From NCBI GenBank assembly GCA_004321925.1, contig SCQH01000042.1, forward strand, positions 1-64,000: a stretch of 64,000 nt of DNA, given 5' to 3'. The translations under genes and the position numbers were made by a program. Position 1 is the first letter of the stretch; each line of letters opens with the position of its first letter. Shown piece after piece: positions 1 through 64,000 of the stretch. A model generated the notes under the pieces. It searched no databases. It saw only the letters and a list, made by a program, of their open reading frames with translations, and was not told the DNA's origin. Origin of the DNA: Nitrospirota bacterium. Its GTDB lineage: Bacteria; Nitrospirota; Thermodesulfovibrionia; Thermodesulfovibrionales; UBA6898.

Positions 1-13
1 GCTCTTCCGATCT
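1..13. other. Residual Illumina adapter at contig edge
   Basis: The first 13 bases, GCTCTTCCGATCT, are identical to the 3' end of the standard Illumina paired-end adapter. The reading frame of the neighbouring DUF948 gene runs cleanly up to base 14. These bases are therefore best read as untrimmed library sequence and not as genome. Confidence 0.93.
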
Positions 14-373
14 CAGATTTGTTACCAGATATCCGACTGCCGCTGAAATGCCGGTCCTCAGGCTGATCAGTCTTACCGCAGCCGATGAGCCGGCGAAGTT
101 CACCATCGCGTTGACCGCGCTGATCGTATGGCCGACGTCATTGACGGCCTGTGAGAACTGCCTGACATTCGTCGTGACCGCATCGACGTTCTCCGTAATG
201 CTGTTCATGGTCCTGAGGTTCTTCTGAAGTTCCTCAAGGGTCGGGTTCAGGCGCTTTTCAACGGTCTCCCGGAGAGCCATGATCGTGCGCCTGAGCTCCA
301 GCAGCAGGGGCACCAGGAAGGCTGCAACAGCTCCCAGCGAGACAGCAATAATGATCGACCAGATATTATCCAT
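14..373 (-). CDS. DUF948-family membrane-anchored protein, 3' truncated
   Basis: This reverse-strand gene starts with ATG at 373 behind a strong AGGAGG site and is cut off by the contig edge after 120 codons. The N-terminus MDNIWSIIIAVSLGAVAAFL is a single membrane segment. It is followed by a long amphipathic helix rich in heptad-like hydrophobic positions, ending in a second hydrophobic stretch. This matches the DUF948 family, small membrane-anchored coiled-coil proteins of unknown function that are often encoded next to YtxH proteins. Here the YtxH gene lies about 28 kb away, so that link is not kept in this window. The C-terminus is missing. The gene is divergent from ribD. Confidence 0.75.
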
Positions 374-490
374 GGGTCCTCCTGAAAAAATTATATCATA
401 ATAACCGTCAAATCAGAAGCGAATGTCGGTCTCTAAATTGTAGTGTTCCGCGTGGGATAAGTAAAGAATTTTATGGTATCCTTAAAAAGC

Positions 491-1573
491 ATGTCAGATG
501 AGATCTTCATCAGGAGGACCCTGTCCCTCGCCAAAAGGGCTCAGGGCAGGACCAGTCCCAACCCTATGGTCGGGGCGGTCCTCGTCAAGAACGGCAGGAC
601 CATCGCCGAGGGGTATCACAAAAAGGCAGGCACACCCCATGCAGAGGCCGTCGCCCTGGAAAGGGCCGGGGAGAAGGCCCGCGGGGCAACGCTCTACGTC
701 AACCTCGAACCCTGCTGCCACACGGACAAAAGAACACCTCCCTGCACCGGAAGGATCATCGCCTCAGGCGTCCGGAGGGTCGTCGTCGCCATGACAGACC
801 CCAACCCGAAGGTCTCGGGGAAGGGGACCGCTGAACTGCGGCGGGCCGGGATCACGGTCGTTTCAGGGATAGAAGAGGACAGGGCACGGACGCTCAATGA
901 ACACTATATTAAATACATATCGACCGGCAGTCCGTTCGTCATCCTGAAGACCGCCATGACCCTTGATGGGAAGATAGCCACGCCGGAGGGCGAATCACAA
1001 TGGATAACCGGGGAAAAGGCGCGGGCAGAGGTCCAGAGGCTGCGCGGCAGCGTCGATGCCATCATGACGGCGATCGGGACCGTCAGAATGGACAACCCCC
1101 GCCTGACCTGCAGGATACGGGGACGCAGGAGTCCTGTGCGCATCATCATCGACCCCCGTCTTGAGACCGGTCCGGACGCACAGGTGCTTTCCTGTCCGCC
1201 GGATACGGTCGTGGTCACCAGGAAAAGCGGGCCGGCCGGAAAAAAACTTCTGCTGCGGCAGCGGGGGATCGACCTGCTCGAGCATCAGCAGGACAGGGTC
1301 GACCTGGCCTGGCTTATGAAGACGCTCGGCTCCCGGGGCATCACCTCGGTCCTGGTCGAGGGGGGCGCCTCCCTGAACTCCTCCTGTCTTGAAAGCGGCA
1401 TCGTGGACAGGGTCATGTTCTTTATTGCCCCCAAAATGATAGGCGGCAGGGATTCGGTGCCTGTTGTCGGCGGAAGATCATACAGACGCCTTGCTGAGGC
1501 TCATCGCGTTGTCGGCACAAAGATCAGGAGGCTCGGAGAGGACTTCCTGATAGAAGGGCTCATTGAAAAGTAA
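491..1573 (+). CDS. ribD: Riboflavin biosynthesis deaminase/reductase RibD
   Basis: This is a bifunctional cytosolic enzyme of riboflavin synthesis that deaminates the pyrimidine intermediate and then reduces its ribosyl side chain. The N-terminal cytidine-deaminase-like domain carries PHAEAVALE and EPCCHTDKRTPPC, which supply the zinc ligands and the catalytic Glu. The loop between the cysteines is one residue longer than in many homologues. The C-terminal reductase domain carries KTAMTLDGKIAT and VEGGASLN. About 360 aa is the usual length. I prefer the ATG at 491 (MSDEIFIRR) because family members begin there, although an ATG at 473 is in frame. Neither has a clear ribosome site. No other rib genes are nearby, so this is an isolated locus. 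Confidence 0.93.
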   Translation: MSDEIFIRRTLSLAKRAQGRTSPNPMVGAVLVKNGRTIAEGYHKKAGTPHAEAVALERAGEKARGATLYVNLEPCCHTDKRTPPCTGRIIASGVRRVVVAMTDPNPKVSGKGTAELRRAGITVVSGIEEDRARTLNEHYIKYISTGSPFVILKTAMTLDGKIATPEGESQWITGEKARAEVQRLRGSVDAIMTAIGTVRMDNPRLTCRIRGRRSPVRIIIDPRLETGPDAQVLSCPPDTVVVTRKSGPAGKKLLLRQRGIDLLEHQQDRVDLAWLMKTLGSRGITSVLVEGGASLNSSCLESGIVDRVMFFIAPKMIGGRDSVPVVGGRSYRRLAEAHRVVGTKIRRLGEDFLIEGLIEK

Positions 1574-1630
1574 AGCATTGAAATCCGTAATGAGAGGTGT
1601 TAAGATTTTTAATGCAAGGAGGAAGTACCC

Positions 1631-1993
1631 ATGACAGATGAAAAAAAATTTTCGCGCTGGATGCTGAAGGACAGCGACCTGAAGGACCTCGATACGGTCA
1701 AGGCACGGGACCTGATCATCAAATGTTTTTTTGAGGCCCAGAAAGAGACCTTTGCCAGGGCCAAGAAGGACATCGGGGGCTCTGTACAGGAAGCCGATAT
1801 CATGGCCAACGTGCTTACCATGGTCAAAATGGTCTTCAGGGACACCGGCGGCGATTTTGAGAAACCGGACAAAAAGAGCATCATGGCGGCGATCGAGTCG
1901 CTTGCCAGAAAGGCGTCTGCCTGGGGCACCCCGCCTGACATCATCGACTTTCATAAATCCCAGATCATGAGGATCATCTCGATCCTGACATAG
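1631..1993 (+). CDS. Uncharacterised 120-aa cytosolic protein
   Basis: I do not recognise this family. The ATG follows AAGGAGGAAGTACCC, an excellent ribosome site. The protein is soluble and mostly helical by composition, with many Lys, Asp and Met residues, and has no signal peptide, membrane segment or cysteines. Its stop lies five bases before the start of the next gene, so the two are probably translated from one message. A small partner or regulatory role alongside the downstream TPR protein is possible but unsupported. Confidence 0.8.
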   Translation: MTDEKKFSRWMLKDSDLKDLDTVKARDLIIKCFFEAQKETFARAKKDIGGSVQEADIMANVLTMVKMVFRDTGGDFEKPDKKSIMAAIESLARKASAWGTPPDIIDFHKSQIMRIISILT

Positions 1994-1998
1994 ACCGT

Positions 1999-2745
1999 AT
2001 GGCGCAGAAGAACAGCATAAAGATAATCTCGAAACGTCCGCCTGAGTTCAACAGCGAGCTGGTTGTGGACAAGGTGAACTATCATGTCCAGACAGAAGAC
2101 CTCGGGCTCAGGACCTGCAGGATCGCCACCCGGGTCTATCTGAAGGGGGAGGTCGTCTTCTCGCGCGATTCCGACTACTCACACCTCACCAAGCTGAAGA
2201 GCTTCAGGGAGCGGCTGGTCCAGCTCATGGAGAACCAGCATAAGAACACCGCTGATTTCTTCATCAGGGAACAGACCGGCAAGCAGAAGCAGAAATCAGA
2301 CTACTTTGAAGAGGTGCAGAGGCTGCTCAAGAAGGGCAACGGCAAATCAGCCATTGATCTCCTTGAAGAGGCCCTCCAGAAGTTCCCGCTTGACCCTTTT
2401 CTGCTCTCCTATTTTGGCTGTCTAACCGCGATAGTCAGGAACAGGCCGAAGGAAGGCATTGACATCTGCATTGATGCGCTCAGAAAGCTTGATCAGACCA
2501 TGCCCTTTGGCAGCGAGTTCTTCTATCCGGTCTTTTATCTGAATCTCGGCAGGGCTTATATAAAGAGCGGCAACAAGCAGGAAGCGATAAATGCCCTGCA
2601 TCAGGGGCTGATCAACGACCCGGACAATAAAGATATCTTGTGGGAGTTGAAGAAGCTCGGCACCAGAAAGAAGCCCCCGCTGCCTTTCCTTGACAGAAGC
2701 AACCCGATCAACAAATACATCGGGCTGCTCATATCAAAAAAATAG
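1999..2745 (+). CDS. TPR-containing protein of unknown function
   Basis: This 248-aa cytosolic protein has three parts. Residues 1-90 form a compact domain containing FNSELVVDKVNYHVQTEDLG, beta-rich by eye. Residues 100-225 hold TPR-like helices (AIDLLEEALQKFPLDPFLL and FYPVFYLNLGRAYIKSGNKQ). The basic C-terminal tail ends in a PLPFLDRSNPINKYIG motif that looks conserved. TPRs usually bind partner proteins, and nothing catalytic is visible. It sits five bases after the preceding gene and converges on purC, whose stop is only 13 bases away. The function remains unknown. Confidence 0.8.
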   Translation: MAQKNSIKIISKRPPEFNSELVVDKVNYHVQTEDLGLRTCRIATRVYLKGEVVFSRDSDYSHLTKLKSFRERLVQLMENQHKNTADFFIREQTGKQKQKSDYFEEVQRLLKKGNGKSAIDLLEEALQKFPLDPFLLSYFGCLTAIVRNRPKEGIDICIDALRKLDQTMPFGSEFFYPVFYLNLGRAYIKSGNKQEAINALHQGLINDPDNKDILWELKKLGTRKKPPLPFLDRSNPINKYIGLLISKK

Positions 2746-2758
2746 GCCCCGGACCGCG

Positions 2759-3658
2759 TTAGGCGGGCAGAGGCATTGCGTCCCCCGTAATGATCCTGTA
2801 TATCTCCTTGTACCGTTCCAGGGCCTTTTCTACGACAGGGTCCGGCAGGACCGGTCCCGGATAGGTCTGGTCCCAGTCGAGGGTAAGCAGGTAGTCCCGG
2901 ATGATCTGCTTGTCATAACTGTCCTGGGCCCTGCCCGGCTCGTAGGTCTTCTTTGACCAGAAGCGGGAGGAGTCGGGGGTAAGGACCTCGTCGATGAGGA
3001 TGAGGTCGTTCCCGAACATCCCGAACTCGAACTTCGTGTCCGCAATGATGATCCCCTTCTTTTCGGCCAGCTCCCGCGCCTTGGCGTATATCTTCAGGCT
3101 GGAGTCCCTGAGGCTTTCGGCCAGGGCGTCCCCGACGATCGACCGCATGCCGTCAAAGCTTATGTTGATGTCATGCCCCTCCTCAGCCTTTGTGCTGGGG
3201 GTGAATATCGGCTCACCCAGGCGTGCGGATTCAACCAGCCCCCCGGCGAGCTTTATGCCGCAGACCGAGCCGCTCTTCTGATACTCCTTCCAGCCGGACC
3301 CGGAGAGATATCCCCTCACGATGCATTCCACCGGCATCGGCCGCGCCTTTTTGACCAGCATGCTCCTGCCTTTGAGGAGTTGCGCATAAGGCCGCAGGAC
3401 AGCCGGGTAATCGCTCACCTGGGTCGCCACAATATGGTTCGGCATTATGTCCTGCATCTGGCGGAACCAGTACAGGGATATCTGCGTGAGGATCTCCCCC
3501 TTCCCCGCTATCCCGTTGGGAAGCACCACATCAAAGGCAGAGACCCTGTCGGTCGCAATGATCAGGAGATGTTCTCCGACCTCATAGACATCCCTCACCT
3601 TGCCCCGCCGCACCAGCTTTATCCCCTGCAGATCTGTTTCCGTTATAGCCTGGGTCAT
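2759..3658 (-). CDS. purC: SAICAR synthase PurC
   Basis: This is phosphoribosylaminoimidazole-succinocarboxamide synthase, the purine-pathway step that joins aspartate to CAIR using ATP. The N-terminus shows the family hallmarks RRGKVRDVYEVGE and DRVSAFDVVLPNGIAGKG. Other conserved segments are PMPVECIVRGYLSGSGWKEY and IIIADTKFEFG. I place the start at the ATG at 3658 (MTQAITETD) because AGGAGG lies directly upstream. The 14 extra in-frame residues before it have no such site. The resulting 299 aa fits the longer PurC class. No other purine genes are adjacent. Confidence 0.95.
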   Translation of the reverse strand: MTQAITETDLQGIKLVRRGKVRDVYEVGEHLLIIATDRVSAFDVVLPNGIAGKGEILTQISLYWFRQMQDIMPNHIVATQVSDYPAVLRPYAQLLKGRSMLVKKARPMPVECIVRGYLSGSGWKEYQKSGSVCGIKLAGGLVESARLGEPIFTPSTKAEEGHDINISFDGMRSIVGDALAESLRDSSLKIYAKARELAEKKGIIIADTKFEFGMFGNDLILIDEVLTPDSSRFWSKKTYEPGRAQDSYDKQIIRDYLLTLDWDQTYPGPVLPDPVVEKALERYKEIYRIITGDAMPLPA

Positions 3659-3932
3659 TATTCCTCCTGAGCAATTCATTTTACGGGCATCACTGCTCAA
3701 GCGCTGATCAGTGATGCTCGTAAAAGTGTAAAGGTCGGACCAGAAAATTTCAAGGCTTCTTGGAACACCGTGTATGAAGTACGTTACCCAGACGGTCAGT
3801 CGAAAATATTTTTGACCCGGGGGGGATAGACGATGGACCGGTTACATGCTACGATGTCTTTATCCGGGTCATAAAACACCCGGCTGAGCAGGTGCCGCAG
3901 GCGGATACTACAGAAAACCCGGGGGAGGGTTG

Positions 3933-6900
3933 ATGGATAAACAGGGATATGTTCAAAGTTCGATCGAGAGGTTGTTCGCGACGTGGCTGCGCCTGACCAC
4001 CGTGATCGGCGCGATCGTTTTCCCGCTCTTCTCCTTTCTGGATTCTATTTTCTTTTATGAGCATTTTGCATTGTTCCTCGGTTACCGCATCGCCATCGCA
4101 GCATTTCTGCTCCTGATCGCGTTCCTGGCCGGGAAAACAACGAACAGGATGGCCCTCCAGTCCCTTGCCCTTGCTGCGGTCATCGCCTCGGCCGTCACTC
4201 TCGAGGTCATGATCCTGCATACCGGCGGACATGCATCCCCCCATGTTATGGGCATGATCCTGCTGGCCGTGACGATACTCGCCTTTGTGCCGGCAGACCT
4301 TCCCTTTCACTCGGCGTCGGCCGGGACCATTTACGGAATCTACCTGATCCCCATATACGCAACAGAGCAGCTTGATGACCTGCGCACTTTTTTCATCATG
4401 AATTTCTTCATCTGTTCCATCATCCTGACGGTCATGGCCCATCGCTACCTGGCCATGAAGGGTATCCGCAAACAGCTCGAAAACGAATACGATCTGATCG
4501 CCGTCGGAGACCGGCTGAATGAGAACAGCATGAACCTGCGTGCTATCCTCAACAATCTGCCCTTTCTGGCGTGGCTCAAGGACAAAGAAGGACGCTTTCT
4601 CTCCGTGAACAGGCCGTTTGCGGATGCCTGCGGTCTGCCGGCACCTGAAGCTGTCGCCGGCAAGACCGACCTTGATGTGTGGCCTGCGCACCTTGCCGAA
4701 GTATACCGGTCCGACGATACCCGCGTGATGGAGAGTAAACAGAAGATGGCCGTTGAAGAATTAGTTACCGTCCAGGGCGTGCTGAGATGGTTCGAGACCT
4801 TCAAGTCCCCTGTGTTCAGTATAAACGGTAATGTTGTCGGGACAACAGGCTTCGCGCGCGACATCACCGAACACAAACTGACAGAAGAAGCGCTCAACGA
4901 CTACCGGGGCCGCCTTGAGGAAATGGTCGAACAAAGGACTACGGATCTCAAGATCACCATAGAAGCGCTGGAGAGCGAGATAGCGCAGAGGATAGATGCT
5001 CAGGAGGCACTGGGGAGGAACAGACTGCTTCTGCAGGGCGTGTTCAACAGCATTCAGGACGGTATCATTCTGCTTGATCCCGACCTGAACATCATCATGA
5101 ACAATCCCGCTGCGGAAAGAATGTTCAACAGCAGACTGCCCCTCGGATACAAGACGATGAAGTGCTTCGAGCTCTTCAGGAATAGTTCGAACACCTGTGA
5201 AGACTGTCCGGCGGTCAGGGCCATGGAAACAAAGGTCTCACAGTCAGAGATCATCTCCTATACAACCGATACAGCTCAGGAAAGATGGCTGGAAATTTTC
5301 TCGTTCCCTTTTCTCGGCCAGGATGGTGAACTCAGAGGGGTTATTCAGCACCTCCGGGATATTACCGAACGCAAGCAGGCTGAGGAGACATTGAAAGAGA
5401 GCGAAGAGAGATTTAAAACACTGCTGGAAGACGCCCCGATAGCCATCTCGATCATCGACAGAGACGATACGATCAGCTATTTCAATCGCAAGCATGCCGA
5501 GATCATGGGCTACGATCAGCAGGATATCCCGACCCTGGAACATTGGTGGTCTCAGGCATATCCGGATGAAACAGACAGGGCCAGGATCAAGTCGGCCTGG
5601 CCCGATCTCTGCAGGAGGGTTTTTCAGGGAGAGAAGGTCCCGCGCGTGGACCGGTGGATTGTCTGCAAGGACGGCACGATCAAGGAGCTGGAACTGAACT
5701 TCCGGGCTGCAGCGGGCAAGATCATCGTTGCTTTTAATGACATCACCGAACGCAAGCGGGCGGAAGAAAAACTTCGGCGGAGCGAGCTTCACTATCGGAC
5801 CCTTTTTGAAAAAGCTTCCGAGGGCATAATATTTCTTAACGAAGCCGGCACAATGGTCGCCGTGAATGAGTCCTTTGCCCGCATGCACGGTTACCGTTGT
5901 GATGAACTGATCGGCGTTCAGCTGCATGAGCTTGAGGCGCAAAAATCTTTCGGACGAGACCCGGTGATTTTCCACCTGCTCCAGGCCGGTGAGTCGCTGC
6001 GGTTTGAAGTGGAGCACTATCACGCTGCCGGTCATTCGTTCCCGCTTGAAGTGGCGGCCAGCCTGATCCGGCTCAGCAACGAAAATCTGTTTGTAGCCTT
6101 CCACCATGACATTTCAGACAGGAGGAAGTCCGAGACCGCACTCAGGGAGAGCGAGGAGCGCTACAAAAGACTCCTGGGCTCGGTCACGGATTATATCTAC
6201 ACCGTTACGGTCGAGGACGGACAGGCCGTTGCCACCAGCCATGGGGAAGGCTGTCATGCCGTGACCGGCTATTCGTCGGCACAGTTCCAGGCTGACCCCG
6301 GCCTCTGGTACCGCATGATCCATGAGGCCGACCGCGGGCAGGTCCTCGAAAATGCCAGGAGGATCATTGCAGGAATGAGGACTGAGCCCCTTGAGCACCG
6401 GATCATCCATAGCAGCGGTTCAATTCGCTGGGTGCTGAGCACCCTTGTGCCGCTCTTCGGCAAGCACGGGCAGCTGATCGAGTATGACGGCCTGATCTCG
6501 AACATAACCGAGCGGAAGATGCTCGAAGAACAGCTCAACGCTGCCTGGGAAACGGAGGCACTGAACCTGAAGCTCTTCTTCAGGCTGCTGATAGAGACGC
6601 AGGAAAAAGAACGCTGGTCGATAGCCCGCGAACTTCATGACGAGATAGGCCAGTCCCTGACGGGCCTTAAACTATCGGTCGAAAGCATTGCCGGCTCTCT
6701 GCCGTCAGATCAGGCTGACGATATGAAGGCAATTGAAGTCTCCCTGGGCGAAATGCTTGACGTCGTGCGCACCATGTCCCTCAACCTCCGCCCGGTCATG
6801 CTCGAGGACTTCGGACTGGTCAGCAGCCTGCAATGGTATTTCGACCGCTATGAATCCCAGACAGGCATTGCGGTGACCTTCAGGCAGACCGCGGCAGACA

Positions 6901-7229
6901 GGCGCTTTGGCCAGCAGAAGGAGATCGCACTCTACCGGATAACACAGGAGGCCCTGGCCAACGTGGCACGCCACGCCGGGGTGAAGAGCGTCCTTGTCGA
7001 ACTCACCGGCGGGCAGGACCTGATAAGCCTCAGGATCCAGGATACCGGCCGGGGATTTGACACCATGAGGGCGTCCTCATCGTTCTCTTCCGGTTTGTCG
7101 ATCATGAGGGAGCGCACCTTGATAGAGAACGGCAAATTCACCCTCAGTTCCTCTCCTGAAAGAGGGACCGAGATCATTGCCGCGATCCCGCTTGATAACG
7201 GCGAGGTCGGACAACAGGCCGCGCCATGA
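3933..7229 (+). CDS. Membrane sensor histidine kinase with five PAS domains (NarX/LiaS type)
   Basis: This 1098-aa sensor kinase starts at ATG 3933 after a GGGGGAGGG ribosome site. Residues 15-180 hold about six membrane helices that form an integral-membrane input domain. A coiled coil follows, then five PAS domains at roughly 200-315, 365-485, 490-615, 620-735 and 745-880, several joined by the usual DITERK-like linkers. The transmitter is HisKA_3 type: ARELHDEIGQSL carries the phosphoacceptor His at about residue 902. The ATPase domain has EALANVARHAG (N box) and QDTGRGFD (G1). The gene overlaps the LuxR-type regulator by four bases, which marks a cognate pair. The ligand cannot be read from sequence. 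The PAS array suggests redox, haem/flavin or small-molecule sensing. Confidence 0.93.
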   Translation: MDKQGYVQSSIERLFATWLRLTTVIGAIVFPLFSFLDSIFFYEHFALFLGYRIAIAAFLLLIAFLAGKTTNRMALQSLALAAVIASAVTLEVMILHTGGHASPHVMGMILLAVTILAFVPADLPFHSASAGTIYGIYLIPIYATEQLDDLRTFFIMNFFICSIILTVMAHRYLAMKGIRKQLENEYDLIAVGDRLNENSMNLRAILNNLPFLAWLKDKEGRFLSVNRPFADACGLPAPEAVAGKTDLDVWPAHLAEVYRSDDTRVMESKQKMAVEELVTVQGVLRWFETFKSPVFSINGNVVGTTGFARDITEHKLTEEALNDYRGRLEEMVEQRTTDLKITIEALESEIAQRIDAQEALGRNRLLLQGVFNSIQDGIILLDPDLNIIMNNPAAERMFNSRLPLGYKTMKCFELFRNSSNTCEDCPAVRAMETKVSQSEIISYTTDTAQERWLEIFSFPFLGQDGELRGVIQHLRDITERKQAEETLKESEERFKTLLEDAPIAISIIDRDDTISYFNRKHAEIMGYDQQDIPTLEHWWSQAYPDETDRARIKSAWPDLCRRVFQGEKVPRVDRWIVCKDGTIKELELNFRAAAGKIIVAFNDITERKRAEEKLRRSELHYRTLFEKASEGIIFLNEAGTMVAVNESFARMHGYRCDELIGVQLHELEAQKSFGRDPVIFHLLQAGESLRFEVEHYHAAGHSFPLEVAASLIRLSNENLFVAFHHDISDRRKSETALRESEERYKRLLGSVTDYIYTVTVEDGQAVATSHGEGCHAVTGYSSAQFQADPGLWYRMIHEADRGQVLENARRIIAGMRTEPLEHRIIHSSGSIRWVLSTLVPLFGKHGQLIEYDGLISNITERKMLEEQLNAAWETEALNLKLFFRLLIETQEKERWSIARELHDEIGQSLTGLKLSVESIAGSLPSDQADDMKAIEVSLGEMLDVVRTMSLNLRPVMLEDFGLVSSLQWYFDRYESQTGIAVTFRQTAADRRFGQQKEIALYRITQEALANVARHAGVKSVLVELTGGQDLISLRIQDTGRGFDTMRASSSFSSGLSIMRERTLIENGKFTLSSSPERGTEIIAAIPLDNGEVGQQAAP

Positions 7230-7867
7230 TAAAGATATTCCTTACTGACGACCATGAGATGCTGAGGCAGGGGTTGCGCTCCCTGTTCGAGAGGGAGGCG
7301 GACATCTCGGTGGCGGGCGAGGCAGGCAGCGGAGCTGAGACACTGGCGAAGCTGGCGGCAGTGAAGCCCGACCTGCTCCTCCTGGACCTCATGCTGCCGG
7401 ATATGAGCGGCATGGAGGTGCTCGAAAAGGCAAGGCAGGCCTTCCCGGGACTGCGCATTATCATCCTCTCGATGTATGACAACAAGGTCCACCTGCTGGA
7501 GGCCCTGCAGCGGGGAGCTGACGGGTATATCATAAAGGGCAGCTCGGGGGTCACGCTGCTGCAGGGGATCCGGACCGTGATGTCCGGCCGACGCTATGTA
7601 TGCCCGCCGCTCACCGACTATCTCCTGGAGGACATGGCGGTAAAGCATTCGAAGAACCAACCAGCCGGCTCAGTCAAACTCACCTTTCGTGAAGAGCAGG
7701 TGCTCTACCATACGGCGGAAGGCCTCACCAGTTCCGACATAGCCTCAAGGCTGGGGATCAGCGCACGCACGGTCGAGGCCCACCGGAACAATCTCATGAG
7801 AAAACTAGGCATCCATAACAAGGCGGAGCTGATACGCTACGCCCTGGAGCATAAAACACAAAAATAA
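7226..7867 (+). CDS. LuxR/NarL-family response regulator
   Basis: This 213-aa transcription regulator is the partner of the upstream kinase, with which it shares an ATGA overlap. The receiver domain (1-120) has the acidic pair DDH at 8-10, the phospho-Asp at D54 (LLLDLMLP), the conserved Ser/Thr in IILSMYD and the Lys in YIIKGSS. The C-terminal HTH (about 150-205) shows LTFREEQVLYHTAEGLTSSD followed by LGISARTVEAHRNNLMRKLG, the GerE/LuxR signature. Candidate operators are the twin motifs at 8001-8020 and 8609-8628, before the STAS and cheX genes. It may therefore switch on the chemosensory operon. Confidence 0.94.
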   Translation: MIKIFLTDDHEMLRQGLRSLFEREADISVAGEAGSGAETLAKLAAVKPDLLLLDLMLPDMSGMEVLEKARQAFPGLRIIILSMYDNKVHLLEALQRGADGYIIKGSSGVTLLQGIRTVMSGRRYVCPPLTDYLLEDMAVKHSKNQPAGSVKLTFREEQVLYHTAEGLTSSDIASRLGISARTVEAHRNNLMRKLGIHNKAELIRYALEHKTQK

Positions 7868-8000
7868 CCGCAGGACCTTTAACGGAACCGGGCGGTCAGC
7901 AGGTCGGGCTTCCCCCGCAACAGCAGCCACCTCTTCGCAGCAAATCGCCGGTCTCCGGAATTTAAGCTGTCCTGCGTCAACCGGGTACGATTACGCATCG

Positions 8001-8047
8001 TCTACGCAACATTACGGATAGCAACGAAAAGAAATGCCCTGTAGACT
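8001..8047 (+). promoter_or_regulatory. Candidate operator plus -10 box before STAS gene
   Basis: TCTACGCAACATTACGGATA (8001-8020) is followed after 21 bases by TAGACT (8042-8047), a weak -10-like box. The 20-mer matches a second copy at 8609-8628 at 18 positions, and that copy also has a TAnACT hexamer at exactly the same distance. The spacing puts the motif over the -35 region, as expected for an activator site. The nearby LuxR-type regulator is the obvious candidate protein. Confidence 0.5.
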
Positions 8048-8105
8048 GAAAGTGGAGTATCGCAGCGGGGATAAGATAATCGTTTTCATAGCAGAGGGGG
8101 ATCCA

Positions 8106-8552
8106 ATGTCAGATTTGATATTTGAACAGACCGGGGGTATAGGCCTGCTCCATTTGTCCGGCGAGTGGGGCTCGGAGGGTGTTGAAAAACTGCGTCAGGG
8201 ATTTATGGTCTCCTTCAGGAGCGCCGATCATGTCGTCGTGGATCTCAGGGATGTGACCGGCCTCGATGCAGGCTGCTTCAGACTGTTCTGCTCCGCATAC
8301 CGGGTATTCACCAGCAGCAGCAAACGGCTTTTACTGATCGGCCTCAGCCCGCAGATCTTTGGTGCACATGATGCTGCGGACCGGCCGGAGCAGGGCTCGC
8401 ACTGTGACGCGCTCTGCCTCAATGGCTGCCTGTGGGGCTGGAGCCCTAAAGAGATTGCGGAAGATCCGGGCGAAAGGCATTACGACGCCGGCCCTCGCAC
8501 GAACATCCTGCATACCCCGTGGGTGAACACATCATGGCGCCCTCAACAGTGA
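8106..8552 (+). CDS. STAS-domain protein (anti-sigma-antagonist-like)
   Basis: This is a small cytosolic STAS protein at the head of the chemosensory block. The ATG at 8106 follows AGAGGGGGATCC, which fixes the start; the 24 in-frame residues before it look non-coding. Residues 1-90 follow the STAS pattern, with the VVVDLRDVTGLDAGCFRLFC segment holding the loop where other family members have the phosphorylatable Ser/Thr. At this place the protein reads GLDAGC, so no clear Ser is present. The Cys-rich HCDALCLNGCLW segment is typical of STAS proteins found with chemotaxis genes. About 35 residues follow it, beyond the usual end, and look unstructured. It may link the pathway to a partner-switching module. 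Confidence 0.75.
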   Translation: MSDLIFEQTGGIGLLHLSGEWGSEGVEKLRQGFMVSFRSADHVVVDLRDVTGLDAGCFRLFCSAYRVFTSSSKRLLLIGLSPQIFGAHDAADRPEQGSHCDALCLNGCLWGWSPKEIAEDPGERHYDAGPRTNILHTPWVNTSWRPQQ

Positions 8553-8608
8553 CCTCTCTTTCAGGACGTATTGGTCCTGCCGTGCTCCCTATGCAAACCT
8601 GCGGAGGT

Positions 8609-8655
8609 TCTACGCAAGATTACGGATTGTATTGCCTCCGCTGCTGCCTTACACT
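8609..8655 (+). promoter_or_regulatory. Candidate operator plus -10 box before cheX
   Basis: TCTACGCAAGATTACGGATT (8609-8628) repeats the motif found before the STAS gene. It is followed after 21 bases by TACACT (8650-8655), and the cheX ATG is at 8694. The same element, hexamer and spacing before two consecutive genes is unlikely to be chance and suggests that cheX and the downstream che genes have their own regulated promoter. Confidence 0.5.
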
Positions 8656-8693
8656 GGGAAACAAGAGCATCAGATTCAGAAAGGGGGATTGAG

Positions 8694-9203
8694 ATGAGAT
8701 TGGATTATATCAGCTCTTTTGTGGATTCGGCCCAGAATGTGATGGAGGGCATTCTCCCGACCGCTATCACCCGGGGGGAGATCACGTTGATGGATTCCCT
8801 CTCGATCAGGGACATCTCCGCAACGATATTCCTGGTGGGCGGCGTTGACGGCCGCGTGGTCCTGGACCTTGAGAAACCGGCCGCAAAAAGGATAGCCGGT
8901 TTTATGAATAATGCCGAGTTCGCCGATATCGATCATCTGGTCCTGGACACCATCTGCGAGCTCAACAACATCATCATCGGGAAGGCGATCACCACGCTGA
9001 ACGACAAAGGGTACAGGTTCAAACCGTCGCCGCCCTGTTTTTTCATTGGAGAAAAAAGATATTTCGGCCTTGAGGCGGTCTGCATCAACCTCAGGACGGA
9101 CTGGGGCAGCATGAGGATACAGGCAGCGATCACGGAAAGACCGGGTGTCATCACCCACAATCATCGCACAGCAGACCAAGGGGGACAACGACATGCTGAA
9201 TAA
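8694..9203 (+). CDS. cheX: Chemotaxis phosphatase CheX
   Basis: CheX dephosphorylates CheY-P and resets the chemotaxis signal. The 169-aa protein matches the CheX/CheC fold: an N-terminal helix (FVDSAQNVMEGILPTAITRG), a sheet with GVDGRVVLDLEKPAAKRIAGF, and the catalytic helix motif with Glu and Asn, read here as DTICELNNIIIGKAIT. The ATG at 8694 follows AAAGGGGGATTGAG. The 41 in-frame codons upstream overlap the putative promoter and are not used. The gene overlaps cheW by 11 bases. CheZ and CheC are absent from the window, so CheX is the likely CheY-P sink here. Confidence 0.88.
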   Translation: MRLDYISSFVDSAQNVMEGILPTAITRGEITLMDSLSIRDISATIFLVGGVDGRVVLDLEKPAAKRIAGFMNNAEFADIDHLVLDTICELNNIIIGKAITTLNDKGYRFKPSPPCFFIGEKRYFGLEAVCINLRTDWGSMRIQAAITERPGVITHNHRTADQGGQRHAE

Positions 9204-9687
9204 GAACCAGGTGGTCAGATTCATCGTCGGAAAAGAATCGTTCGGAGTTGATATCGCCAGTGTCCATGAGATCGTCACCGTCCCGGAGATAACCCGGGTA
9301 CCGGACGCGCCTGATTTCCTGGAGGGGGTGATCAACCTCAGGGGCAAGATCGTCTCCGTGGTCGATCTGAGAAAAAGGCTCAGGATCAACGGAACAGATA
9401 GACATAAAAAGAACAGGATCCTGGTGACCGAGATCGATAAGAAAGTGGTCGGACTTATTGTGGACGAGGTGTCCGAGGTGCTCAGACTTAATCCTGATAA
9501 TATTGAACCGCCGCCCGAGATGATGAACTCGGTCGGGGCTGAATATATCACCGGGGTCGGAAAGCTCGAAGACAAGATCATCATACTTCTGGATATGGCA
9601 AAGGTATTGAACCACGGGGAGATAAACGTTCTCGGCATGCAGGCCGCAGAGCCGAATGCCTTATCTCATGCAATTCCCGGCAATTAG
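9193..9687 (+). CDS. cheW: Chemotaxis adaptor CheW
   Basis: CheW couples CheA to the receptor array. The 164-aa protein is a single CheW domain with VVRFIVGKESFGVDIASVHE, the central FLEGVINLRGKIVSVVDLR signature and GLIVDEVSEVLRL. The start at ATG 9193 follows AAGGGGGACAACGAC and lies inside the 3' end of cheX. The last 20 residues, after the domain, are low in conserved character. It sits directly before the binding-protein gene (10 bases) in the same operon. Confidence 0.94.
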   Translation: MLNKNQVVRFIVGKESFGVDIASVHEIVTVPEITRVPDAPDFLEGVINLRGKIVSVVDLRKRLRINGTDRHKKNRILVTEIDKKVVGLIVDEVSEVLRLNPDNIEPPPEMMNSVGAEYITGVGKLEDKIIILLDMAKVLNHGEINVLGMQAAEPNALSHAIPGN

Positions 9688-9697
9688 CGGAGGATAT

Positions 9698-10558
9698 ATG
9701 TATACGGTATCGAACAGATCTTTTCCGGCAGTGGTCATGATCTTATTGTTTATTGCCTTGTCTGCCTGCACTGCAGCGGCAGAGATCAGATTAGGAATAC
9801 TGCCAAGGCTGAACAAGGAAGCCCTCTATATGATGTTCAAGCCGCTGGGTACTTACCTTTCCGCGGAGACAGGAGAGAAGGTCAGCATCACCATCCCCCA
9901 GGACTACGGAGCCTTTAAAGAGAGGGTAAAGGCCGGGGACCTGGACCTCTGTTTTGCGAATTCCATCGTCTATATCCAGCTCAGGAAGGATATCGGCGTT
10001 GAACTTGTCGCAGGCTCCGTCGAGGGGACGGGCGGCGCCAAGTTCCGGGGCATCGTCATAGCGAGGCACGACAGCGGGATCGCAAAACTGCAGGACCTCA
10101 AGGGAAAGAAACTTGTCTTTGTGGACAAGGATGCAGCGGGCGGATATGTGTTCCAGATGCTCCTTTTTAAAAAGAATGGCCTCGATATCAATAAAGACTT
10201 TGTGACGCTTCCCTTTGCCAAAAAACATGACAGCGTGGTCATTGAGGTCTTCAACAAAAGGGCGGACGCCGGGGGCATCCGTGAAGAGGACCTGGAGAAG
10301 GTCAAGGACAAGGTCGACCTGAAGCAGATCAGGATCATCGGGTACACGGACTATTTTCCGAACTGGCCTTTTTTTGCCGCATCTCATATGGACAAAAAAA
10401 TGGTCGCAAAGATACGGGCGGCCCTGCTGAAGCTCAAGGCCGGTGACGCAGGAGCAGACAAGATACTCACGGCCGCAAAGCTGAAAGGCTTCGTAGCGGT
10501 CGCCGACAAGGACTACGATCTCCTCCGCCAGGCAGCCAGCCTGGTGGGGGCATTCTGA
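9698..10558 (+). CDS. PhnD-like periplasmic binding lipoprotein within che operon
   Basis: This 286-aa exported protein belongs to the PhnD/phosphonate-binding-like type II periplasmic binding family. The start at ATG 9698 follows GCGGAGG. The signal sequence ends in a lipobox, ALSAC, with Cys24 as the likely lipidated residue; cleavage after AAA by signal peptidase I is the alternative. The mature part shows RLGILPRLNKEALYMMFKPL, DLDLCFANSIVY and a KGKKLVFVDKDAAGGYVFQM hinge segment typical of this family. There is no permease or ATPase next to it; it lies between cheW and the MCP gene. I infer a sensory role: ligand-loaded protein presenting its signal to the neighbouring receptor. The ligand, possibly an oxyanion, is unknown. 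Confidence 0.85.
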   Translation: MYTVSNRSFPAVVMILLFIALSACTAAAEIRLGILPRLNKEALYMMFKPLGTYLSAETGEKVSITIPQDYGAFKERVKAGDLDLCFANSIVYIQLRKDIGVELVAGSVEGTGGAKFRGIVIARHDSGIAKLQDLKGKKLVFVDKDAAGGYVFQMLLFKKNGLDINKDFVTLPFAKKHDSVVIEVFNKRADAGGIREEDLEKVKDKVDLKQIRIIGYTDYFPNWPFFAASHMDKKMVAKIRAALLKLKAGDAGADKILTAAKLKGFVAVADKDYDLLRQAASLVGAF

Positions 10559-10570
10559 AAGGAGACTGCA

Positions 10571-12430
10571 ATGAAGATGACTATTGGAAGAAAACTGACG
10601 ATGGGTCTGGGTACCATGCTGGTATTGGTCATGGTCATGGGGGGCGTCTTTCTCTGGGCGACCGAGCAGGTGAAGCAGGAGATGCAGACATATCAGGAAG
10701 TGAGGAACCTTAACGGACTCCTCACCGCGCGGATCATGGACCATTACCGGTGGATGGACGGCCTTGCCTCCGGGGTCTTTATCCAGGGCAAGCCCTTCAA
10801 GGGGAAGCTCGATCCCGACGAATGCGATCTCGGCAAATGGATGGCGACGTATAAACCTGCCAATGAGGAACTGGCCGGCCCCTTCAAGGCCCTGCACGAT
10901 CCGCACAAAAAACTGCACGGGACCGCGGAACGGATCCTTGCGGCCTACAAGCTCGGCAACATAGACACTGCCCACCAGATCTTTACGGATGAGACCGTGC
11001 CGGCGGTCCATACAGTCCAGGAAAACCTCATCGGGATGAAGGATACGCTGAGAGCTCAGGAGGAAAAGGAGCATAAGCACCTGGAGGCGGTACAGCGGAG
11101 GGCCGGCATCATCAGCCTCGGACTGACCCTGTCGATCGTCGCCTTCGGCATTATCGGCGGAGTGTTCTTTGTCCGGGGGATCAACAAGCCGGTCAATAAG
11201 GTCAGGGAGGCTATGCAGAAGGTGGCCAAGGGAGACCTTACCGAAAAGGTCGAAGGGGTAAAGAGCAATGACGAGATAGGACAGATGGCGTCATACACGA
11301 ACGAGATGATAGACAGCCTCAGCTCCATGCTGGGCCAGATAAAGACGAACGCGGACCAGCTCGTGGCCGCGTCCTCCCAGATAGCCTCGTCGGCAGAGCA
11401 GACCTCGATAAACTCGGAATCTTCGGCCTCGGCCGTGGAAGAGATGACCTCGACGATGCACGAAATGTCGACGAACATACAGAACGTTGCGCGAAACACC
11501 CAGAAGCAGGCCTCCTCCGTGGTCGAGACCTCATCCTCCATCGAGCAGATGGTCTCCTCCATAAAGAGGGTCGCGGAAAATGTGAAGCGGCTCGTTGCCA
11601 TATCCGACAAGTCCAGGGAGGCTGTCTCCATAGGGGCAGGCGCGGTGAATAAGGCCTCAAACGGGATGGGAGAGATCAATGCGGCCATCCAGCAGTCGGC
11701 CCAGACGATCATAAGCCTCGGGTCGAGGACGGAAGAGATGGCGAAGATAGTCGAGGTGATAGACGATATTGCGGAGCAGACGAACCTCCTCGCGCTCAAT
11801 GCGGCCATAGAGGCGGCCAGGGCGGGCGAGCAGGGCATGGGGTTTGCGGTGGTTGCCGAAGAGGTGAGGAAGCTGGCGGAACGGTCTGCCAAATCGACCC
11901 GTGAGATCGCCGACCTCATCAAATCGGTCGCCGGCGAGGCCCAGACAGCGGTGGACCATATGACGCGCAGCACCGGCATCGTCGAGGTAGGGCTTGTTTC
12001 AAGCCGCGAGGTGATCGAGGCCCTCAGGGGGATCGAGACCGCGGTCGACGAAGTCTCGAAGTATTCCAGTGAGATAGGCGCCGCAACCCATGAACAGTCA
12101 AGCGGGTCCGAACAGATAGGAAAGGCCATGGTCAACCTCAACGAGGTCACCCAGGAGATAAGCACGGCCACAGAAGAGCAGTCCACGGGAGCGGAGCAGG
12201 TCGTTAAGGCAATAGAGAAGGTCAGGGGCATGGTGCAGCAGAACGCCTCAAGCGCCATACAGCTGGCATCGTCCGCGGAACAGCTCAATAAGCAGTCAAG
12301 CGGCCTACAGGAACTTGTTGAACGTTTCACGCTCAACGGTCACGGCAATGGGCACGGTAATGGGCACGGTAATGGGCACGGTAATGGGCACGGTGATGGC
12401 AATGGTCACGGCAACGACAGGAGCCACTGA
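10571..12430 (+). CDS. Methyl-accepting chemotaxis protein with periplasmic CZB-like domain and His/Gly/Asn tail
   Basis: This 619-aa chemoreceptor has TM1 at 10-30, a periplasmic domain at 31-180, TM2 at 181-203, HAMP at 205-260, and a long signalling domain. The tip sequence [20 protein letters not shown] identifies the CheA/CheW-binding hairpin. The periplasmic part has H58 with W61, then C85 in CDLGKW and H109/H112/H116. This is the pattern of the chemoreceptor zinc-binding (CZB) domain, which is usually cytoplasmic, so periplasmic placement is notable. The C-terminus, residues 590-619, is built from HGNG repeats and replaces a CheR-tethering pentapeptide. The gene follows the binding-protein gene by 12 bases with an AAAGGAG site, suggesting that the two act together. 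Confidence 0.92.
12341..12415 (+). repeat. 12-bp in-frame tandem repeat encoding His-Gly-Asn-Gly tail
   Basis: Six to seven near-perfect copies of a 12-base unit (CACGGTAATGGG) end the MCP reading frame and encode repeated His-Gly-Asn-Gly. The pure repeat invites copy-number change by slippage. The encoded tail could bind metal ions through its histidines or act as a flexible linker. Confidence 0.9.
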
Positions 12431-12440
12431 CAGGTGTCCC

Positions 12441-13271
12441 ATGACTGACGACGAATTCAAGATCTTCAGGAACCTGGTCCATAAGGAATGCGGGATATCC
12501 CTGTCCGAAGCCCGGAAGGATTTTCTGCGGACGAAGGTCGAGAAGCGGCTCAGCGCCCTGAACATCGGCAGTTTTTTTCAGTACTACAAATATCTCACTG
12601 AAAAGAACCAGGAGGAGATGCTCATATTCCTCGATTCCGTGACCATCAATGAGACCTATTTCTTCAGGAACCTGCCCCAGTTCGAAATGTTCGGGGAAAA
12701 AGTGCTGCCCGACCTGCTGGAAAGAAAACGCAGGGCACGGGACTACCGCCTGCATGTCTGGAGTGCCGGCTGTTCAACCGGTGAAGAGGCCTATTCGATC
12801 GCCATCCAGCTTGCCGACGCAATACCTGATGTCCAGCTCTGGGACGTCAGGATCATTGCGTCGGACATATCCCTGCGGTGTCTGGGGCTTGCCAACATCG
12901 GCAGATATTGTGCAGACAAGCTCAGGGATGTGCCTTCAAAGTATCTTTCACGGTACTTCAGGCGGGACGGTGAACATTACCTGGTCAGCGATTCCCTGAA
13001 AAAGATGGTCACCTTTGACTACCACAACCTGCAGCATGAGAACGGTCTCGAAAATATGGATGTGATATTCTGCAGGAATGTGATGATCTATTATGAGATC
13101 GCGGAGCAGAAAAGACTTGTCGGGAGGTTTGCAAAGGCCCTGAACCATGAAGGGTACCTTTTCCTGGGACATGCAGAGACCCTGCAGGGCATCACGACGA
13201 ACGGTGATTTCAAGTTCCACTGCTGGAACAAAGGGACCGCCTATCAGCGGCTGAGGGAGACCCATGGGTGA
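12441..13271 (+). CDS. cheR: Chemoreceptor methyltransferase CheR
   Basis: CheR methylates glutamates on the receptor using S-adenosylmethionine. The 276-aa protein has the helical N-domain (MTDDEFKIFRNLVHKECGI), the TINETYFFRN segment, the SAM-binding VWSAGCSTGEEAYSIAI motif, ASDISLRCL, and FCRNVMIYY. I place the start at ATG 12441, ten bases after the MCP stop; an in-frame extension upstream would run through the MCP's His/Gly repeat in another frame and is an artefact. The gene overlaps cheA by eight bases. Confidence 0.95.
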   Translation: MTDDEFKIFRNLVHKECGISLSEARKDFLRTKVEKRLSALNIGSFFQYYKYLTEKNQEEMLIFLDSVTINETYFFRNLPQFEMFGEKVLPDLLERKRRARDYRLHVWSAGCSTGEEAYSIAIQLADAIPDVQLWDVRIIASDISLRCLGLANIGRYCADKLRDVPSKYLSRYFRRDGEHYLVSDSLKKMVTFDYHNLQHENGLENMDVIFCRNVMIYYEIAEQKRLVGRFAKALNHEGYLFLGHAETLQGITTNGDFKFHCWNKGTAYQRLRETHG

Positions 13272-14922
13272 GATGACACTGACCGATGCGGACATGGCGG
13301 AACTGCGGGAGGCCTTTTTTTCGCAGGCAGGGGAGATCCTCGACAATCTCAACGGCTATATCATGGCGATCGAGAAAGATCCGGTTGAAGACAACTGGAA
13401 GGCCCTCAAGAGGGCCTTCCATACGCTGAAGGGTGACTCAAAGGCCATGGGTTTTCACAGCCTCAGCACGTTTGCGCATAAGGTGGAGGACCTGATCGCC
13501 GCCCTGAAGGACGCGGAACCCGAAAAGGCGTCCTTCGACCTGCTCCTCGGATGTGCCGACGCCTTCGGGAGCTTTGTCGAGACCGTCTCCGGAGGCGGCG
13601 AACCGGACATGGCGGATATCATGTCGCGGATCGATGCACACATCCGGTCCCGCGGGGCGCACGTTGAAAAGAATGAAAAAACGGTCGTCAGGAACGCCTC
13701 AGGGAGGGGGGCCGCCCTCTTAAAGATAGAGCCGGAACGCGTCGACAGGATCATGAACCTTGTCGGCGAACTGGTCATAGGGCGGTCCATGCTGTCGCAG
13801 ATAAATTCCGAGATCGACACGCTCCGCAGGGAGACGATAGCCTCGCGGCTTTACAACCTCAACTCGGCTTTTGAACGCACGCTCTCAGAACTGCAGCGGT
13901 CCGTCATGAAGGTGAGGATGCTGCCGGTGGAAGTGGTCTTCAGGCGTTTTCCGCGGATCGTGAGGGACCTTTCCGCAGAAAAAGGCAAGCTCGTCACCCT
14001 CAGGACCGAAGGTGAGACGACGGAACTTGACAAAGGCATCGTTGATGTCATCGGGGAGCCGCTCATGCATATCATCCGGAACTCCGTGGACCACGGGATA
14101 GAACCCCCCGCCGAAAGGGAGCTGACCGGGAAACCGAAAGAGGGTCTCATTCTCTTGAGGGCCTTCCATCAGGGCAACCAGATGGTGATCGAGGTGGAAG
14201 ACGACGGAAGGGGCATAGACATTGAGCTCCTGAAGCAGAAGGCGGTCGGCAATAATATCCTTTCTGAGGAAGAGGCAAAAAAAATCAGCGGCCAGGACGC
14301 GATAAATCTGATCTTCCTCTCGGGGCTCTCCACCTCCGACAAAATAACCGAGGTCTCCGGCAGAGGGGTCGGGATGGACATAGTAAAGGAGAACGTCGAA
14401 TCGCTCCGGGGAGTGATCGACATTGCCTCGGAAAAAGGGCGCGGGACGAAATTCACGCTCCGTCTGCCGCTGACGCTCGCAATCATAAAATCGATCCTCT
14501 TTATGCACAAAAATGAGATCTTCGCCCTCCCCATGACCTCTGTCACGGAGATAAAACGGGTCTTTCCGGAGGATATGGACACCATCGGCGGCAGATACGT
14601 CCTCAGGCACCGCGACAGCGTCATCCCGCTGATCTCCCTGGACGAAGAAGCTCTCGGCAGCGATAAGCTCTTCATCATATTTGTGGGGGTCGGTCATATG
14701 CGGGCAGGCATCATGACCGAAAAGATCCTCGGGGAAGAGGAACTGGTGATCAAGGCCCTGGACGGAAAGGCCGGGACGGGCATAGCCTCGGGGGCCTCCA
14801 TCCTCGGTAACGGCAGTGTTGTCCTGATCCTGGACCCCCTTTCCGTGATCAAAAGATACTCACCCCGGCGGGAAGACGTCATCCTGGCCAAAGAGGCGGT
14901 CTATGAAAACATCGTCAACTAG
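13264..14922 (+). CDS. cheA: Chemotaxis histidine kinase CheA, lacking P2
   Basis: CheA is the kinase of the array; it autophosphorylates and passes phosphate to CheY and CheB. The 552-aa protein has P1 (HPt) with the phosphoacceptor H53 in AFHTLKGDSKAMGF. P3 dimerisation starts near 155 (ERVDRIMNLVGELVIGRS). P4 ATPase has HIIRNSVDHGIEPP, EVEDDGRGID and GRGVGMDIV. P5 is CheW-like at 410-540. Between P1 and P3 are only about 35 residues, so the CheY-docking P2 domain is absent, giving a compact CheA. The start overlaps cheR by eight bases and the end overlaps cheB by 20. Confidence 0.95.
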   Translation: MGEMTLTDADMAELREAFFSQAGEILDNLNGYIMAIEKDPVEDNWKALKRAFHTLKGDSKAMGFHSLSTFAHKVEDLIAALKDAEPEKASFDLLLGCADAFGSFVETVSGGGEPDMADIMSRIDAHIRSRGAHVEKNEKTVVRNASGRGAALLKIEPERVDRIMNLVGELVIGRSMLSQINSEIDTLRRETIASRLYNLNSAFERTLSELQRSVMKVRMLPVEVVFRRFPRIVRDLSAEKGKLVTLRTEGETTELDKGIVDVIGEPLMHIIRNSVDHGIEPPAERELTGKPKEGLILLRAFHQGNQMVIEVEDDGRGIDIELLKQKAVGNNILSEEEAKKISGQDAINLIFLSGLSTSDKITEVSGRGVGMDIVKENVESLRGVIDIASEKGRGTKFTLRLPLTLAIIKSILFMHKNEIFALPMTSVTEIKRVFPEDMDTIGGRYVLRHRDSVIPLISLDEEALGSDKLFIIFVGVGHMRAGIMTEKILGEEELVIKALDGKAGTGIASGASILGNGSVVLILDPLSVIKRYSPRREDVILAKEAVYENIVN

Positions 14923-15988
14923 GATCCGGGTCCTCGTCGTTGATGATTCAGCCCTGATGAGGAAGATGATCCCGATGATCATCAGCGCTGATGACAGCAT
15001 CGAGGTGGTCGGGACCGCGATGGACGGTGAGTTTGCCCTGAAGAAGATCAGTGAACTCGAGCCCGATGTCGTAACGCTGGACATCGATATGCCGCGGATG
15101 GACGGGCTTGCGGCGCTGAAGGCCATAATCAGGGATTTCGGAACGCCCGTCATCCTGGTCAGCTCGCTCACCAGAGAAGGTGCAGAGACGACGCTGCGGG
15201 GGCTTGAGATGGGGGCCTTTGATTTTGTTCCTAAACCAGGCGACGCGCTTTCGGTCCATATTGCGGACATAGCACATGAGCTCATCGAAAAGATCAAGGC
15301 TGCCTCGCGGAGCCGGAGACCGAGATCCAGGGGGCCGCAGGAGGTCAGACCCAAACCGCTGCAACCGGTCGTGCGGGCGCGGCCCTTACCCTCAGAGACC
15401 GTAGTGGCCATAGGGATATCAACGGGAGGTCCTCAGGCGCTTGCAGAGATATTGCCGGACATTCCGGCTGATTTCCCTGCCGGCATTGTGATCGTGCAGC
15501 ATATGCCGGAAGGTTTCACCGACCTTTTTTCGAAGCGTCTCGACGGCATGTGCGCCATCAGGGTCAAAGAGGCCGACAACGGCGACGTGATCGGTCCGGG
15601 CATGGCCCTTATTGCGCCGGGAGGGAAGCACCTCAAGGTCAAAAGGACGCCCTTCGGCCTTGTTGCCGTTCTCAGCCAGGCCCCGACCGTGTCCGGCCAC
15701 AGGCCGTCGGCAACCGTCCTCTTCAATTCTGTCGCCGATGAGCTCGGCAGCGCCGCAATAGGCGTGATCATGACCGGCATGGGCGACGACGGGGTCGAGG
15801 GCCTTGCACGGATCAGGCAGAAGGGAGGAATGACCATTGCGCAGAATGAGGAGACATCGGTTATTTATGGCATGCCGAAAGTGGCGATCGAAAATGGATA
15901 TGCCGACATGGTCCTCGGGCTTTACGAGATAGTCCCGAGACTTGCCGGCATCGTTGAACATAATGGTGTGAAAGCCGGGGCCTCATAG
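14903..15988 (+). CDS. cheB: Chemoreceptor methylesterase CheB
   Basis: CheB removes methyl groups from receptor glutamates when phosphorylated. The receiver domain (1-125) has D14/D15 and the phospho-Asp D60 in VVTLDIDMPRMDG. After a basic proline-rich linker (about 130-165), the esterase domain carries the triad in GISTGGPQ (Ser), VQHMPEGFT (His) and TGMGDDGVEG (Asp). The 361-aa length is standard. The start lies inside the 3' end of cheA, typical of a translationally coupled che operon. Together with CheR it shows that this pathway adapts by methylation; no CheD is present. Confidence 0.95.
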   Translation: MKTSSTRIRVLVVDDSALMRKMIPMIISADDSIEVVGTAMDGEFALKKISELEPDVVTLDIDMPRMDGLAALKAIIRDFGTPVILVSSLTREGAETTLRGLEMGAFDFVPKPGDALSVHIADIAHELIEKIKAASRSRRPRSRGPQEVRPKPLQPVVRARPLPSETVVAIGISTGGPQALAEILPDIPADFPAGIVIVQHMPEGFTDLFSKRLDGMCAIRVKEADNGDVIGPGMALIAPGGKHLKVKRTPFGLVAVLSQAPTVSGHRPSATVLFNSVADELGSAAIGVIMTGMGDDGVEGLARIRQKGGMTIAQNEETSVIYGMPKVAIENGYADMVLGLYEIVPRLAGIVEHNGVKAGAS

Positions 15989-16024
15989 AAGGTCAAAGGC
16001 CCCTTTCGTTCAAGGAGGATGACT

Positions 16025-16387
16025 ATGGCAAGATTTCTGATAGTGGACGATTCCCTGTTCCAGAGGAAGAACCTCGGGAAATTCGTGCAGCAGCTCGGGT
16101 CCGAGGTGGTCGGCGAGGCGGCCAACGGCATGGAGGCCCTCACCCTGTACCGGCGCCTGAACCCGGACCTTGTCTTCATGGACCTCGTCATGCCGGAAAT
16201 GGAGGGGATCGATGCCGTTGAGAAGCTGCTGGAGATCGACCGGGACGCAAAGATCATCGTCGTCAGCTCTCTCGGCTACAGTGAGATAGTCGACAAGGCC
16301 CTGACCCTCGGGGCAAAACAATTCATAACAAAACCGATCAACTTTGAAGAGACGGCCGGCATCATCAGGTCTGTACTGGAGGAATAA
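16025..16387 (+). CDS. cheY: CheY-like single-domain response regulator 1
   Basis: This is a 120-aa free-standing receiver. The acidic pair is D8-D9, the phospho-Asp is D53 (LVFMDLVMPEMEG), the switch Ser is in VVSSLG and the Lys is in FITKPI. AAGGAGG at 16012-16018 sets the start at the second ATG (16025) because the first ATG is too close to it. The variant KPINFEETAG near the end resembles CheY proteins that act outside the flagellar switch. The stop overlaps the next cheY-like start by one base. Its output target is not visible here. Confidence 0.9.
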   Translation: MARFLIVDDSLFQRKNLGKFVQQLGSEVVGEAANGMEALTLYRRLNPDLVFMDLVMPEMEGIDAVEKLLEIDRDAKIIVVSSLGYSEIVDKALTLGAKQFITKPINFEETAGIIRSVLEE

Positions 16388-16770
16388 TGAAAAAGGTACT
16401 CTTTGTCGACGATTCATCGATCATGCGGCTTTTCGCTCGGATGTCCACCAGGAGCATCCACGGGATAAGTTTGACTGAGGCGCAGGACGGCCATGACGCC
16501 ATCGAAAAGCTCGAGAAAGAGCCTTTCGATCTCATCATAACGGACATCAATATGCCCCGGATGGACGGCCTGCAGCTGATCCGGCATGTCAGGATGATGG
16601 GGCTTAAGTTCCCCATAATAATCCTGACGACCTGCGGAGAGGAGAAGGATGTGGAAACGGGGATATTCCTTGGCGCCGATGATTACGTGACCAAGCCGAT
16701 AACGTCGCAGAAACTGACGATGCTCATCTCCAACTATACGAATGTCCCTGCCCTGCCGGTGAGCACCTGA
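16387..16770 (+). CDS. CheY-like single-domain response regulator 2
   Basis: This is a second, diverged free-standing receiver of 127 aa with D8-D9, phospho-Asp D53 (LIITDINMPRMDG), Thr in ILTTCGEEKD and Lys in DYVTKPI. It follows the first cheY with a one-base stop/start overlap. The MPRMDGLQLIRHVR helix is more like classic CheY than the first copy. Two receivers fed by one CheA suggest either one output and one phosphate sink, or two outputs. Confidence 0.9.
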   Translation: MKKVLFVDDSSIMRLFARMSTRSIHGISLTEAQDGHDAIEKLEKEPFDLIITDINMPRMDGLQLIRHVRMMGLKFPIIILTTCGEEKDVETGIFLGADDYVTKPITSQKLTMLISNYTNVPALPVST

Positions 16771-16803
16771 ACGCCAGCAGGACAATGAAATGAGGTCTGA
16801 ACC

Positions 16804-18864
16804 ATGGAGAACAGAGCAGACGCTCACCTGAGCCAGTATTGCGACATGGGGAGGTGTATGACGAACCTGGAGACCTCCTTTGACGGTATCGCCGTCATCG
16901 ACAGCGACCGGAGGATCCTCTACACGAACAACGCCCATGCAGAGGTATACGGATACGGCAGCAGCCATGACCTCATCGGGAAACCCTGGCACATCCTTTG
17001 TGCGGAGGAAGAGGCCCAGCGGTTCGAGGAAGAGATCATCCCTCTGGCATGGGAAAAAGGGCGCTGGCGCGGTGAGTCCGTCGGCAGGAGACAGGATGGG
17101 ACCACGTTCCAGCATGAGGTCTCCCTGGCGGCCATGGCAGGCGGAAAGTTCTTCGTTGTCGTCAGGGACCTGACAGAACACAAAAAGATCACCCAGGAAC
17201 TTATGGCCCTGAAAAAAGCGGTCGAAAATATGCAGATAGGGATCACCATCACCGACAGCCAAAGGAAGATCCTCTATGTAAATCCGAGCGAAGCGGCACT
17301 GCACGGTTACTGTCCTGAAGAACTGATCGGCCAAGACGCCAGGATACTGGCCCCGACAGCCAGCTGGAAGCCCGTGGAACCGGAGCAGCTGAAACGACGT
17401 TTCAAACGGGAGAGCGTCAATGTCAGAAAGGACGGGAGCCTCTTCCCTGTGGAGCTCATGTCCGATTTCGTGACCGGTCCCGACGGGCAGATCTACCATA
17501 TCGTCACGACCTGCGAGGAAATAACCGAGCGCAGGAAGGCGGAAGAAATAATACGGCATAAGGCCTATTACGACGACCTGACCAACCTGCCCAACCGCCT
17601 GCTGTTCAACGAATGCCTGGAGCAGGCGATCCCTGAGGCGCAGCGCAGCAATAAACTGATCGCGGTCATGCTCATCGACCTCGACCGCTTCAATATGATA
17701 AACAACTCCCTGAGCCACGATACCGGGGACCTTCTCATATACTCGGTCGCCCAGAGACTGCAGTGCTGCGTGCGCAGCAAAGACCTGGTCGCACGGCTCG
17801 GCGGGGACGAGTTCCTGATCATGCTGCCGGACCTGAACACGGCCCAGGATGCGGTCATTCATGCCAACAAGGTCATGAAAGAGCTGGCGCATGTCTTTAT
17901 CTTAAACGGTCTTGAACTGTACCTGACCGCCAGCATAGGGATCAGCCTGTACCCAAACCACGGAGAGACTGTTTCGGCCCTGCTTAAGAATGCCGACGCC
18001 TCCATGTATTATGTCAAGGCGCAGGGAAGGAACAATTATCAGCTCTATACACCCGAAATGAATGCCCATAACCTTGAGCATCTGACCATGGAGAACAACC
18101 TGCGCAAGGCCCTGATGCAGAAAGAACTGCTGCTTAACTATCAGCCGCAGTTCGATCTCCGCACCGGCAGGATCTTCAGCGCAGAGGCACTGATGCGCTG
18201 GCAGCACCCCGAGCTCGGCATGATATCTCCGGGAGAGTTCATTCCCATTGCAGAAGAGACAGGCCTCATTGTGCCGATAGGCAAATGGCTGCTCTATAAC
18301 GCCTGTGAGCAGATCAAGAGCTGGAGAAAGGAAGGCTTCAATCTGCAGCGGGTCGCGGTCAACCTCTCCATGCGCCAGTTCAAATTGACGAACCTGCTTG
18401 AATCCATCGCAAAGATACTCGAAAGAACAGGTCTGGACCCTTCCTCGCTGGAAGTGGAGCTGACGGAAAGCATCATCATGCAGGACCCGGAGACCACCGT
18501 GGCGACCCTGCGCGAATTGAGTGCCATGGGCATCTATCTCTCGATCGACGATTTCGGCACCGGCTATTCCTCACTGAACTACCTGAAGTACCTCCCCATG
18601 AACAAGCTCAAGATCGCCCCCATCTTCGCGGCAGGGATCGGGAAAGACGCAAACGACGAGGCCATCTGCAAGGCGGTCATAACGCTGGCGCATAGTCTCA
18701 ACATGAAGGTGATCGCCGAAGGGGTTGAAACGCAGGAGCAGCTCGAATTCCTGCGCGCGCATGACTGCGACGAGGTGCAGGGGTATCTTTTCAGCAAACC
18801 TTTGGCCGCCAATGAGCTCAGCGCATTGTTTGCCGAAGACCGCTGGCCGCAGATGCCGTCATGA
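16804..18864 (+). CDS. PAS-PAS-GGDEF-EAL c-di-GMP enzyme
   Basis: This 686-aa cytosolic protein has two PAS domains (about 15-130 and 135-245), a GGDEF domain (255-420) and an EAL domain (430-680). The GGDEF site is intact (ARLGGDEF), with an RSKD inhibitory I-site five residues upstream. The EAL site has EALMRW, ELTESIIM, DDFGTGYSS, AEGVET and a Gln in EVQGYLF, so phosphodiesterase activity is expected. The KID Asp is replaced (LKIAPIF), a minor change. It lies 33 bases after the second cheY with a GAGG site, so it is probably the last operon gene and links chemosensing to c-di-GMP control. Confidence 0.92.
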   Translation: MENRADAHLSQYCDMGRCMTNLETSFDGIAVIDSDRRILYTNNAHAEVYGYGSSHDLIGKPWHILCAEEEAQRFEEEIIPLAWEKGRWRGESVGRRQDGTTFQHEVSLAAMAGGKFFVVVRDLTEHKKITQELMALKKAVENMQIGITITDSQRKILYVNPSEAALHGYCPEELIGQDARILAPTASWKPVEPEQLKRRFKRESVNVRKDGSLFPVELMSDFVTGPDGQIYHIVTTCEEITERRKAEEIIRHKAYYDDLTNLPNRLLFNECLEQAIPEAQRSNKLIAVMLIDLDRFNMINNSLSHDTGDLLIYSVAQRLQCCVRSKDLVARLGGDEFLIMLPDLNTAQDAVIHANKVMKELAHVFILNGLELYLTASIGISLYPNHGETVSALLKNADASMYYVKAQGRNNYQLYTPEMNAHNLEHLTMENNLRKALMQKELLLNYQPQFDLRTGRIFSAEALMRWQHPELGMISPGEFIPIAEETGLIVPIGKWLLYNACEQIKSWRKEGFNLQRVAVNLSMRQFKLTNLLESIAKILERTGLDPSSLEVELTESIIMQDPETTVATLRELSAMGIYLSIDDFGTGYSSLNYLKYLPMNKLKIAPIFAAGIGKDANDEAICKAVITLAHSLNMKVIAEGVETQEQLEFLRAHDCDEVQGYLFSKPLAANELSALFAEDRWPQMPS

Positions 18865-18994
18865 TCCCCCGGGCGCTCAGGAACAAAGCACTCTCAGGTC
18901 GCTGCAGAGACCGTTCCCTGTAGTGCAGGGGGTTGCCCCCCTCCCCCCACAGGCAGCAAAACAAGAGGTGCCCGGCCGGACTGCGTTACAAGGC

Positions 18995-19831
18995 TCAGCC
19001 CCGCCCCCTCATTGCTTCGAGCCGCGCGATCCGCTCCTGCATCGGCGGATGTGTGCTGAAGAGCTTTACAAGGCCGCCGCCGCTGAAGGGGTTAACGATC
19101 ATCATATGTGCGGTAGAGGGGGTCGCATCCATCGGGATCTGCTGGACCCCCTGCTCAAGCTTCCTGAGGGCACCGGCAAGGGGCATCGGGTTCCCGAGGA
19201 GGCGTGCTCCGCCTTCGTCCGCCGCATACTCCCTGGACCGGGAAATGGCCATCTGAATGAGCATGGCCGCGATCGGCGCAACGATCATCATGAGGATGCC
19301 GCCGAAAGGGCTGCCGCCTTCGTCGTCGTCATGCCTGCCGCCAAAGAAAAAGGCCATATGCCCGAGATAGCTGATCGCACCGGCGATCGTCGCCGCCACC
19401 GTGCCGATCAGGATGTCCCGGTTGATGACATGCGCAAGCTCATGCGCCATGACCCCGGCAAGCTCTTCCTCGCTCAGCAGCTGCATGATCCCTTCAGTTG
19501 CGGCAACCGCCGCATGTTTGGGGCTCCTGCCGGTCGCAAAGGCATTCGGGGATTCGTCCGGTATGATATAGACCTTCGGCATGGGGATGCCGGACTTCTG
19601 GCTCAGCCGCCTGACGATCCTGTAGAGGACAGGGGCCTCAGCCTCGGTCACCTGGCGCGCGTGGTACATCGCAAGGACTATCTTATCGCTGAAGAAATAA
19701 CTGATAAAATTCATGACACCTGCCATCAGCAGGGCCATGAACATGCCCGACTGTCCGCCGACCGCAGCCCCTCCCCAAACGAGCAGGAGCGTCAGAAGCG
19801 TCATCAATATAATTGTCTTCATTCCGTTCAT
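18995..19831 (-). CDS. htpX: Membrane zinc metalloprotease HtpX
   Basis: HtpX is an M48 inner-membrane endopeptidase that degrades damaged membrane proteins. The 278-aa protein has N-terminal membrane helices at 5-25 and 30-50. The zinc motif is HELAH, in [13 protein letters not shown], with the third ligand Glu in [11 protein letters not shown]. Two further hydrophobic segments lie between these motifs. The first ATG (19831) follows AGGAGGAGAG. The gene converges on the GGDEF-EAL gene and diverges from rpoD. Heat or envelope stress control is usual for the family but no dedicated promoter is evident here. Confidence 0.95.
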
Positions 19832-20041
19832 TTTTCTCTCCTCCTTCAGCAGGTTCCAGTTTTATCCTGCAGCACCATGTCTTTTAGTTTAAAGGGAAAC
19901 ATCGGGGACCGTCAAGGCCTGATTTTCGGCATATTTCATACCTGAAAGCGGGGAACTGCTCTTTTTTATTGCAAAATAATATGGTTTTATGCAAAATAAA
20001 GATAGATTTTCCTGTCATTTTAATCTAAAATTCAATAAATC

Positions 20042-20069
20042 TTCACATTTTATAAGTAAACTGTATAAA
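20042..20069 (+). promoter_or_regulatory. Predicted sigma-70 promoter of rpoD
   Basis: TTCACA (20042-20047) and TATAAA (20064-20069) are separated by 16 bases, within a very AT-rich stretch between htpX and rpoD. Each box matches consensus at five of six positions. The rpoD ATG lies 24 bases downstream. Confidence 0.55.
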
Positions 20070-20092
20070 AATAGATGAGAGAGAGGTGTCCG

Positions 20093-21550
20093 ATGAAAGA
20101 AAACATGAAAGAGAAAGAGATATTTGAAGATATAATAGAGCTGGGCAAGACGAGGGGGAGCATTACGTTCGATGAGATCAATAATGCCCTTCCGTCGGAG
20201 TTCTATACCCCTGATGATGTTGAAGAGCTCATGGAGCTCCTCGATGATATGGGCGTTCCTGTCATCGATACCCCTGAGGTCGGTCTCGGGGCTGATGACG
20301 CGGATGAGGAAGAAGAGGCCCCGGTCAACGAAAAGACGGAGGACCTGGTCCAGGCATACTTCCATTCCATGGGGAATATCCCGATCCTGACCAAGGCCGA
20401 AGAGGTCGAGCTGGCCAAAAGGCTGGAGCAGGGAAAGGCGATCATCAGGGAAATAGTGACCCCCATGCCCCTGTACAAAAGGATCGAGGAGTCTTTAAGT
20501 GAGGAACTCACGGTCGAGGAGCAGGAGGCAGAGGTCGTGGATGAGGATGAGATAAACCTCAAGGCCATCGATGCGTGCCTGAAGGAGCTTGACGCACTCT
20601 ACGGCAAACTGCATAAGACGGATAGCAGGATCTCACGCTATGGCAGCCTGAAAGACCTGCAGAAGCTCGTTACCGATAAGAAGACCAAGGGCCAGAACAA
20701 TATGAAGCTTGCCACCCTTGCCAAAGAGGTCTCTGCCGAATACCGGCATGTGGAGAGCGAGACCGGGCTCAAGATCAAGGGCTTCAGGGAGCAGTGGGAG
20801 CGCATGACAAAGGCGCGGCTTCTGCTCAACGAGGCCAAGGAAGAGCTGATCACACATAACCTGAGGCTCGTCATCAACATTGCAAAGAACTATATCGGCA
20901 GGGGACTGTCCCTCCTTGACCTTATCCAGGAAGGCAACATAGGCCTCATGAGGGCCGTTGACAAGTTCAAGTACGAAAAAGGTTTCAAGTTCAGCACCTA
21001 TGCGACCTGGTGGATCAGGCAGGCGATGACCCGGGCCCTGATAGACCAGACCAAGACGATCCGTGTGCCGGTCCATATGATGGAGTTCTATAACAAGGTG
21101 GTCAAGACCTCCCGCGACCTCACCCCGCAGCTCGGAAGGGAACCGAACAACGACGAGATCGCAAAGAGCCTGGGAGTGCCGACCCGGAAGGTCGAAGAGG
21201 TCTTCAAGGCGGTGCAGGACCCTATCGCCTTACAGACGCCTGTCGGGGATGAGGACACCAACCTGGAGGATTTCATCGCCGACACGAACAGTCCGTCGCC
21301 GATCCTGAATGCCGAAAAGAGTGAGTTCACGGAGCAGATACTCCAGCTCCTGCAGACCCTGACCCCTAAGGAAAATGAGGTCATCAAGATGAGGTTCGGC
21401 ATAGGCTTTGACCGCGACCATACGCTGGAAGAGGTCGGCCGGCATCTCTCTCTCACCCGCGAGCGGGTCAGGCAGATCGAGGCCAAGGCCCTGAGGAAGC
21501 TCAAACACCCCACCAGGCTGAAGGCCCTCAACGTCCTGACCGCAGCCTAA
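20093..21550 (+). CDS. rpoD: Primary sigma factor RpoD (sigma-70)
   Basis: This is the housekeeping sigma factor, which directs RNA polymerase to -10/-35 promoters. The 485-aa protein has a short acidic region 1 and region 1.2 near 90. Region 2 has NLRLVINIAKNYIGRGL, LIQEGNIGLMRAVDKF and FSTYATWWIRQAMTRA. Region 3 has RVPVHMMEF. Region 4 has the helix-turn-helix LEEVGRHLSLTRERVRQIE. A shortened non-conserved insert (about 140-225) explains its smaller size than the E. coli protein. The start at ATG 20093 follows GAGAGGTG. The gene is not linked to dnaG or rpsU here, and a strong terminator follows it. Confidence 0.96.
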   Translation: MKENMKEKEIFEDIIELGKTRGSITFDEINNALPSEFYTPDDVEELMELLDDMGVPVIDTPEVGLGADDADEEEEAPVNEKTEDLVQAYFHSMGNIPILTKAEEVELAKRLEQGKAIIREIVTPMPLYKRIEESLSEELTVEEQEAEVVDEDEINLKAIDACLKELDALYGKLHKTDSRISRYGSLKDLQKLVTDKKTKGQNNMKLATLAKEVSAEYRHVESETGLKIKGFREQWERMTKARLLLNEAKEELITHNLRLVINIAKNYIGRGLSLLDLIQEGNIGLMRAVDKFKYEKGFKFSTYATWWIRQAMTRALIDQTKTIRVPVHMMEFYNKVVKTSRDLTPQLGREPNNDEIAKSLGVPTRKVEEVFKAVQDPIALQTPVGDEDTNLEDFIADTNSPSPILNAEKSEFTEQILQLLQTLTPKENEVIKMRFGIGFDRDHTLEEVGRHLSLTRERVRQIEAKALRKLKHPTRLKALNVLTAA

Positions 21551-21556
21551 ATACAA

Positions 21557-21600
21557 GCAACAAAAAAAGCCCTCCCCAAAAAGGAGGGCTTTTTTGTTGC
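21557..21600 (+). terminator. Strong rho-independent terminator after rpoD
   Basis: Arms AAGCCCTCC and GGAGGGCTT, with the loop CCAAAAA between them, are followed by a T tract. The symmetry extends outward through GCAACAAAAAA and TTTTTTGTTGC, so the element could terminate in both directions. Confidence 0.92.
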
Positions 21601-21603
21601 ACT

Positions 21604-21727
21604 GTTCTATGTTCAACGTTCCAGGTTCTCAGTTTAGAAAAAAACAGTTTTGTGTTTTTTTTCTTGGTTTTGAATTCTGGAAATAACGCGTTGTGTTATC
21701 CTGACTTAGAACTTAGAACTTAGAACT
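21604..21727. repeat. Heptamer (GTTCTAA) inverted-repeat element
   Basis: GTTC-type heptamers read forward at 21604-21640 (GTTCTATGTTCAACGTTCC). The complement (ACTTAGAACTTAGAAC) is at 21704-21727. Between them are a T/G-rich spacer and the motif GGAAATAACGCGTTGTGTTA. The arms could fold into a long imperfect hairpin. The same family recurs at 41149, 53472, 60583-60667 and 61869. Confidence 0.75.
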
Positions 21728-21877
21728 AATAAGGCAGGATAGAGTGTTCGAACGGGTTCTTTTACCGATATTCCGAAGTGTATTTCGGGATCATGAGGTA
21801 AAAGCCTCGGAGGCCCCGGCGTGCAGCCGGGACCGAGAATGAGCGAAAAGGTTCTGCCCTGCCTTATTCTTTTTTTA
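21728..21877 (+). ncRNA. Candidate structured small RNA with three-way junction and U-tract
   Basis: Closing arms AATAAGGCAGG (21728-21738) and CCTGCCTTATT (21858-21868) enclose two internal hairpins. One pairs CTTTTACC (21759-21766) with GGTAAAAG (21797-21804) and holds a nested CCGAA/TTCGG stem. The other pairs CTCGG-CCCGGC with GCCGGG-CCGAG (21806-21837) around a GTGCA loop. A T tract at 21870-21876 would end transcription. The stems are nearly perfect and the interior is more GC-rich than the repeats beside it. I do not recognise the family; a 6S-like RNA is one possibility. Its 3' end meets the pfkA stop codon on the other strand. Confidence 0.5.
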
Positions 21878-22969
21878 ATCCCCGAACGAGATGCCGATGT
21901 CGCGGGCTGTCCGGATCGTGTCTCCCTCAAGCGGCACATGTTTGACCCTGCCTATCACCTGCTCAAGCGGCACCGGCCTGATCTCGGGCGGCACCAGGGC
22001 GACCATCATGCCGAAATTCCCGGCCTCGATCATACGGACCGCCGAGGCCCCGAACCTGAGGGCCAGCCGCCTGTCAAAGGTCGTCGGCGAGCCCCCGCGC
22101 TGCAGATGCCCGAGCACCAGGGACCGGGTGTCCTTGCCGGTCCTCTTTGAGATCTCTGCCGCAACATACTCCCCTATCCCGCCAAGCACTACCTCCTGTC
22201 TGCCCGCCTCCCCCTCCCCCTTGCAGATCACCCTGCCGCCGGCAGGGACAGCCCCTTCTGCAACCACAACGATCGCATAATGCTGACCGTGGAGTTCGCC
22301 GCCCATGATATGGTCGCAGACCTTCTCCAGGTCGAACGGGATCTCGGGGATCAGGATGACATCTGCCGCACCGGAAAGTCCGCTGTTGAGGGCTATCCAG
22401 CCTGCGGTCCTGCCCATGACCTCGACGACCATCACCCTTTCGTGGGACGCAGCCGTTGAATGAAGCCGGTCGAGAGCCTCTGTTGCGATCCCGACCGCCG
22501 TATCGAACCCGAAGGTGATCTCGGTCGCCGTAAGATCGTTGTCGATGGTCTTGGGCACGCCGATAACCGGGATGCCTTTCAGAAAAAAGTCATAGGCTAT
22601 CTTCAGGCTCCCGTCGCCCCCTACGGCAATGAGGCAGTCAAAGCGCAGCCGTTTGAAGTTCTCGACGACCCTGTTTGAGACATCCCGGAATTCCACCTCG
22701 CCCGCCGCGTTCGTGACCGGCAGGTGAAAGGGATTGCCCTTGTTCGTCGTCCCGAGGATCGTGCCGCCCTGGCAGGATATATGCCGCACCTTCTCGGGGG
22801 TCAGGTGGACGATCTCATCGGTGTCAAGGAGCCCTGCATAGCCGTTCCTGATGCCGTAGACCTCCCACTGCCGGTTATAGGCGGACATCACCACGGCCTC
22901 GATGACCGCATTCAGGCCCGGTGCATCCCCTCCACCCGTATTGATGGCGATCTTCAGCGGTTTTGACAT
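21875..22969 (-). CDS. pfkA: 6-phosphofructokinase (PfkA family)
   Basis: This enzyme phosphorylates fructose 6-phosphate in glycolysis. The 364-aa protein shows TGGGDAPGLN near the N-terminus, the GGDGS phosphoryl-donor loop, PKTIDNDL with the catalytic Asp, and VMGRTAGW. GGDGS (Gly at the donor-selecting place) points to ATP use, whereas PKTIDND (Lys in place of Gly) is more usual in PPi-type and mixed clades, so donor specificity is not certain. The ATG at 22969 follows AGGAGGGGAGAAT. A long in-frame extension upstream overlaps the divergent membrane gene and is not real. Confidence 0.93.
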   Translation of the reverse strand: MSKPLKIAINTGGGDAPGLNAVIEAVVMSAYNRQWEVYGIRNGYAGLLDTDEIVHLTPEKVRHISCQGGTILGTTNKGNPFHLPVTNAAGEVEFRDVSNRVVENFKRLRFDCLIAVGGDGSLKIAYDFFLKGIPVIGVPKTIDNDLTATEITFGFDTAVGIATEALDRLHSTAASHERVMVVEVMGRTAGWIALNSGLSGAADVILIPEIPFDLEKVCDHIMGGELHGQHYAIVVVAEGAVPAGGRVICKGEGEAGRQEVVLGGIGEYVAAEISKRTGKDTRSLVLGHLQRGGSPTTFDRRLALRFGASAVRMIEAGNFGMMVALVPPEIRPVPLEQVIGRVKHVPLEGDTIRTARDIGISFGD

Positions 22970-22997
22970 ATTCTCCCCTCCTGCTGCTTTTTTGGCC

Positions 22998-23003
22998 ATT
23001 ATA
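22998..23003 (-). promoter_or_regulatory. Extended -10 promoter element of pfkA
   Basis: On the minus strand TGATATAAT gives a perfect TATAAT at 23003-22998 preceded by TG, an extended -10 motif. No good -35 box is present. The pfkA start is about 30 bases downstream. Confidence 0.5.
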
Positions 23004-23042
23004 TCACGACCTGAGGACTTTTGCTTCTCCCCGCCGGTGACA

Positions 23043-23071
23043 TTGACTGCCGGCTCCGCAGCATCTACAAT
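23043..23071 (+). promoter_or_regulatory. Sigma-70 promoter giving a leaderless message
   Basis: TTGACT (23043-23048) and TACAAT (23066-23071) are spaced by 17 bases. The ATG of the membrane gene starts at 23078, seven bases after the -10 box. That is where transcription is expected to begin, so the message would lack a leader. Confidence 0.6.
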
Positions 23072-23077
23072 AGATGC

Positions 23078-23467
23078 ATGGACAGGATCATCATCAGGTG
23101 GCTGATCAACACGATCGCGATCATGCTCGCCATCAAGTTCATCCCGGGGATATCTTATAGCGGGGAGTGGTGGGGCATCCTGCTCGTCAGCATCATCTTC
23201 GGGCTGGTCAACAGCTTTATCAGGCCCTTCGTCAAGCTCTTCACCCTTCCGTTTTTGATCCTGACCCTCGGGCTTTTCACCTTCGTCATCAACGGCCTCA
23301 TGCTGAAGCTCACCTCCTGGCTCTCCGGCCAGCTCAGTCTCGGCTTCCATGTGGAGGGGTTCTGGTCCGCCTTCTGGGGAGCGCTGGTCATCAGCCTTGT
23401 CAGCCTGATACTTTCCTGCCTCACCCCTGACGACGACACCAAACAGCTGCATGTACAGATAAAATAA
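23078..23467 (+). CDS. Phage-holin family 4 / YvlD-like membrane protein
   Basis: This 129-aa membrane protein has four hydrophobic helices, with the conserved opening IIIRWLINTIAIMLA and the NSFIRPFVKLFTLPFLILTL segment typical of the phage holin 4 superfamily (PF04020). Despite the family name, these are common chromosomal membrane proteins of unknown role. No ribosome site precedes ATG 23078, and the promoter position suggests leaderless translation. It is divergent from pfkA and followed after nine bases by another small gene, so the two may be co-transcribed. Confidence 0.85.
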   Translation: MDRIIIRWLINTIAIMLAIKFIPGISYSGEWWGILLVSIIFGLVNSFIRPFVKLFTLPFLILTLGLFTFVINGLMLKLTSWLSGQLSLGFHVEGFWSAFWGALVISLVSLILSCLTPDDDTKQLHVQIK

Positions 23468-23476
23468 GGAGAGACG

Positions 23477-24019
23477 ATGGATGCAATTCATACAGGACTG
23501 GTTGTCTATCACGAAAAACACGGGACCGGCAGGGTCGTCAATATCGATGAGAACAGGACAACGGTAAACTTCATAAAGGCCGGGTTGATCTTCTTTTCTC
23601 CGGCAGGTGCTTCAGAGGAACTGTCGGACACCCCTTTTCATGATGACGCGTCAGACCCTGATGATGCCGAACCTGAGACCATAAAGGATGCCCTCAGGGA
23701 GGTCCTTCGCGAGGAGGGCCTGATCGGGAACGTTTCGCTGGCCGAAAAATGGGACGGAGGAGAACTGGTCCTGAAGCCGGGCAAGGCAGGTCTCCAGGAA
23801 AAGGCCCTGCCGATCGATACCTTCTTCCATAAGATCGTCATGATCAGGAACCAGCTGCGGGTCCTTGAGGCGAACATCAACGGCTCCAAGAACCTGTCGG
23901 ACAGCGAAAAGGTCGATCTCCAGCAGTATATAACCCGCTGCTACGGTTCACTAACGACCTTCAATGTCCTGTTTGCCGACAAGAATCACTATTTCGTAGG
24001 GTCGAAAAAAGAGGATTAA
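23477..24019 (+). CDS. Uncharacterised 180-aa protein
   Basis: I do not recognise this protein. The ATG follows AAGGAGAGACG. The first 40 residues (GLVVYHEKHGTGRVVNIDEN) resemble the small SH3-like fold of CarD/UvrD-tail-type domains, where GxGxV is typical. An acidic low-complexity stretch at 45-70 and a helical C-terminal half with a single Cys follow. It has no signal peptide or membrane segment. It follows the holin-like gene by nine bases. A nucleic-acid or protein-binding role is only a guess from the N-terminus. Confidence 0.75.
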   Translation: MDAIHTGLVVYHEKHGTGRVVNIDENRTTVNFIKAGLIFFSPAGASEELSDTPFHDDASDPDDAEPETIKDALREVLREEGLIGNVSLAEKWDGGELVLKPGKAGLQEKALPIDTFFHKIVMIRNQLRVLEANINGSKNLSDSEKVDLQQYITRCYGSLTTFNVLFADKNHYFVGSKKED

Positions 24020-24066
24020 GGCCTTCTCCTTCTCACGCAGAGAAGGCAATTCTTAATTTTGAATTC

Positions 24067-24312
24067 TTAATTATCAGCTTCCGGGTCCTGCGGCTCGTCC
24101 CTGAATTTTCTGAGGACCGCTTCCGCCTCTTCCCGGTCGCTCTCCCGTATCATGACCTTTACCTCTCCCATCCTGCCGATATTCACCGGATAGGGGCCTA
24201 CCTTTGCCGACCTGAGCTCTACAGGGATATCCCCGCTTTCTAAAACATCCTGCAGCATATCCGCCTCCAGCAGGTCATAGGTCACGAGCAATACAATCCA
24301 TTCGTCGTTCAT
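24067..24312 (-). CDS. DUF2007-type small protein
   Basis: This is an 81-aa protein from ATG 24312 (MNDEWIVLLVTYDLLEADML). It matches the DUF2007 'putative signal-transducing' pattern, in which a ferredoxin-like fold contains LLEADMLQDVLES and a C-terminal EAEAVLRKF helix. The start has only a weak AGG upstream. A 16-residue in-frame extension is possible but atypical. The role of the family is unknown. The gene is bounded on both sides by AT-rich TTAATTTTGAATT repeat blocks. Confidence 0.7.
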   Translation of the reverse strand: MNDEWIVLLVTYDLLEADMLQDVLESGDIPVELRSAKVGPYPVNIGRMGEVKVMIRESDREEAEAVLRKFRDEPQDPEADN

Positions 24313-24385
24313 ACCTAAAGCATAAGTTCCGGGAGATGCACATGTCAAACGATAAGGCAATTCTTAATTGAGGTAACAAGTATAG

Positions 24386-24700
24386 CTCGGGGCGTTGCCC
24401 CGGACCCCAGCCACCTTTCTTGACGGCCAAGAAACGTGGCCCAAAGAAATCCGCCCCGACGAAAATCCCTTAACGGTCTGCTCGGTCGGTCTCGGTAAAT
24501 TTTAGAAACTTGCCCCGTAAGGAGGAACCTTTTCCCATATCGGGGCTTCGGACAGTCTAAAATTCTTCACCCTCAACCTCGGTCGCAGACCTGGAATTTT
24601 CTGATGGGGAAAACACAGCCAACAAAAAATATCAACTTAGACGTAAGGTGTGAGCTGTAAGGTGTTATAAACACTTCACGTTTCACGATTCACATTTCAC
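24386..24700 (+). repeat. Large structured repeat, copy A (forward)
   Basis: This non-coding element opens with CGGGGCGTTGCCCCG, a stem-loop, then CTTTCTTGACGGCCAAGAAA, a second one. A third, larger stem pairs AATTTTAGAAACTTGCCCCG near 24497 with CGGGGCTTCGG..TCTAAAATT near 24541-24563. The last 70 bases contain AAGGTGTGAGCTGTAAGGTG and TTCACGTTTCACGATTCAC. Reversed copies are at 56436-56770 and 60669-60948 and a forward one at 56825-57038. Short reading frames inside translate to the Pro/Lys-rich peptides typical of spurious repeat ORFs. Confidence 0.85.
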
Positions 24701-24717
24701 GGGTCTTTAGGCTTCTT

Positions 24718-25117
24718 TTGCTCTATGCTCTATGCTTTTTCCCCAGTTTGCAGGCTTGTCAGCTGGTATTCGCCTGTCAGCTTGTTGTTGCTATGAGCTA
24801 TGAGCTTTCGTTGCTATCTTTTGCTCTATGCTGTCATTTCCAGTTTGCAGGCTTGTCAGCTGGTATTCGCCTGTCAGCTTGTTGTTGCTATGAGCTATGA
24901 GCTTTCGTTGCTATCTTTTGCTCTATGCTGTCATTTCCGGTTTGCGGGCTTGTTAGCTGGTATTCGCCTGTCAGCTTGTTGTTGCTATGAGCTATGAGCT
25001 TTTGTTGCTATCTTTTGCTCTTTGCTGTCATTTCCGGCTTGCGGGCTTGTTAGTGGGATTCGCCTGTCAGCTTGTTGTTGCTATGAGCTATGAGCTTTTG
25101 TTGCTATCTTTTGCTTT
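24718..25117 (+). repeat. 97-bp tandem repeat array, about four copies
   Basis: The phrase TTGCTCTATGCTGTCATTTC begins at 24821, 24918 and 25015, with a degenerate start at 25111, giving periods of 97, 97 and 96. A further divergent copy precedes these. Each unit contains GCTATGAGCTATGAGC and CTGTCAGCTTGTTGTTG. Because 97 is not a multiple of three, the frame shifts between copies and the short open frames are not a repeat protein. The array ends 13 bases before the -10 box of the methyltransferase gene. Confidence 0.9.
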
Positions 25118-25129
25118 TCGTGGCCTGTG

Positions 25130-25135
25130 TATAAT
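25130..25135 (+). promoter_or_regulatory. TATAAT -10 box directly before methyltransferase start
   Basis: A perfect TATAAT at 25130-25135 lies five bases before the ATG at 25141, so the transcript should begin at or beside the start codon. No good -35 is at the right distance in the adjoining repeat array. Confidence 0.45.
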
Positions 25136-25140
25136 AGGTG

Positions 25141-25863
25141 ATGAAATGGAAAGACAACATATCCTTCATACTCGTCGATACCCTGGAGACCGGGAATATC
25201 GGCGCCTCGGCTCGGGCGATGAAGAACTGCGGTTTTTCGAAGCTCGAACTCGTCCGCCCGAGGAACTTCCCTTCTGAGGAGGCCGGCTGGTTTGCCCACG
25301 GTGCCGAGGATATCCTCTCCACGGTCAGGGTCCATCCTGATCTGACAGCGGCAATGAAGGAGAAGTCCCTGATAGTCGGTACGACGAGACGGGACGGGAA
25401 AAAGCGCGGCCTTACCTTTCCGGTAAGAGAGGCGGTCGAAAAGATCAGGCAGTCTGCACGGAACAACCGGGTGGCGCTGCTTTTCGGGAGGGAGGACCGG
25501 GGCCTGAAGAATGCGGAGACAGCCGAATGCTCGTTCATGATCAGGATCCCGGCCTCGGACGAACACCCTTCCTTCAACCTTGCCCAGGCAGTCCTGATCA
25601 TCGCCTATGAGCTCTCGCTCACCTCATACCCGGTCAAGCCTCCGCCGGCTGCCATCAGCAGCGCCGAATTCCTGGCCCTGTTTGAGAGGCTCCGCACCAT
25701 CATGAAAATGGCGGGCTATGCCCCGAAAGGGATCAGGGACAAGGAGGTCCTGATCATGGCAGACCTGAAGCGGCTCATCTCGCGGACGGCCATCACCCCG
25801 CGGGAGGCCCGGATGCTCCACGGCATCATATCTCAGATTGAAGATAGCCTCGGAAAGAGATAA
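25141..25863 (+). CDS. SPOUT RNA 2'-O-methyltransferase, TrmJ-like
   Basis: This 240-aa enzyme of the SpoU/TrmH family probably methylates ribose at tRNA position 32. The SPOUT motifs are TGNIGASARAMKNCGF, LLFGREDRGL and SFNLAQAVLIIAYEL, which form the SAM-binding trefoil knot. The C-terminal 75 residues (FERLRTIMKMAGYAP) match the dimerising tail of TrmJ. The start is taken at ATG 25141 because GTG 25138 gains nothing and no proper ribosome site exists, which fits a leaderless message. The 97-bp repeat array is immediately upstream and the GGDEF gene 15 bases downstream. Confidence 0.88.
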   Translation: MKWKDNISFILVDTLETGNIGASARAMKNCGFSKLELVRPRNFPSEEAGWFAHGAEDILSTVRVHPDLTAAMKEKSLIVGTTRRDGKKRGLTFPVREAVEKIRQSARNNRVALLFGREDRGLKNAETAECSFMIRIPASDEHPSFNLAQAVLIIAYELSLTSYPVKPPPAAISSAEFLALFERLRTIMKMAGYAPKGIRDKEVLIMADLKRLISRTAITPREARMLHGIISQIEDSLGKR

Positions 25864-25878
25864 GATTGAATAAAGGCT

Positions 25879-26646
25879 ATGAAGAGAATAAAGAATATAT
25901 CAAGTCTGGCGCTGGCTGTTGGTACGTGGGGATGGCTTCTTTTTGTCGCCTGGCTCTCCTATGATTATACGATATACGGGAAGGATTGGATCGTTCATAT
26001 CCTGCAGTTTGCCCGTTTTCGCGAGATCAATGCCTTTTATGTGCTCATTTTCGTTGTGCCGTTCATCTATACCTTATTGGGTTATCTCATTAACGAACGG
26101 GAGATCCTCCTCAAAAAGCTGAAGGAATCCGAAGAGAGATTCCGGCAGTTGTCGTTAATGGATGACCTTACCAGCCTGCAAAATCGCCGGGGCTTTATGT
26201 TGCTGGCGGAACAGCAGCTTAAGGTGGCTAAACGGACAAAAAAAAGAATGCTGCTGTTGTTTGCAGATCTGGACCGCATGAAATGGATCAATGACAATTT
26301 CGGCCATCACTCAGGGGACAAAGCCCTGATCGAGACGGCACGGATACTCAACAGGATCATTCGGGAAGCGGACATACTTGCCCGTTTTGGAGGAGACGAG
26401 TTTGCCGCTTTTATTTATAATTCTTCCGAGGTCACCCCTGAGATACTCACCCGGCGGATAGAGGAGTCTCTGGATGATTATAACCGGGAGAAGGCCCGGG
26501 ATTTTAGACTATCTCTGAGTATCGGCTTTGCACGCTTTGACCCGGAGTCACCCTGCTCCCTTGACGAACTGCTTATTCAGGCAGACAAGAACATGTACAC
26601 GAACAAAGAAGAGAAGGGTCTCAAACGCGGGGATACGACCGCATAG
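25879..26646 (+). CDS. Membrane-anchored diguanylate cyclase (GGDEF)
   Basis: This 255-aa protein has two membrane helices (about 8-30 and 52-72), a short coiled coil and a GGDEF domain at 90-250. The catalytic loop is ARFGGDEF, with READ, an intact RxxD inhibitory site, five residues upstream. MDDLTSLQNRRGF and FGHHSGDKAL are the usual nucleotide-binding motifs. The protein should make c-di-GMP at the inner membrane with product inhibition. The small periplasmic loop between the helices may be the sensor. It follows the methyltransferase by 15 bases but is functionally unrelated. Confidence 0.92.
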   Translation: MKRIKNISSLALAVGTWGWLLFVAWLSYDYTIYGKDWIVHILQFARFREINAFYVLIFVVPFIYTLLGYLINEREILLKKLKESEERFRQLSLMDDLTSLQNRRGFMLLAEQQLKVAKRTKKRMLLLFADLDRMKWINDNFGHHSGDKALIETARILNRIIREADILARFGGDEFAAFIYNSSEVTPEILTRRIEESLDDYNREKARDFRLSLSIGFARFDPESPCSLDELLIQADKNMYTNKEEKGLKRGDTTA

Positions 26647-26680
26647 TTCAGGGCCGGTTGTTTCATGAAGGTCTGCCCGC

Positions 26681-27010
26681 TCAGATACGTTCGATCAGGG
26701 CCTTTGACGTCTTTACGAAGCAGACCCCTTCCGGCATTTTGCATCTGCCCGCTTTTTTCTGCCCCTCGGCATTGACCGGGGTCCTGATCCCTGCAAGGCA
26801 GAGCCGGGTCTCATCATGAAGTTCCTTCAGCCCCGGGGAGATCTCCTTCAGCTCTTCGGCAGAGCCGGCCTCAAACCCGGCCAGGCTCTCCCTGATGCTC
26901 CTGACGCTGTTTTCGAAGGCCCTGCAGATCGAACAGAGGGGGTCCTCCGCCTGCTTCGCAAGCACCCCGGCCATGAAATGATAATACCGTATCCTGTTGT
27001 CGGTTCCCAT
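26681..27010 (-). CDS. Uncharacterised 109-aa Cys-containing protein
   Basis: I do not recognise this protein. It begins 12 bases after the cysteine synthase stop on the same strand, so the two probably share a message. It is soluble and helical, with a CSIC pair at residues 26-29, Cys71, and two more in CKMPEGVCF near 90-96. This pattern could bind a metal or form a redox pair. The start at ATG 27010 has only a weak GCAGG upstream. A role linked to sulfur or iron-sulfur metabolism is suggested by the neighbour alone. Confidence 0.7.
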   Translation of the reverse strand: MGTDNRIRYYHFMAGVLAKQAEDPLCSICRAFENSVRSIRESLAGFEAGSAEELKEISPGLKELHDETRLCLAGIRTPVNAEGQKKAGRCKMPEGVCFVKTSKALIERI

Positions 27011-27022
27011 CAGCCTGCACCG

Positions 27023-27931
27023 TTACGGCGGACATTTGGCGCAGACAGAGGTGAACAGGGCAGTGCTGAGATAACGGTCGCCCCTGTCAGGCAGGATAAC
27101 GACGATGGTCCCTTTGCCGAGCTTCTCCGCTGCCTTGAGGGCGCCGGACATCGCCGCCCCGCTGCTCATGCCGACGAAGAGCCCTTCTTTCAGCGCCAGC
27201 GTACGGGTCATGGTAAAGGCATCGTCGTCATTGACATTGATCTTCTCGTCAAGAGCGGACGGCTGGTAGATCTTCGGCACGATCGATTCTGACATGTTCT
27301 TGAGCCCCTGGACCTTATGCCCGAGCAGCGGCTCGACCCCGACGACCCTGATACGGGGGTTGAATTCCTTCAGCCTCCTGCCGGCGCCCATAATGGTCCC
27401 CGTTGTACCCATGCCTGCCACAAAGCAGTCTATCTGTCCCTTCGTCTGCTCGATGATCTCTTTGCCGGTCGTCTCGTAATGCGCCTTTATGTTCGAGGGA
27501 TTATCGAACTGGTTGGGCATGTAATATTTCTCGGAGGATTCGTTCAGGATCTTGTGCGCGAGCTTTATGGCGCCGTCCGTACCCTGCTCTCCGGGACTGA
27601 GTATGAGCTCTGCCCCGAACGCCTCCAGCACCTTTCTGCGTTCCATGCTGACGCACTCCGGCATCACCAGTTTCACCCGGTAGCCCTTTGCCGCCCCGAC
27701 CATGGCAAGGCCTATCCCGGTATTGCCGGAGGTCGCCTCCAGGATCGTGTCTCCGGGCCTGATCCTGCCGGCCTCCTCGGCATCCTTGACCATATACCAG
27801 GCTATGCGGTCCTTGACCGAACCCCCGGGGTTATGCCCCTCGAGCTTCGCAAAGATGCTGACCTCCCGGTGGGGATTGACGGCGTCAAGCCTGACCAGCG
27901 GTGTATTCCCTATGCAATCGAGTATTCCCAT
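27023..27931 (-). CDS. Cysteine synthase (CysK/CysM family)
   Basis: This PLP enzyme makes cysteine from O-acetylserine (or a related activated serine) and sulfide or thiosulfate. The 302-aa protein has IGNTPLVRL at the N-terminus, the PLP-binding Lys in [11 protein letters not shown], the substrate loop [13 protein letters not shown], and a glycine-rich phosphate cup [13 protein letters not shown]. The ATG at 27931 follows CAGGAACAG; in-frame codons further upstream do not resemble the family. The C-terminus CAKCPP adds a Cys pair that is not part of the catalytic fold. CysK and CysM cannot be separated from motifs alone. Confidence 0.92.
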
Positions 27932-28082
27932 ATCTGTTCCTGGATCCTGCATAAGGATAACAGATTTGCTGCCCCGTTGCCCAGTCCCTGAAGACAAAAA
28001 TATTTCCGGCGCCGGGCTCTTTTTTTTATTGAACTGCAGCAGGGAAGATGCTACCATGGATTAAGAACAAAGGAGGTCTGAC

Positions 28083-28280
28083 ATGCTGAACCATGATGAC
28101 AATAGGGGAGTCGAGCTGCTTGTTTCGTTCATGATCGGAGGGATCGTGGGTGCAGGCCTTGCCCTGCTCTTTGCGCCGCAGTCAGGGAAGAGGACCAGGG
28201 GCCAGATCGTCGATCTCGCTGACGATGCCAGGGACTATGTCGCTGATTATGCAAAACAGCTGAAAAAGAAGGTCGGCTGA
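28083..28280 (+). CDS. YtxH-domain small membrane protein
   Basis: This 65-aa protein has one membrane helix (LVSFMIGGIVGAGLALLFAP) followed by the signature QSGKRTRGQI and a short charged helix, which is the YtxH pattern. AAAGGAGGTCTGAC precedes ATG 28083. The function is unknown; homologues are general-stress or envelope-associated and often pair with DUF948 proteins, one of which lies at the left end of this window. The gene stands alone between two reverse-strand operons, five bases from the facing stop of the SurA-like gene. Confidence 0.9.
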   Translation: MLNHDDNRGVELLVSFMIGGIVGAGLALLFAPQSGKRTRGQIVDLADDARDYVADYAKQLKKKVG

Positions 28281-28285
28281 GCTGA

Positions 28286-28786
28286 TCACTCCTTCAGCTG
28301 TATCTTTATATCTGCATTCTTTCTGAGGTCCCTGAGGGCGTCCTTCAGTTTTGCGTTCAGCGCCTTTTCCGAGAGATAGTTCTCTATCTCTACCCGCACG
28401 TCGTCATACTCACGCCCCTGAAAGCGGCCCATGTTCTCCCGGTAAAAGCCCTCGATCTCCTGATCGCTCACCCTGATGAAGGCCCTGAGCTTCAGGTTGA
28501 TATACTCGCTGATGACCTCGTCCCGTGTCGGGGCCTCTATCCGGTATCTTTTTGCCTCCTTCAGGAGTATGACCCGGTTGATCATCGTATTGAGCACGTC
28601 CTCCCCGGTAACGTCCGGGGTGAGACGCAGTGTCGCAGCATACTGGGCCTTGAACTCGCTCAGGGTTATTGCCTGATTGTCGACATAGGCAACCACCCGG
28701 TCGCTGAAATCAGCGGCAGCCGGGGAGAACGACAGCAGCGGCAAAAGGAGCGCAGAGACCATGATATGCAGGAAGGTCCTCTGCAT
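28286..28786 (-). CDS. SurA-N-like periplasmic chaperone without PPIase domain
   Basis: This 166-aa secreted protein has a signal peptide ending near AAADFS and then a helical region with DRVVAYVDNQAITLSEF, the hallmark of the SurA/PpiD N-terminal chaperone domain. No parvulin domain follows, so it is a short chaperone-only form. Its start overlaps the stop of the Omp85 gene by ATGA, so it is translationally coupled. The context, last in an Omp85-TamB operon, supports a job in delivering outer-membrane proteins. Catalytic isomerase activity is not expected. Confidence 0.82.
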   Translation of the reverse strand: MQRTFLHIMVSALLLPLLSFSPAAADFSDRVVAYVDNQAITLSEFKAQYAATLRLTPDVTGEDVLNTMINRVILLKEAKRYRIEAPTRDEVISEYINLKLRAFIRVSDQEIEGFYRENMGRFQGREYDDVRVEIENYLSEKALNAKLKDALRDLRKNADIKIQLKE

Positions 28787-31500
28787 CAGAACGCATGCCC
28801 CACGCTGAAATGCAGGGCGCCCCTGCTCTCGCCCGGCTCCCGGTTCAGCTTATACCCGTAATCGGCCCTCAGCGGCCCCACCGGCGTATTGTATCTGAGC
28901 CCGAGGCCGGTCGTATACCTCAGGTCCGTCAGGTGCATCTGCTTGGTATTGACCCAGACGTTCCCTATGTCCACGAACGGCACAAGCCCGAAGCCCTTGC
29001 CGATGGCCACTCTGAGCTCGGCATTTCCCATGAGGAAGACATTCCCCCCGGTCGGGTTCCCGTCGGCGCCCTTCGGCCCGAGGGTGTCCTGGTCAAAGCC
29101 CCTGACCGTCGAGCGTCCGCCGAGGAAAAAACGCTCGACAAGAGGCAGTTCCTGGGTATCACCGAAATGATAGGCAACCCCGCCCCTGAGGGAGACCGCA
29201 AGCACCAGGCCCCGGCCGAGTTTCTGGTACCGGCTGGCATAGAGTTCCAGTTTTGCAAAATTCGTCTCGGAGAAGAGAAGGAACGAGGCGAACTTCAGCG
29301 AGGCCCCGGCAAGGACCCCCTTCTCGGGTTCAAAGGGATTGTCCCTGGTGTCGTAGACCAGCGCAGGCTTTATGCTGCTGATGGCAATAGTCCCGGAATC
29401 CTCCTTGGTCAGCACAACGTCCGGCTTCACATCAGCCGTCCTGACCAGGGCAAATTCATAATAGAGCTCGGACTTCATCACGCTGCTTAATTTCTTCTCG
29501 ATCCCGGCGGTCAGGGAATAGCGCGTCAGGCGGTACAATATCTCCTTGGTGGAGGCATTGATCTCCCTTTTCTTGTCATACTGAAAAAAGACCCGCAGCG
29601 GAAAGGTCCGGCCGAGGAACCACGGCTCGTTATATTGCAGCAGATAGCGCTGTTCGAGCGAACTCACCTCTGCCCTCATCAGCCCCTCGCGGTTCATGCC
29701 GCCGAGGTTACGGTAGCTGACCTCGACAAACCCCCTGAGCCGGTCATGCTCGGCATAGCCCGCGCCGAACTCCACGGAACCGGCATTTCCCTCGGTCACC
29801 TTTACCAGGACGCTGCTGCGGTCCCCCTCAACGTCGGCGGTCTCTATCTCCACGTCGGTGAAGAGGCCGAGCTTATAGAGCTTATGCTTTTCCTCGGCAA
29901 AGACCGCGTGATCAAAAGGCTGGCCGTCCTTATGGAGCAGCTCGCGCTGAATGACCTTGTACCGGGTCCGCGTGTTTCCGGTGATGACCGTAGTACCCAG
30001 GTATTTTTTTGCGCCCTCGGTCACCTGAAAGACCACCCGGGCCCTGCGGTCCAGGATCTCCCTCTGCACCGCAACATCAGCGGCCGAATAGCCGGTCCTG
30101 CTGTAATGGTCGAGTATCCTGAAACGGCCGTCCGAGATGTCCACTTCATTGTACGGGTCGCCGGTCTTGAGGCCTGACACCCTGGCCAGCTCCTCAGCGA
30201 CCTCGGGCCGCGACCCGGTTATGGTCACCGACTCAATGGTCGTCCTTTCGCCCTCCTCGATCTGCACGGTAAGCCCGGCAGAGCCTTTGTCCTCTGACAT
30301 GGCCACCTCGATCTTCTTCACCACCGTCTCGAGATAACCGAGCGCGCCATAGAGGTCCCTCACTGACTCCCGGTCCCTCTCGAGGAGATCAGGGTTGTAG
30401 GGCCCGCCCTCGGCCAGCAGCATGACCCCCTTCAGGGTCCCGGCCGGCAGCGTCGCTCCCGAAAAGCCGATCTTGCCGACCCTGACCCGCTGCCCTTCAT
30501 AGACAAAGAATGAAAGTTTCAGTATCTCACCGTCAGCCTTCATGACCGGCGCCACCTGCACAAAGGGGTAGCCTTCAGTATGATAGAGGGCCAACAGCCG
30601 GTCAGCCGCCTCCCCGACCACTTCGTCATTGATGTCCTCCATCTCGGTAAGGGAGATCTCCTTCATCAGCGTCTTTGTGCCGAGGGCCTTGTTCCCTTCT
30701 ATGATGATCTCGAGCCTCCTGCCGGGCTGCACCGGGATCTCAAGAATGCCGTCGCTGAAGCTGTAAGGCCCGACAACCGGCTTGATATGCCCCCGGACCT
30801 TGAGGGAATTCCTGATATGCCTGAGGACCCGGCCGAGCCTTTCATGGTCAAAGACGTCCCCGGGAGAGATCGCCGAGAGCTCATCGAGCAGCCTGCGGCG
30901 CTCCGCAGCAGCTTCCGGGGAGGCCGGGGCCAGATTCAGCGTGATGCCCCTGATCAGAAGGGGCTTGCCGGCCTCGATCCTGAGGTCCAGATCGACCGCA
31001 TACGGCCTGTCTGTCCGCACCACATCGAGTGTGATCTCGGCGGCAGGATACCCTTTTTCCGAGAACCATGCCTTAAGAAGGTCGAGGGACTGCCGGACCT
31101 GATCATATCCCATCAGCTCATCCTCCTTGAAGAGGAACTGACCTCGTATCAGCTTTTCAGGCAGCTGGGCCGCGCCGGTCAGGCGCACCTTCCGAATCCG
31201 GTCCCGCTCCCTGACCTTCACCTCGGCGACAACCTGCTCACCCTCGCGCACCGTGACCGAGATCTCCTCGAAGATGCCTTTGAGAAAGGCGGTCTTGATC
31301 CCTCTTCTGAGCATTTCCTCATCGAGCATGCTGCCGGGGGCTATCCGGAGCATCTCCGCCATCTCCTGCTCCCCGAGCGACGCCAGCCCGGTCATGACGA
31401 CCCGGTCCACCCTGACCGAGGCCGAGGCAACGGTGAGGCTGAGCAGGAGAGGACCCGCAGCCGCCAATACAAGGGCAAACCTCCTCAGCAGCAGTTTCAT
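28786..31500 (-). CDS. Omp85-family outer-membrane assembly protein with seven POTRA repeats
   Basis: This 904-aa protein, from ATG 31500, has a signal peptide (1-29). I count seven POTRA-like units of about 75-80 residues, each closing in a [V/I]xEG-type strand, before a barrel of about 334 residues. The barrel has the Omp85 lid motif STVRGFDQDTLGP, GPLRADYGYKLN, and a C-terminal Phe for insertion. E. coli BamA has five POTRAs and TamA three. The gene starts 13 bases after tamB stops, so a TamA-like role is likely, although it could equally be the cell's BamA. Coupling to the SurA-like gene fits either. Confidence 0.9.
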   Translation of the reverse strand: MKLLLRRFALVLAAAGPLLLSLTVASASVRVDRVVMTGLASLGEQEMAEMLRIAPGSMLDEEMLRRGIKTAFLKGIFEEISVTVREGEQVVAEVKVRERDRIRKVRLTGAAQLPEKLIRGQFLFKEDELMGYDQVRQSLDLLKAWFSEKGYPAAEITLDVVRTDRPYAVDLDLRIEAGKPLLIRGITLNLAPASPEAAAERRRLLDELSAISPGDVFDHERLGRVLRHIRNSLKVRGHIKPVVGPYSFSDGILEIPVQPGRRLEIIIEGNKALGTKTLMKEISLTEMEDINDEVVGEAADRLLALYHTEGYPFVQVAPVMKADGEILKLSFFVYEGQRVRVGKIGFSGATLPAGTLKGVMLLAEGGPYNPDLLERDRESVRDLYGALGYLETVVKKIEVAMSEDKGSAGLTVQIEEGERTTIESVTITGSRPEVAEELARVSGLKTGDPYNEVDISDGRFRILDHYSRTGYSAADVAVQREILDRRARVVFQVTEGAKKYLGTTVITGNTRTRYKVIQRELLHKDGQPFDHAVFAEEKHKLYKLGLFTDVEIETADVEGDRSSVLVKVTEGNAGSVEFGAGYAEHDRLRGFVEVSYRNLGGMNREGLMRAEVSSLEQRYLLQYNEPWFLGRTFPLRVFFQYDKKREINASTKEILYRLTRYSLTAGIEKKLSSVMKSELYYEFALVRTADVKPDVVLTKEDSGTIAISSIKPALVYDTRDNPFEPEKGVLAGASLKFASFLLFSETNFAKLELYASRYQKLGRGLVLAVSLRGGVAYHFGDTQELPLVERFFLGGRSTVRGFDQDTLGPKGADGNPTGGNVFLMGNAELRVAIGKGFGLVPFVDIGNVWVNTKQMHLTDLRYTTGLGLRYNTPVGPLRADYGYKLNREPGESRGALHFSVGHAF

Positions 31501-31513
31501 AGCGGTCTGCCCT

Positions 31514-34500
31514 TCATTTGAACTCGAACCTGAATTTGATGTCCCCGCCGATGATGCCCCGCTCATCCCTGATCCCGATGAGCGAGGTGTTCTTGTTCAG
31601 AAAATACTCAAGCTTGATGATCTGCTCCTCCGCGGAATTGACCGCCGAGGCGAACGTGACGAACATCTTCTCCCCAAGCAGCCTCTTTGAGACCGTCACC
31701 CGCGGTTCGACCGTCCCGGTCGTCCGCGACACGTGAGGATCGACCTGGAACCGGTCGAGGCCGGTGATATACTTCAGCCGTTCCTCGACCACGTCCTGCA
31801 GCTTGCCGGTCACAAAGGAGGTGGCCTCGCCCGCCCCGACGCCGCCTTCGAGGCCTTTGAGCTGCCCCCCGGTCTGGCCGACGGTCAGCAGCGCAAGGAT
31901 GTCCATCTCCTTCAGCACCGGGTCCGAGGAGAGCGACATATTGAACTGGTTGAGCTGCCCCTCAAGGTTCATCTTTATCTTATAGCCCTTCACAATGGTC
32001 TCGGCGGCTATCGCGATAAGCGGGTTTGTCCGGGTCGGGTCGGAAAAATCGGCGCTCGCATGGAGGATCCGAAACTCGTTGTTCCTGAAATAGACCGTGC
32101 CCTCCCGCGATTCGGCCCTGCCGTACAGCACCGGCCGGTTGAAACTGCCCCGCAGGAGCAGGTCCACACTGACGTCCGCCCGCGCAACGTTATTGTCGAT
32201 ATGGATATTGTCCTTTCCGCTGATCCTGACATTGAGGGCCGATTTTTCGAGCCCCGAGATCTCGGTCTTCAACTTCTCCGCCTGCCGGGTCTTCAGCAGC
32301 CAGCTCTTCCACTCGACCCGCTCCCGGTAACGCGCCCGGTTTATCCTGATGTCCCCGGTGACGATCTGGTCGGTCATGCTGCCCTTATACAGGAGGTTCC
32401 CTCCGTAATTAAGACTGAAATCTTTCGAGATGGCCGTGGTTATGTTGCTCATATTGGCCTCAACGTAGAACCGGTTGATCGAGAACTTCTTCAGGTACAG
32501 CACGCCGGAGAGGTCGATATCCCCGCCGCCGAACCTGCCGGTCAGTTTTTCAAGGACCACCCGGTCGTTGTCCATGTAGAGGTATCCGTTGAGGGAGCTC
32601 AGCCGGTGGGCATAGTCCTTGAGGCTGAACGTTCCGTTGGTGACGTTGACGCCTCCGTTTATCATCGGTTTTTCCCAGTCGCCGGTCACATTCAGGACAA
32701 ACTCGGCATCCCCCCGCAGCACTCCGATCTTGTTCGAGAGGCTCTTGAAAGGCATCAGGGATGAATTCCCTTCCAGGACCAGGTCATATTTCTTCCCGAT
32801 CTCCATACTGCCGTCGAGCTTCAGAGAGGCATTCCCGCTGCGCAGGACGATCTTGTCGAAATGGAGCTTCCGGTTGTCGAGTTCCAGCCTGATGTCGCTT
32901 TCGTTCGTGAAGCTGTAATTGTACATAGACAGGTTCAGCTGTTTCACAACGGACGAGGCGCGTATGTTGCTGCGGTCCCCGTGCAGGGATATGGCCCCGG
33001 TGAGGCTGAGGATCAGGTCCTCAGGCACATCCTTCAGAAAGGCGCTGATGAGCGGGTCATATCTCCCGGCCAGGACCTCGACCGTCGCCTCCCAGGGGAT
33101 CTCCTTTTCGAGCCTGCCGCCGGCCAGCACCTTCATCCTGTTGCTGAGCAGGCCGGCCCTGAGCGTGAAGGCCCTGTCTTTGAGCTCGGCGCTGAGCGTG
33201 CCTGGCCCCAGGGGCTTATCCCTGAGCCTGCCTTCTATCATATCGGCCTTTACGGTGACCGTATGCTTCTCCAGACTGCCGCTGCCTGTTGCCGAAGCAC
33301 TGAAGACCGCGTCACCCTTTATCTCCAGGTTGAGCAGGTCGCTCAGATGTACCCGCTCGGAGCCGGCCTCAAAGGAGAAGCGTCCCCCGGCATCGATGGA
33401 ACCGCTGCCCCTGACGAACGACTTTCCCTTTTTCAGCCTGACCGTTGAGAGCATAAGCTTCGTGTCCTTATAGCTCCACCCGAAGACGGCCAGGTCCAGG
33501 GGCAGACCGTAGATCTCTGCATTGTCGATGACCGCCTTGCCGGAAATGTCCGGAGTGGTGCCCCTGCCCCGGATCAGGACCTCTGTCTTGAGCAGCCCGG
33601 TGCCCTTGAAGTCATCATAAAAGAGGCGCGCGAATGCGCCGAGCTCGGCATTCCTGACCTGGGCGGTCAGGTCATATTCCGGGTCGCTCAGGTCAAAGAG
33701 CTCCTCTGCCTTTCTGAAATGGACCGAGCCGCTCATCGAATAGTCATCCCGTCCCCCGGTGACCGACATCTCGCTGACGTTCAGGAGGTTCTTCCGGTAC
33801 CTGATGGCGGCAGACAGGCTCCCTGCCGCATATTCCCGGATCTTCGGATTGCTGATCCTGAGCCTCCCGGTCAGGACAGGATCAAGGAAGGGCCCGGTTA
33901 TGCTCCCGGAGAACTCACCGCTGCCGAGCAGGTCACGGTAATACGGGGAGCTCAGGTCGCGCACGTCCTGCGTCGTAAGCCTCCCCTCAAAATCAAGGGC
34001 CTTGGCCTTCAGGTCGGCGGTCCCGCTCATCGCAACCTCCGAGAGCCCGGTGCTGAGCCTCAGGCCCGGGAGCGTGACCAGGTCACCCTGCATCCGGTAT
34101 TTCCCTGAAATGTCCCTGACCCTTCCGATGACGTTGCTGCCGGGCCTCAGGCTCCTGTATTCGAAGACCCCTTCCGGGTTGAAGTCCGCGCCTGCCTGCA
34201 GAAGGCTGCCTTTGACCTTGCCGGGCTCAATGCCGGGGTCCCATCCGATCAGCTTGAAGAGGGGCTTGCTGTCGACATTCAGGAAATCAACCTTCAGTGT
34301 GTAATAATTCACGACCGGCAGTGCGATAGAGGCGGTGACCGAGGCAGTGCCGTTATAGAACCGGCCGGCGCCATGCAGGAAATGCATCGTTCCTTTGGCA
34401 TAGGACACACCGGCCTTGAGGGAGTCCACCTCCACATCAAAGAGATTGCCCGAACTCAGCTCAAGATCACCCGCGGCAGTGAGATCGTCAAGCGGCCCCT

Positions 34501-35443
34501 TGATCACCCCCTTCAGAGAGAGTTTGCCCTCGACCCGCTCCTTGACGCTGAGCAGCTCCATAAGGGCCTGGATATAGAAATTCCCCTTGACCTTGAGGTC
34601 CAGGACAAGCTTCTTCCCTGCGTAATTGACCAGTCCGAGCACCTCAACAGATCCCTCCCCGCTCGTGCCGAGGTTGAATATCTTTTTCAGGGTCCCGGCA
34701 AGCAGCGACAGGTCGATCCTGAAGAGGCCCTTGTCCTGTTCGACGTTCCCTGAACCGATGGCCTGCGACCCGAAGGACGAGACCACGAGCTTCCTGATCT
34801 CGATCGCGTTCTTCCGCAGCAGCATCGCGACCGAGACCCCGGCAGATATGTCCGGAAGCCCCTTTTTCTTGACCGTGATCTGCTCTGCGGAGGCCCTGAG
34901 CTTCTGTTCTTCGCTCAGCAGGGCCTCTGCATCGAAGCCCTTCAGGAGGGCTGCGAGACCTGCCTCTTCATCCCGGTAATCAGCGCTGCCATGCTGGACC
35001 TCCACTGCCAGAACCTTCACCTTCAGGGCATCCTTCCTGGTCATGGCCAGATATTTCCTGACATTGGCCTCTATATCCTCAGCCTGCTTCCTGTTGATGA
35101 CGATCTCCGGCTCTTTTATCACCAGCCTCCTGAGCGTCAGCTGCCGGTTGAAGAGCCCCGAGATGTCCGCATAGGCCTTGACCCTCTGGGCGGTCAGGAG
35201 CCTCTCCCCTTTCTCATCGAAGACCTTGAGGCCCCTGGCCTCGATGAAAAGCGGGAAGATGTTCAGATAGATCTTCTGGGCTATCACTTTTCTGCCGAGC
35301 ATCAGCTCGAGTTCGGGCAGGAGACCCTTTTTCAGGGCATTTGAGACGTTCGGTCCCCGGAGCAGGCCAAACACGATCGCGGCCACAAGCAGGGGCGCCA
35401 GCAGCAGGGCTGTCTTCTTTACTCTTCTTTTAGGGTCATCCAT
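31514..35443 (-). CDS. tamB: TamB-family translocation and assembly protein
   Basis: This 1309-aa envelope-spanning protein has an N-terminal membrane anchor (KTALLLAPLLVAAIVFGLL) and an AsmA-like start. A very long beta-rich body follows, which in this family forms a hydrophobic groove for moving lipids or helping outer-membrane proteins fold. The last 350 residues are the DUF490/TamB domain, ending GDIKFRFEFK. Its start overlaps the end of glnD by 25 bases and it is followed closely by the Omp85 gene, its expected partner. The length is typical for TamB. Confidence 0.92.
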   Translation of the reverse strand: MDDPKRRVKKTALLLAPLLVAAIVFGLLRGPNVSNALKKGLLPELELMLGRKVIAQKIYLNIFPLFIEARGLKVFDEKGERLLTAQRVKAYADISGLFNRQLTLRRLVIKEPEIVINRKQAEDIEANVRKYLAMTRKDALKVKVLAVEVQHGSADYRDEEAGLAALLKGFDAEALLSEEQKLRASAEQITVKKKGLPDISAGVSVAMLLRKNAIEIRKLVVSSFGSQAIGSGNVEQDKGLFRIDLSLLAGTLKKIFNLGTSGEGSVEVLGLVNYAGKKLVLDLKVKGNFYIQALMELLSVKERVEGKLSLKGVIKGPLDDLTAAGDLELSSGNLFDVEVDSLKAGVSYAKGTMHFLHGAGRFYNGTASVTASIALPVVNYYTLKVDFLNVDSKPLFKLIGWDPGIEPGKVKGSLLQAGADFNPEGVFEYRSLRPGSNVIGRVRDISGKYRMQGDLVTLPGLRLSTGLSEVAMSGTADLKAKALDFEGRLTTQDVRDLSSPYYRDLLGSGEFSGSITGPFLDPVLTGRLRISNPKIREYAAGSLSAAIRYRKNLLNVSEMSVTGGRDDYSMSGSVHFRKAEELFDLSDPEYDLTAQVRNAELGAFARLFYDDFKGTGLLKTEVLIRGRGTTPDISGKAVIDNAEIYGLPLDLAVFGWSYKDTKLMLSTVRLKKGKSFVRGSGSIDAGGRFSFEAGSERVHLSDLLNLEIKGDAVFSASATGSGSLEKHTVTVKADMIEGRLRDKPLGPGTLSAELKDRAFTLRAGLLSNRMKVLAGGRLEKEIPWEATVEVLAGRYDPLISAFLKDVPEDLILSLTGAISLHGDRSNIRASSVVKQLNLSMYNYSFTNESDIRLELDNRKLHFDKIVLRSGNASLKLDGSMEIGKKYDLVLEGNSSLMPFKSLSNKIGVLRGDAEFVLNVTGDWEKPMINGGVNVTNGTFSLKDYAHRLSSLNGYLYMDNDRVVLEKLTGRFGGGDIDLSGVLYLKKFSINRFYVEANMSNITTAISKDFSLNYGGNLLYKGSMTDQIVTGDIRINRARYRERVEWKSWLLKTRQAEKLKTEISGLEKSALNVRISGKDNIHIDNNVARADVSVDLLLRGSFNRPVLYGRAESREGTVYFRNNEFRILHASADFSDPTRTNPLIAIAAETIVKGYKIKMNLEGQLNQFNMSLSSDPVLKEMDILALLTVGQTGGQLKGLEGGVGAGEATSFVTGKLQDVVEERLKYITGLDRFQVDPHVSRTTGTVEPRVTVSKRLLGEKMFVTFASAVNSAEEQIIKLEYFLNKNTSLIGIRDERGIIGGDIKFRFEFK

Positions 35444-37950
35444 AGTTCTGACAATACTTTCTGGCAGGACAGGTAATCGAGCTTCCTGCCGCCTTGCTGG
35501 ACCGAGAAAATGTCCTGTGCCAGGCCGGACTCCGTATTGATCCTGGCCGATGAAATATCAATGCCGTTGTTCAGCAGCACGCCGGATATCTCATAGAGCA
35601 GACCCAGCCGGTCCGGTGAGAAGACCTCGATGAGGCTGAACTCATCCGAGCCCTCATTGTCGATCTCGATAAAAAGATCGAACGGTGAAACAGCGGTCCG
35701 CAGACCTCTGCCCGGGGGCCTGAAGGTCCCCTGGCCGGCGATGACCTGATGCAGTCCGGCGGTCAGTTCCTGCGCCAGTCCTTCCCACCAGATCTCCTGC
35801 CAGTTCGAAACTGCTATTTTATCAATAACCATACCGTTTCTGCCGGTAAATATCCTGCCATTAACAATATTTAATCCGCGTGACGATATGGCGCCGACGA
35901 GCCTCAGAAAGAGCCCCGCCGAATCAGGGGCGGATATGGAGAGCTCTACCAGCCCGTCAGACCTGCTGTCTATCCTGACCGCAGACCCTCCCTCCTGCGC
36001 TGTCCTGACCAGCCGGTAGTCATGCAGCACCTTCGCCTTCGTTGTCGAAAGGAGATACCGGTCCGGCATACCTTCGATGAACTCCCGCAGCTGCTGCTCC
36101 TCAGGTCCGCCGGCATTGGCGAGCAGGCCGCTTACGTAATCGGCCCTGTCCCTGGTGACGCCGTTGAGGTGGTCAAGGGTATGCAGGTAGAGCTCCCGCA
36201 GCAGGTAGGCCTTCCATGAGCTCCAGAAGCCGGGGTTCACTGCCGAGATGTCCGCATAGGTGATGAGATAGAGCGCCTTGAGGTTCTCCGGGTCGGCCAC
36301 CGCCTCGCTGAAGCGCGATATCACCTCCAGGTCGCTGGTCTCGCGCTTCAGGGCGATCTCGGACATGAGGATATGGTTCCTGACCAGGAACTCGATCCTC
36401 AGCCTGCTCTTCGTATCGAGATTAAAGCGTTCCATGATGTTCTTGAGCCTTTTATATCCCTCCTCCTCGTGGTGGCGGCCGGCTGCCTTGCCGATGTCAT
36501 GCAGCAGCAGCGCCAGAAAAAGGATGTCGATCCGCTGCACACTGTTTATTATACTATGAAGGTCCTCCAGGCTTTTGTAACTCGTGGTCCTGAGGTCCTC
36601 AAGCTTCCTCACCGCCATCAGGGTATGCTCATCCACGGTATACAGGTGGTAGGGCTCATGGACGACCAGCATCCTCAGGCCGCCGAACTCGGGGATGAAC
36701 CTGCCGAGGACCCCGGTCTCATGCATGTCATGCAGTGTTTCGTAGACGCGGCCTCCCCTGAGGATCTCGAGGAAAAAATGGACCGCCTTTGCAGAGTTCC
36801 TGGTCCGCCGGTTGATCCCTGCCAGGTTCCTGGTGATCTCCGTCCTGAGAGAGCTGCTGAACCTTCTGCCGGTCCTGGCAAACTGGTAAAAGGCCTCCAT
36901 GGTCCTGCCGGGGTCAATGCCGGGTCCGCCCCTGCCTGTCGAAATAAGGCTGCCGCCGGAGACGCTGAAAGAGTCGTTGATCTTTCTGATCTCCAGGTCC
37001 CGCCTGAGCTCGACGTACGGCCTGCTGCAGGCGGTGACGATCCCGGAGGTGATGTTCCTGATGGTCCTGCTCTTGAGGTAATAATAACGGAGCATCCTCT
37101 CGGAGGCGCTGAACTTCTTGGAGTCCCGAAAGCCGGTCATGGCGGCAACGGCCTTCTGATATTCGAAGGAGAGGATATCGTTTTTGCTCCTGCTGGCCAG
37201 GTGCAGGCAGAAGCGCGTGCGCAGCAGGAACTCATAGGCGTCCGTGAACCTCCTGCGGTCAGCAGGCCCGACCCCTTCAAAAAAGGCGGTGTAATTCTCT
37301 GTTCTCAGCGCGACCTTCGAAAGCCAGTAGGCGGTATGGATGTCCCGCAGCCCGCCGTCCCCCTCTTTTATATGCGGCTCCAGCAGGAAGACGGAACTGC
37401 CGGAGCTGAGATGTCTCTGGCCCCTTTCCCTGAGCTTTTCCCTGACGAAATCCTTCTGCCGCCTGCAGGCTATCTCCGGATAGACCTCTGTCCTGAAGCG
37501 TTCAAAGAGCTGCCTGTCCCCGGCCACATACCGGGATTCCAGCAGGGAGGTCCTCGTCCGTATGTCCCTGAAGGCCTCCTCCAGGCATTCCTCAGGGGTC
37601 CTGAAGGAATGGCTGATGTCGAGCCCCGTGTCCCAGAGCTTATAGAGCAGCGGCTCCACCAGGGCCGTTTCCGAACGGTCGGCCGCCAGCAGCATGATAT
37701 CGATATCGGAATAAGGGGCCATCTCCAGCCGGCCGTACCCGCCGGTTGCGATCAGGACGAGCCCCTTCTCCCTGTCTGCCTTCCTGACCTTATTCTTTCC
37801 TACGGCCCCGGATACGGCCTCAGCGGCGGTCCCGGCAAATATGCCCTGAAGGAGGCGGTCTATCTTCGCCGTATACATCCCGGTCAGGACCAGCCCGTTA
37901 TGGCCGCTGTTGACCCAGGAGCAGAGCTCTGTCAGGATGGACTCATTCAT
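35419..37950 (-). CDS. glnD: PII uridylyltransferase/uridylyl-removing enzyme GlnD
   Basis: GlnD modifies PII proteins in response to glutamine and so sets nitrogen control. The 843-aa protein has the nucleotidyltransferase motif GGYGRLEMAPYSDIDIML (about 65-85) and an HD domain with LLLHDIGKAAGRHHEEEG (about 480-500). Two C-terminal ACT domains follow (STRSDGLVELSISAPDSAGL region and VFSPDRLGLLYEISG). These are the complete canonical domains. It overlaps the ABC permease by eight bases and tamB by 25, so it sits inside an envelope operon and not near glnB or glnA, which is unusual. Confidence 0.95.
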   Translation of the reverse strand: MNESILTELCSWVNSGHNGLVLTGMYTAKIDRLLQGIFAGTAAEAVSGAVGKNKVRKADREKGLVLIATGGYGRLEMAPYSDIDIMLLAADRSETALVEPLLYKLWDTGLDISHSFRTPEECLEEAFRDIRTRTSLLESRYVAGDRQLFERFRTEVYPEIACRRQKDFVREKLRERGQRHLSSGSSVFLLEPHIKEGDGGLRDIHTAYWLSKVALRTENYTAFFEGVGPADRRRFTDAYEFLLRTRFCLHLASRSKNDILSFEYQKAVAAMTGFRDSKKFSASERMLRYYYLKSRTIRNITSGIVTACSRPYVELRRDLEIRKINDSFSVSGGSLISTGRGGPGIDPGRTMEAFYQFARTGRRFSSSLRTEITRNLAGINRRTRNSAKAVHFFLEILRGGRVYETLHDMHETGVLGRFIPEFGGLRMLVVHEPYHLYTVDEHTLMAVRKLEDLRTTSYKSLEDLHSIINSVQRIDILFLALLLHDIGKAAGRHHEEEGYKRLKNIMERFNLDTKSRLRIEFLVRNHILMSEIALKRETSDLEVISRFSEAVADPENLKALYLITYADISAVNPGFWSSWKAYLLRELYLHTLDHLNGVTRDRADYVSGLLANAGGPEEQQLREFIEGMPDRYLLSTTKAKVLHDYRLVRTAQEGGSAVRIDSRSDGLVELSISAPDSAGLFLRLVGAISSRGLNIVNGRIFTGRNGMVIDKIAVSNWQEIWWEGLAQELTAGLHQVIAGQGTFRPPGRGLRTAVSPFDLFIEIDNEGSDEFSLIEVFSPDRLGLLYEISGVLLNNGIDISSARINTESGLAQDIFSVQQGGRKLDYLSCQKVLSELWMTLKEE

Positions 37951-39151
37951 ATCTGAGGGCAGTGATCGGGTCCGAGAGCGAGGCCTTGCGCGCGGGGTAG
38001 ACGCCGAAGAAGACCCCGACCGAGCCTGAAAAGAAGAAGGCTATCAGGACAGACCACCAGGACACCTGTGTGGGGAGGAACTTCAGAAAGAGCGGCAGGC
38101 CGAGGGAGAAGCCTCCCCCTATCAGGACACCCGCGGTGCCGCCCAGCAGGCTCAGGGTGACCGACTCGGCCAGGAACTGGACCATGATGTCCCGGTTCTT
38201 GGCGCCGAGGGCCTTGCGTATGCCAATCTCCCGGGTTCGCTCCCTGACCGAGACGAGCATGATGTTCATGATGCCTATCCCGCCTACCAGGAGCGAGATC
38301 CCCGCGATGCCGGCAAGGACCGCGGTCATGATATTGAGGACCCTGGTCATCACGCCGAGCATCTCGTCCTGGCTCATCACCGTGAAGTCCTCCTTGCCCG
38401 CATGCCGCCTCATCAGTATCTGCCTGAGCTCCTCTATCGCAGGGGCAACATCCCCTGCGCTCCTCACCTTGACGGTAATGTTGAAGAGCCGGTCCGTGTC
38501 GAAGAGCTCCTGGGCCGAGGTCGTCGGGACAAAGACGATATCGTCAAAATCGATCCCGAGCGTGACCCCCTTCTTCTCCATCACGCCGACGACGCGGTAC
38601 TTGCTGTCCCCGACGCTCACCACCTCCCCAAGGGCATTCTTCTCCCCGAAGAGGTCCTTCTTCACGGTCCTGCCGAGGATGCAGACCTTGCGGCGCGAAT
38701 CAACGTCCGAGGCGCTGATGAACCTGCCTGACCCGACCTTCAGGTTGCGGATGTCAAAGTAGGTCTCGGTCGCACCGACCACGGGGTTGTCCCTGCTCTG
38801 GTTCTGATATTTGATCTTCGCCGAGCCGAACATGACCGGCACCGCATCCTCGATATGGCGCGACCGCCTTTTGATGATAAGGGCATCGTCATAGACAAGT
38901 TTTCTGATGGCGCTTGCCTCAGGCGGGTGGAAGCCGCCCTTGGCCGAGGTCTTGCCGGGGACGACGATCAGGATATTGGTGCCGAGGTTACCGAGCTCGC
39001 GGTGGATATAGGTCCGCGCCCCCTCGCCGATCGAGACCAGCATAATGACCGAGGCCACGCCGATGACGACCCCGAGCATGGTCAGGAACGACCTGACCTT
39101 GTTGCTCATCAGGGCGTCCCGCGAAAGGCTCAGGGTCTCTATCAGGTCCAT
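37943..39151 (-). CDS. MacB-type ABC transporter permease
   Basis: This 402-aa inner-membrane permease has one N-terminal helix ([18 protein letters not shown]), a large MacB-like periplasmic domain (50-270) and three C-terminal helices (from about 280). It has the FtsX/MacB signature [20 protein letters not shown], the coupling segment before GIRKALGAK, and a C-terminal [18 protein letters not shown]. The ATPase gene is 26 bases upstream and the adaptor before that, so the three form a tripartite efflux or lipoprotein/macrolide-type exporter. Substrate unknown. Confidence 0.92.
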
Positions 39152-39177
39152 CGGTCAGGGTCCCTTCCTTGGCGGCC

Positions 39178-39849
39178 TCATGCGCAGCCGCTGAAACAGA
39201 GGCCGTCGCGAATCGTGATCGTCCTCTTTGCCTGTTCAGCGATCTCCTTCTCATGGGTCACCAGTATTATAGTAACACCTTCATTATTGAGATGTCTGAA
39301 GATGGCCATGATCTCCTCACCCGACCTGCTGTCGAGGTTGCCGGTCGGCTCATCCGCAAGGATCATCACCGGGGAGGTGACCAGCGCCCGGGCTATCGCG
39401 ACCCGCTGCTGCTCGCCGCCGGAGAGCTCGCTGGGCTTATGGTCGGCCCTCTCCTGCAGCCCCACCCTGCGCAGCATCTCCAGGGCCAGGCCCCGCCGCT
39501 CTTTCGCCGGCACACCGCTGTACAGCAGAGGCAGCTCCACGTTCTTCCAGGCAGGGAAACGCGGCAGGAGATTGAAGCTCTGAAAGACGAAGCCGATGTA
39601 CCGGTTCCTGATCCCGGCAAGCTCATTATCCGTTTTGGTCGAGACATCGACCCCGTTGAGGAGATAGGTGCCTGAGGACGGCCTGTCGAGGCAGCCCAGG
39701 ATATGGAGCAGGGTCGATTTGCCTGAGCCCGAAGGGCCCATGATCGCCACAAAATCCCCCTGGCCCACCTCCAGGCTTATCCCCTTCAGTACATCGACCG
39801 TCAGTTTCGGCAGTTCATAGGAACGCCTCACCTCTTTAAGGCTGATCAT
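39178..39849 (-). CDS. MacB/LolD-type ABC transporter ATPase
   Basis: This 223-aa ATP-binding subunit has Walker [11 protein letters not shown]-loop [10 protein letters not shown], the signature [15 protein letters not shown], Walker [14 protein letters not shown] and the H-loop ILVTHE. All catalytic positions are intact. It is the MacB/LolD class that works with a MacB-type permease and powers periplasmic or outer-membrane export. It overlaps the adaptor gene by four bases. The C-terminus GLCFSGCA has two Cys not needed for function. Confidence 0.95.
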
Positions 39850-41081
39850 TTCTCTGTCTTGATGACCTTTACCCGGCTGCCGGCCTTCAGGTCCGGGGCA
39901 TCCGGGTTCAGGATGACCGTGTCCCCTTCAGCGATCCCCGCCGTTATCTCGCTGTATGTCCAGTTGGCGCCGCCTGTTCTCACCGGCGTCCTGAGGGCCT
40001 TGCCGTTCCTGACAACATAGACGAACCTGGTCTCGTCCTTCTCGATGATGGCCTGTGACGGCAGGACAAGCACATCCTTTATCCGGTCGATGACGATCTC
40101 GACATCAGCCGACATCCCCGGCTTCATGATGATCCCCTTCTCCTGAAGCCTCACCCTGACCTCGAAGGTCCTCGCCTCCTGTTTGCCGCCGAGCACGACC
40201 GGCGAGATCATATAGACCTCCCCTTTGAACGTCCTGCCCTGGTAGGCGTCCATCGTGACATTGACCGGGTGGCCGGGGCTCACCTTGGCAACGTCCGCCT
40301 CATCGATAAAGGCCTCGATATAGAGCGAGTCCTTCGGGACGACCGAGGCGATGAGAGATCCGATGATGACCGTCTCGCCCAATTTGACCGGACGGGCGGT
40401 CACATACCCGGTGATGGAGGTCTTGATGAACGAATAGTCGTAATTGATGGAGGCCAGGGCATACTCGGCCTCGGCCTGCCTCAGGGCAGCTGCCTGGGCC
40501 TTGATCTCCTCGTCCTTTGACCGCACCAGCTCCTTCGAGGCCAGGGCAGAGATATGCTGGGCCTTTGCAACTTCCAGCTCCCGCCGGATCACGTCGAGGT
40601 CGACGTCCGCGATATAGCCCTTGTTCCTGAGCTCGCTGAACCGCCTGTACCTCGCCTCGGCCTCGGTCAGGACAGACTGCGCCCGCGTGACAGAGAAGTC
40701 CAGGTCGGCCTTGTAAGAGCTGAACGAAAGCTTCAGGGAATCCAGGCCGGCTTTTAACCGCTGGACATTGGCGGCTGCCGCATGCTGACGCTGGAGCACC
40801 TCCTCGTGGTCGAGTTCGGCAACGAGCATGCCTTTTTCGACAGCCGTACCCTCCTCCACCGGAAGCTTTGTGATCCTCCCGATCCTCTGGGCCGTCAGTT
40901 TAAGCTCCCTGTCGGATTTGATCGTCCCGGTCGAGGTTGCCGTGACACTGATGATCAGGTCCTTCTTCCTGACCTCATACCCCTTCACCTCAACGCCCCC
41001 GGAAGAGCGCGTCGCATAGATCACCCCGGCAACGAGAATGCCGCATACCACCCAGAACCAGACCTTTTTATAAAAATGCAT
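39846..41081 (-). CDS. MacA-like periplasmic adaptor (RND/HlyD family)
   Basis: This 411-aa membrane-fusion protein bridges the inner-membrane ABC permease and an outer-membrane channel. It has an N-terminal anchor (VWFWVVCGILVAGVIYAT), a biotinyl-lipoyl half (GRITKLPVEEGTAVEKGMLV), a coiled-coil hairpin (about 95-200) and a beta-barrel half with VTARPVKLGETVIIGSLIAS. I use ATG 41081 because AAAGGA lies seven bases upstream; a TTG five codons earlier lacks such a site. It leads the operon adaptor-ATPase-permease-glnD-tamB-Omp85-SurA. No TolC-like gene is in the window. Confidence 0.9.
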   Translation of the reverse strand: MHFYKKVWFWVVCGILVAGVIYATRSSGGVEVKGYEVRKKDLIISVTATSTGTIKSDRELKLTAQRIGRITKLPVEEGTAVEKGMLVAELDHEEVLQRQHAAAANVQRLKAGLDSLKLSFSSYKADLDFSVTRAQSVLTEAEARYRRFSELRNKGYIADVDLDVIRRELEVAKAQHISALASKELVRSKDEEIKAQAAALRQAEAEYALASINYDYSFIKTSITGYVTARPVKLGETVIIGSLIASVVPKDSLYIEAFIDEADVAKVSPGHPVNVTMDAYQGRTFKGEVYMISPVVLGGKQEARTFEVRVRLQEKGIIMKPGMSADVEIVIDRIKDVLVLPSQAIIEKDETRFVYVVRNGKALRTPVRTGGANWTYSEITAGIAEGDTVILNPDAPDLKAGSRVKVIKTEK

Positions 41082-41148
41082 CACGTATCCTTTCAAACCA
41101 CGACAAAGATCGCATAGAGCATAGCCTTAACAACAAACAACAAAAAAA

Positions 41149-41184
41149 GTTCTACGTTCAACGTTCTATGTTCTAAGTTAAAAC
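41149..41184 (+). repeat. Heptamer repeat remnant (GTTCTAA family)
   Basis: GTTCTACGTTCAACGTTCTATGTTCTAAG-type heptamers lie just beyond a CAAACAACAAAAAAAG stretch. It is a short forward arm, and only a degraded complement (AACTAGAACCTGC) appears near 41351-41363. Confidence 0.65.
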
Positions 41185-41227
41185 ATTACTAATAAAATCG
41201 TAAGTAAAGACACATTCCCTGTTATTC

Positions 41228-41293
41228 TGTCATTCCGGCTTGTCCGGAATCTTTCTTTGTTTTCAGAAGGATTCCGGACAAGCCGGAATGACA
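41228..41293. repeat. Palindromic 24-bp-arm repeat, intact copy
   Basis: TGTCATTCCGGCTTGTCCGG..ATC (41228-41251) and its exact complement (41270-41293) flank an 18-base loop TTTCTTTGTTTTCAGAAG. The arms are perfectly matched over 24 bases. The tail AAATTGTGAGGCTT follows. A chimeric copy is at 50631-50765 and a fragment is near 53776-53790. It resembles the REP/MITE class of palindromes, with no transposase nearby. Confidence 0.9.
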
Positions 41294-41400
41294 AATTGTG
41301 AGGCTTTACTAATGAGCTCCTGATTAACTGCCACAACAAATGATTCAAAACTAGAACCTGCTAAGAGCAGTGAATTAACAACAGACTATTATATCAAGTC

Positions 41401-41656
41401 GCAGAAGCTATGAGCCATGAGCTATGAGCTATCTTTTGCTCTATGCTTGTTAGCTTGTCAGCTTTCTTTGCTATGAACTTTTGTTGCTATCTTTTGCGCT
41501 ATGCTGTCTTTTCCCGCTTGCAGGCTCGTCAGCTTGTTGGCTTGCCAGCTTTCTTTGCTATGAGCTATGAACTTTTGTTGCTATCTTTTGCTCTATGCTT
41601 GTCAGCTTGTTGGCTTGCCAGCTTTCTTTGCTATGAGCTTTCTTTGCTGTCTTTCG
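41401..41656. repeat. Diverged 97-bp-family repeat block
   Basis: The block holds several partial units of the family at 24718: GCTATGAGCTATGAGCT, TTTTGTTGCTATCTTTTGC, GCTCTATGCTTGTCAGCTTG and GGCTTGCCAGCTTTCTTTGC, in two to three imperfect copies. It runs into the 3' end of the NusG-like gene and seems to supply its TAG stop. Open frames inside have no protein-like character. Confidence 0.8.
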
Positions 41657-42142
41657 CTATGCTTTCTTCACCGATCTCCGGTCGATCTCGAGGCGGCCGT
41701 GGATCGCTTCGATCAGGATCATCACCCGCTCCCTTCCGGGGATCTGCCTTTCGAAGAGGCCGTAGAGGTCCTTGAACGGGCCGTCCTTTATCAGCACCCG
41801 CTCTCCCTTTTCCATCGCCTCTTCCTCAGGTCTGATCAGCTCACCGGTCATCCGCGTCCGCAGGGCTTCGATGATCTCGGGCGGGACCTCAAGCGGCCTC
41901 TCCTTCCCGACGATATACTTCACCCCCCGGGTATAGCCGATCATATGGCTGTGGGTCCGGCTGTCAAAATTGGCCAGGACATAGCAGGGGAAAAAATACT
42001 CCTGCACCTGTATATATTTTTTCCTGAGATACTTCGTCGCCATGATCTTCGGCGCCAGGGTCTCTATGCCTGCGGCATTGAGCTGACGGCTGACCAGGTC
42101 CTCGGCCCCCGGCTTGGTGTAGACCGCAAACCAGGCCGGCAT
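41657..42142 (-). CDS. NusG-like transcription antiterminator (RfaH/UpxY type)
   Basis: This 161-aa specialised NusG paralogue is likely to help RNA polymerase read through the long polysaccharide operon. The N-terminal NGN domain begins PAWFAVYTKPGAEDLVSRQL and contains EYFFPCYVLANF. The C-terminal KOW domain has KGERVLIKDGPFKDLYGLFE. The ATG at 42142 follows GGGAGATACTGTAGA and lies one base from the upstream stop. Such genes usually lead their operon; this one is the last. Its final codons and stop (AAGAAAGCATAG) merge into repeat sequence. Confidence 0.9.
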   Translation of the reverse strand: MPAWFAVYTKPGAEDLVSRQLNAAGIETLAPKIMATKYLRKKYIQVQEYFFPCYVLANFDSRTHSHMIGYTRGVKYIVGKERPLEVPPEIIEALRTRMTGELIRPEEEAMEKGERVLIKDGPFKDLYGLFERQIPGRERVMILIEAIHGRLEIDRRSVKKA

Positions 42143-42143
42143 T

Positions 42144-42857
42144 CTACAGTATCTCCCGGTCCTCAAGGACATACTGAGGGTTCTCCCTGAATATCCTGTC
42201 GCAGGCCGCCTCGCCAACGAGCCTCCGCACCTCTGCACGGGCAGCCGAAAGACGCGGCAGGCGGTAGCTGGTGTCATGGCCGTCGCTTGCCACAAAATCG
42301 ACATAGCCGCCTGTGAGCATCATCTGCGCATACCTCTGGACCTGTTCATCGAATTCGCCGGTTATGCTCATCGCCGTGACCTGAAAGAGCGCGCCCGCGT
42401 CCCTGAGCCTCTGGAGCTTCTCCTTCGAGACAAGCAGGCTGTAGTTCCTCTCCGGGTGAGAGATGACCGGGACATAGCCGGATGTCCGGGCCTTGAACAT
42501 GAAGGTCTCGAGGACCGGCGGGAGCAGGTCAGGCAGCTCCAGCAGAAAATACCTTGAGCCATAGAGCGTGATGAGGTCCCGCTCCAGCACTGCCCTGAAG
42601 ATCTCGGGCGTCAGCGCTATCTCGGCCCCGGCAGAGACGCTCAGGTCAATGCCAGAGGCCTGCAGGGCCTCCTGCAGCTGCTTCACACCGGACATGATCT
42701 CCGTGCGCAGGGTCCTGCTGGTATGGCTGTAATGAGGTGTCGCAACTATCCGGGTTATCCCGTCAGCAACGGCAATACGGGCCATCTCCAGGCTCATTTC
42801 GAGGTCCTGCGGCCCGTCGTCCATCCCCGGAAGGAGGTGGCAATGCAGGTCGATCAT
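42144..42857 (-). CDS. CpsB/YwqE-type PHP tyrosine phosphatase
   Basis: This 237-aa metal-dependent phosphatase of the PHP fold dephosphorylates the BY-kinase of the same operon. The metal-binding motifs are DLHCHLLPGMDDGP at the N-terminus, TPHYS, the central SHPERN, and ASDGHD near the C-terminus. It overlaps the ligase gene by four bases and precedes the antiterminator. The pairing with the kinase gene three kilobases upstream is the standard arrangement for control of polymer length and export. Confidence 0.92.
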   Translation of the reverse strand: MIDLHCHLLPGMDDGPQDLEMSLEMARIAVADGITRIVATPHYSHTSRTLRTEIMSGVKQLQEALQASGIDLSVSAGAEIALTPEIFRAVLERDLITLYGSRYFLLELPDLLPPVLETFMFKARTSGYVPVISHPERNYSLLVSKEKLQRLRDAGALFQVTAMSITGEFDEQVQRYAQMMLTGGYVDFVASDGHDTSYRLPRLSAARAEVRRLVGEAACDRIFRENPQYVLEDREIL

Positions 42858-45328
42858 TTCTTCTCCGGCTGCTTGAGACCGGCTTCCGGCTGGGTGGGTC
42901 CGGGTTCCTGCCGGCCGTCCTTTCCCATCCGTATTATATCCCTGTCTGTATTAGGGGGCTGCATGGTCGCAGGTTCAGGCAGGGCCTCCCTCTGCGCCGC
43001 CTCCTCGATCTTCCTCTTTGCCTGCAGGTTATACGGGTCAATAAGCAGCGCCTTTTTATACTCTTCGAGCGCCGTATTCAGCATCCCCATCTTTTCATAC
43101 ACCTCGCCGAAGCCGACCCGTAAGCCCGCGTCCTCAGGCAGGGCCGCGACCCCTTTCCTCATGACGGCCAGGGCCTCTTCATACATCTCTTTCTTCATAA
43201 AATACTGCCTGGCCTGATAAAAATAGGAGGGCAGAGGATCTTTTTCATTGCCGATAAATTCAAAGGCCTTCCGGTATTCCAGCGCCGCCATATCGTCGGA
43301 GCCTGTCTTGACCAGATAGTCCGCAAAGCTCAGGTGAGGCAGGACCAGCTCAGGCATGACAGCCTGGATGTCTTCATTGCCCAGGCCGTTGAGGAGCATC
43401 AGGGTGATATACTCCTTTGTCCTTGAAGGGTCTATCGAGAGGACCGTGCTGATATTGGCCATGGCCTCCACCCGCCGGTCGGCCGTAAAGAGCCAGAGCG
43501 CATAGGTGCGGTAGACATACGAGGCGTTCCTGTCGAGGGCTATCCCTGCCTTCAGGAGCCGCTCTGCCTTCCCGCTGTCGCCGCGGCCTGCCCAGGCAAG
43601 GCCGAGCTTCTGGAGATACTCCGCCCTTACAGGGTTCATGATGACCGCCTTCTCATACTCCCTCAGGGCCGGCTCAGGACCGCTGACCAGCATCCCGAGG
43701 TCTGCCAGCGCGATCCGGTGGCCCGGCTCAAGGGGATCAAAGAGGACCGCCCTCTCTATCGTCTCCTGTAAAAGCCTGAGCCCCTCTTTCTCTTTGAGGG
43801 CCCCGGGCCGGATACCCTTCAGGGACCTCTCATAATAGGACCCGATCAGGCCGCCGGCATTAAAGACAAGGCATACGCCAAGGAGAATGCCGGCAAGCGC
43901 AACGCTCCACGCAGGAGGCGGGACCTTAAGAGGCTTCAGGAGCGTCGGGTCCAGACCGTCCCTCAGCCGGGTATGGGCAGAGGAGACCAGGACCCCGCAG
44001 AGAAAGAAAAAGTAGAGGCCGTTAGAACCTATATGCAGGTTGAAATCGGTCAGGCTGTGAAAGAGCATATAGACGATCCCCGAGAGGCTGCCGATAAAAA
44101 GGTAGATCGCAAAGGAGTCCCGCCTCTTGCGGAACTTCTTCCAGGAGCGCAGGACCACTGTAGCCAGGAACCAGACATAGAGCAGGAACCCGGTGAGACC
44201 GCCGTCAGAGAGGAGCTCCAGATAATCATTATGCGCATGGTCGACGATCGCCTCTCCCGGCAGTGTCCTGTATTTCGTATAGACATCCATATAGGTGCCG
44301 AACCCGGTGCCGAATATCGGGAAATCACGGATAATATCAAGGCTGTCCTTCCAGATGACCGGCCTTATGTCTGCAATATTGCCTGCCGGGTTCCTCACCT
44401 TTTCGAAGCGGGCGATGATCGGGTCCCAGCCGAACCAGCCGACTGCCATGAGGATGATCAGGCAGACCACGGCAAGGATGATGCCCCGCCTGCTCTCTGT
44501 CTTTGTTGGCACGAGCAGCAGCCCGAAAAAGATGAGCGAGAGGCCGAGGCTCACGATCCCGCTCCGGGAAAGGGTGAGGAAGACCGAGGCGGCCATGAGG
44601 ACCACGCATAGGCCGGCCAGGATATGGAGGTTCGTCCGCCGCTTGCTGAAGAGCTCATAGAGCCGCTGCCTCAGCGAGGCATACGAGACCCGGGGCTTGT
44701 AATAGAGGAAAAGGCCCAGCCCGATCGGAAAGAGCATGCCCATGAAGCCGGCATAATGGTTCCTGTTCACAAAGGGGCCGAAGGGGCTCCCGCCGAAGGT
44801 GAGCTTCCTGAACCAGAATATCCTGTCGTTGCTGAAGAGAGACTGCATGATGCTCAGAAGGGCAAGGAGACCGCAGAAAAAGAGCAGGCCCATCAGGCTC
44901 TTTTTGAAGAGCTCCTTGCGGGAAAAGAGCTGGATTGTCACAACATAAAAGGCGGCTGCGGCAGTGAACCTGAAGAACTCAGCCAGGGTCGCCTTCTTCG
45001 AGACAGAGAGGGCTATCCAGTCAGGCCTGCCCACCAGCCCGTCTGCCTGGCCATAGAGCTGGGCCGTCGCCGGGGAGAGGAGACCGAGGAGACCTGCCGG
45101 GAGCGGCATCACCTGAAGCAGGTGATACAGGCAGAGCAGCAGAAGCGGCAGGAGGCCCGGCACCCGCCAGAATGTTCCCGCTAGGCGCGCCTGTCTCAGG
45201 CAGAGCAGGAGGCCAAGGAGCGCAAGCCCCTCCATGATCAGCAGGGACCAGGCTTCGACAGTACCAAAGGCAAGAGGGCTAAAGACCAGGAGAAAGAGAA
45301 AGATGATATAGAGAGGCTGTTTAAACAT
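42854..45328 (-). CDS. O-antigen ligase/polymerase-like membrane protein with C-terminal TPRs
   Basis: This 824-aa protein has about 12 membrane helices in the first 490 residues. The Wzy_C domain includes IVDHAHNDYLELLSDGGLTG, in which the His-Asn pair is the family mark. After a further helix near 465-485, residues 500-790 carry TPR repeats (ALREYEKAVIMNPVRAEYL, ALEEYKKALLIDPYNLQAK) that lie outside the membrane. The protein should polymerise or transfer lipid-linked glycan chains. The last 40 residues are Pro/Gln-rich. Coupled downstream to the phosphatase gene by a four-base overlap. Confidence 0.9.
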   Translation of the reverse strand: MFKQPLYIIFLFLLVFSPLAFGTVEAWSLLIMEGLALLGLLLCLRQARLAGTFWRVPGLLPLLLLCLYHLLQVMPLPAGLLGLLSPATAQLYGQADGLVGRPDWIALSVSKKATLAEFFRFTAAAAFYVVTIQLFSRKELFKKSLMGLLFFCGLLALLSIMQSLFSNDRIFWFRKLTFGGSPFGPFVNRNHYAGFMGMLFPIGLGLFLYYKPRVSYASLRQRLYELFSKRRTNLHILAGLCVVLMAASVFLTLSRSGIVSLGLSLIFFGLLLVPTKTESRRGIILAVVCLIILMAVGWFGWDPIIARFEKVRNPAGNIADIRPVIWKDSLDIIRDFPIFGTGFGTYMDVYTKYRTLPGEAIVDHAHNDYLELLSDGGLTGFLLYVWFLATVVLRSWKKFRKRRDSFAIYLFIGSLSGIVYMLFHSLTDFNLHIGSNGLYFFFLCGVLVSSAHTRLRDGLDPTLLKPLKVPPPAWSVALAGILLGVCLVFNAGGLIGSYYERSLKGIRPGALKEKEGLRLLQETIERAVLFDPLEPGHRIALADLGMLVSGPEPALREYEKAVIMNPVRAEYLQKLGLAWAGRGDSGKAERLLKAGIALDRNASYVYRTYALWLFTADRRVEAMANISTVLSIDPSRTKEYITLMLLNGLGNEDIQAVMPELVLPHLSFADYLVKTGSDDMAALEYRKAFEFIGNEKDPLPSYFYQARQYFMKKEMYEEALAVMRKGVAALPEDAGLRVGFGEVYEKMGMLNTALEEYKKALLIDPYNLQAKRKIEEAAQREALPEPATMQPPNTDRDIIRMGKDGRQEPGPTQPEAGLKQPEKK

Positions 45329-45378
45329 GCTCAGGAAGGAATGGCATCAGCTTCTTCAGCTCCTTGAGGGATCGAAGG

Positions 45379-47607
45379 CTATGCCTTCTTTTTCGGTTTC
45401 TTCTTTGCTGAGTCTTTCGATGAATCCTTGGCCGAATAATAATAGTTGTAGTAGCGGTAATAGTAATAGTCGCTCTTCTTGACGTCCAGGGCATTGATGA
45501 TGATCCCCAGGACATGCGACTTCATGTCCGTGAGCTGGCGCAGGCCCTTCCTGACCGCATCATACGTCGTCTTGCCTGCCCGGGTGACGATGATCGTTGC
45601 GTCAAGGACCTTGTCGAGCATAAGGCTGTCAGCGACCGACAGCAGCGGCGGCGAGTCGCAGATGATGAAGTCATACTGCTCGCCGAGATGCTCGATCAGC
45701 TTCTTCATCCTCTTTGAACCGAGGAGCTCCGAGGGGTTCGGCGGTATCGGGCCTGCGGTCAGGATGCTCAGATGGGGGGCAACATCCTGATGGATGACCT
45801 CCTCAAGGACCGTAGTACTGGTAAGGAAGGTGCTTAACCCTTTGGCATTGCTCAGGCCGAAGACCTTGCTTATCCGCGGCCGCCTGAGGTCAGCCTCAAG
45901 CAGGAGCACTGAATAGCCTGCCTGGGCAATGGCCGAGGCAATGTTGATCGAGGTGGAGGTCTTGCCCTCCTCAGGGCTGGTGCTGGTGACGAGTATGCGC
46001 TTGGGCGGCTTCTCTGCCGTCGAAAGCAGGATGGCGGTCCTGATCGCCTTATAGCTCTCAGCGATGACCGAGTTCGGCTCTTTTATGACGATCGTCTCTA
46101 TCGGCTTCTCCTTCACATCCATGAGCGGGACAAGCCCGAGGACGGTTGCCCCGGTCTTTGCCTCGGCATCGTCGGGAGACTTCACGGTATGGTCGAGATA
46201 CTCCACAAAAAAGGCCATGCCTATCCCGCCGAAGAGGCCCACGATCAGCCCAAGAAGCAGGTTCAGGGCCTTCCGGGGCTTTACCGGAGCTGTCGGCAGC
46301 TCGGCCTTCTCGACGATCAGGACATTGACGCTCTGCGTCTGCTCGGTGATGCTCTGTTCCTTCACCTTCTTGATCAGGGCATCATAGAGCTGCCTGTTCG
46401 TCTCGACCTCACGGTTGATGATCCCGTATTCCATCGCCTTCTCATTGATGCTCATGGCCTCGCCCTTTGCCTCGCTGAGGAGCCTGCGGAGGCTGGCCTC
46501 GTTCGACCGGGCCAGGTCATAGTCGTTCTTTACCGACTCGATCACCCTCCTGATCTCCTGGTCCCGTCTCTGTTTCAGGCTGGCAAGGTCTTCCCTGGCC
46601 CGCATAAGGGTCGGATGCTTCTGGCCGAACTTCTGGGCGAGCTCGGTAACGTCCTGCTCGGACTTGATGATCTGCTGGCGCAGGGTCTGGAGCGTCGGGT
46701 CAGAAGCGATCACGTTGAGGTTCTCTGCCTCGCCCGGCTTCGAGGAGACCTCTTTAACCTTGTTATAGAGCGACTCCAGTTCCCGCTTCTTCGATTCTGC
46801 GCTGATAAGCTTGCTGTTAAGTTCCGCTATCTTCTGCGGGATGATCGTGACCCTGTTTTCGAGCATAACAAAATTCTGGTTCTTCTGATACTCCTGGAGG
46901 GTCTTTTCTGCCTTCTCGACATTCAGCCTCTCCTCTTCCGCCTTTTTGCTCATCCATTCGATGGTATACTTGGTCGAGCTCATATGCAGGTCCAGCAGCT
47001 CCCCGATATAGGCCTTCGCAATGCTATTGGCGACCGTGCGGGAGAGCTCGGGGTTGGGCGAGATAAAGCTGATATCGACGATCTTGCTGTTCTTCACCGG
47101 CGAGACAATGATATTGGCGCTCAGCCTCTTGGCGATCCTGTCTGCCAGTTCGTCCGGGTCCGGTTCCGTCTTGAGCTCCTCAAGTTTTTTTGTTCTGAAC
47201 ATCGAAGAGACAAGCCCCGGGATAAAGCCGATGATCCTGCTGGTCAAAGAACGGTTCTTCGGGTCGACATTCAGGTAGGGGTCATATCTCTTGTCGAGGC
47301 CGAGCATATCGACCACATTCCGTGCAACAGACGAGCTTTTTATCAATTGATACTGGGTCGCATAGAACTCAGGGTCATACCCCTGGTAGACATTCGTCAG
47401 AGGCCGTGTATCGGACTTCTCCAGCAGGAGCTTTGTGGATGCCTTATACATGGGGGTCATTGAAAAGGTCCCGATAAGGACCAGGACAAAGACGACCGCA
47501 AAGAAGGTATAGACGGTCTGGCGCCTCTTGCTGATCACCCTGAGGTAATCCCTGAGGTGGACCTCCTGCTCTTCCATATTCTGATTCTGACCGTTCATAT
47601 ATGCCAT
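45379..47607 (-). CDS. Wzz/BY-kinase polysaccharide co-polymerase
   Basis: This 742-aa inner-membrane protein joins a Wzz chain-length domain to a bacterial tyrosine kinase. Helices at about 36-56 and near 440-460 flank a large periplasmic coiled coil. The cytoplasmic kinase has Walker A TSPEEGKTSTS, A' VLLLEADLRRP and B FIICDSPPLLSVAD. The tail holds YYYYRYYNYYY, the Tyr cluster that is autophosphorylated, then a Lys-rich end. The PHP phosphatase downstream is its natural antagonist. It controls chain length and export through the Wza-like protein encoded next to it. Confidence 0.95.
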   Translation of the reverse strand: MAYMNGQNQNMEEQEVHLRDYLRVISKRRQTVYTFFAVVFVLVLIGTFSMTPMYKASTKLLLEKSDTRPLTNVYQGYDPEFYATQYQLIKSSSVARNVVDMLGLDKRYDPYLNVDPKNRSLTSRIIGFIPGLVSSMFRTKKLEELKTEPDPDELADRIAKRLSANIIVSPVKNSKIVDISFISPNPELSRTVANSIAKAYIGELLDLHMSSTKYTIEWMSKKAEEERLNVEKAEKTLQEYQKNQNFVMLENRVTIIPQKIAELNSKLISAESKKRELESLYNKVKEVSSKPGEAENLNVIASDPTLQTLRQQIIKSEQDVTELAQKFGQKHPTLMRAREDLASLKQRRDQEIRRVIESVKNDYDLARSNEASLRRLLSEAKGEAMSINEKAMEYGIINREVETNRQLYDALIKKVKEQSITEQTQSVNVLIVEKAELPTAPVKPRKALNLLLGLIVGLFGGIGMAFFVEYLDHTVKSPDDAEAKTGATVLGLVPLMDVKEKPIETIVIKEPNSVIAESYKAIRTAILLSTAEKPPKRILVTSTSPEEGKTSTSINIASAIAQAGYSVLLLEADLRRPRISKVFGLSNAKGLSTFLTSTTVLEEVIHQDVAPHLSILTAGPIPPNPSELLGSKRMKKLIEHLGEQYDFIICDSPPLLSVADSLMLDKVLDATIIVTRAGKTTYDAVRKGLRQLTDMKSHVLGIIINALDVKKSDYYYYRYYNYYYSAKDSSKDSAKKKPKKKA

Positions 47608-47619
47608 ATCGTCTCGACC

Positions 47620-48426
47620 TTAAAAGAAGCTCTCGGGCACGACGATAACATCGTCCGGCCTGACCATTTCGTCCATCCTCACCTTTTCGAGCAGCTCTTC
47701 CTTGCCGCTCGTTTTGCGTATGATCTTGACCCTGCCGGTCGCCGCCCTGTCCGTGAAACCGCCTGCCATGGTTATGGCCTTCAGCACCGTGATGCCCTCT
47801 TCGATCTTATAGGAGTCCGGCTTCTTGATCTCGCCCGTCACAAAGAAGACCCCTGCCTTGATCACATAGATGCTGTCTCCGTCGATCACCGGCTGGTCCT
47901 GGGAGGTGTCGCCCTTCTCTACCAGCCGCTTCAGATCTATGGTGATGATCCGTTCGGCCTTGCCGGCCGCCTCAGGCTTTCTCTTGATGATCGCAATGTC
48001 GCCTGCGTCCTTTGTCAGGTCCCCTGCCTTTGAGAGGAGCTCAAGGAAGGTGGTATAGCCCTTCAGCTCGTAGAGGCCGGGCTTGCTCACCTGCCCCATG
48101 ATCGTCGCCTTCTGGGAACGGTATTCCTCGATGAAGACCGAGACATGCGGGCTGTTGATATAGCCGCTGGCCAGCAGTTTTTCTATCTTCTTGGCCACCT
48201 CGGTCACGGAGAGGCCCGAAACCTTGACCTGGCCGATCAGCGGAAAGAGGATCGTGCCCTCCCCGCCGATCCTGACAATGGTCAGGAGGTCCGCGTTGTC
48301 ATAGACGGTTATCCTCAGCAGATCGCCGTCGCCGACGATATAATCCTGCGTCAGGGCCTGCGCCGATGTCCCGCCGCAGACGAGCAGTAGAATGACAATT
48401 ATAGGTAGATAAAGATTCTTCGGCAT
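47620..48426 (-). CDS. Wza-like polysaccharide export protein (SLBB)
   Basis: This 268-aa exported protein has a signal peptide ending near SAQALTQ. A PES domain follows (DYIVGDGDLLRITVYDNADL), then SLBB segments (MGQVSKPGLYELKGYTTFLE and VTGEIKKPDSYKIEEG). It lacks a lipobox and the long C-terminal helix of Wza, so it may need the nearby outer-membrane barrel as the pore. The start at 48426 has a poor ribosome site (A-rich only). It precedes the kinase gene by 12 bases. Confidence 0.9.
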   Translation of the reverse strand: MPKNLYLPIIVILLLVCGGTSAQALTQDYIVGDGDLLRITVYDNADLLTIVRIGGEGTILFPLIGQVKVSGLSVTEVAKKIEKLLASGYINSPHVSVFIEEYRSQKATIMGQVSKPGLYELKGYTTFLELLSKAGDLTKDAGDIAIIKRKPEAAGKAERIITIDLKRLVEKGDTSQDQPVIDGDSIYVIKAGVFFVTGEIKKPDSYKIEEGITVLKAITMAGGFTDRAATGRVKIIRKTSGKEELLEKVRMDEMVRPDDVIVVPESFF

Positions 48427-48493
48427 AATTTTTTTTGCGCAGCAGACTACCCGATCCGGAGATCATCTGGCCGGCTAATTTCCCCTCAAGTCC

Positions 48494-49933
48494 CTAGAGC
48501 GATCCCGATACCCTGAAAAAGACGGTATTGTTCACATAATCAAATAGCGTAAAGTTCGAGTCCCTCTTTGAATAGGTATACCCAAGATCGAAGCTGAGCC
48601 ATTCCCTGAAAGCATACTCAAGTCCGAGCCCGCCTTTGTAATACTGGTCCCTGAGCCTTCCGGTCTGACTTCCGAGGATAAGGTCGTTCTGGTACTTGTC
48701 CCGGGCATAGGAGAGGTCTGCCCTGGCGGTCAGCTTCGGGGTGAACCTCTGGCTGATCCCTGCACCGAACGAATCCGAGACCGTGAAATTCCCTGCAGAG
48801 ACAACATCCGACTCGCCATACTTCCTTGAGGCATTGACCCTGAGCGAGGTCCTCGAAGTAAGACGGTGTTCCAGGATTGCCTCATAGGTCAGATCAGAAG
48901 TTTTCTTTGATCCTTTAGGTTCTTTTATGGCATAACCTGCCTTGACTGAACCCTTCGTCTTCTCGGTTATGTCCCACCGCAGACCTCCGAAGATATGATG
49001 CTCCCTACTGTCAGGCAGGAAGGTCTCGTCATAGTCCACGTTCACATATTCATACTGGCCGAAGAGCGCAAGCCTCGGCCTTATCTTATAAAACACAAAG
49101 GCTGACATCGCGTTGTCGGTGCGGTCCCTGAAGTCGTTCCTCACCTCAGTGTAATGAATCCGGTAGTTCGAATAATCGAGCCTCAGGAGCATCCTGTCGC
49201 CTGCCTCATAGCTCAGGCTGGTGCCGAAGAAGTTCGCCCTGAACTTGTCGAGCTCAAAGAACTGGCCGGTGCCGCGAGGGTTATGGGTTTGGGAATACTG
49301 ATCGGCGACATCCACGGATAGCCCGCCCCTGAAGTTATACTGGAAGCCTCCCTCAAGGTTATGGCTCGTGGTATTTTCAGAATGGTTCTTCGAGTATCTC
49401 TCGATGTCCGCCCGGTAAAGCAGAAAGGTCTGATAATGGCCGGGGTATCTTGTCAGGAACCGGGTCGAAGCACTGCCGCCCGCGGTAAGATTGGACGTTG
49501 CCATGGCAGGCGCTTTATCGCTCATACGCGGTATGGCGATCCAGATGCCGGGCGAGATCACGGTGATGAAGTCCGTCTTCTTATCGTCTCTCGTGAAAAA
49601 GACATTGTCCGTGTAATATTCCGAGACCGTCAGGAAGGGATGGATATACCCCCTCCTGCCTTTTTCCAGAACGTCCGCGCCATTCCCCGAAGAGCTTCTT
49701 TCTGAGGTTGGCTTGACAGAGGACTGGCTGTTCCCGTTCTGGTTGGAGGCAAGAACGAAGGCCTCGCGGCCGCCGAAAGTATCAACGTCGTTCAGGGCTG
49801 TCTGGAATGCGGTCCTGTTGTCCCTCTGTTTGGGAGTCTGTTCAGCAAGGGCCGGGGCTGCCGGAAGTACAATAAAGGAAACTGCTATTAACAGGGCAAG
49901 ACTTCTGCGTATGAGGTCAATCGATTTTTTCAT
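48494..49933 (-). CDS. Exopolysaccharide-associated outer-membrane beta-barrel
   Basis: This 479-aa exported protein has a signal peptide (LALLIAVSFIVLPAAPALAE) and an N-terminal disordered, Ser/Asn-rich segment to about residue 95. A barrel of alternating strands follows, with many aromatic girdle residues (YTDNVFFTRDD, GHYQTFLLYRADIERYSKNH). It resembles the outer-membrane proteins found in EPS and exosortase-linked clusters. The ending FFRVSGSL has no terminal aromatic residue. It lies between the secreted Cys protein and the Wza-like gene and is a plausible secretion pore. Confidence 0.8.
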   Translation of the reverse strand: MKKSIDLIRRSLALLIAVSFIVLPAAPALAEQTPKQRDNRTAFQTALNDVDTFGGREAFVLASNQNGNSQSSVKPTSERSSSGNGADVLEKGRRGYIHPFLTVSEYYTDNVFFTRDDKKTDFITVISPGIWIAIPRMSDKAPAMATSNLTAGGSASTRFLTRYPGHYQTFLLYRADIERYSKNHSENTTSHNLEGGFQYNFRGGLSVDVADQYSQTHNPRGTGQFFELDKFRANFFGTSLSYEAGDRMLLRLDYSNYRIHYTEVRNDFRDRTDNAMSAFVFYKIRPRLALFGQYEYVNVDYDETFLPDSREHHIFGGLRWDITEKTKGSVKAGYAIKEPKGSKKTSDLTYEAILEHRLTSRTSLRVNASRKYGESDVVSAGNFTVSDSFGAGISQRFTPKLTARADLSYARDKYQNDLILGSQTGRLRDQYYKGGLGLEYAFREWLSFDLGYTYSKRDSNFTLFDYVNNTVFFRVSGSL

Positions 49934-49949
49934 TGATATCTACCAGACC

Positions 49950-50426
49950 TTAGAGCTTTGAAGGGCTGACAAACCTGCCGCCGCGGCCGCCTGACAACTG
50001 TCCGCCGCTGACGCTCGGTCCGGAATCACCGGACTTGTCAGTGGCAGGGAAATCGCTGCGGTTAAGGACCAGGCTGACAAGCTGAGGCTTTGCTCCTGCA
50101 TCAATGGCACAGCCGGCAATAATATCAGAGGATGCCCCTGCATCGAGTGCCCCGAGGAGGGTCTGCTCAAGGTCCCCGCCTTCGCTGAGGGATGCCTTGA
50201 CGACCGTGCAGGCGCTATGTCCCAGGGCGATAGCGGTCCTGCAGGTCTCGCGTGCATTAAAGCCTTCACGGATGCAGAACCGGACAGCCTGGTTTATATC
50301 GTTATTGATCTTAAGCTGCTGGATGATGATGGACCTGATCTCTACTGCATATGCCGCTGTCCCGAACGCCAGAAGCATTGCCATAATGACTGTTGCTACG
50401 AATATCCTTTTCCCGATCATTGTCAT
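49950..50426 (-). CDS. Small secreted Cys-containing protein at head of EPS operon
   Basis: I do not recognise this 158-aa protein. The start at ATG 50426 follows GCAGGAGGGCGGG. A signal peptide ends near AAYAVEIR. The body has paired helical units with Cys at RFCIREGFNARETCRTAI, HSACTVV and IAGCAIDAGA, which could make two disulfides. The last 30 residues are Gly/Ser-rich. It is the first gene after the strong promoter at 50471-50500 and 16 bases before the barrel gene. A periplasmic structural or folding-aid part in the polysaccharide machine is inferred from position only. Confidence 0.75.
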   Translation of the reverse strand: MTMIGKRIFVATVIMAMLLAFGTAAYAVEIRSIIIQQLKINNDINQAVRFCIREGFNARETCRTAIALGHSACTVVKASLSEGGDLEQTLLGALDAGASSDIIAGCAIDAGAKPQLVSLVLNRSDFPATDKSGDSGPSVSGGQLSGGRGGRFVSPSKL

Positions 50427-50470
50427 ACCCGCCCTCCTGCTTTTTTTGACTGGAAAGTTCATTTGAACCA

Positions 50471-50500
50471 AATATACCACAAAAACCCTATATATGTCAA
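50471..50500 (-). promoter_or_regulatory. Strong sigma-70 promoter of the EPS operon
   Basis: On the minus strand a perfect TTGACA (50500-50495) and TATATT (50476-50471) are spaced by 18 bases. Transcription should begin near 50464, giving a leader of about 38 bases with a strong ribosome site. This is the best promoter match in the window. Confidence 0.75.
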
Positions 50501-50630
50501 AGATTTTGTTGGTTTTTTATTATCTTGATCCATTGCTATAAAAATATCGATTTGATATTATACAACACTTAAGATTTAAGCTATGCAATTACTGATAAGA
50601 TTGAAAGCAGCACGCCATGTTAGCCTATTA

Positions 50631-50765
50631 TGTCATTCCGGCTTGTCCGGAATCTTTCTTTGTTTTCAGAAGGATTCCCGATACCCAACAGTAGGTTGGG
50701 CGGAGCCACCAAACAGCGGGCACAAGCGCGTTCCTCTTGCGGGAATGACAAATTGTGAGGCTTAA
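50631..50765. repeat. Palindromic repeat, chimeric copy
   Basis: The left arm, loop and first bases of the right arm match 41228-41275. The match is then interrupted by about 65 bases including CCCAACAGTAGGTTGGG and a GCGGGCACAAGCGCG segment, and resumes as GGGAATGACAAATTGTGAGGCTTA. The interruption itself contains palindromes, so it looks like a recombination between two palindrome types. The GAGG of the shared tail sits eight bases before the next ATG. Confidence 0.85.
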
Positions 50766-50768
50766 CTT

Positions 50769-52454
50769 ATGTTCTCCTTATTTATTTTCTTTAACCGCTT
50801 CTTAATTGCCGTGTCCGGGGACATCAAGAGGCCCCTGGCCGCTATCCTGCTCCTCTCAGGACTGCTGCTTCTTCCGGCCGGCAATACTGCCCTGGCAGCT
50901 CCTTCCCCTGCCCTCAGGCTGATCACCACTGCCTCACAGCAGGAGGCTGCTGCCATCCTCGAAGAGGTCAGGAAGGGCGGTTCCTTTGCCCTGCTCGCCC
51001 GCGAACGTTCCCTGGATGAAAGCAGGGAGACTTACGGAGAGGTAAGCCCCGACCGCCAGAAGCTCCTTCCCCTTCAGATCAGAAAGGCCCTCAACAGCCT
51101 GGCCGAGGGTGAGGTCAGCAGGGTCATCCCTCTTGAAGCCGGCCGCTTCGCAATAATCCAGCATATCGACCTGAGCTTCTACCGTCAGGGCGCAAAGGCC
51201 TTCAGGCAGGGCGACCACAAGGCGGCCGAAAAAGATCTCCTGCAGCATATAAAGATCAATCCGGATGCGGTGAAGGCCCGCCTCATGCTCGGCGAGATAT
51301 ACGAACACCGGAAAGAAGACCTCAGGGCCTCCGGCATGTATAAGGACACCCTCCTCTATGATGCGAATAACCGGGAGGCACAGACCCGGCTGGCACGGCT
51401 CACCAGCAGGCCGGTCCGGGAACCGTCAGCCTCTGTCGCAGCAGTCAGCAAACCGCAGGAGGCAGCGGCCCCGGCAACACTCCCTGAGAAGAGGTCTGAG
51501 GTGAAGCCTGAAAGGAAAGATGCTCAGGAGGTCGCGGCCCTGCCCCGCAAGGATACGGTTCAGGACACGGTCTTGCCTAAGCTCCCGGAACAGCCCAAAC
51601 CTGTCGGGATAATGACACAGCCGGCCGAAATAAAGACCGAACCGACTGAAAAAAAGCCATCTGAAAAGAAAAAGGAACTGGCTGCCCGGCCCCCGGACAA
51701 GCCGGCAGAGAAGATCATCCAGCCCCGGCCCATGACAAAGACGATGCCGGCGGCAGGACCTGTCAGGGAGATATCCCCGTTAAAGGTCCCCGAAGAGATC
51801 GCCTCAGCGGCAAAGAGGCCGGCCTTACCCCTGAGGATGATCGTGACAGACAGCCCTGAAAAGGCCCTCGACATCCTTGCAGAGCTCAGGAAGGGCAAGC
51901 CCTTCTTCTTCCTTGCCCATGACCGGTCGATCGACAAAAAAAGCGCTGAGGAATACGGCTATCTCGGAGAGGTCGAGCCGGGGTCGCTCCACCCCGACAT
52001 GGAGGCCGCGCTCATTGGCCTGAAGGTGAACAGGCCGAGCAATATCATTAAACTTGACGAAGCACGTTATGTTATTATAATGGTCAGGCAGAACAGATAT
52101 TTTCATGAGGCTGAAGAGGCCTTCGGGGCAAAGGAGTACGCAAAGGCAGGTCTGCTGCTTAAGAGGCATCTGGAACTCAACCCGGATGATCTGAAGGCCT
52201 GGCTCCTGCTTGCAGGCTCCTGCGAGGCAGTGAAGGACCATAAAGGGGCCGAAGAGGCCTATGGTCAGGCCCTGGCCTTCCGGCCAAAGGCCGCAGAACT
52301 CTATGAAGGGCTTGGAAAATTGTATCTGAGACTGGCAGAAGATGAAAAGGCGCGAGAAGTATTCAGGACCGGGCAGAGATATGTCCCGTCGTCCAATATC
52401 TTCGAGAGGCTTATCGAGATAACCGATATCCTGATGATAGGCAAAGGAGAGTGA
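50769..52454 (+). CDS. Exported protein with two parvulin-like and TPR modules
   Basis: This 561-aa exported protein contains the same module twice. Residues 55-135 and 350-435 are parvulin-like (ILEEVRKGGSFALLARERSL; ILAELRKGKPFFFLAHDRSI). Each is followed by TPR helices (AEKDLLQHIKINPDAVKARL; AGLLLKRHLELNPDDLKAWL). A Pro/Lys/Glu-rich linker (215-345) joins them. The module probably acts as a periplasmic chaperone. The start is uncertain: ATG 50769 has GAGG from the palindromic repeat, but a GTG at 50811 would give a cleaner signal peptide. The NlpC/P60 gene follows four bases later. Confidence 0.82.
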   Translation: MFSLFIFFNRFLIAVSGDIKRPLAAILLLSGLLLLPAGNTALAAPSPALRLITTASQQEAAAILEEVRKGGSFALLARERSLDESRETYGEVSPDRQKLLPLQIRKALNSLAEGEVSRVIPLEAGRFAIIQHIDLSFYRQGAKAFRQGDHKAAEKDLLQHIKINPDAVKARLMLGEIYEHRKEDLRASGMYKDTLLYDANNREAQTRLARLTSRPVREPSASVAAVSKPQEAAAPATLPEKRSEVKPERKDAQEVAALPRKDTVQDTVLPKLPEQPKPVGIMTQPAEIKTEPTEKKPSEKKKELAARPPDKPAEKIIQPRPMTKTMPAAGPVREISPLKVPEEIASAAKRPALPLRMIVTDSPEKALDILAELRKGKPFFFLAHDRSIDKKSAEEYGYLGEVEPGSLHPDMEAALIGLKVNRPSNIIKLDEARYVIIMVRQNRYFHEAEEAFGAKEYAKAGLLLKRHLELNPDDLKAWLLLAGSCEAVKDHKGAEEAYGQALAFRPKAAELYEGLGKLYLRLAEDEKAREVFRTGQRYVPSSNIFERLIEITDILMIGKGE

Positions 52455-52458
52455 TCGG

Positions 52459-53454
52459 ATGAAGAAATCAAGATCCCTGTTACTGACGGCCATTGCCCTA
52501 TCCGGGGCCATATCCCTGGCCATATCTATCATCATATCATTCCTGGCCCCTGAGGCCGCGTTTGCTGCCGGCCGCAGCAGGCATGCCGCCAAAAGCTCCG
52601 CCAGGAACTCCGCCCAAAGCTCTGTAATGAACGGAAGCGCGCCGAAGCTGGCGATCGTCAACACCCCTGCAGCAGGCGTCTTTGCAAAGACCTCAGAATC
52701 CTCTGAAAGGGTGAGCGAAGTGCTCCTGGGCGATGAGTTCAGGGTGACCTCTCTCAGCCGAGGCTGGGCCTGCGGCACGATCCCCTCGCAGAAGGGCTAT
52801 AAGGGCTGCCTCCTCGCAAAGAACCTCATCTTCCCGAAGAAGGACGATTTCTTCAGGAACAGCTCCTTCCTCCAGGTCAAGGAAAAACGCTCCCTGCTGA
52901 CCCTTGCCAACGGCACGACCCTGCCGGTCAATGTCAGCACCCGGCTCCCGGTCACCGGAAGGACCGGCGAGACCTTTGAGGTCCTGCTGCCTGACGGAAG
53001 CACCGGCTCCCTGCAGGCCTCTGCCTGTGTCCTTGAGGACGAGAACTTCGGCAGGCATGTCGCACCTGAAGACATCATGAACGCGGCCGCCTTCCTCGGG
53101 GCTGATTATAAATGGGGCGGCATCACTGCCTCGGGCATGGACTGCTCCGGCTTTGTCTATACCGTCTTCAGGATGAACGGGATACTTCTGAAAAGGGACT
53201 CCTATATGCAGGCGGACGAAGGCAGGGAGATACCGATGAGCGATCTGCAGGCCGGAGACCTCCTCTTTTTCAAGTCAAAGAACGGCAAGCGCATCTCACA
53301 TGTCGGCATCTATATCGGCTACGGGAACTTCATCCATGCAAGCAAATCCATGAACTCGGTCACCATAAGCAGCCTCGACGGCCCCTTCAAAAAGAACCTC
53401 GCCGCAGTCAGACGGATCCTCAAGACAGCCAAGAGCCAAGAGCTTAGAGCGTAA
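52459..53454 (+). CDS. Secreted NlpC/P60 cell-wall peptidase with SH3-like domains
   Basis: This 331-aa exported peptidase probably cuts peptidoglycan stem peptides. A signal peptide (to about 37) is followed by a low-complexity Ser/Ala/Arg stretch and two SH3-like domains (60-125 and 135-195). The NlpC/P60 domain from 205 has the catalytic Cys in GMDCSGFVY, His in ISHVGIYIG and third polar residue in NFIHASK, so the triad is intact. It follows the PPIase/TPR gene by four bases. The last codons (KTAKSQELRA) are close in sequence to the repeat beyond the stop. Confidence 0.93.
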   Translation: MKKSRSLLLTAIALSGAISLAISIIISFLAPEAAFAAGRSRHAAKSSARNSAQSSVMNGSAPKLAIVNTPAAGVFAKTSESSERVSEVLLGDEFRVTSLSRGWACGTIPSQKGYKGCLLAKNLIFPKKDDFFRNSSFLQVKEKRSLLTLANGTTLPVNVSTRLPVTGRTGETFEVLLPDGSTGSLQASACVLEDENFGRHVAPEDIMNAAAFLGADYKWGGITASGMDCSGFVYTVFRMNGILLKRDSYMQADEGREIPMSDLQAGDLLFFKSKNGKRISHVGIYIGYGNFIHASKSMNSVTISSLDGPFKKNLAAVRRILKTAKSQELRA

Positions 53455-53471
53455 CAAAACACACAAAACAG

Positions 53472-53775
<304 letters not shown>

Positions 53776-53888
53776 AAGCCGGAATGACAAAGTTGGACTA
53801 TTTGATTGCCGGTTTTCTAGGTTCTAAGCCCGTAAGGCATTAGGCGTAGGCTGTTAAAACACTTTGCGATGTACTTTTATGTTGTTTT

Positions 53889-53920
53889 GAACTTAGAACT
53901 TTGAACGTTGAACTTAGAAC
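53889..53920 (-). repeat. Inverted heptamer arm facing the 50-bp array
   Basis: GAACTTAGAACTTTGAACG-type sequence is the complement of the array at 53472-53775. Together they make a large inverted pair between two convergent genes. The 100 bases between hold a palindrome fragment and otherwise nothing recognisable. Confidence 0.75.
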
Positions 53921-53939
53921 TTCTGTTGGTGTTGATCTT

Positions 53940-55454
53940 TTATTCGTTGAGATGTTTTGAGAGTTTTTGGGCGAGGGTCTTGTCCAGTTTTTTGAGGGTG
54001 TTGTATTCGTTCAGGGCAGAGGCCGTGTCGCCCATGCCGATGTAGAGAACGGCAAGGAGATACCGGGCGTCGGAATTGTCCGGCCTGATCCGTATAGCCT
54101 GCTTAAACGCATCGAGCGCTTCCTGGTTCTTCCCCATGCTGCCGTAGGCGGCCCCGATATTGGTATAGGCCTCGCTGAACTCCGGCTTCAGACCGAGCGC
54201 CCGGGACGAGGCAGCCGCAGCCTCCTCAAATCTCCCCAGCCTGCCATAGACGATCCCGAGGCGGTTCAGCGCCTCCGCGTCATCAGGCCTGATATTCAGG
54301 ACCCTGGTGAAGGCCTCGAGCGCCTCCGGGAGCTGACCGGCCTTGCTATGGGCGACCCCGAGATTAAAATGCGCCTCCGCATGATCAGGCCTGATCCGCA
54401 CCACCTGCTTTAAGGCCCCGATCGCCTCCGGGAACCTGGCCATCTTGCCGTAGGCCACGCCGAGGTTATTATAGGCATCCACATTGTCAGGGCTGAGCTT
54501 CACCGCCTGCGTAAAGGCGGCCAGCGCCTCCTCCTGCCTTCCAAGGTTGCTATAGGCCACGCCGAGATTATTATAGGCCTCGGCATTGCCGGGTTCCAGC
54601 CTGACCACCTCCCTGAAGGCCTCGACCGCCTCCTGCTGCCTGCCTGCCCTGCCTGAGACGAGCCCGAGGTTGTAATACGCCCCGGCATTACCGGCGCTCA
54701 TCCGGGCCGCTTCCTGGTAGGCCGAGATCGCCTCCTCAGACCTTCCGGTCTCTGCCTCATACGCCAGCCCCAGCTCGAAATAGGCCCGTGCCAGGAGCTG
54801 CCGCTTGAAGGCCTCGACCAGTTCAGAGAGCTGCTTCACCGAAACGACCAGCTTCGGCCCCTTGACCGGACGGGTGAAATGGCTGACCAGCCCGATCACC
54901 TCACCCTTCGCATTAAAGACCGGCGCCCCCTCATGCTCAGCAGAGGAGGCCTGAGGCACCTCGAAGCTGCCGTCCTTCGGCAGGATATTCTTTATGATCC
55001 CTCCCAGGACCAGGGTCGGCCGGCCGGGGCTGCTGCTGATGACGTAATAGGGGTCGCCCTTGCGGGGCTTATAGCCGGCCGCAAGTTTCACCGGGTCCAA
55101 ACCCTTTGCAGCCACCTTCAGGAGGCTGATCCCCCTGACCCTGTCAGTGGCTATGACAGACTCAAGCCCGAGGTCCTTCCCGTCCCCGGTCCTGAAGGAT
55201 ATCCTGGTTTCGCCTTCGCTCCATTGCGAGATGAGCCAGGAGCTGGTTGCCACGATGCCGCCCGACCCCAGGACAAAACCCTTGCCCGAGGCGATCGTTC
55301 TTTGCTTTGAGTCGTAGATGCTGATATGCAGGATTGACTTCCGGTGGGAGGCGACCGCCATGCTGTCTGCCACGGCATCCGTCCTTGCAGCGCTAAGGAG
55401 CAGAGCCGCCGCAAGGACCGCAGTAATAACTGACCTGAACAAACCAGAACGCAT
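53940..55454 (-). CDS. Exported trypsin-fold pseudo-protease with eight or so TPRs
   Basis: This 504-aa exported protein has a signal peptide, then a DegP-like trypsin fold (about 35-215), then TPR repeats to the end (YNNLGVAYSNLGRQEEALAA and similar). The protease fold keeps GSGGIVATSSWLI and GAPVFNAKGEVIG, but the catalytic His, Asp and Ser are all replaced: SSW in place of NHV, GISLLKV in place of DLALLKV, and EHEGAPV in place of GNSGGPV. It should bind peptides without cutting them. The start at ATG 55454 has no clear ribosome site; a GTG at 55469 is possible. Confidence 0.85.
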   Translation of the reverse strand: MRSGLFRSVITAVLAAALLLSAARTDAVADSMAVASHRKSILHISIYDSKQRTIASGKGFVLGSGGIVATSSWLISQWSEGETRISFRTGDGKDLGLESVIATDRVRGISLLKVAAKGLDPVKLAAGYKPRKGDPYYVISSSPGRPTLVLGGIIKNILPKDGSFEVPQASSAEHEGAPVFNAKGEVIGLVSHFTRPVKGPKLVVSVKQLSELVEAFKRQLLARAYFELGLAYEAETGRSEEAISAYQEAARMSAGNAGAYYNLGLVSGRAGRQQEAVEAFREVVRLEPGNAEAYNNLGVAYSNLGRQEEALAAFTQAVKLSPDNVDAYNNLGVAYGKMARFPEAIGALKQVVRIRPDHAEAHFNLGVAHSKAGQLPEALEAFTRVLNIRPDDAEALNRLGIVYGRLGRFEEAAAASSRALGLKPEFSEAYTNIGAAYGSMGKNQEALDAFKQAIRIRPDNSDARYLLAVLYIGMGDTASALNEYNTLKKLDKTLAQKLSKHLNE

Positions 55455-55469
55455 GAGAAAGGATAACAC

Positions 55470-55850
55470 AACACTAAACCAATTTTGAATTTTGAATTCT
55501 TAATTTTGAATTGCGGTAGCAACGGCAAGCTGACAGGCGAATACCAGCTGGCAAGCTCTCAAGCTGGTAAGCCTGAGGTCCGGGGCAACGCCCCGAGGCA
55601 AAAGTATTGGCGACAACAGCTAATTCTTAATTTTGAATTGCTGTAGCGAGCATTTTATTTATATCAATTCCTAATTAACTGAAAGTTACATGAATTAAGA
55701 ATTTTGTGAAGGGAATAGAGCTAAGCGCAAAACCAGCTGGCAAGCTTGCAGGCCGACCAGCTGGTTTTTATGATATGGACATAACACATCGTGTTACCTT
55801 GAATTAAGAATTTAAAATTCAAAATTCAAAATTGCTTTTTATTTTTGTTG
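55470..55850. repeat. AT-rich and mixed repeat mosaic
   Basis: The gap holds TTTTGAATTCTTAATTTTGAATT blocks (55483-55513, 55621-55640 and, reversed, 55800-55834). It also has a reversed piece of the 97-bp family (ACAGGCGAATACCAGCTGG, 55531-55552), the hairpin CCAGCTGGCAAGC..CCGACCAGCTGG near 55733-55765, and a CATAACACATCGTGTTA palindrome near 55787-55803. I see no gene here. Confidence 0.8.
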
Positions 55851-56348
55851 TTATTTCGCCTTATTCATCCGTTCCGGCCCCGGGAGGTGCGGCTTCTCAT
55901 CAACGATCCCTTTCTGAAAGGCCCCGGGACAGTTCACCCTGTCAAGGTTGAAGCGGCCGCTGTCGCCATGCAGGTTGTTCCAAGCCCCGTCAGTCCCCGA
56001 ATAGGTGTCCAGGCTGACGACGATGTTCCAGGTAACGCTCCAGCAGAAATTCGGCTCGTTGGCAGCGGTCCAGAGGCCCATTACCACGCTGTTGCCGACA
56101 GCAGTTGCGGTCCCGGTCAACGGCTGCACATTCGTCCCGTTGCAGAAATCACCGAGCCGGTAGCCGGTCAGCTCATAATTATCGAAAGGAAAACCGAAGC
56201 TCCCGTAATCCATGACCCAGAGCCTGTCGAAGTTGTCCACAAAACAGACCCTCCCCTGAACATCCCCGGCGCTCGCAGCAGCGGCAAGACCAAGGGTCAA
56301 AACCAGAACAGCCAGCAACAATCCCCTCAAAGCCCAAGCTCTCATCAT
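55851..56348 (-). CDS. Uncharacterised small secreted protein
   Basis: I do not recognise this 165-aa protein. The start at ATG 56348 follows AAGGAGGACGTT. The signal peptide LLLAVLVLTLGLAAAASAGD is clear. The mature part (about 135 aa) is rich in aromatic, Asn and Gly residues, with four Cys (RVCFVD, DFCNGT, NFCWSV, VNCPGA) that could form two disulfides, suggesting a compact beta-sheet fold exported to the periplasm or outside. It stands alone with repeat mosaics on both sides. A recently acquired or fast-evolving gene is possible. Confidence 0.75.
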   Translation of the reverse strand: MMRAWALRGLLLAVLVLTLGLAAAASAGDVQGRVCFVDNFDRLWVMDYGSFGFPFDNYELTGYRLGDFCNGTNVQPLTGTATAVGNSVVMGLWTAANEPNFCWSVTWNIVVSLDTYSGTDGAWNNLHGDSGRFNLDRVNCPGAFQKGIVDEKPHLPGPERMNKAK

Positions 56349-56435
56349 AACGTCCTCCTTATTCTCTTTAATATCTTATTATACCAGATATTAAAGAGCA
56401 CAGCGCATAGCAACAACAAGCTGACAGGCGAACCG

Positions 56436-56770
56436 TGAAATGTGAATCGTGAAACGTGAAGTGTTTTTAACACCGTACAGCTCACACCTTACGTCTAACT
56501 TGATATTTTTTTGTCGGCAGGGTTTCCCCATCAGAAAATTCCAGGGATGTGACCGAGGTTGAGGGTTAAGAATTTTAGACTGTCTGAAGCCCCGGATATG
56601 GAATGATGTTCTTCCTCGCGGGGCAAGTTTCTAAAATTTACCGAGACCGACCGAGCAGACCGTTAAGGATTTTCGTCGGGGCGGCCTTCTTTGCTTAAAG
56701 CACCTACTGTCGGTGGTTCATTTTCTTGGGCACGCAAGAAAAGAACCGGGGTCAGGGGCAGAGCCCCGAC
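56436..56770 (-). repeat. Large structured repeat, copy B (reverse)
   Basis: This is the reverse complement of the copy at 24386-24700, matching over the whole length, including the outer AAGGTGTGAGCTGTACGGTG and TTCACGTTTCACGATTCAC blocks. It contains an internal variant (CACCTACTGTCGGTGG) that is also seen in copy D. Copies B and C face away from each other and could pair as a giant hairpin. Confidence 0.85.
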
Positions 56771-56824
56771 AACAACTCGCGAGAGAAATAAAAAGCCGGT
56801 GATAAATTTTTTGCAGTTTTTTGC

Positions 56825-57038
56825 CTCGGGGCGTTGCCCCGGACCCCAGTCACCTTTCTTGACGGCCAAGAAACGTGACCCAAAGAAGGCCGCCCCGGCG
56901 AAAATTCCTTAACGGTCCAACCGGCAGTCCTCGGGGAATTTCAGGAACTCGTCCAGGACTGGACTCAGACAGCCTGAAATTCTTTCCCTCCGGTCGTCCG
57001 GTTCGGACCTGGAATTTCCTGATGGGGAAATCTCAGCC
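56825..57038 (+). repeat. Large structured repeat, copy C (forward)
   Basis: It begins CTCGGGGCGTTGCCCCGG and keeps the CTTTCTTGACGGCCAAGAAA hairpin, AACGGTCCAACCGGC and the closing CCTGATGGGGAAATCTCAGCC. The central stem is more diverged than in copies A and B (CTGAAATT replaces CTAAAATT on both arms, so pairing is kept). It lacks the outer 70-base block. Confidence 0.8.
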
Positions 57039-57130
57039 AACACACTACACAGACACAAAAAAAGCTGGCAGACTTGAAAGCCGACCAGCCGGTTTATGAG
57101 AGGCTTGTTTTGTTTGAGTTTGTTGTTAAC

Positions 57131-57200
57131 GCTATGTCTTTGAGCTATGAGCTATGAGCTTTTGTTGCTATCTGTTGCGCTGTGCGCTATGCTCTATGCT
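57131..57200 (+). repeat. 97-bp-family fragment beside infC
   Basis: GCTATGTCTTTGAGCTATGAGCTATGAGC and TTTTGTTGCTATCTGTTGCGC repeat parts of the unit at 24718. The fragment abuts the infC stop codon region. Confidence 0.7.
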
Positions 57201-57203
57201 GTT

Positions 57204-57716
57204 TTACGACTTCGGCGCGACGACCATGGTTATGTTCTTGCCTTCGAACCGTGGCGCCTGCTCTATATTGAACTTCCCGGTGAGCTGGGAGGTTATCTTC
57301 TCAAAGGTCTTCATGCCATGCTCCTGGCGGATGATCTCCCTGCCCCGGAATATCATGACCACCTTGGCCTTGTCCCCGCCCTCGATGAACCGGTTGATGT
57401 TGCGGATCTTCAGGTCGAGGTCATGCTCGTTGATCTGGGGCCGCATCTTCACCTCTTTGACGTCGACGGTCTTCCGCGCGGCATGCTTTTTGTTCAGCTG
57501 GTATTTGTACTTGCCGAAATCAAGTATCTTGCATACCGGCGGGGCCGCGTTCGGTGAGACCTCGACCAGGTCAAGTTCTTTTTCCGCTGCCACCGCAAGG
57601 GCCTCCCTGACCGTCATAAGCCCGAGCTGTGCGCCTTCATTGTCAATGACCCTGATCTCCTTTGCCCTGATCTGCTCATTGACCCTGATACCTTTGGTAA
57701 TGTCCCTGTTGCTTAT
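57204..57716 (-). CDS. infC: Translation initiation factor IF-3 with non-canonical ATA start
   Basis: IF3 checks start codons and splits ribosomes. The protein is full length (170 aa) only if translation begins at ATA (57716-57714), which follows AGGAGG with 7 intervening bases. From there it reads ISNRDITKGIRVNEQIRAKE, the normal family N-terminus. In frame upstream, seven codons (ACT CCA GGA GGT GAA GAA ATA) follow a TAA with no ATG, GTG or TTG. The first ATG inside (57617) would delete the N-domain. ATT at codon 6 is a less likely start. E. coli infC uses AUU, so IF3 autocontrol is expected. The thrS stop overlaps its ribosome site. Confidence 0.92.
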   Translation of the reverse strand: MSNRDITKGIRVNEQIRAKEIRVIDNEGAQLGLMTVREALAVAAEKELDLVEVSPNAAPPVCKILDFGKYKYQLNKKHAARKTVDVKEVKMRPQINEHDLDLKIRNINRFIEGGDKAKVVMIFRGREIIRQEHGMKTFEKITSQLTGKFNIEQAPRFEGKNITMVVAPKS

Positions 57717-57720
57717 TTCT

Positions 57721-59616
57721 TCACCTCCTGGAGTTTATCTCTTCCTTCAGAAAAGATAGTAATTCTTCGATGGTAAAGGGGCCGATATTCTCCCCGTTAC
57801 GCTTCCTGACCGAGATCCTGCCTTCGGCCATTTCCTTGTCCCCTATTATAACCGAATACGGTATCTTCCTAATAGTGCTCTTGCGGATCTTGTTGCCGAT
57901 CTTTTCATTGCTGAGGTCCAGCTCCGGCCTGATCTCCTGATCGACCAGCCCTTCAAAGAGCTTCCCCGCATACTCCGCATGCTGCTCGGCGATCGTCAGG
58001 ACCGAGAGCTGCACCGGCGCAAGCCAGAGCGGGAAGGCCCCGAAATAATGCTCGATCAGGATGCCGAAGAACCTCTCGAGCGACCCCATCAGCGCACGGT
58101 GGACCATGATCGGCCGGTGCTCTTTGCCGTCGCTGCCGCGGAAGGTGACATCGAAGCGCTCGGGCAGGTTGAAATCGACCTGGATGGTGCTGCACTGCCA
58201 GGCCCTGCCGAGCGAGTCCTTCACCTTGATATCGATCTTCGGGCCGTAGAAGGCGCCGCCTCCCTCGTCGATGCTGCAGCTGAGACCCTTTGCCTTCAGC
58301 GCCGCATCGAGCGCCGCGGTCGCCTGCTCCCAGTGCTCGTCCGTTCCGACATATTTTTCGGGCCGGGTAGAGAGATAGGTGTCGAATTCCTCGAACCCGA
58401 AGGTCTTCAGGACATAGAGCGTAAAGTCCAGGACCCTGAGGATCTCCTCCTCCATCTGGTCAGGCCTGCAGAAGATATGGGCGTCGTCCTGCGTAAAGCC
58501 CCTCACCCTCAGGAGGCCGTGGAGCACGCCGGAGCGTTCATAGCGGTAGACCGTGCCGAGCTCCGCATAACGGACCGGCAGGTCGCGGTAGCTCTTGAGG
58601 CCGCTCTTATAGACATGAATATGGAAGGGGCAGTTCATCGGCTTGATCTCATACGGATAGCCCTCCACCTCCATCGGGGAATACATGTTCTCGTTATAGA
58701 AGTCGAGGTGGCCGCTGGTCTTCCAGAGGTCGAGCCGCGCAATATGCGGGGTATAGAGGATCTGGTAGCCGGCCTTCTGATGCCCCTTGCGCCAGAAGTC
58801 CTCGATCGTGCTGCGGATGATCGCGCCGTTGGGGTGCCAGAGGATCAGGCCCGGGCCGACCTCGTCGTTGATGCTGAAAAGGTCCAGCTCCTTGCCGAGC
58901 CGCCGGTGGTCCCTCTTTTTCACCTCTTCGAGGAAATCGAGATATTTCTTCAGCTCCTTCGGGTTCGTAAACGAGGTCCCGTATATCCTCTGAAGCATCT
59001 TCCTCTTTTCGTCGCCCCGCCAGTAGGCCCCGGCAATGCTCAGGAGCTTGAAGGCGGCTATCTGGCCGGTGGAGCTCAGGTGCGGCCCGCGGCAGAGGTC
59101 GATGAACCCGTCCTCTTCATAGAGCGTGACGGTCTCGTCCGGGATATCGGCGATGAGCTCTGCCTTGTAGGTCTCGGCCATGCCCTCAAAGAGGCTCAGG
59201 GCCTCAGCCTTTGAGACCACCCTCCGGGCAAACGGGGAGTTCTTCTTTATGAGGCCCTCCATCTCCTTTTCTATCGAGACGAGGTCCTCAGGGGTTAGGA
59301 CCCGGGGCAGGTCAAAGTCGTAATAAAAGCCGTCCTGTATGGCAGGGCCTATCGCCACCTTTGCCTCGGGGAAGAGCCGCTTGACCGCATGGGCCATGAC
59401 ATGAGAGGTGCTGTGCCTGAAGATCTCCCTGCCTTCCTCTGAATCAAAGGTCACGGGTTCGATCACATCGTCGGCACCAGGTGTGGTGAGGGAATTCAGG
59501 TCGATCAATTGGCCGTTGAGCTTTACGGCAACGGGCTTGATGCGTTTAAGATGGGTTTCGAGGTCTGAACTGTCACGGACTTCAAACTCTTTACCGCCGT
59601 CTACTTTGAGCTTAAT
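57721..59616 (-). CDS. thrS: Threonyl-tRNA synthetase with non-canonical ATT start
   Basis: ThrS charges tRNA-Thr and hydrolyses Ser-tRNA-Thr. The 631-aa protein has the N-terminal TGS domain (KLKVDGGKEFEVRDSS, VAVKLNGQLIDL), the editing-site motif HSTSHVMAHA, the zinc/aminoacylation segment KPMNCPFH, motif 2 VYRYERSGVLHGLLRVRGF, and the anticodon-binding domain (about 535-631). The TGS domain lies upstream of the first TTG (59508). In frame, only ATT at 59616 sits correctly, with GGAGG 7 bases before it; a TGA lies further up and no ATG, GTG or TTG intervenes. IF3 should therefore repress it. It is the first gene of the thrS-infC operon. Confidence 0.9.
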   Translation of the reverse strand: MKLKVDGGKEFEVRDSSDLETHLKRIKPVAVKLNGQLIDLNSLTTPGADDVIEPVTFDSEEGREIFRHSTSHVMAHAVKRLFPEAKVAIGPAIQDGFYYDFDLPRVLTPEDLVSIEKEMEGLIKKNSPFARRVVSKAEALSLFEGMAETYKAELIADIPDETVTLYEEDGFIDLCRGPHLSSTGQIAAFKLLSIAGAYWRGDEKRKMLQRIYGTSFTNPKELKKYLDFLEEVKKRDHRRLGKELDLFSINDEVGPGLILWHPNGAIIRSTIEDFWRKGHQKAGYQILYTPHIARLDLWKTSGHLDFYNENMYSPMEVEGYPYEIKPMNCPFHIHVYKSGLKSYRDLPVRYAELGTVYRYERSGVLHGLLRVRGFTQDDAHIFCRPDQMEEEILRVLDFTLYVLKTFGFEEFDTYLSTRPEKYVGTDEHWEQATAALDAALKAKGLSCSIDEGGGAFYGPKIDIKVKDSLGRAWQCSTIQVDFNLPERFDVTFRGSDGKEHRPIMVHRALMGSLERFFGILIEHYFGAFPLWLAPVQLSVLTIAEQHAEYAGKLFEGLVDQEIRPELDLSNEKIGNKIRKSTIRKIPYSVIIGDKEMAEGRISVRKRNGENIGPFTIEELLSFLKEEINSRR

Positions 59617-59658
59617 ACGAAAACCTCCGGATGTAAATGACTCTGCATGATGTCAGAT

Positions 59659-59688
59659 ATCATACCTGATGTCATTTTTTAATTTCAA
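59659..59688 (-). promoter_or_regulatory. Predicted sigma-70 promoter of thrS-infC
   Basis: On the minus strand TTGAAA (59688-59683) and TATGAT (59664-59659) are spaced by 18 bases. The leader to the ATT start is only about 36 bases, so there is no room for a T-box or an E. coli-like operator. GATGTCA occurs twice around the -10 box. Confidence 0.55.
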
Positions 59689-59731
59689 TCAGCCGCATAC
59701 AAACTTATACAAAATGTTACCATACATCCCG

Positions 59732-60601
59732 ATGGAATACTACGAACTTAAGATAAAGGCGGCTGAAGAGTCCCGTGAGGCGGTCCTTGCCCTGCTTGCG
59801 AGGCTCGGCCTGACAGGCTTCGGCTCGGAAGGCGACCTGATCGTCACGTATGCCGGTTCAAAGGCCGAGGCAGGCCGCATCGGCGCAGAACTGGAGCAGT
59901 TTCAGACCACCCTCAAAGAGGCAGGCCTCGCCCCTGAGATCTCCTGTGACAGCAGCCCCCTCCCTGAGCAGGACTGGAACGAGGTCTGGAAAAAGAACTT
60001 CTCGCCGATCGACGTCGGCAGGAACCTGACGATAATCCCGTCCTGGCTTGAGCATGCAACAGACCGCATCCCGCTCATCATCGACCCCGGCATGGTCTTC
60101 GGCACCGGCCATCACGAAAGCACCCGCTCCTCCCTCGTCCTTATAGAACGGCTCTCGGACGCCGGCAGCAAGAAAAGCTTCCTCGACATCGGCACCGGCT
60201 CCGGCGTCCTTGCCATCGCCGCCTCGAGGCTCGGCTTTCAGGAGCTGCTCGCCATCGACATAGACCCCCTTGCCGTTGATGCTGCCCAGAGGAACGTTAT
60301 CGCCAACAGCCTGGGGAACATCCTGGTCAGGGAGGCAACCCTGTCTGATATCTCCGGCCGCTTCGACATGATCGCCGCAAACCTCCTCTCGGAGATACTC
60401 ATCTCGATCGCCTCTGACCTGGCCACCCATCTTGAGCCAAACGGCGTTGCCGTCCTCTCCGGCATCCTCCTTGGACAGGAAGACGACGTCAAAAAAGCGA
60501 TGCAGAAGGCCGGCCTCCGGCTGATGGAAGAGCTGGTCGACGGAACCTGGGTCTCTCTTGTTGTCGGACATAGCAAGGCAGTTTTGAGTTTTAAGTTTTA
60601 A
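59732..60601 (+). CDS. prmA: Ribosomal protein L11 methyltransferase PrmA
   Basis: PrmA trimethylates ribosomal protein L11 using SAM. The protein (289 aa from ATG 59732, MEYYELKI) has an N-terminal L11-binding domain and a Rossmann domain with FGTGHHESTR, SFLDIGTGSGVLAIA, and AANLLSEILI, all typical. A further ATG at 59714 is possible; neither has a ribosome site. It is divergent from thrS. The final residues AVLSFKF and the TAA stop are encoded by GTTTTAA-type heptamer repeats, so the native end was probably near SLVVGHSK. Confidence 0.93.
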   Translation: MEYYELKIKAAEESREAVLALLARLGLTGFGSEGDLIVTYAGSKAEAGRIGAELEQFQTTLKEAGLAPEISCDSSPLPEQDWNEVWKKNFSPIDVGRNLTIIPSWLEHATDRIPLIIDPGMVFGTGHHESTRSSLVLIERLSDAGSKKSFLDIGTGSGVLAIAASRLGFQELLAIDIDPLAVDAAQRNVIANSLGNILVREATLSDISGRFDMIAANLLSEILISIASDLATHLEPNGVAVLSGILLGQEDDVKKAMQKAGLRLMEELVDGTWVSLVVGHSKAVLSFKF

Positions 60602-60667
60602 GTTTTGAGTTATGGAAATAACACTTTATAAGGCAGTTCTAGGTTCTAGGTTCTAGGTTCTAGGTTT
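60583..60667 (+). repeat. Heptamer repeats overlapping the prmA end
   Basis: GTTTTGAGTTTTAAGTTTTAAG (60584-60605, period 7) overlaps the last codons of prmA, and GTTCTAGGTTCTAGGTTCTAG (60635 on) is a tandem of the GTTCTAA family. GGAAATAACACTTTATA lies between. Confidence 0.8.
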
Positions 60668-60668
60668 T

Positions 60669-60948
60669 GGCTGTGCTTTCCCCATATGAAAATTTAGGTC
60701 TGAGCGGTTGCCCGGAGGGTAAGAATTTTAGACTGTCCGAAGCCCCGGATATAGGATAAGGTTTTTCCGAACGGGGCAAGTTTCTAAAATTCCCCGAGGA
60801 CTGCCGGGCGGGCCGTTAAGAATTTTCGTCGGGGCGGCCTTCTTTGCTTAAAGCACCTACTGTTGGTGCCTAAGGCACCTACTTTTGGAGGGTCACGTTT
60901 CTTGGCCGGCAAGAAAGGTGACTGGGGTCCGGGGCGACGCCCCGAGGC
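60669..60948 (-). repeat. Large structured repeat, copy D (reverse)
   Basis: Reversed copy with GGCTGTGCTTTCCCC, the AATTTTAGACTGTCCGAAGC arm and matching TTTCTAAAATTCCCC, and the closing CCGGGGCGACGCCCCGAG stem-loop. A duplicated CACCTACT...GGTGCC segment (60850-60885) distinguishes it from A and C. Confidence 0.82.
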
Positions 60949-60950
60949 AA

Positions 60951-61012
60951 AATAACACGCAGTGTTACATGAATTAAGAATTCAAAATTCAAAATTAAGA
61001 ATTTAATAGAAG
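60951..61012. repeat. AT-rich block with GTGTTAC palindrome
   Basis: AATAACACGCAGTGTTAC (60951-60968) is a palindrome, followed by GAATTAAGAATTCAAAATTC and a second AATTAAGAATT. The same pair, reversed, closes the window at 63918-63974. Confidence 0.8.
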
Positions 61013-61882
61013 ATGGATGACAGGATGAAAAACAACAGAGATACGAAAAAGCTTTCTCTTCGGACCGACTTTAAGGGGCCGAAGGCGGTGGCTGCTGCTG
61101 ATCTTCTGGCGGAGCTTACGGGGCTTTCGAAGATGCGGATAAAGGATGCGATGAACAAGGGCGCGGTCTGGATCCTGAGGAAAAAGGGCGGACTGCAGCG
61201 ACTGCGCAGGGCCTCGGCAGACCTCAAGCCCGGCACGCATATCGAACTCTACTACGACGAGGAGCTCCTCTCCCTGAAGCCGCCTGAGGCCTCATGCCTG
61301 CATGACCAGGGACATTACAGCGTCTGGCTTAAACCGGCCGGGCTCCTTTCACAGGGCACGAAATACGGTGACCACTGCTCGCTCCTGAGGCAGGCCGAAC
61401 TATACTTCGGCCTCAGAAGGGAGGTCTGGCTCATCCACAGGCTCGACCGCGAGGCCTCCGGCCTCATGCTCATCGCCCATACAAAAGATGCTGCAGGGGT
61501 CCTCTCTGAGCTCTTCCGGAAGGACCTGATCGTAAAAAAGTACAGGCTTGAGGTCCTGGGCGACCTGACAGCCCGCGGAAAGAGCGGGACGATCGATCTC
61601 CCGCTGGACGACAAGCCTGCTGTCACGGACTATGAGGCAGGAGAGTACGACCCTGCCCGAAACCTCACCCCTGTCGTTGCTGTCATCCGGACCGGCCGTC
61701 TGCATCAGATCAGGCGCCACTTCGACATGATCGGCTTCCCGGTGATCGGCGACCCCCAATACGGCACCGGCAACAAGAACAGGACCGGCATGAAACTCGA
61801 AGCCGTGTCTTTGTCTTTCCTTTGTCCGTATCGCAACGAAAACGTTGCATACACGATAGAGAAAGACAGTTCTACGTTCTAA
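61013..61882 (+). CDS. RluA/RluD-family pseudouridine synthase
   Basis: This 289-aa RNA-modifying enzyme isomerises specific uridines. The catalytic Asp is in LIHRLDREASGLML. An S4-like N-terminal region (SKMRIKDAMNKGAVWI) and LHQIRRHF with GDPQYG near the C-terminus are typical. It lacks the usual N-terminal length, and the start is uncertain: ATG 61013 and ATG 61025 both lack a good ribosome site. The last codons (KDSSTF) and the TAA stop derive from GTTCTACGTTCTAAG, that is, from the heptamer repeat, so the original end has been replaced. Confidence 0.9.
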   Translation: MDDRMKNNRDTKKLSLRTDFKGPKAVAAADLLAELTGLSKMRIKDAMNKGAVWILRKKGGLQRLRRASADLKPGTHIELYYDEELLSLKPPEASCLHDQGHYSVWLKPAGLLSQGTKYGDHCSLLRQAELYFGLRREVWLIHRLDREASGLMLIAHTKDAAGVLSELFRKDLIVKKYRLEVLGDLTARGKSGTIDLPLDDKPAVTDYEAGEYDPARNLTPVVAVIRTGRLHQIRRHFDMIGFPVIGDPQYGTGNKNRTGMKLEAVSLSFLCPYRNENVAYTIEKDSSTF

Positions 61883-61996
61883 GTTCCAGGTTCCAGGTTC
61901 AACGACAAAACAAGAAATAAAACAGTTCTCGGTTCAAAACAGCTTTTTCCCATTCTTAATTCTGGAACTTAGAACTTAGAACGTAGAACGTAGAAC
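61869..61996. repeat. Heptamer inverted-repeat element between convergent genes
   Basis: Forward heptamers (GTTCTACGTTCTAAG, GTTCCAGGTTCCAGG) at 61869-61901 and complementary AACTTAGAACTTAGAACGTAG at 61966-61992 face each other around a CAAAACAAGAAATAAAAC spacer and an AATTCTTAATTCT-like piece. This hairpin could terminate both convergent genes. Confidence 0.8.
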
Positions 61997-62000
61997 ATCT

Positions 62001-63881
62001 TCACCCTTTTTTAAAGTTCGGTACGATCTTTCTCATTTCGGTGATCAGGGCTTCGAGGTCTTTGCCGGCGATGATGGCCTCAAGTTCTTTCAGGTGGGCC
62101 TCGAGGGCCTGCAGGGCTGGGACCGCGTCGGGGATGGCTGATCTGAGTTTCGGGTGGGTGGTCGGCGCGCTCTTTTCCATCTGGTCGAAGAGCTCTTCAT
62201 AGAGCTTTTCTCCGGGTCTCAGGCCGGTATAGACTATCCTGATCTCTTCGTTCGGGACAAAGCCCGAAAGGCGGATAAGGTTTTCGGCAAGGTCCCTGAT
62301 CAGGATCTGCTCGCCCATGTCGAGGACGAATATCTCTCCGCCGCTGCCTGCTGCAGAGGCCAGCAGGACGAGCTGCACTGCCTCGGGTATCAGCATGAAG
62401 TACCGTTTGATGTCCGGGTGCGTGACCGTCACCGGCCCGCCGCGCTTCACCTGCTCCCGGAAGATACTGACTACACTGCCGTTGCTCCCGAGTACATTGC
62501 CGAACCGGACGGTCGTGAACTTCGTCCCTCCCTGCTTGTTCATGGCCATGGTCAGGAATTCGGCGATCCTCTTGGTGCCGCCCATGATATTCGTCGGGTT
62601 CACCGCCTTGTCGGTCGAGATCATCACAAAATGCTCCACCTCATGCAGGAGCGACCTTCTCAGGAGGTTCATCGTCCCAAAGACATTGTTCCTGACCGCC
62701 TCGAAGGGGTTCAGCTCCATCAGCGGCACATGCTTATGCGCCGCAGCATGAAAGACGATCTGCGGTTTGAAACGGTCAAAGAGATATTCGAGGGTATCGG
62801 GGTCCCGCATGTCCCCGACCACCGTCTGCAGGTCGACGGCGGCCGCCTGCCCTTCCCTTTGCCCGTCTCTGAGCTCCAGGTCTATATCGAAGAGCCCGTT
62901 TTCGTAACGGTCGAAGAGGATGAGCCGGGAGGGGCTGTACCTCATGATCTGCCTGCAGAGCTCCGAGCCTATAGAGCCGCCTGCCCCGGTCACGAGGATC
63001 GCCTTGCCCGCACAATATTTGCTCACCTCCCCGATATTGGGGCTGATCTGCTCGCGCTGGAGGAGGTCCTCAAGAGAGAGCGGCCTTATCTGGGAGACGG
63101 TCACATTGCCGTCGAGGATCTCATGCATCGCCGGCACGGTCCTGACCGGCAGGCCGAAGGGTTTGCAGACGTCATAGATCTCGTTCAGGACCTTAAAGCC
63201 GGCAGAGGGCATCGCTATCAGGATCTCGTCAGGCTCCTCCTCTTCGATCACCTGGGCGAGGACCTCCCGGGTGCCGAGGATAGGGATCCCATGTATCGTC
63301 CCTTTGCTTTTGTTCACGTTGTCGTCTATGAAGCCTATCGGCTCATAGGAATATTTGTCGTTCTTCTTCATGTCCCGGGCAAGCATCTCGCCTGCGTCCC
63401 CGGCACCGATGATAAGGACCGTCTTCTTCTTTCCGGAGGAATGCAGGTATTCCCGGAATATCCGCGTGGCGAACCTGGCCCCGCCCGAGATCATGATCAG
63501 CATCAGCCAGTCGAGGAAATAGATGGAGCGCGGATATTCCGGATGCCCCAGGAGAAAGCGGACGACGACCAGGAAGACGATGCTGCCGGCAGTGACGGAT
63601 TTCAGGATCCGGGCGAGGTCGCTGATGCTCGAATACCGCCAGAGGTCCTTATAGAGGCCGAAGAGGACATAGAAAAAGATCCTGATGACAAGGAGCAGGA
63701 GGAGAAAACGACTGAAGTTCTGGAACTGCTCTTTCGGGATGATCCCGTCGAACCGGAGGAGAAAGGCGAGGTAGTTCGCCAGGACGATCTCGACCATATG
63801 CCCCAGGACAACCACGAACCGCCTGTTCTTTATGATCAACGCCCGTACTGCAACGTAAAATTTAGATATAGCCCGTCCCAT
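62001..63881 (-). CDS. CapD/FlaA1-type polysaccharide biosynthesis epimerase
   Basis: This 626-aa inner-membrane enzyme of UDP-sugar modification (4,6-dehydratase/epimerase class) has four N-terminal membrane helices (to about 130). A CoA-binding-like Rossmann domain (LIIGAGDAGEML) follows, then a large SDR domain with the NAD motif VTGAGGSIGSELCRQ. It has the catalytic ISTDKAVNPTN, KRYFMLIPEA and PGEKLYEELF. The start at 63881 follows AAAGGAAGG. It probably supplies a modified sugar for the exopolysaccharide encoded at 41657-50426, although it stands alone here. Confidence 0.94.
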   Translation of the reverse strand: MGRAISKFYVAVRALIIKNRRFVVVLGHMVEIVLANYLAFLLRFDGIIPKEQFQNFSRFLLLLLVIRIFFYVLFGLYKDLWRYSSISDLARILKSVTAGSIVFLVVVRFLLGHPEYPRSIYFLDWLMLIMISGGARFATRIFREYLHSSGKKKTVLIIGAGDAGEMLARDMKKNDKYSYEPIGFIDDNVNKSKGTIHGIPILGTREVLAQVIEEEEPDEILIAMPSAGFKVLNEIYDVCKPFGLPVRTVPAMHEILDGNVTVSQIRPLSLEDLLQREQISPNIGEVSKYCAGKAILVTGAGGSIGSELCRQIMRYSPSRLILFDRYENGLFDIDLELRDGQREGQAAAVDLQTVVGDMRDPDTLEYLFDRFKPQIVFHAAAHKHVPLMELNPFEAVRNNVFGTMNLLRRSLLHEVEHFVMISTDKAVNPTNIMGGTKRIAEFLTMAMNKQGGTKFTTVRFGNVLGSNGSVVSIFREQVKRGGPVTVTHPDIKRYFMLIPEAVQLVLLASAAGSGGEIFVLDMGEQILIRDLAENLIRLSGFVPNEEIRIVYTGLRPGEKLYEELFDQMEKSAPTTHPKLRSAIPDAVPALQALEAHLKELEAIIAGKDLEALITEMRKIVPNFKKG

Positions 63882-63917
63882 GATCCCTTCCTTTTAATAT
63901 AACATACCTTGAAACGG

Positions 63918-64000
63918 CAATTCTTAATTTTGAATTCTTAATTCTTAATTAACGTAACACTGCGTGTTATTTCCACAATTCATAATTTAAAATTCAAAAT
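63918..64000. repeat. AT-rich block with GTAACAC palindrome at window end
   Basis: GGCAATTCTTAATTTTGAATTC (63916-63938) and ATTCTTAATTAACG are followed by GTAACACTGCGTGTTATTTCC (63954-63974) and further AT-rich repeat to the end. This is the mirror of the block at 60951-61012. No gene is present. Confidence 0.8.

Follow-up and report, generated by a model that had tools for sequence, protein, structure and literature searches.

A PhnD-family binding protein as proposed chemosensory co-receptor of a periplasmic CZB chemoreceptor in Nitrospirota

In a Nitrospirota bacterium, the gene for a PhnD-family solute-binding protein lies directly before the gene for a chemoreceptor (MCP) with a periplasmic CZB domain, within one chemosensory operon. 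The protein comes from a PhnD clade that is consistently associated with chemoreceptors; this association gives good support to the view that the binding protein is dedicated to chemoreceptors, and it speaks against a mere chance neighbourhood. With somewhat better than even confidence, it is proposed to be a dedicated co-receptor, the loaded form of which would dock on the CZB receptor, where zinc or thiol state would provide a second input to a non-flagellar output.

Operon layout and the PhnD-family protein

The features of the operon within the window, which is the whole 64,000-nucleotide stretch of DNA analysed, are as follows.

8034..8552, +, STAS-domain protein, upstream of the operon (PF13466, 35.8 bits)
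8694..9203, +, CheX phosphatase (PF13690, 43.6 bits; same place in L216)
9193..9687, +, CheW (PF01584, 140 bits)
9698..10558, +, solute-binding protein of the PhnD family (286 aa), lacking a permease and proposed as dedicated co-receptor (PF12974, 211 bits)
10571..12430, +, chemoreceptor (MCP), 619 aa (TM, HAMP, MCPsignal)
10661..10738, +, LBD membrane-proximal helix alpha-1, MCP residues 31-56, candidate docking segment (inferred)
10742..10939, +, periplasmic CZB domain, MCP residues 58-123 (PF13682, 34.9 bits; fold match 3t9o; invariant ligands)
11021..11116, +, LBD membrane-proximal helix alpha-4, MCP residues 151-182, candidate docking segment (inferred)
12441..13271, +, CheR methyltransferase (PF01739, 200 bits)
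13264..14922, +, CheA kinase (Hpt, H-kinase_dim, HATPase_c and CheW domains)
14903..15988, +, CheB methylesterase (PF01339, 219.5 bits)
16019..16387, +, CheY-like response regulator 1 (PF00072, 90 bits)
16387..16770, +, CheY-like response regulator 2 (PF00072, 95 bits)

The start of CheX at 8694 is the analysts' choice within a longer ORF (8571-9203). The genes for CheX, CheW, PhnD, MCP, CheR, CheA, CheB, and two single-domain response regulators follow each other tightly. The phnD gene starts with the ATG at 9698, 10 bases past the CheW stop (9687), and ends at 10558, leaving 12 bases to the MCP start at 10571; both genes possess a good ribosome-binding site. The position of a PhnD gene between cheW and an MCP gene, as described in an earlier note on this DNA, is thereby borne out.

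Membership of the protein in the PhnD family is indicated by PF12974, with 211 bits against a cut-off of 27, and by the PhnD/PtxB superfamily model TIGR01098 (154 versus 112 bits), whereas the equivalog model of the phosphonate transporter component PhnD, TIGR03431, stays below its cut-off (150 versus 261 bits). By sequence and fold, the nearest solved relatives are PtxB, AioX, HtxB, and ArrX. PtxB holds the ligand oxygens by means of an STS-H motif (PMC5700983). The histidine is kept in the window protein (H155 of PtxB corresponds to H177), as is the position of Y94, and family and fold are those of the transport binding proteins PtxB, HtxB, and PhnD (PMC5700983); in contrast to these, S124/T125/S126 are replaced by A146/A147/G148 (S-A-A in most near relatives), D16 by R37, and the cap tyrosine Y203 by W223, and a PhnCE transporter is missing. 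Because of the loss of STS and the latter two exchanges, the pocket is rebuilt, unlike that of known phosphite or phosphonate binders.

The statement of the earlier note that the PhnD gene is without transporter partners holds for the entire genome as regards PhnE: no PhnE permease over cut-off is found in the own genome, which is rated 100% complete (best match 29.9 versus 216.7 bits). Ten PhnD-family domains above cut-off are present in this genome. The description of the protein as a lipoprotein has fared less well. A lipobox (LSAC) is indeed present, but a signal-peptidase I site (AxA↓E) is conserved at its place in PhnD relatives, of which the near ones show VMAC, VMVC, or no cysteine there, and the spacer between lipid and PhnD fold would be just four residues long.

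The receptor and the conservation of the pairing

The MCP contains transmembrane helices at residues 9-27 and 183-201, a HAMP domain at 199-251, and the MCPsignal domain at 358-527. Failure of the intervening domain in CZB profile searches had been set beforehand as a refuting test; residues 58-123 match PF13682 with 34.9 bits, above the curated cut-off of 29.4, and the receptor of L107 gives 33.4 bits. Since it is placed between both transmembrane helices, the CZB domain is periplasmic. The residues H58, C85, H109, H112, and H116, on which a zinc site had been postulated, are all located at the claimed positions. Among 12 periplasmic relatives with identities reaching down to 26%, H58, C85, H112, and H116 never change, in contrast to H109, and these four are therefore the likely ligands. 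This 3His/1Cys ligand set, together with the motif C-x-x-G-x-W, is kept across relatives. The structure model is confident over the CZB domain, and its best fold match in the PDB is the CZB domain of DgcZ (3t9o; probability 1.00, TM 0.76 on target, E 0.014); a sequence search of the PDB for a CZB relation returned no match at E up to 1. Sequence and fold, then, are the ground on which the periplasmic bundle is assigned a putative CZB-type zinc site with presumed occupancy by zinc. Periplasmic CZB chemoreceptors are a known minority class, with 384 putative cases or ~3.9% in a survey (PMC8262984). The window receptor shares with them the CZB domain between two transmembrane helices and the same Cys motif; unlike the pairing seen here, no binding-protein partner is described in the consulted passages of that survey. 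At the C-terminus of the MCP (window 12336-12420), a His-rich (NGHG)n repeat tail is found, which is absent in L107 and L216 and may reflect metal binding or repeat expansion.

The PhnD clade of the window protein comprises nine members in the tree (support 93/98). With the window counted, a chemoreceptor gene is the immediate same-strand neighbour of seven of the nine; for a paralogue on C113 of the own genome, an MCP-PhnD fusion gene begins 824 bp downstream, and in L110 an sCache-HAMP protein comes next, cut by the contig end. Those related loci that have a named source are from metagenome-assembled genomes of Nitrospirota (Nitrospirae). Conservation of the gene pair had likewise been set beforehand as a refuting test, and the exact combination of PhnD and CZB-MCP recurs in two genomes of another family, G165 (L107/L174) and G166 (L175). 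Their operons are arranged in the order CheW, a LivK-type binding protein, PhnD, CZB-MCP, CheR, CheA, and CheB, with two response regulators after CheB where the contig continues, and the operon proteins of window and L107 are 61-69% identical. The LivK-type protein (PF13458; L107:8789-9967) is itself an orphan binding protein adjoining PhnD in a chemosensory operon; another orphan binding protein, PstS-like (PF12849; L031:6870-7703), is encoded between two MCP genes elsewhere. In the open-access literature that was searched, PhnD-chemoreceptor pairs were looked for and none was found.

A strict dependence of the CZB receptor on PhnD is ruled out by G163, in which the same operon (L216), with CheX at the same place as in the window, lacks PhnD. 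More than 10 other periplasmic CZB receptors of the class are without a PhnD neighbour, and in L108-L112 PhnD is paired with short sCache-like receptors instead of CZB receptors. For the majority of CZB receptors there is no PhnD, and the majority of PhnD partners are not of the CZB type. From the L216 operon and the unpaired CZB receptors it follows that the receptor can work alone. The two-part sensor envisaged in the earlier note is partly supported by the conserved pair and by the consistent association of the PhnD clade with chemoreceptors, but not as an obligatory arrangement.

The natural operons with and without PhnD provide a ready comparison. The cytoplasmic part of the window receptor is 86% identical to that of L216 versus 71% to that of L107, whereas for the LBD the relation is reversed (55% versus 68%). 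The CZB core (residues 57-150) is 69% identical to both. The difference resides in the membrane-proximal helices, with alpha-1 (31-56) being 65% identical to the PhnD-paired L107 versus 27% to the PhnD-less L216, and alpha-4 (151-182) 66% versus 31%; the alpha-1 stretch of L216 resembles PhnD-free receptors (65% to L217). In the LBD tree, the PhnD-paired receptors are united (support 99/96), and a topology that groups the window with L216 fails the AU test (p=0.001). The tree of the cytoplasmic part leans the opposite way, and the PhnD-paired clade is not significantly rejected there (AU p=0.21). A mosaic history of the receptor is only suggested by these data; full recombination was discarded as an account, since the firm LBD tree is not significantly contradicted by the cytoplasmic one. 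Within the compared set, the residues E37, T40, Y41 of alpha-1 and E167, H168, H170, E172 of alpha-4 are found only in paired receptors, and both groups lie at matching distances from the membrane. Judged from the sequence comparison, they form a candidate docking patch, but as the paired receptors constitute one clade, shared ancestry would explain these residues equally well.

Ligand, proposed mechanism, and alternative readings

The sister clade of the window PhnD (support 91/92) adjoins genes of the Na:sulfate symporter family (PF00939) or the TauE/SafE family (PF01925) at 14 of 15 loci; only L187, which begins at the end of a contig and has an AprA-like flavoprotein nearby, departs from this. 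Sister clade and window protein have the pocket pattern R-F-Y-S-A in common. The window genome contains dsrA. The Na:sulfate symporter PF00939 was looked for in the own genome and is absent, so the sister-clade gene pair itself does not exist there. PhnD-like domains can serve the sensing of tetrathionate and thiosulfate, as known from TtrS and ThsS (PMC5408782). Given the loss of STS and the neighbours of the sister clade, a sulfur oxyanion or organosulfonate would be the better guess for the ligand, offered tentatively and with less than even confidence. Phosphonate or phosphite is disfavoured by the lost STS residues and the lack of PhnE, and arsenite, as bound by AioX, was dismissed because the equivalent of Cys106 is absent (A87 in the window protein). 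Of the oxyanion suspected in the earlier note, the general notion stays plausible, with the sister-clade neighbours pointing to sulfur compounds, while its phosphite/phosphonate variant loses ground with the STS part.

Conserved gene sets containing PhnD are found in L181-L186, L188, L190 and in L176-L180, L187, L189. In one such set, TauE/SafE-family genes and a molybdopterin oxidoreductase accompany PhnD, often joined by a UspA-like gene; in the other, the companions of PhnD are a Na:sulfate symporter-family gene and an AprA-like flavoprotein. Both are possible sulfur-compound modules.

In the proposed mechanism, the PhnD-type protein would serve as a dedicated periplasmic co-receptor of chemosensing instead of as part of a transporter. 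After closing around a small anion, for which a sulfur oxyanion or organosulfonate is most likely, the protein would dock in its loaded form onto the helical bundle that the neighbouring chemoreceptor exposes in the periplasm. This receptor may integrate two inputs, namely PhnD with its ligand and the state of the zinc or thiol. HAMP would relay the signal to CheW/CheA, and the output would be type IV pili or some other response of a non-flagellar kind. A search for FliG_C gave no match in the own genome (rated 100% complete) but did so in flagellated control genomes; for this reason a non-flagellar output of the operon is probable, and the chemosensory systems of this genome in general probably do not serve to steer flagella.

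According to a rather unlikely alternative, two independent sensors merely share the operon: the CZB receptor would sense zinc or oxidants alone, and PhnD would serve other receptors, for instance sCache-type or heme-type ones elsewhere in the genome. The PhnD-less operon L216, the many CZB receptors without PhnD neighbour, the predominance of non-CZB receptors beside the PhnD genes of the clade, and the ~15 chemoreceptor genes of the own genome all agree with such a separation; it does not, however, account for phnD directly preceding the receptor gene in two families, nor for membrane-proximal helices that differ according to the presence of PhnD. That the protein is still a transport protein, feeding a permease encoded elsewhere and either signalling in addition or merely travelling with the che genes, is very improbable. 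The family is named after ABC transporters, TIGR01098 is over its cut-off, and orphan binding proteins can share permeases, but the search for PhnE in the genome, rated 100% complete, stayed far below cut-off and the PhnD clade sits with chemoreceptors and not with permeases.

A degenerate or purely structural CZB site is also improbable; in that case a plain four-helix bundle would relay PhnD docking without sensing zinc or oxidants. Free zinc and redox conditions of the periplasm differ from those of the cytoplasm, which would suit such a loss. In the same direction, periplasmic CZB domains deviate from the usual Arg at position 2 of the Cys motif (PMC8262984), and Asp is found there in the window receptor. 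Against this, the invariance of the four ligands and of C-x-x-G-x-W down to 26% identity argues for a kept function. The co-receptor reading, in which PhnD and the zinc-type domain would both contribute, would bring the function of periplasmic CZB domains within reach of testing.

PhnD domains are also found in other signalling contexts of the lineage. A C-terminal PhnD domain (PF12974) is fused to chemoreceptors in the own genome (C28 and C113), at L031:4021-6873 and at L030:3770-6703 and 11134-13998, and also in L224-L234; since it follows the cytoplasmic signalling part with no later transmembrane helix, the fused domain is apparently cytoplasmic. By the analysts' count, about 90 of 230 class genomes have frames of at least 790 aa matching the MCP-PhnD fusion, and the MCP part was recognised in all 11 relatives read. 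Two own-genome copies additionally carry a Mcp40H-20 sensor domain with CxxCH heme motifs. These fused receptors are perhaps more surprising than the pair of PhnD and CZB-MCP. Secreted proteins with PhnD-PhnD in tandem are encoded at L095, L097, L098, L099, L101, L191, and relatives, where a protein of ~540 aa with two transmembrane helices follows and, at several of these loci, also one of response-regulator type; this arrangement suggests an AioX-like sensor system with a double domain. In its broadest form, the scenario is a two-input receptor, with zinc/thiol redox at the CZB domain and sulfur-oxyanion-loaded PhnD on the membrane-proximal helices; the lineage would have redirected the PhnD family from transport towards signalling, be it free, in tandem beside membrane signalling proteins, or fused to chemoreceptors in the cytoplasm; taken as a whole, this is doubtful.

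Comparison with known systems

Binding-protein-mediated chemoreception is already established in a handful of systems, in which the protein also serves transport; maltose-binding protein with Tar is of this kind. In Pseudomonas aeruginosa, ligand-loaded PstS binds to the LBD of the chemoreceptor CtpL and stimulates the receptor (PMC4926252). The likeness proposed here, a loaded binding protein acting on a chemoreceptor LBD, is drawn from genomic pairing and from the change in LBD segments. The window PhnD differs from PstS and maltose-binding protein, both of which are also transporter parts, in being without permease and in being encoded directly before the receptor gene inside the che operon. 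The novelty would lie in a binding protein apparently dedicated to a chemosensory operon and in its partner with a periplasmic zinc-type domain.

AioX, ArrX, and ArxX are periplasmic sensors of arsenic oxyanions that are encoded beside a membrane partner (PMC5908839), and AioX-type proteins are the precedent for signalling within this protein family. PhnD fold, with a close fold match, signalling use, and adjacent membrane partner are common to both, but their partner is a histidine kinase and that of the window protein an MCP, and the pocket is different, with A87 in place of Cys106 of AioX. The sensor kinases TtrS and ThsS (PMC5408782) offer a parallel for PhnD-like sensing of sulfur oxyanions, the match of the window protein to the TtrS model being weak (E 2.4e-12, far below the model cut-off); their PhnD-like domain is fused to the histidine kinase, whereas the window PhnD is a separate protein beside a chemoreceptor. 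With the pairing, PhnD-type signalling would reach beyond histidine kinases and include chemoreceptors.
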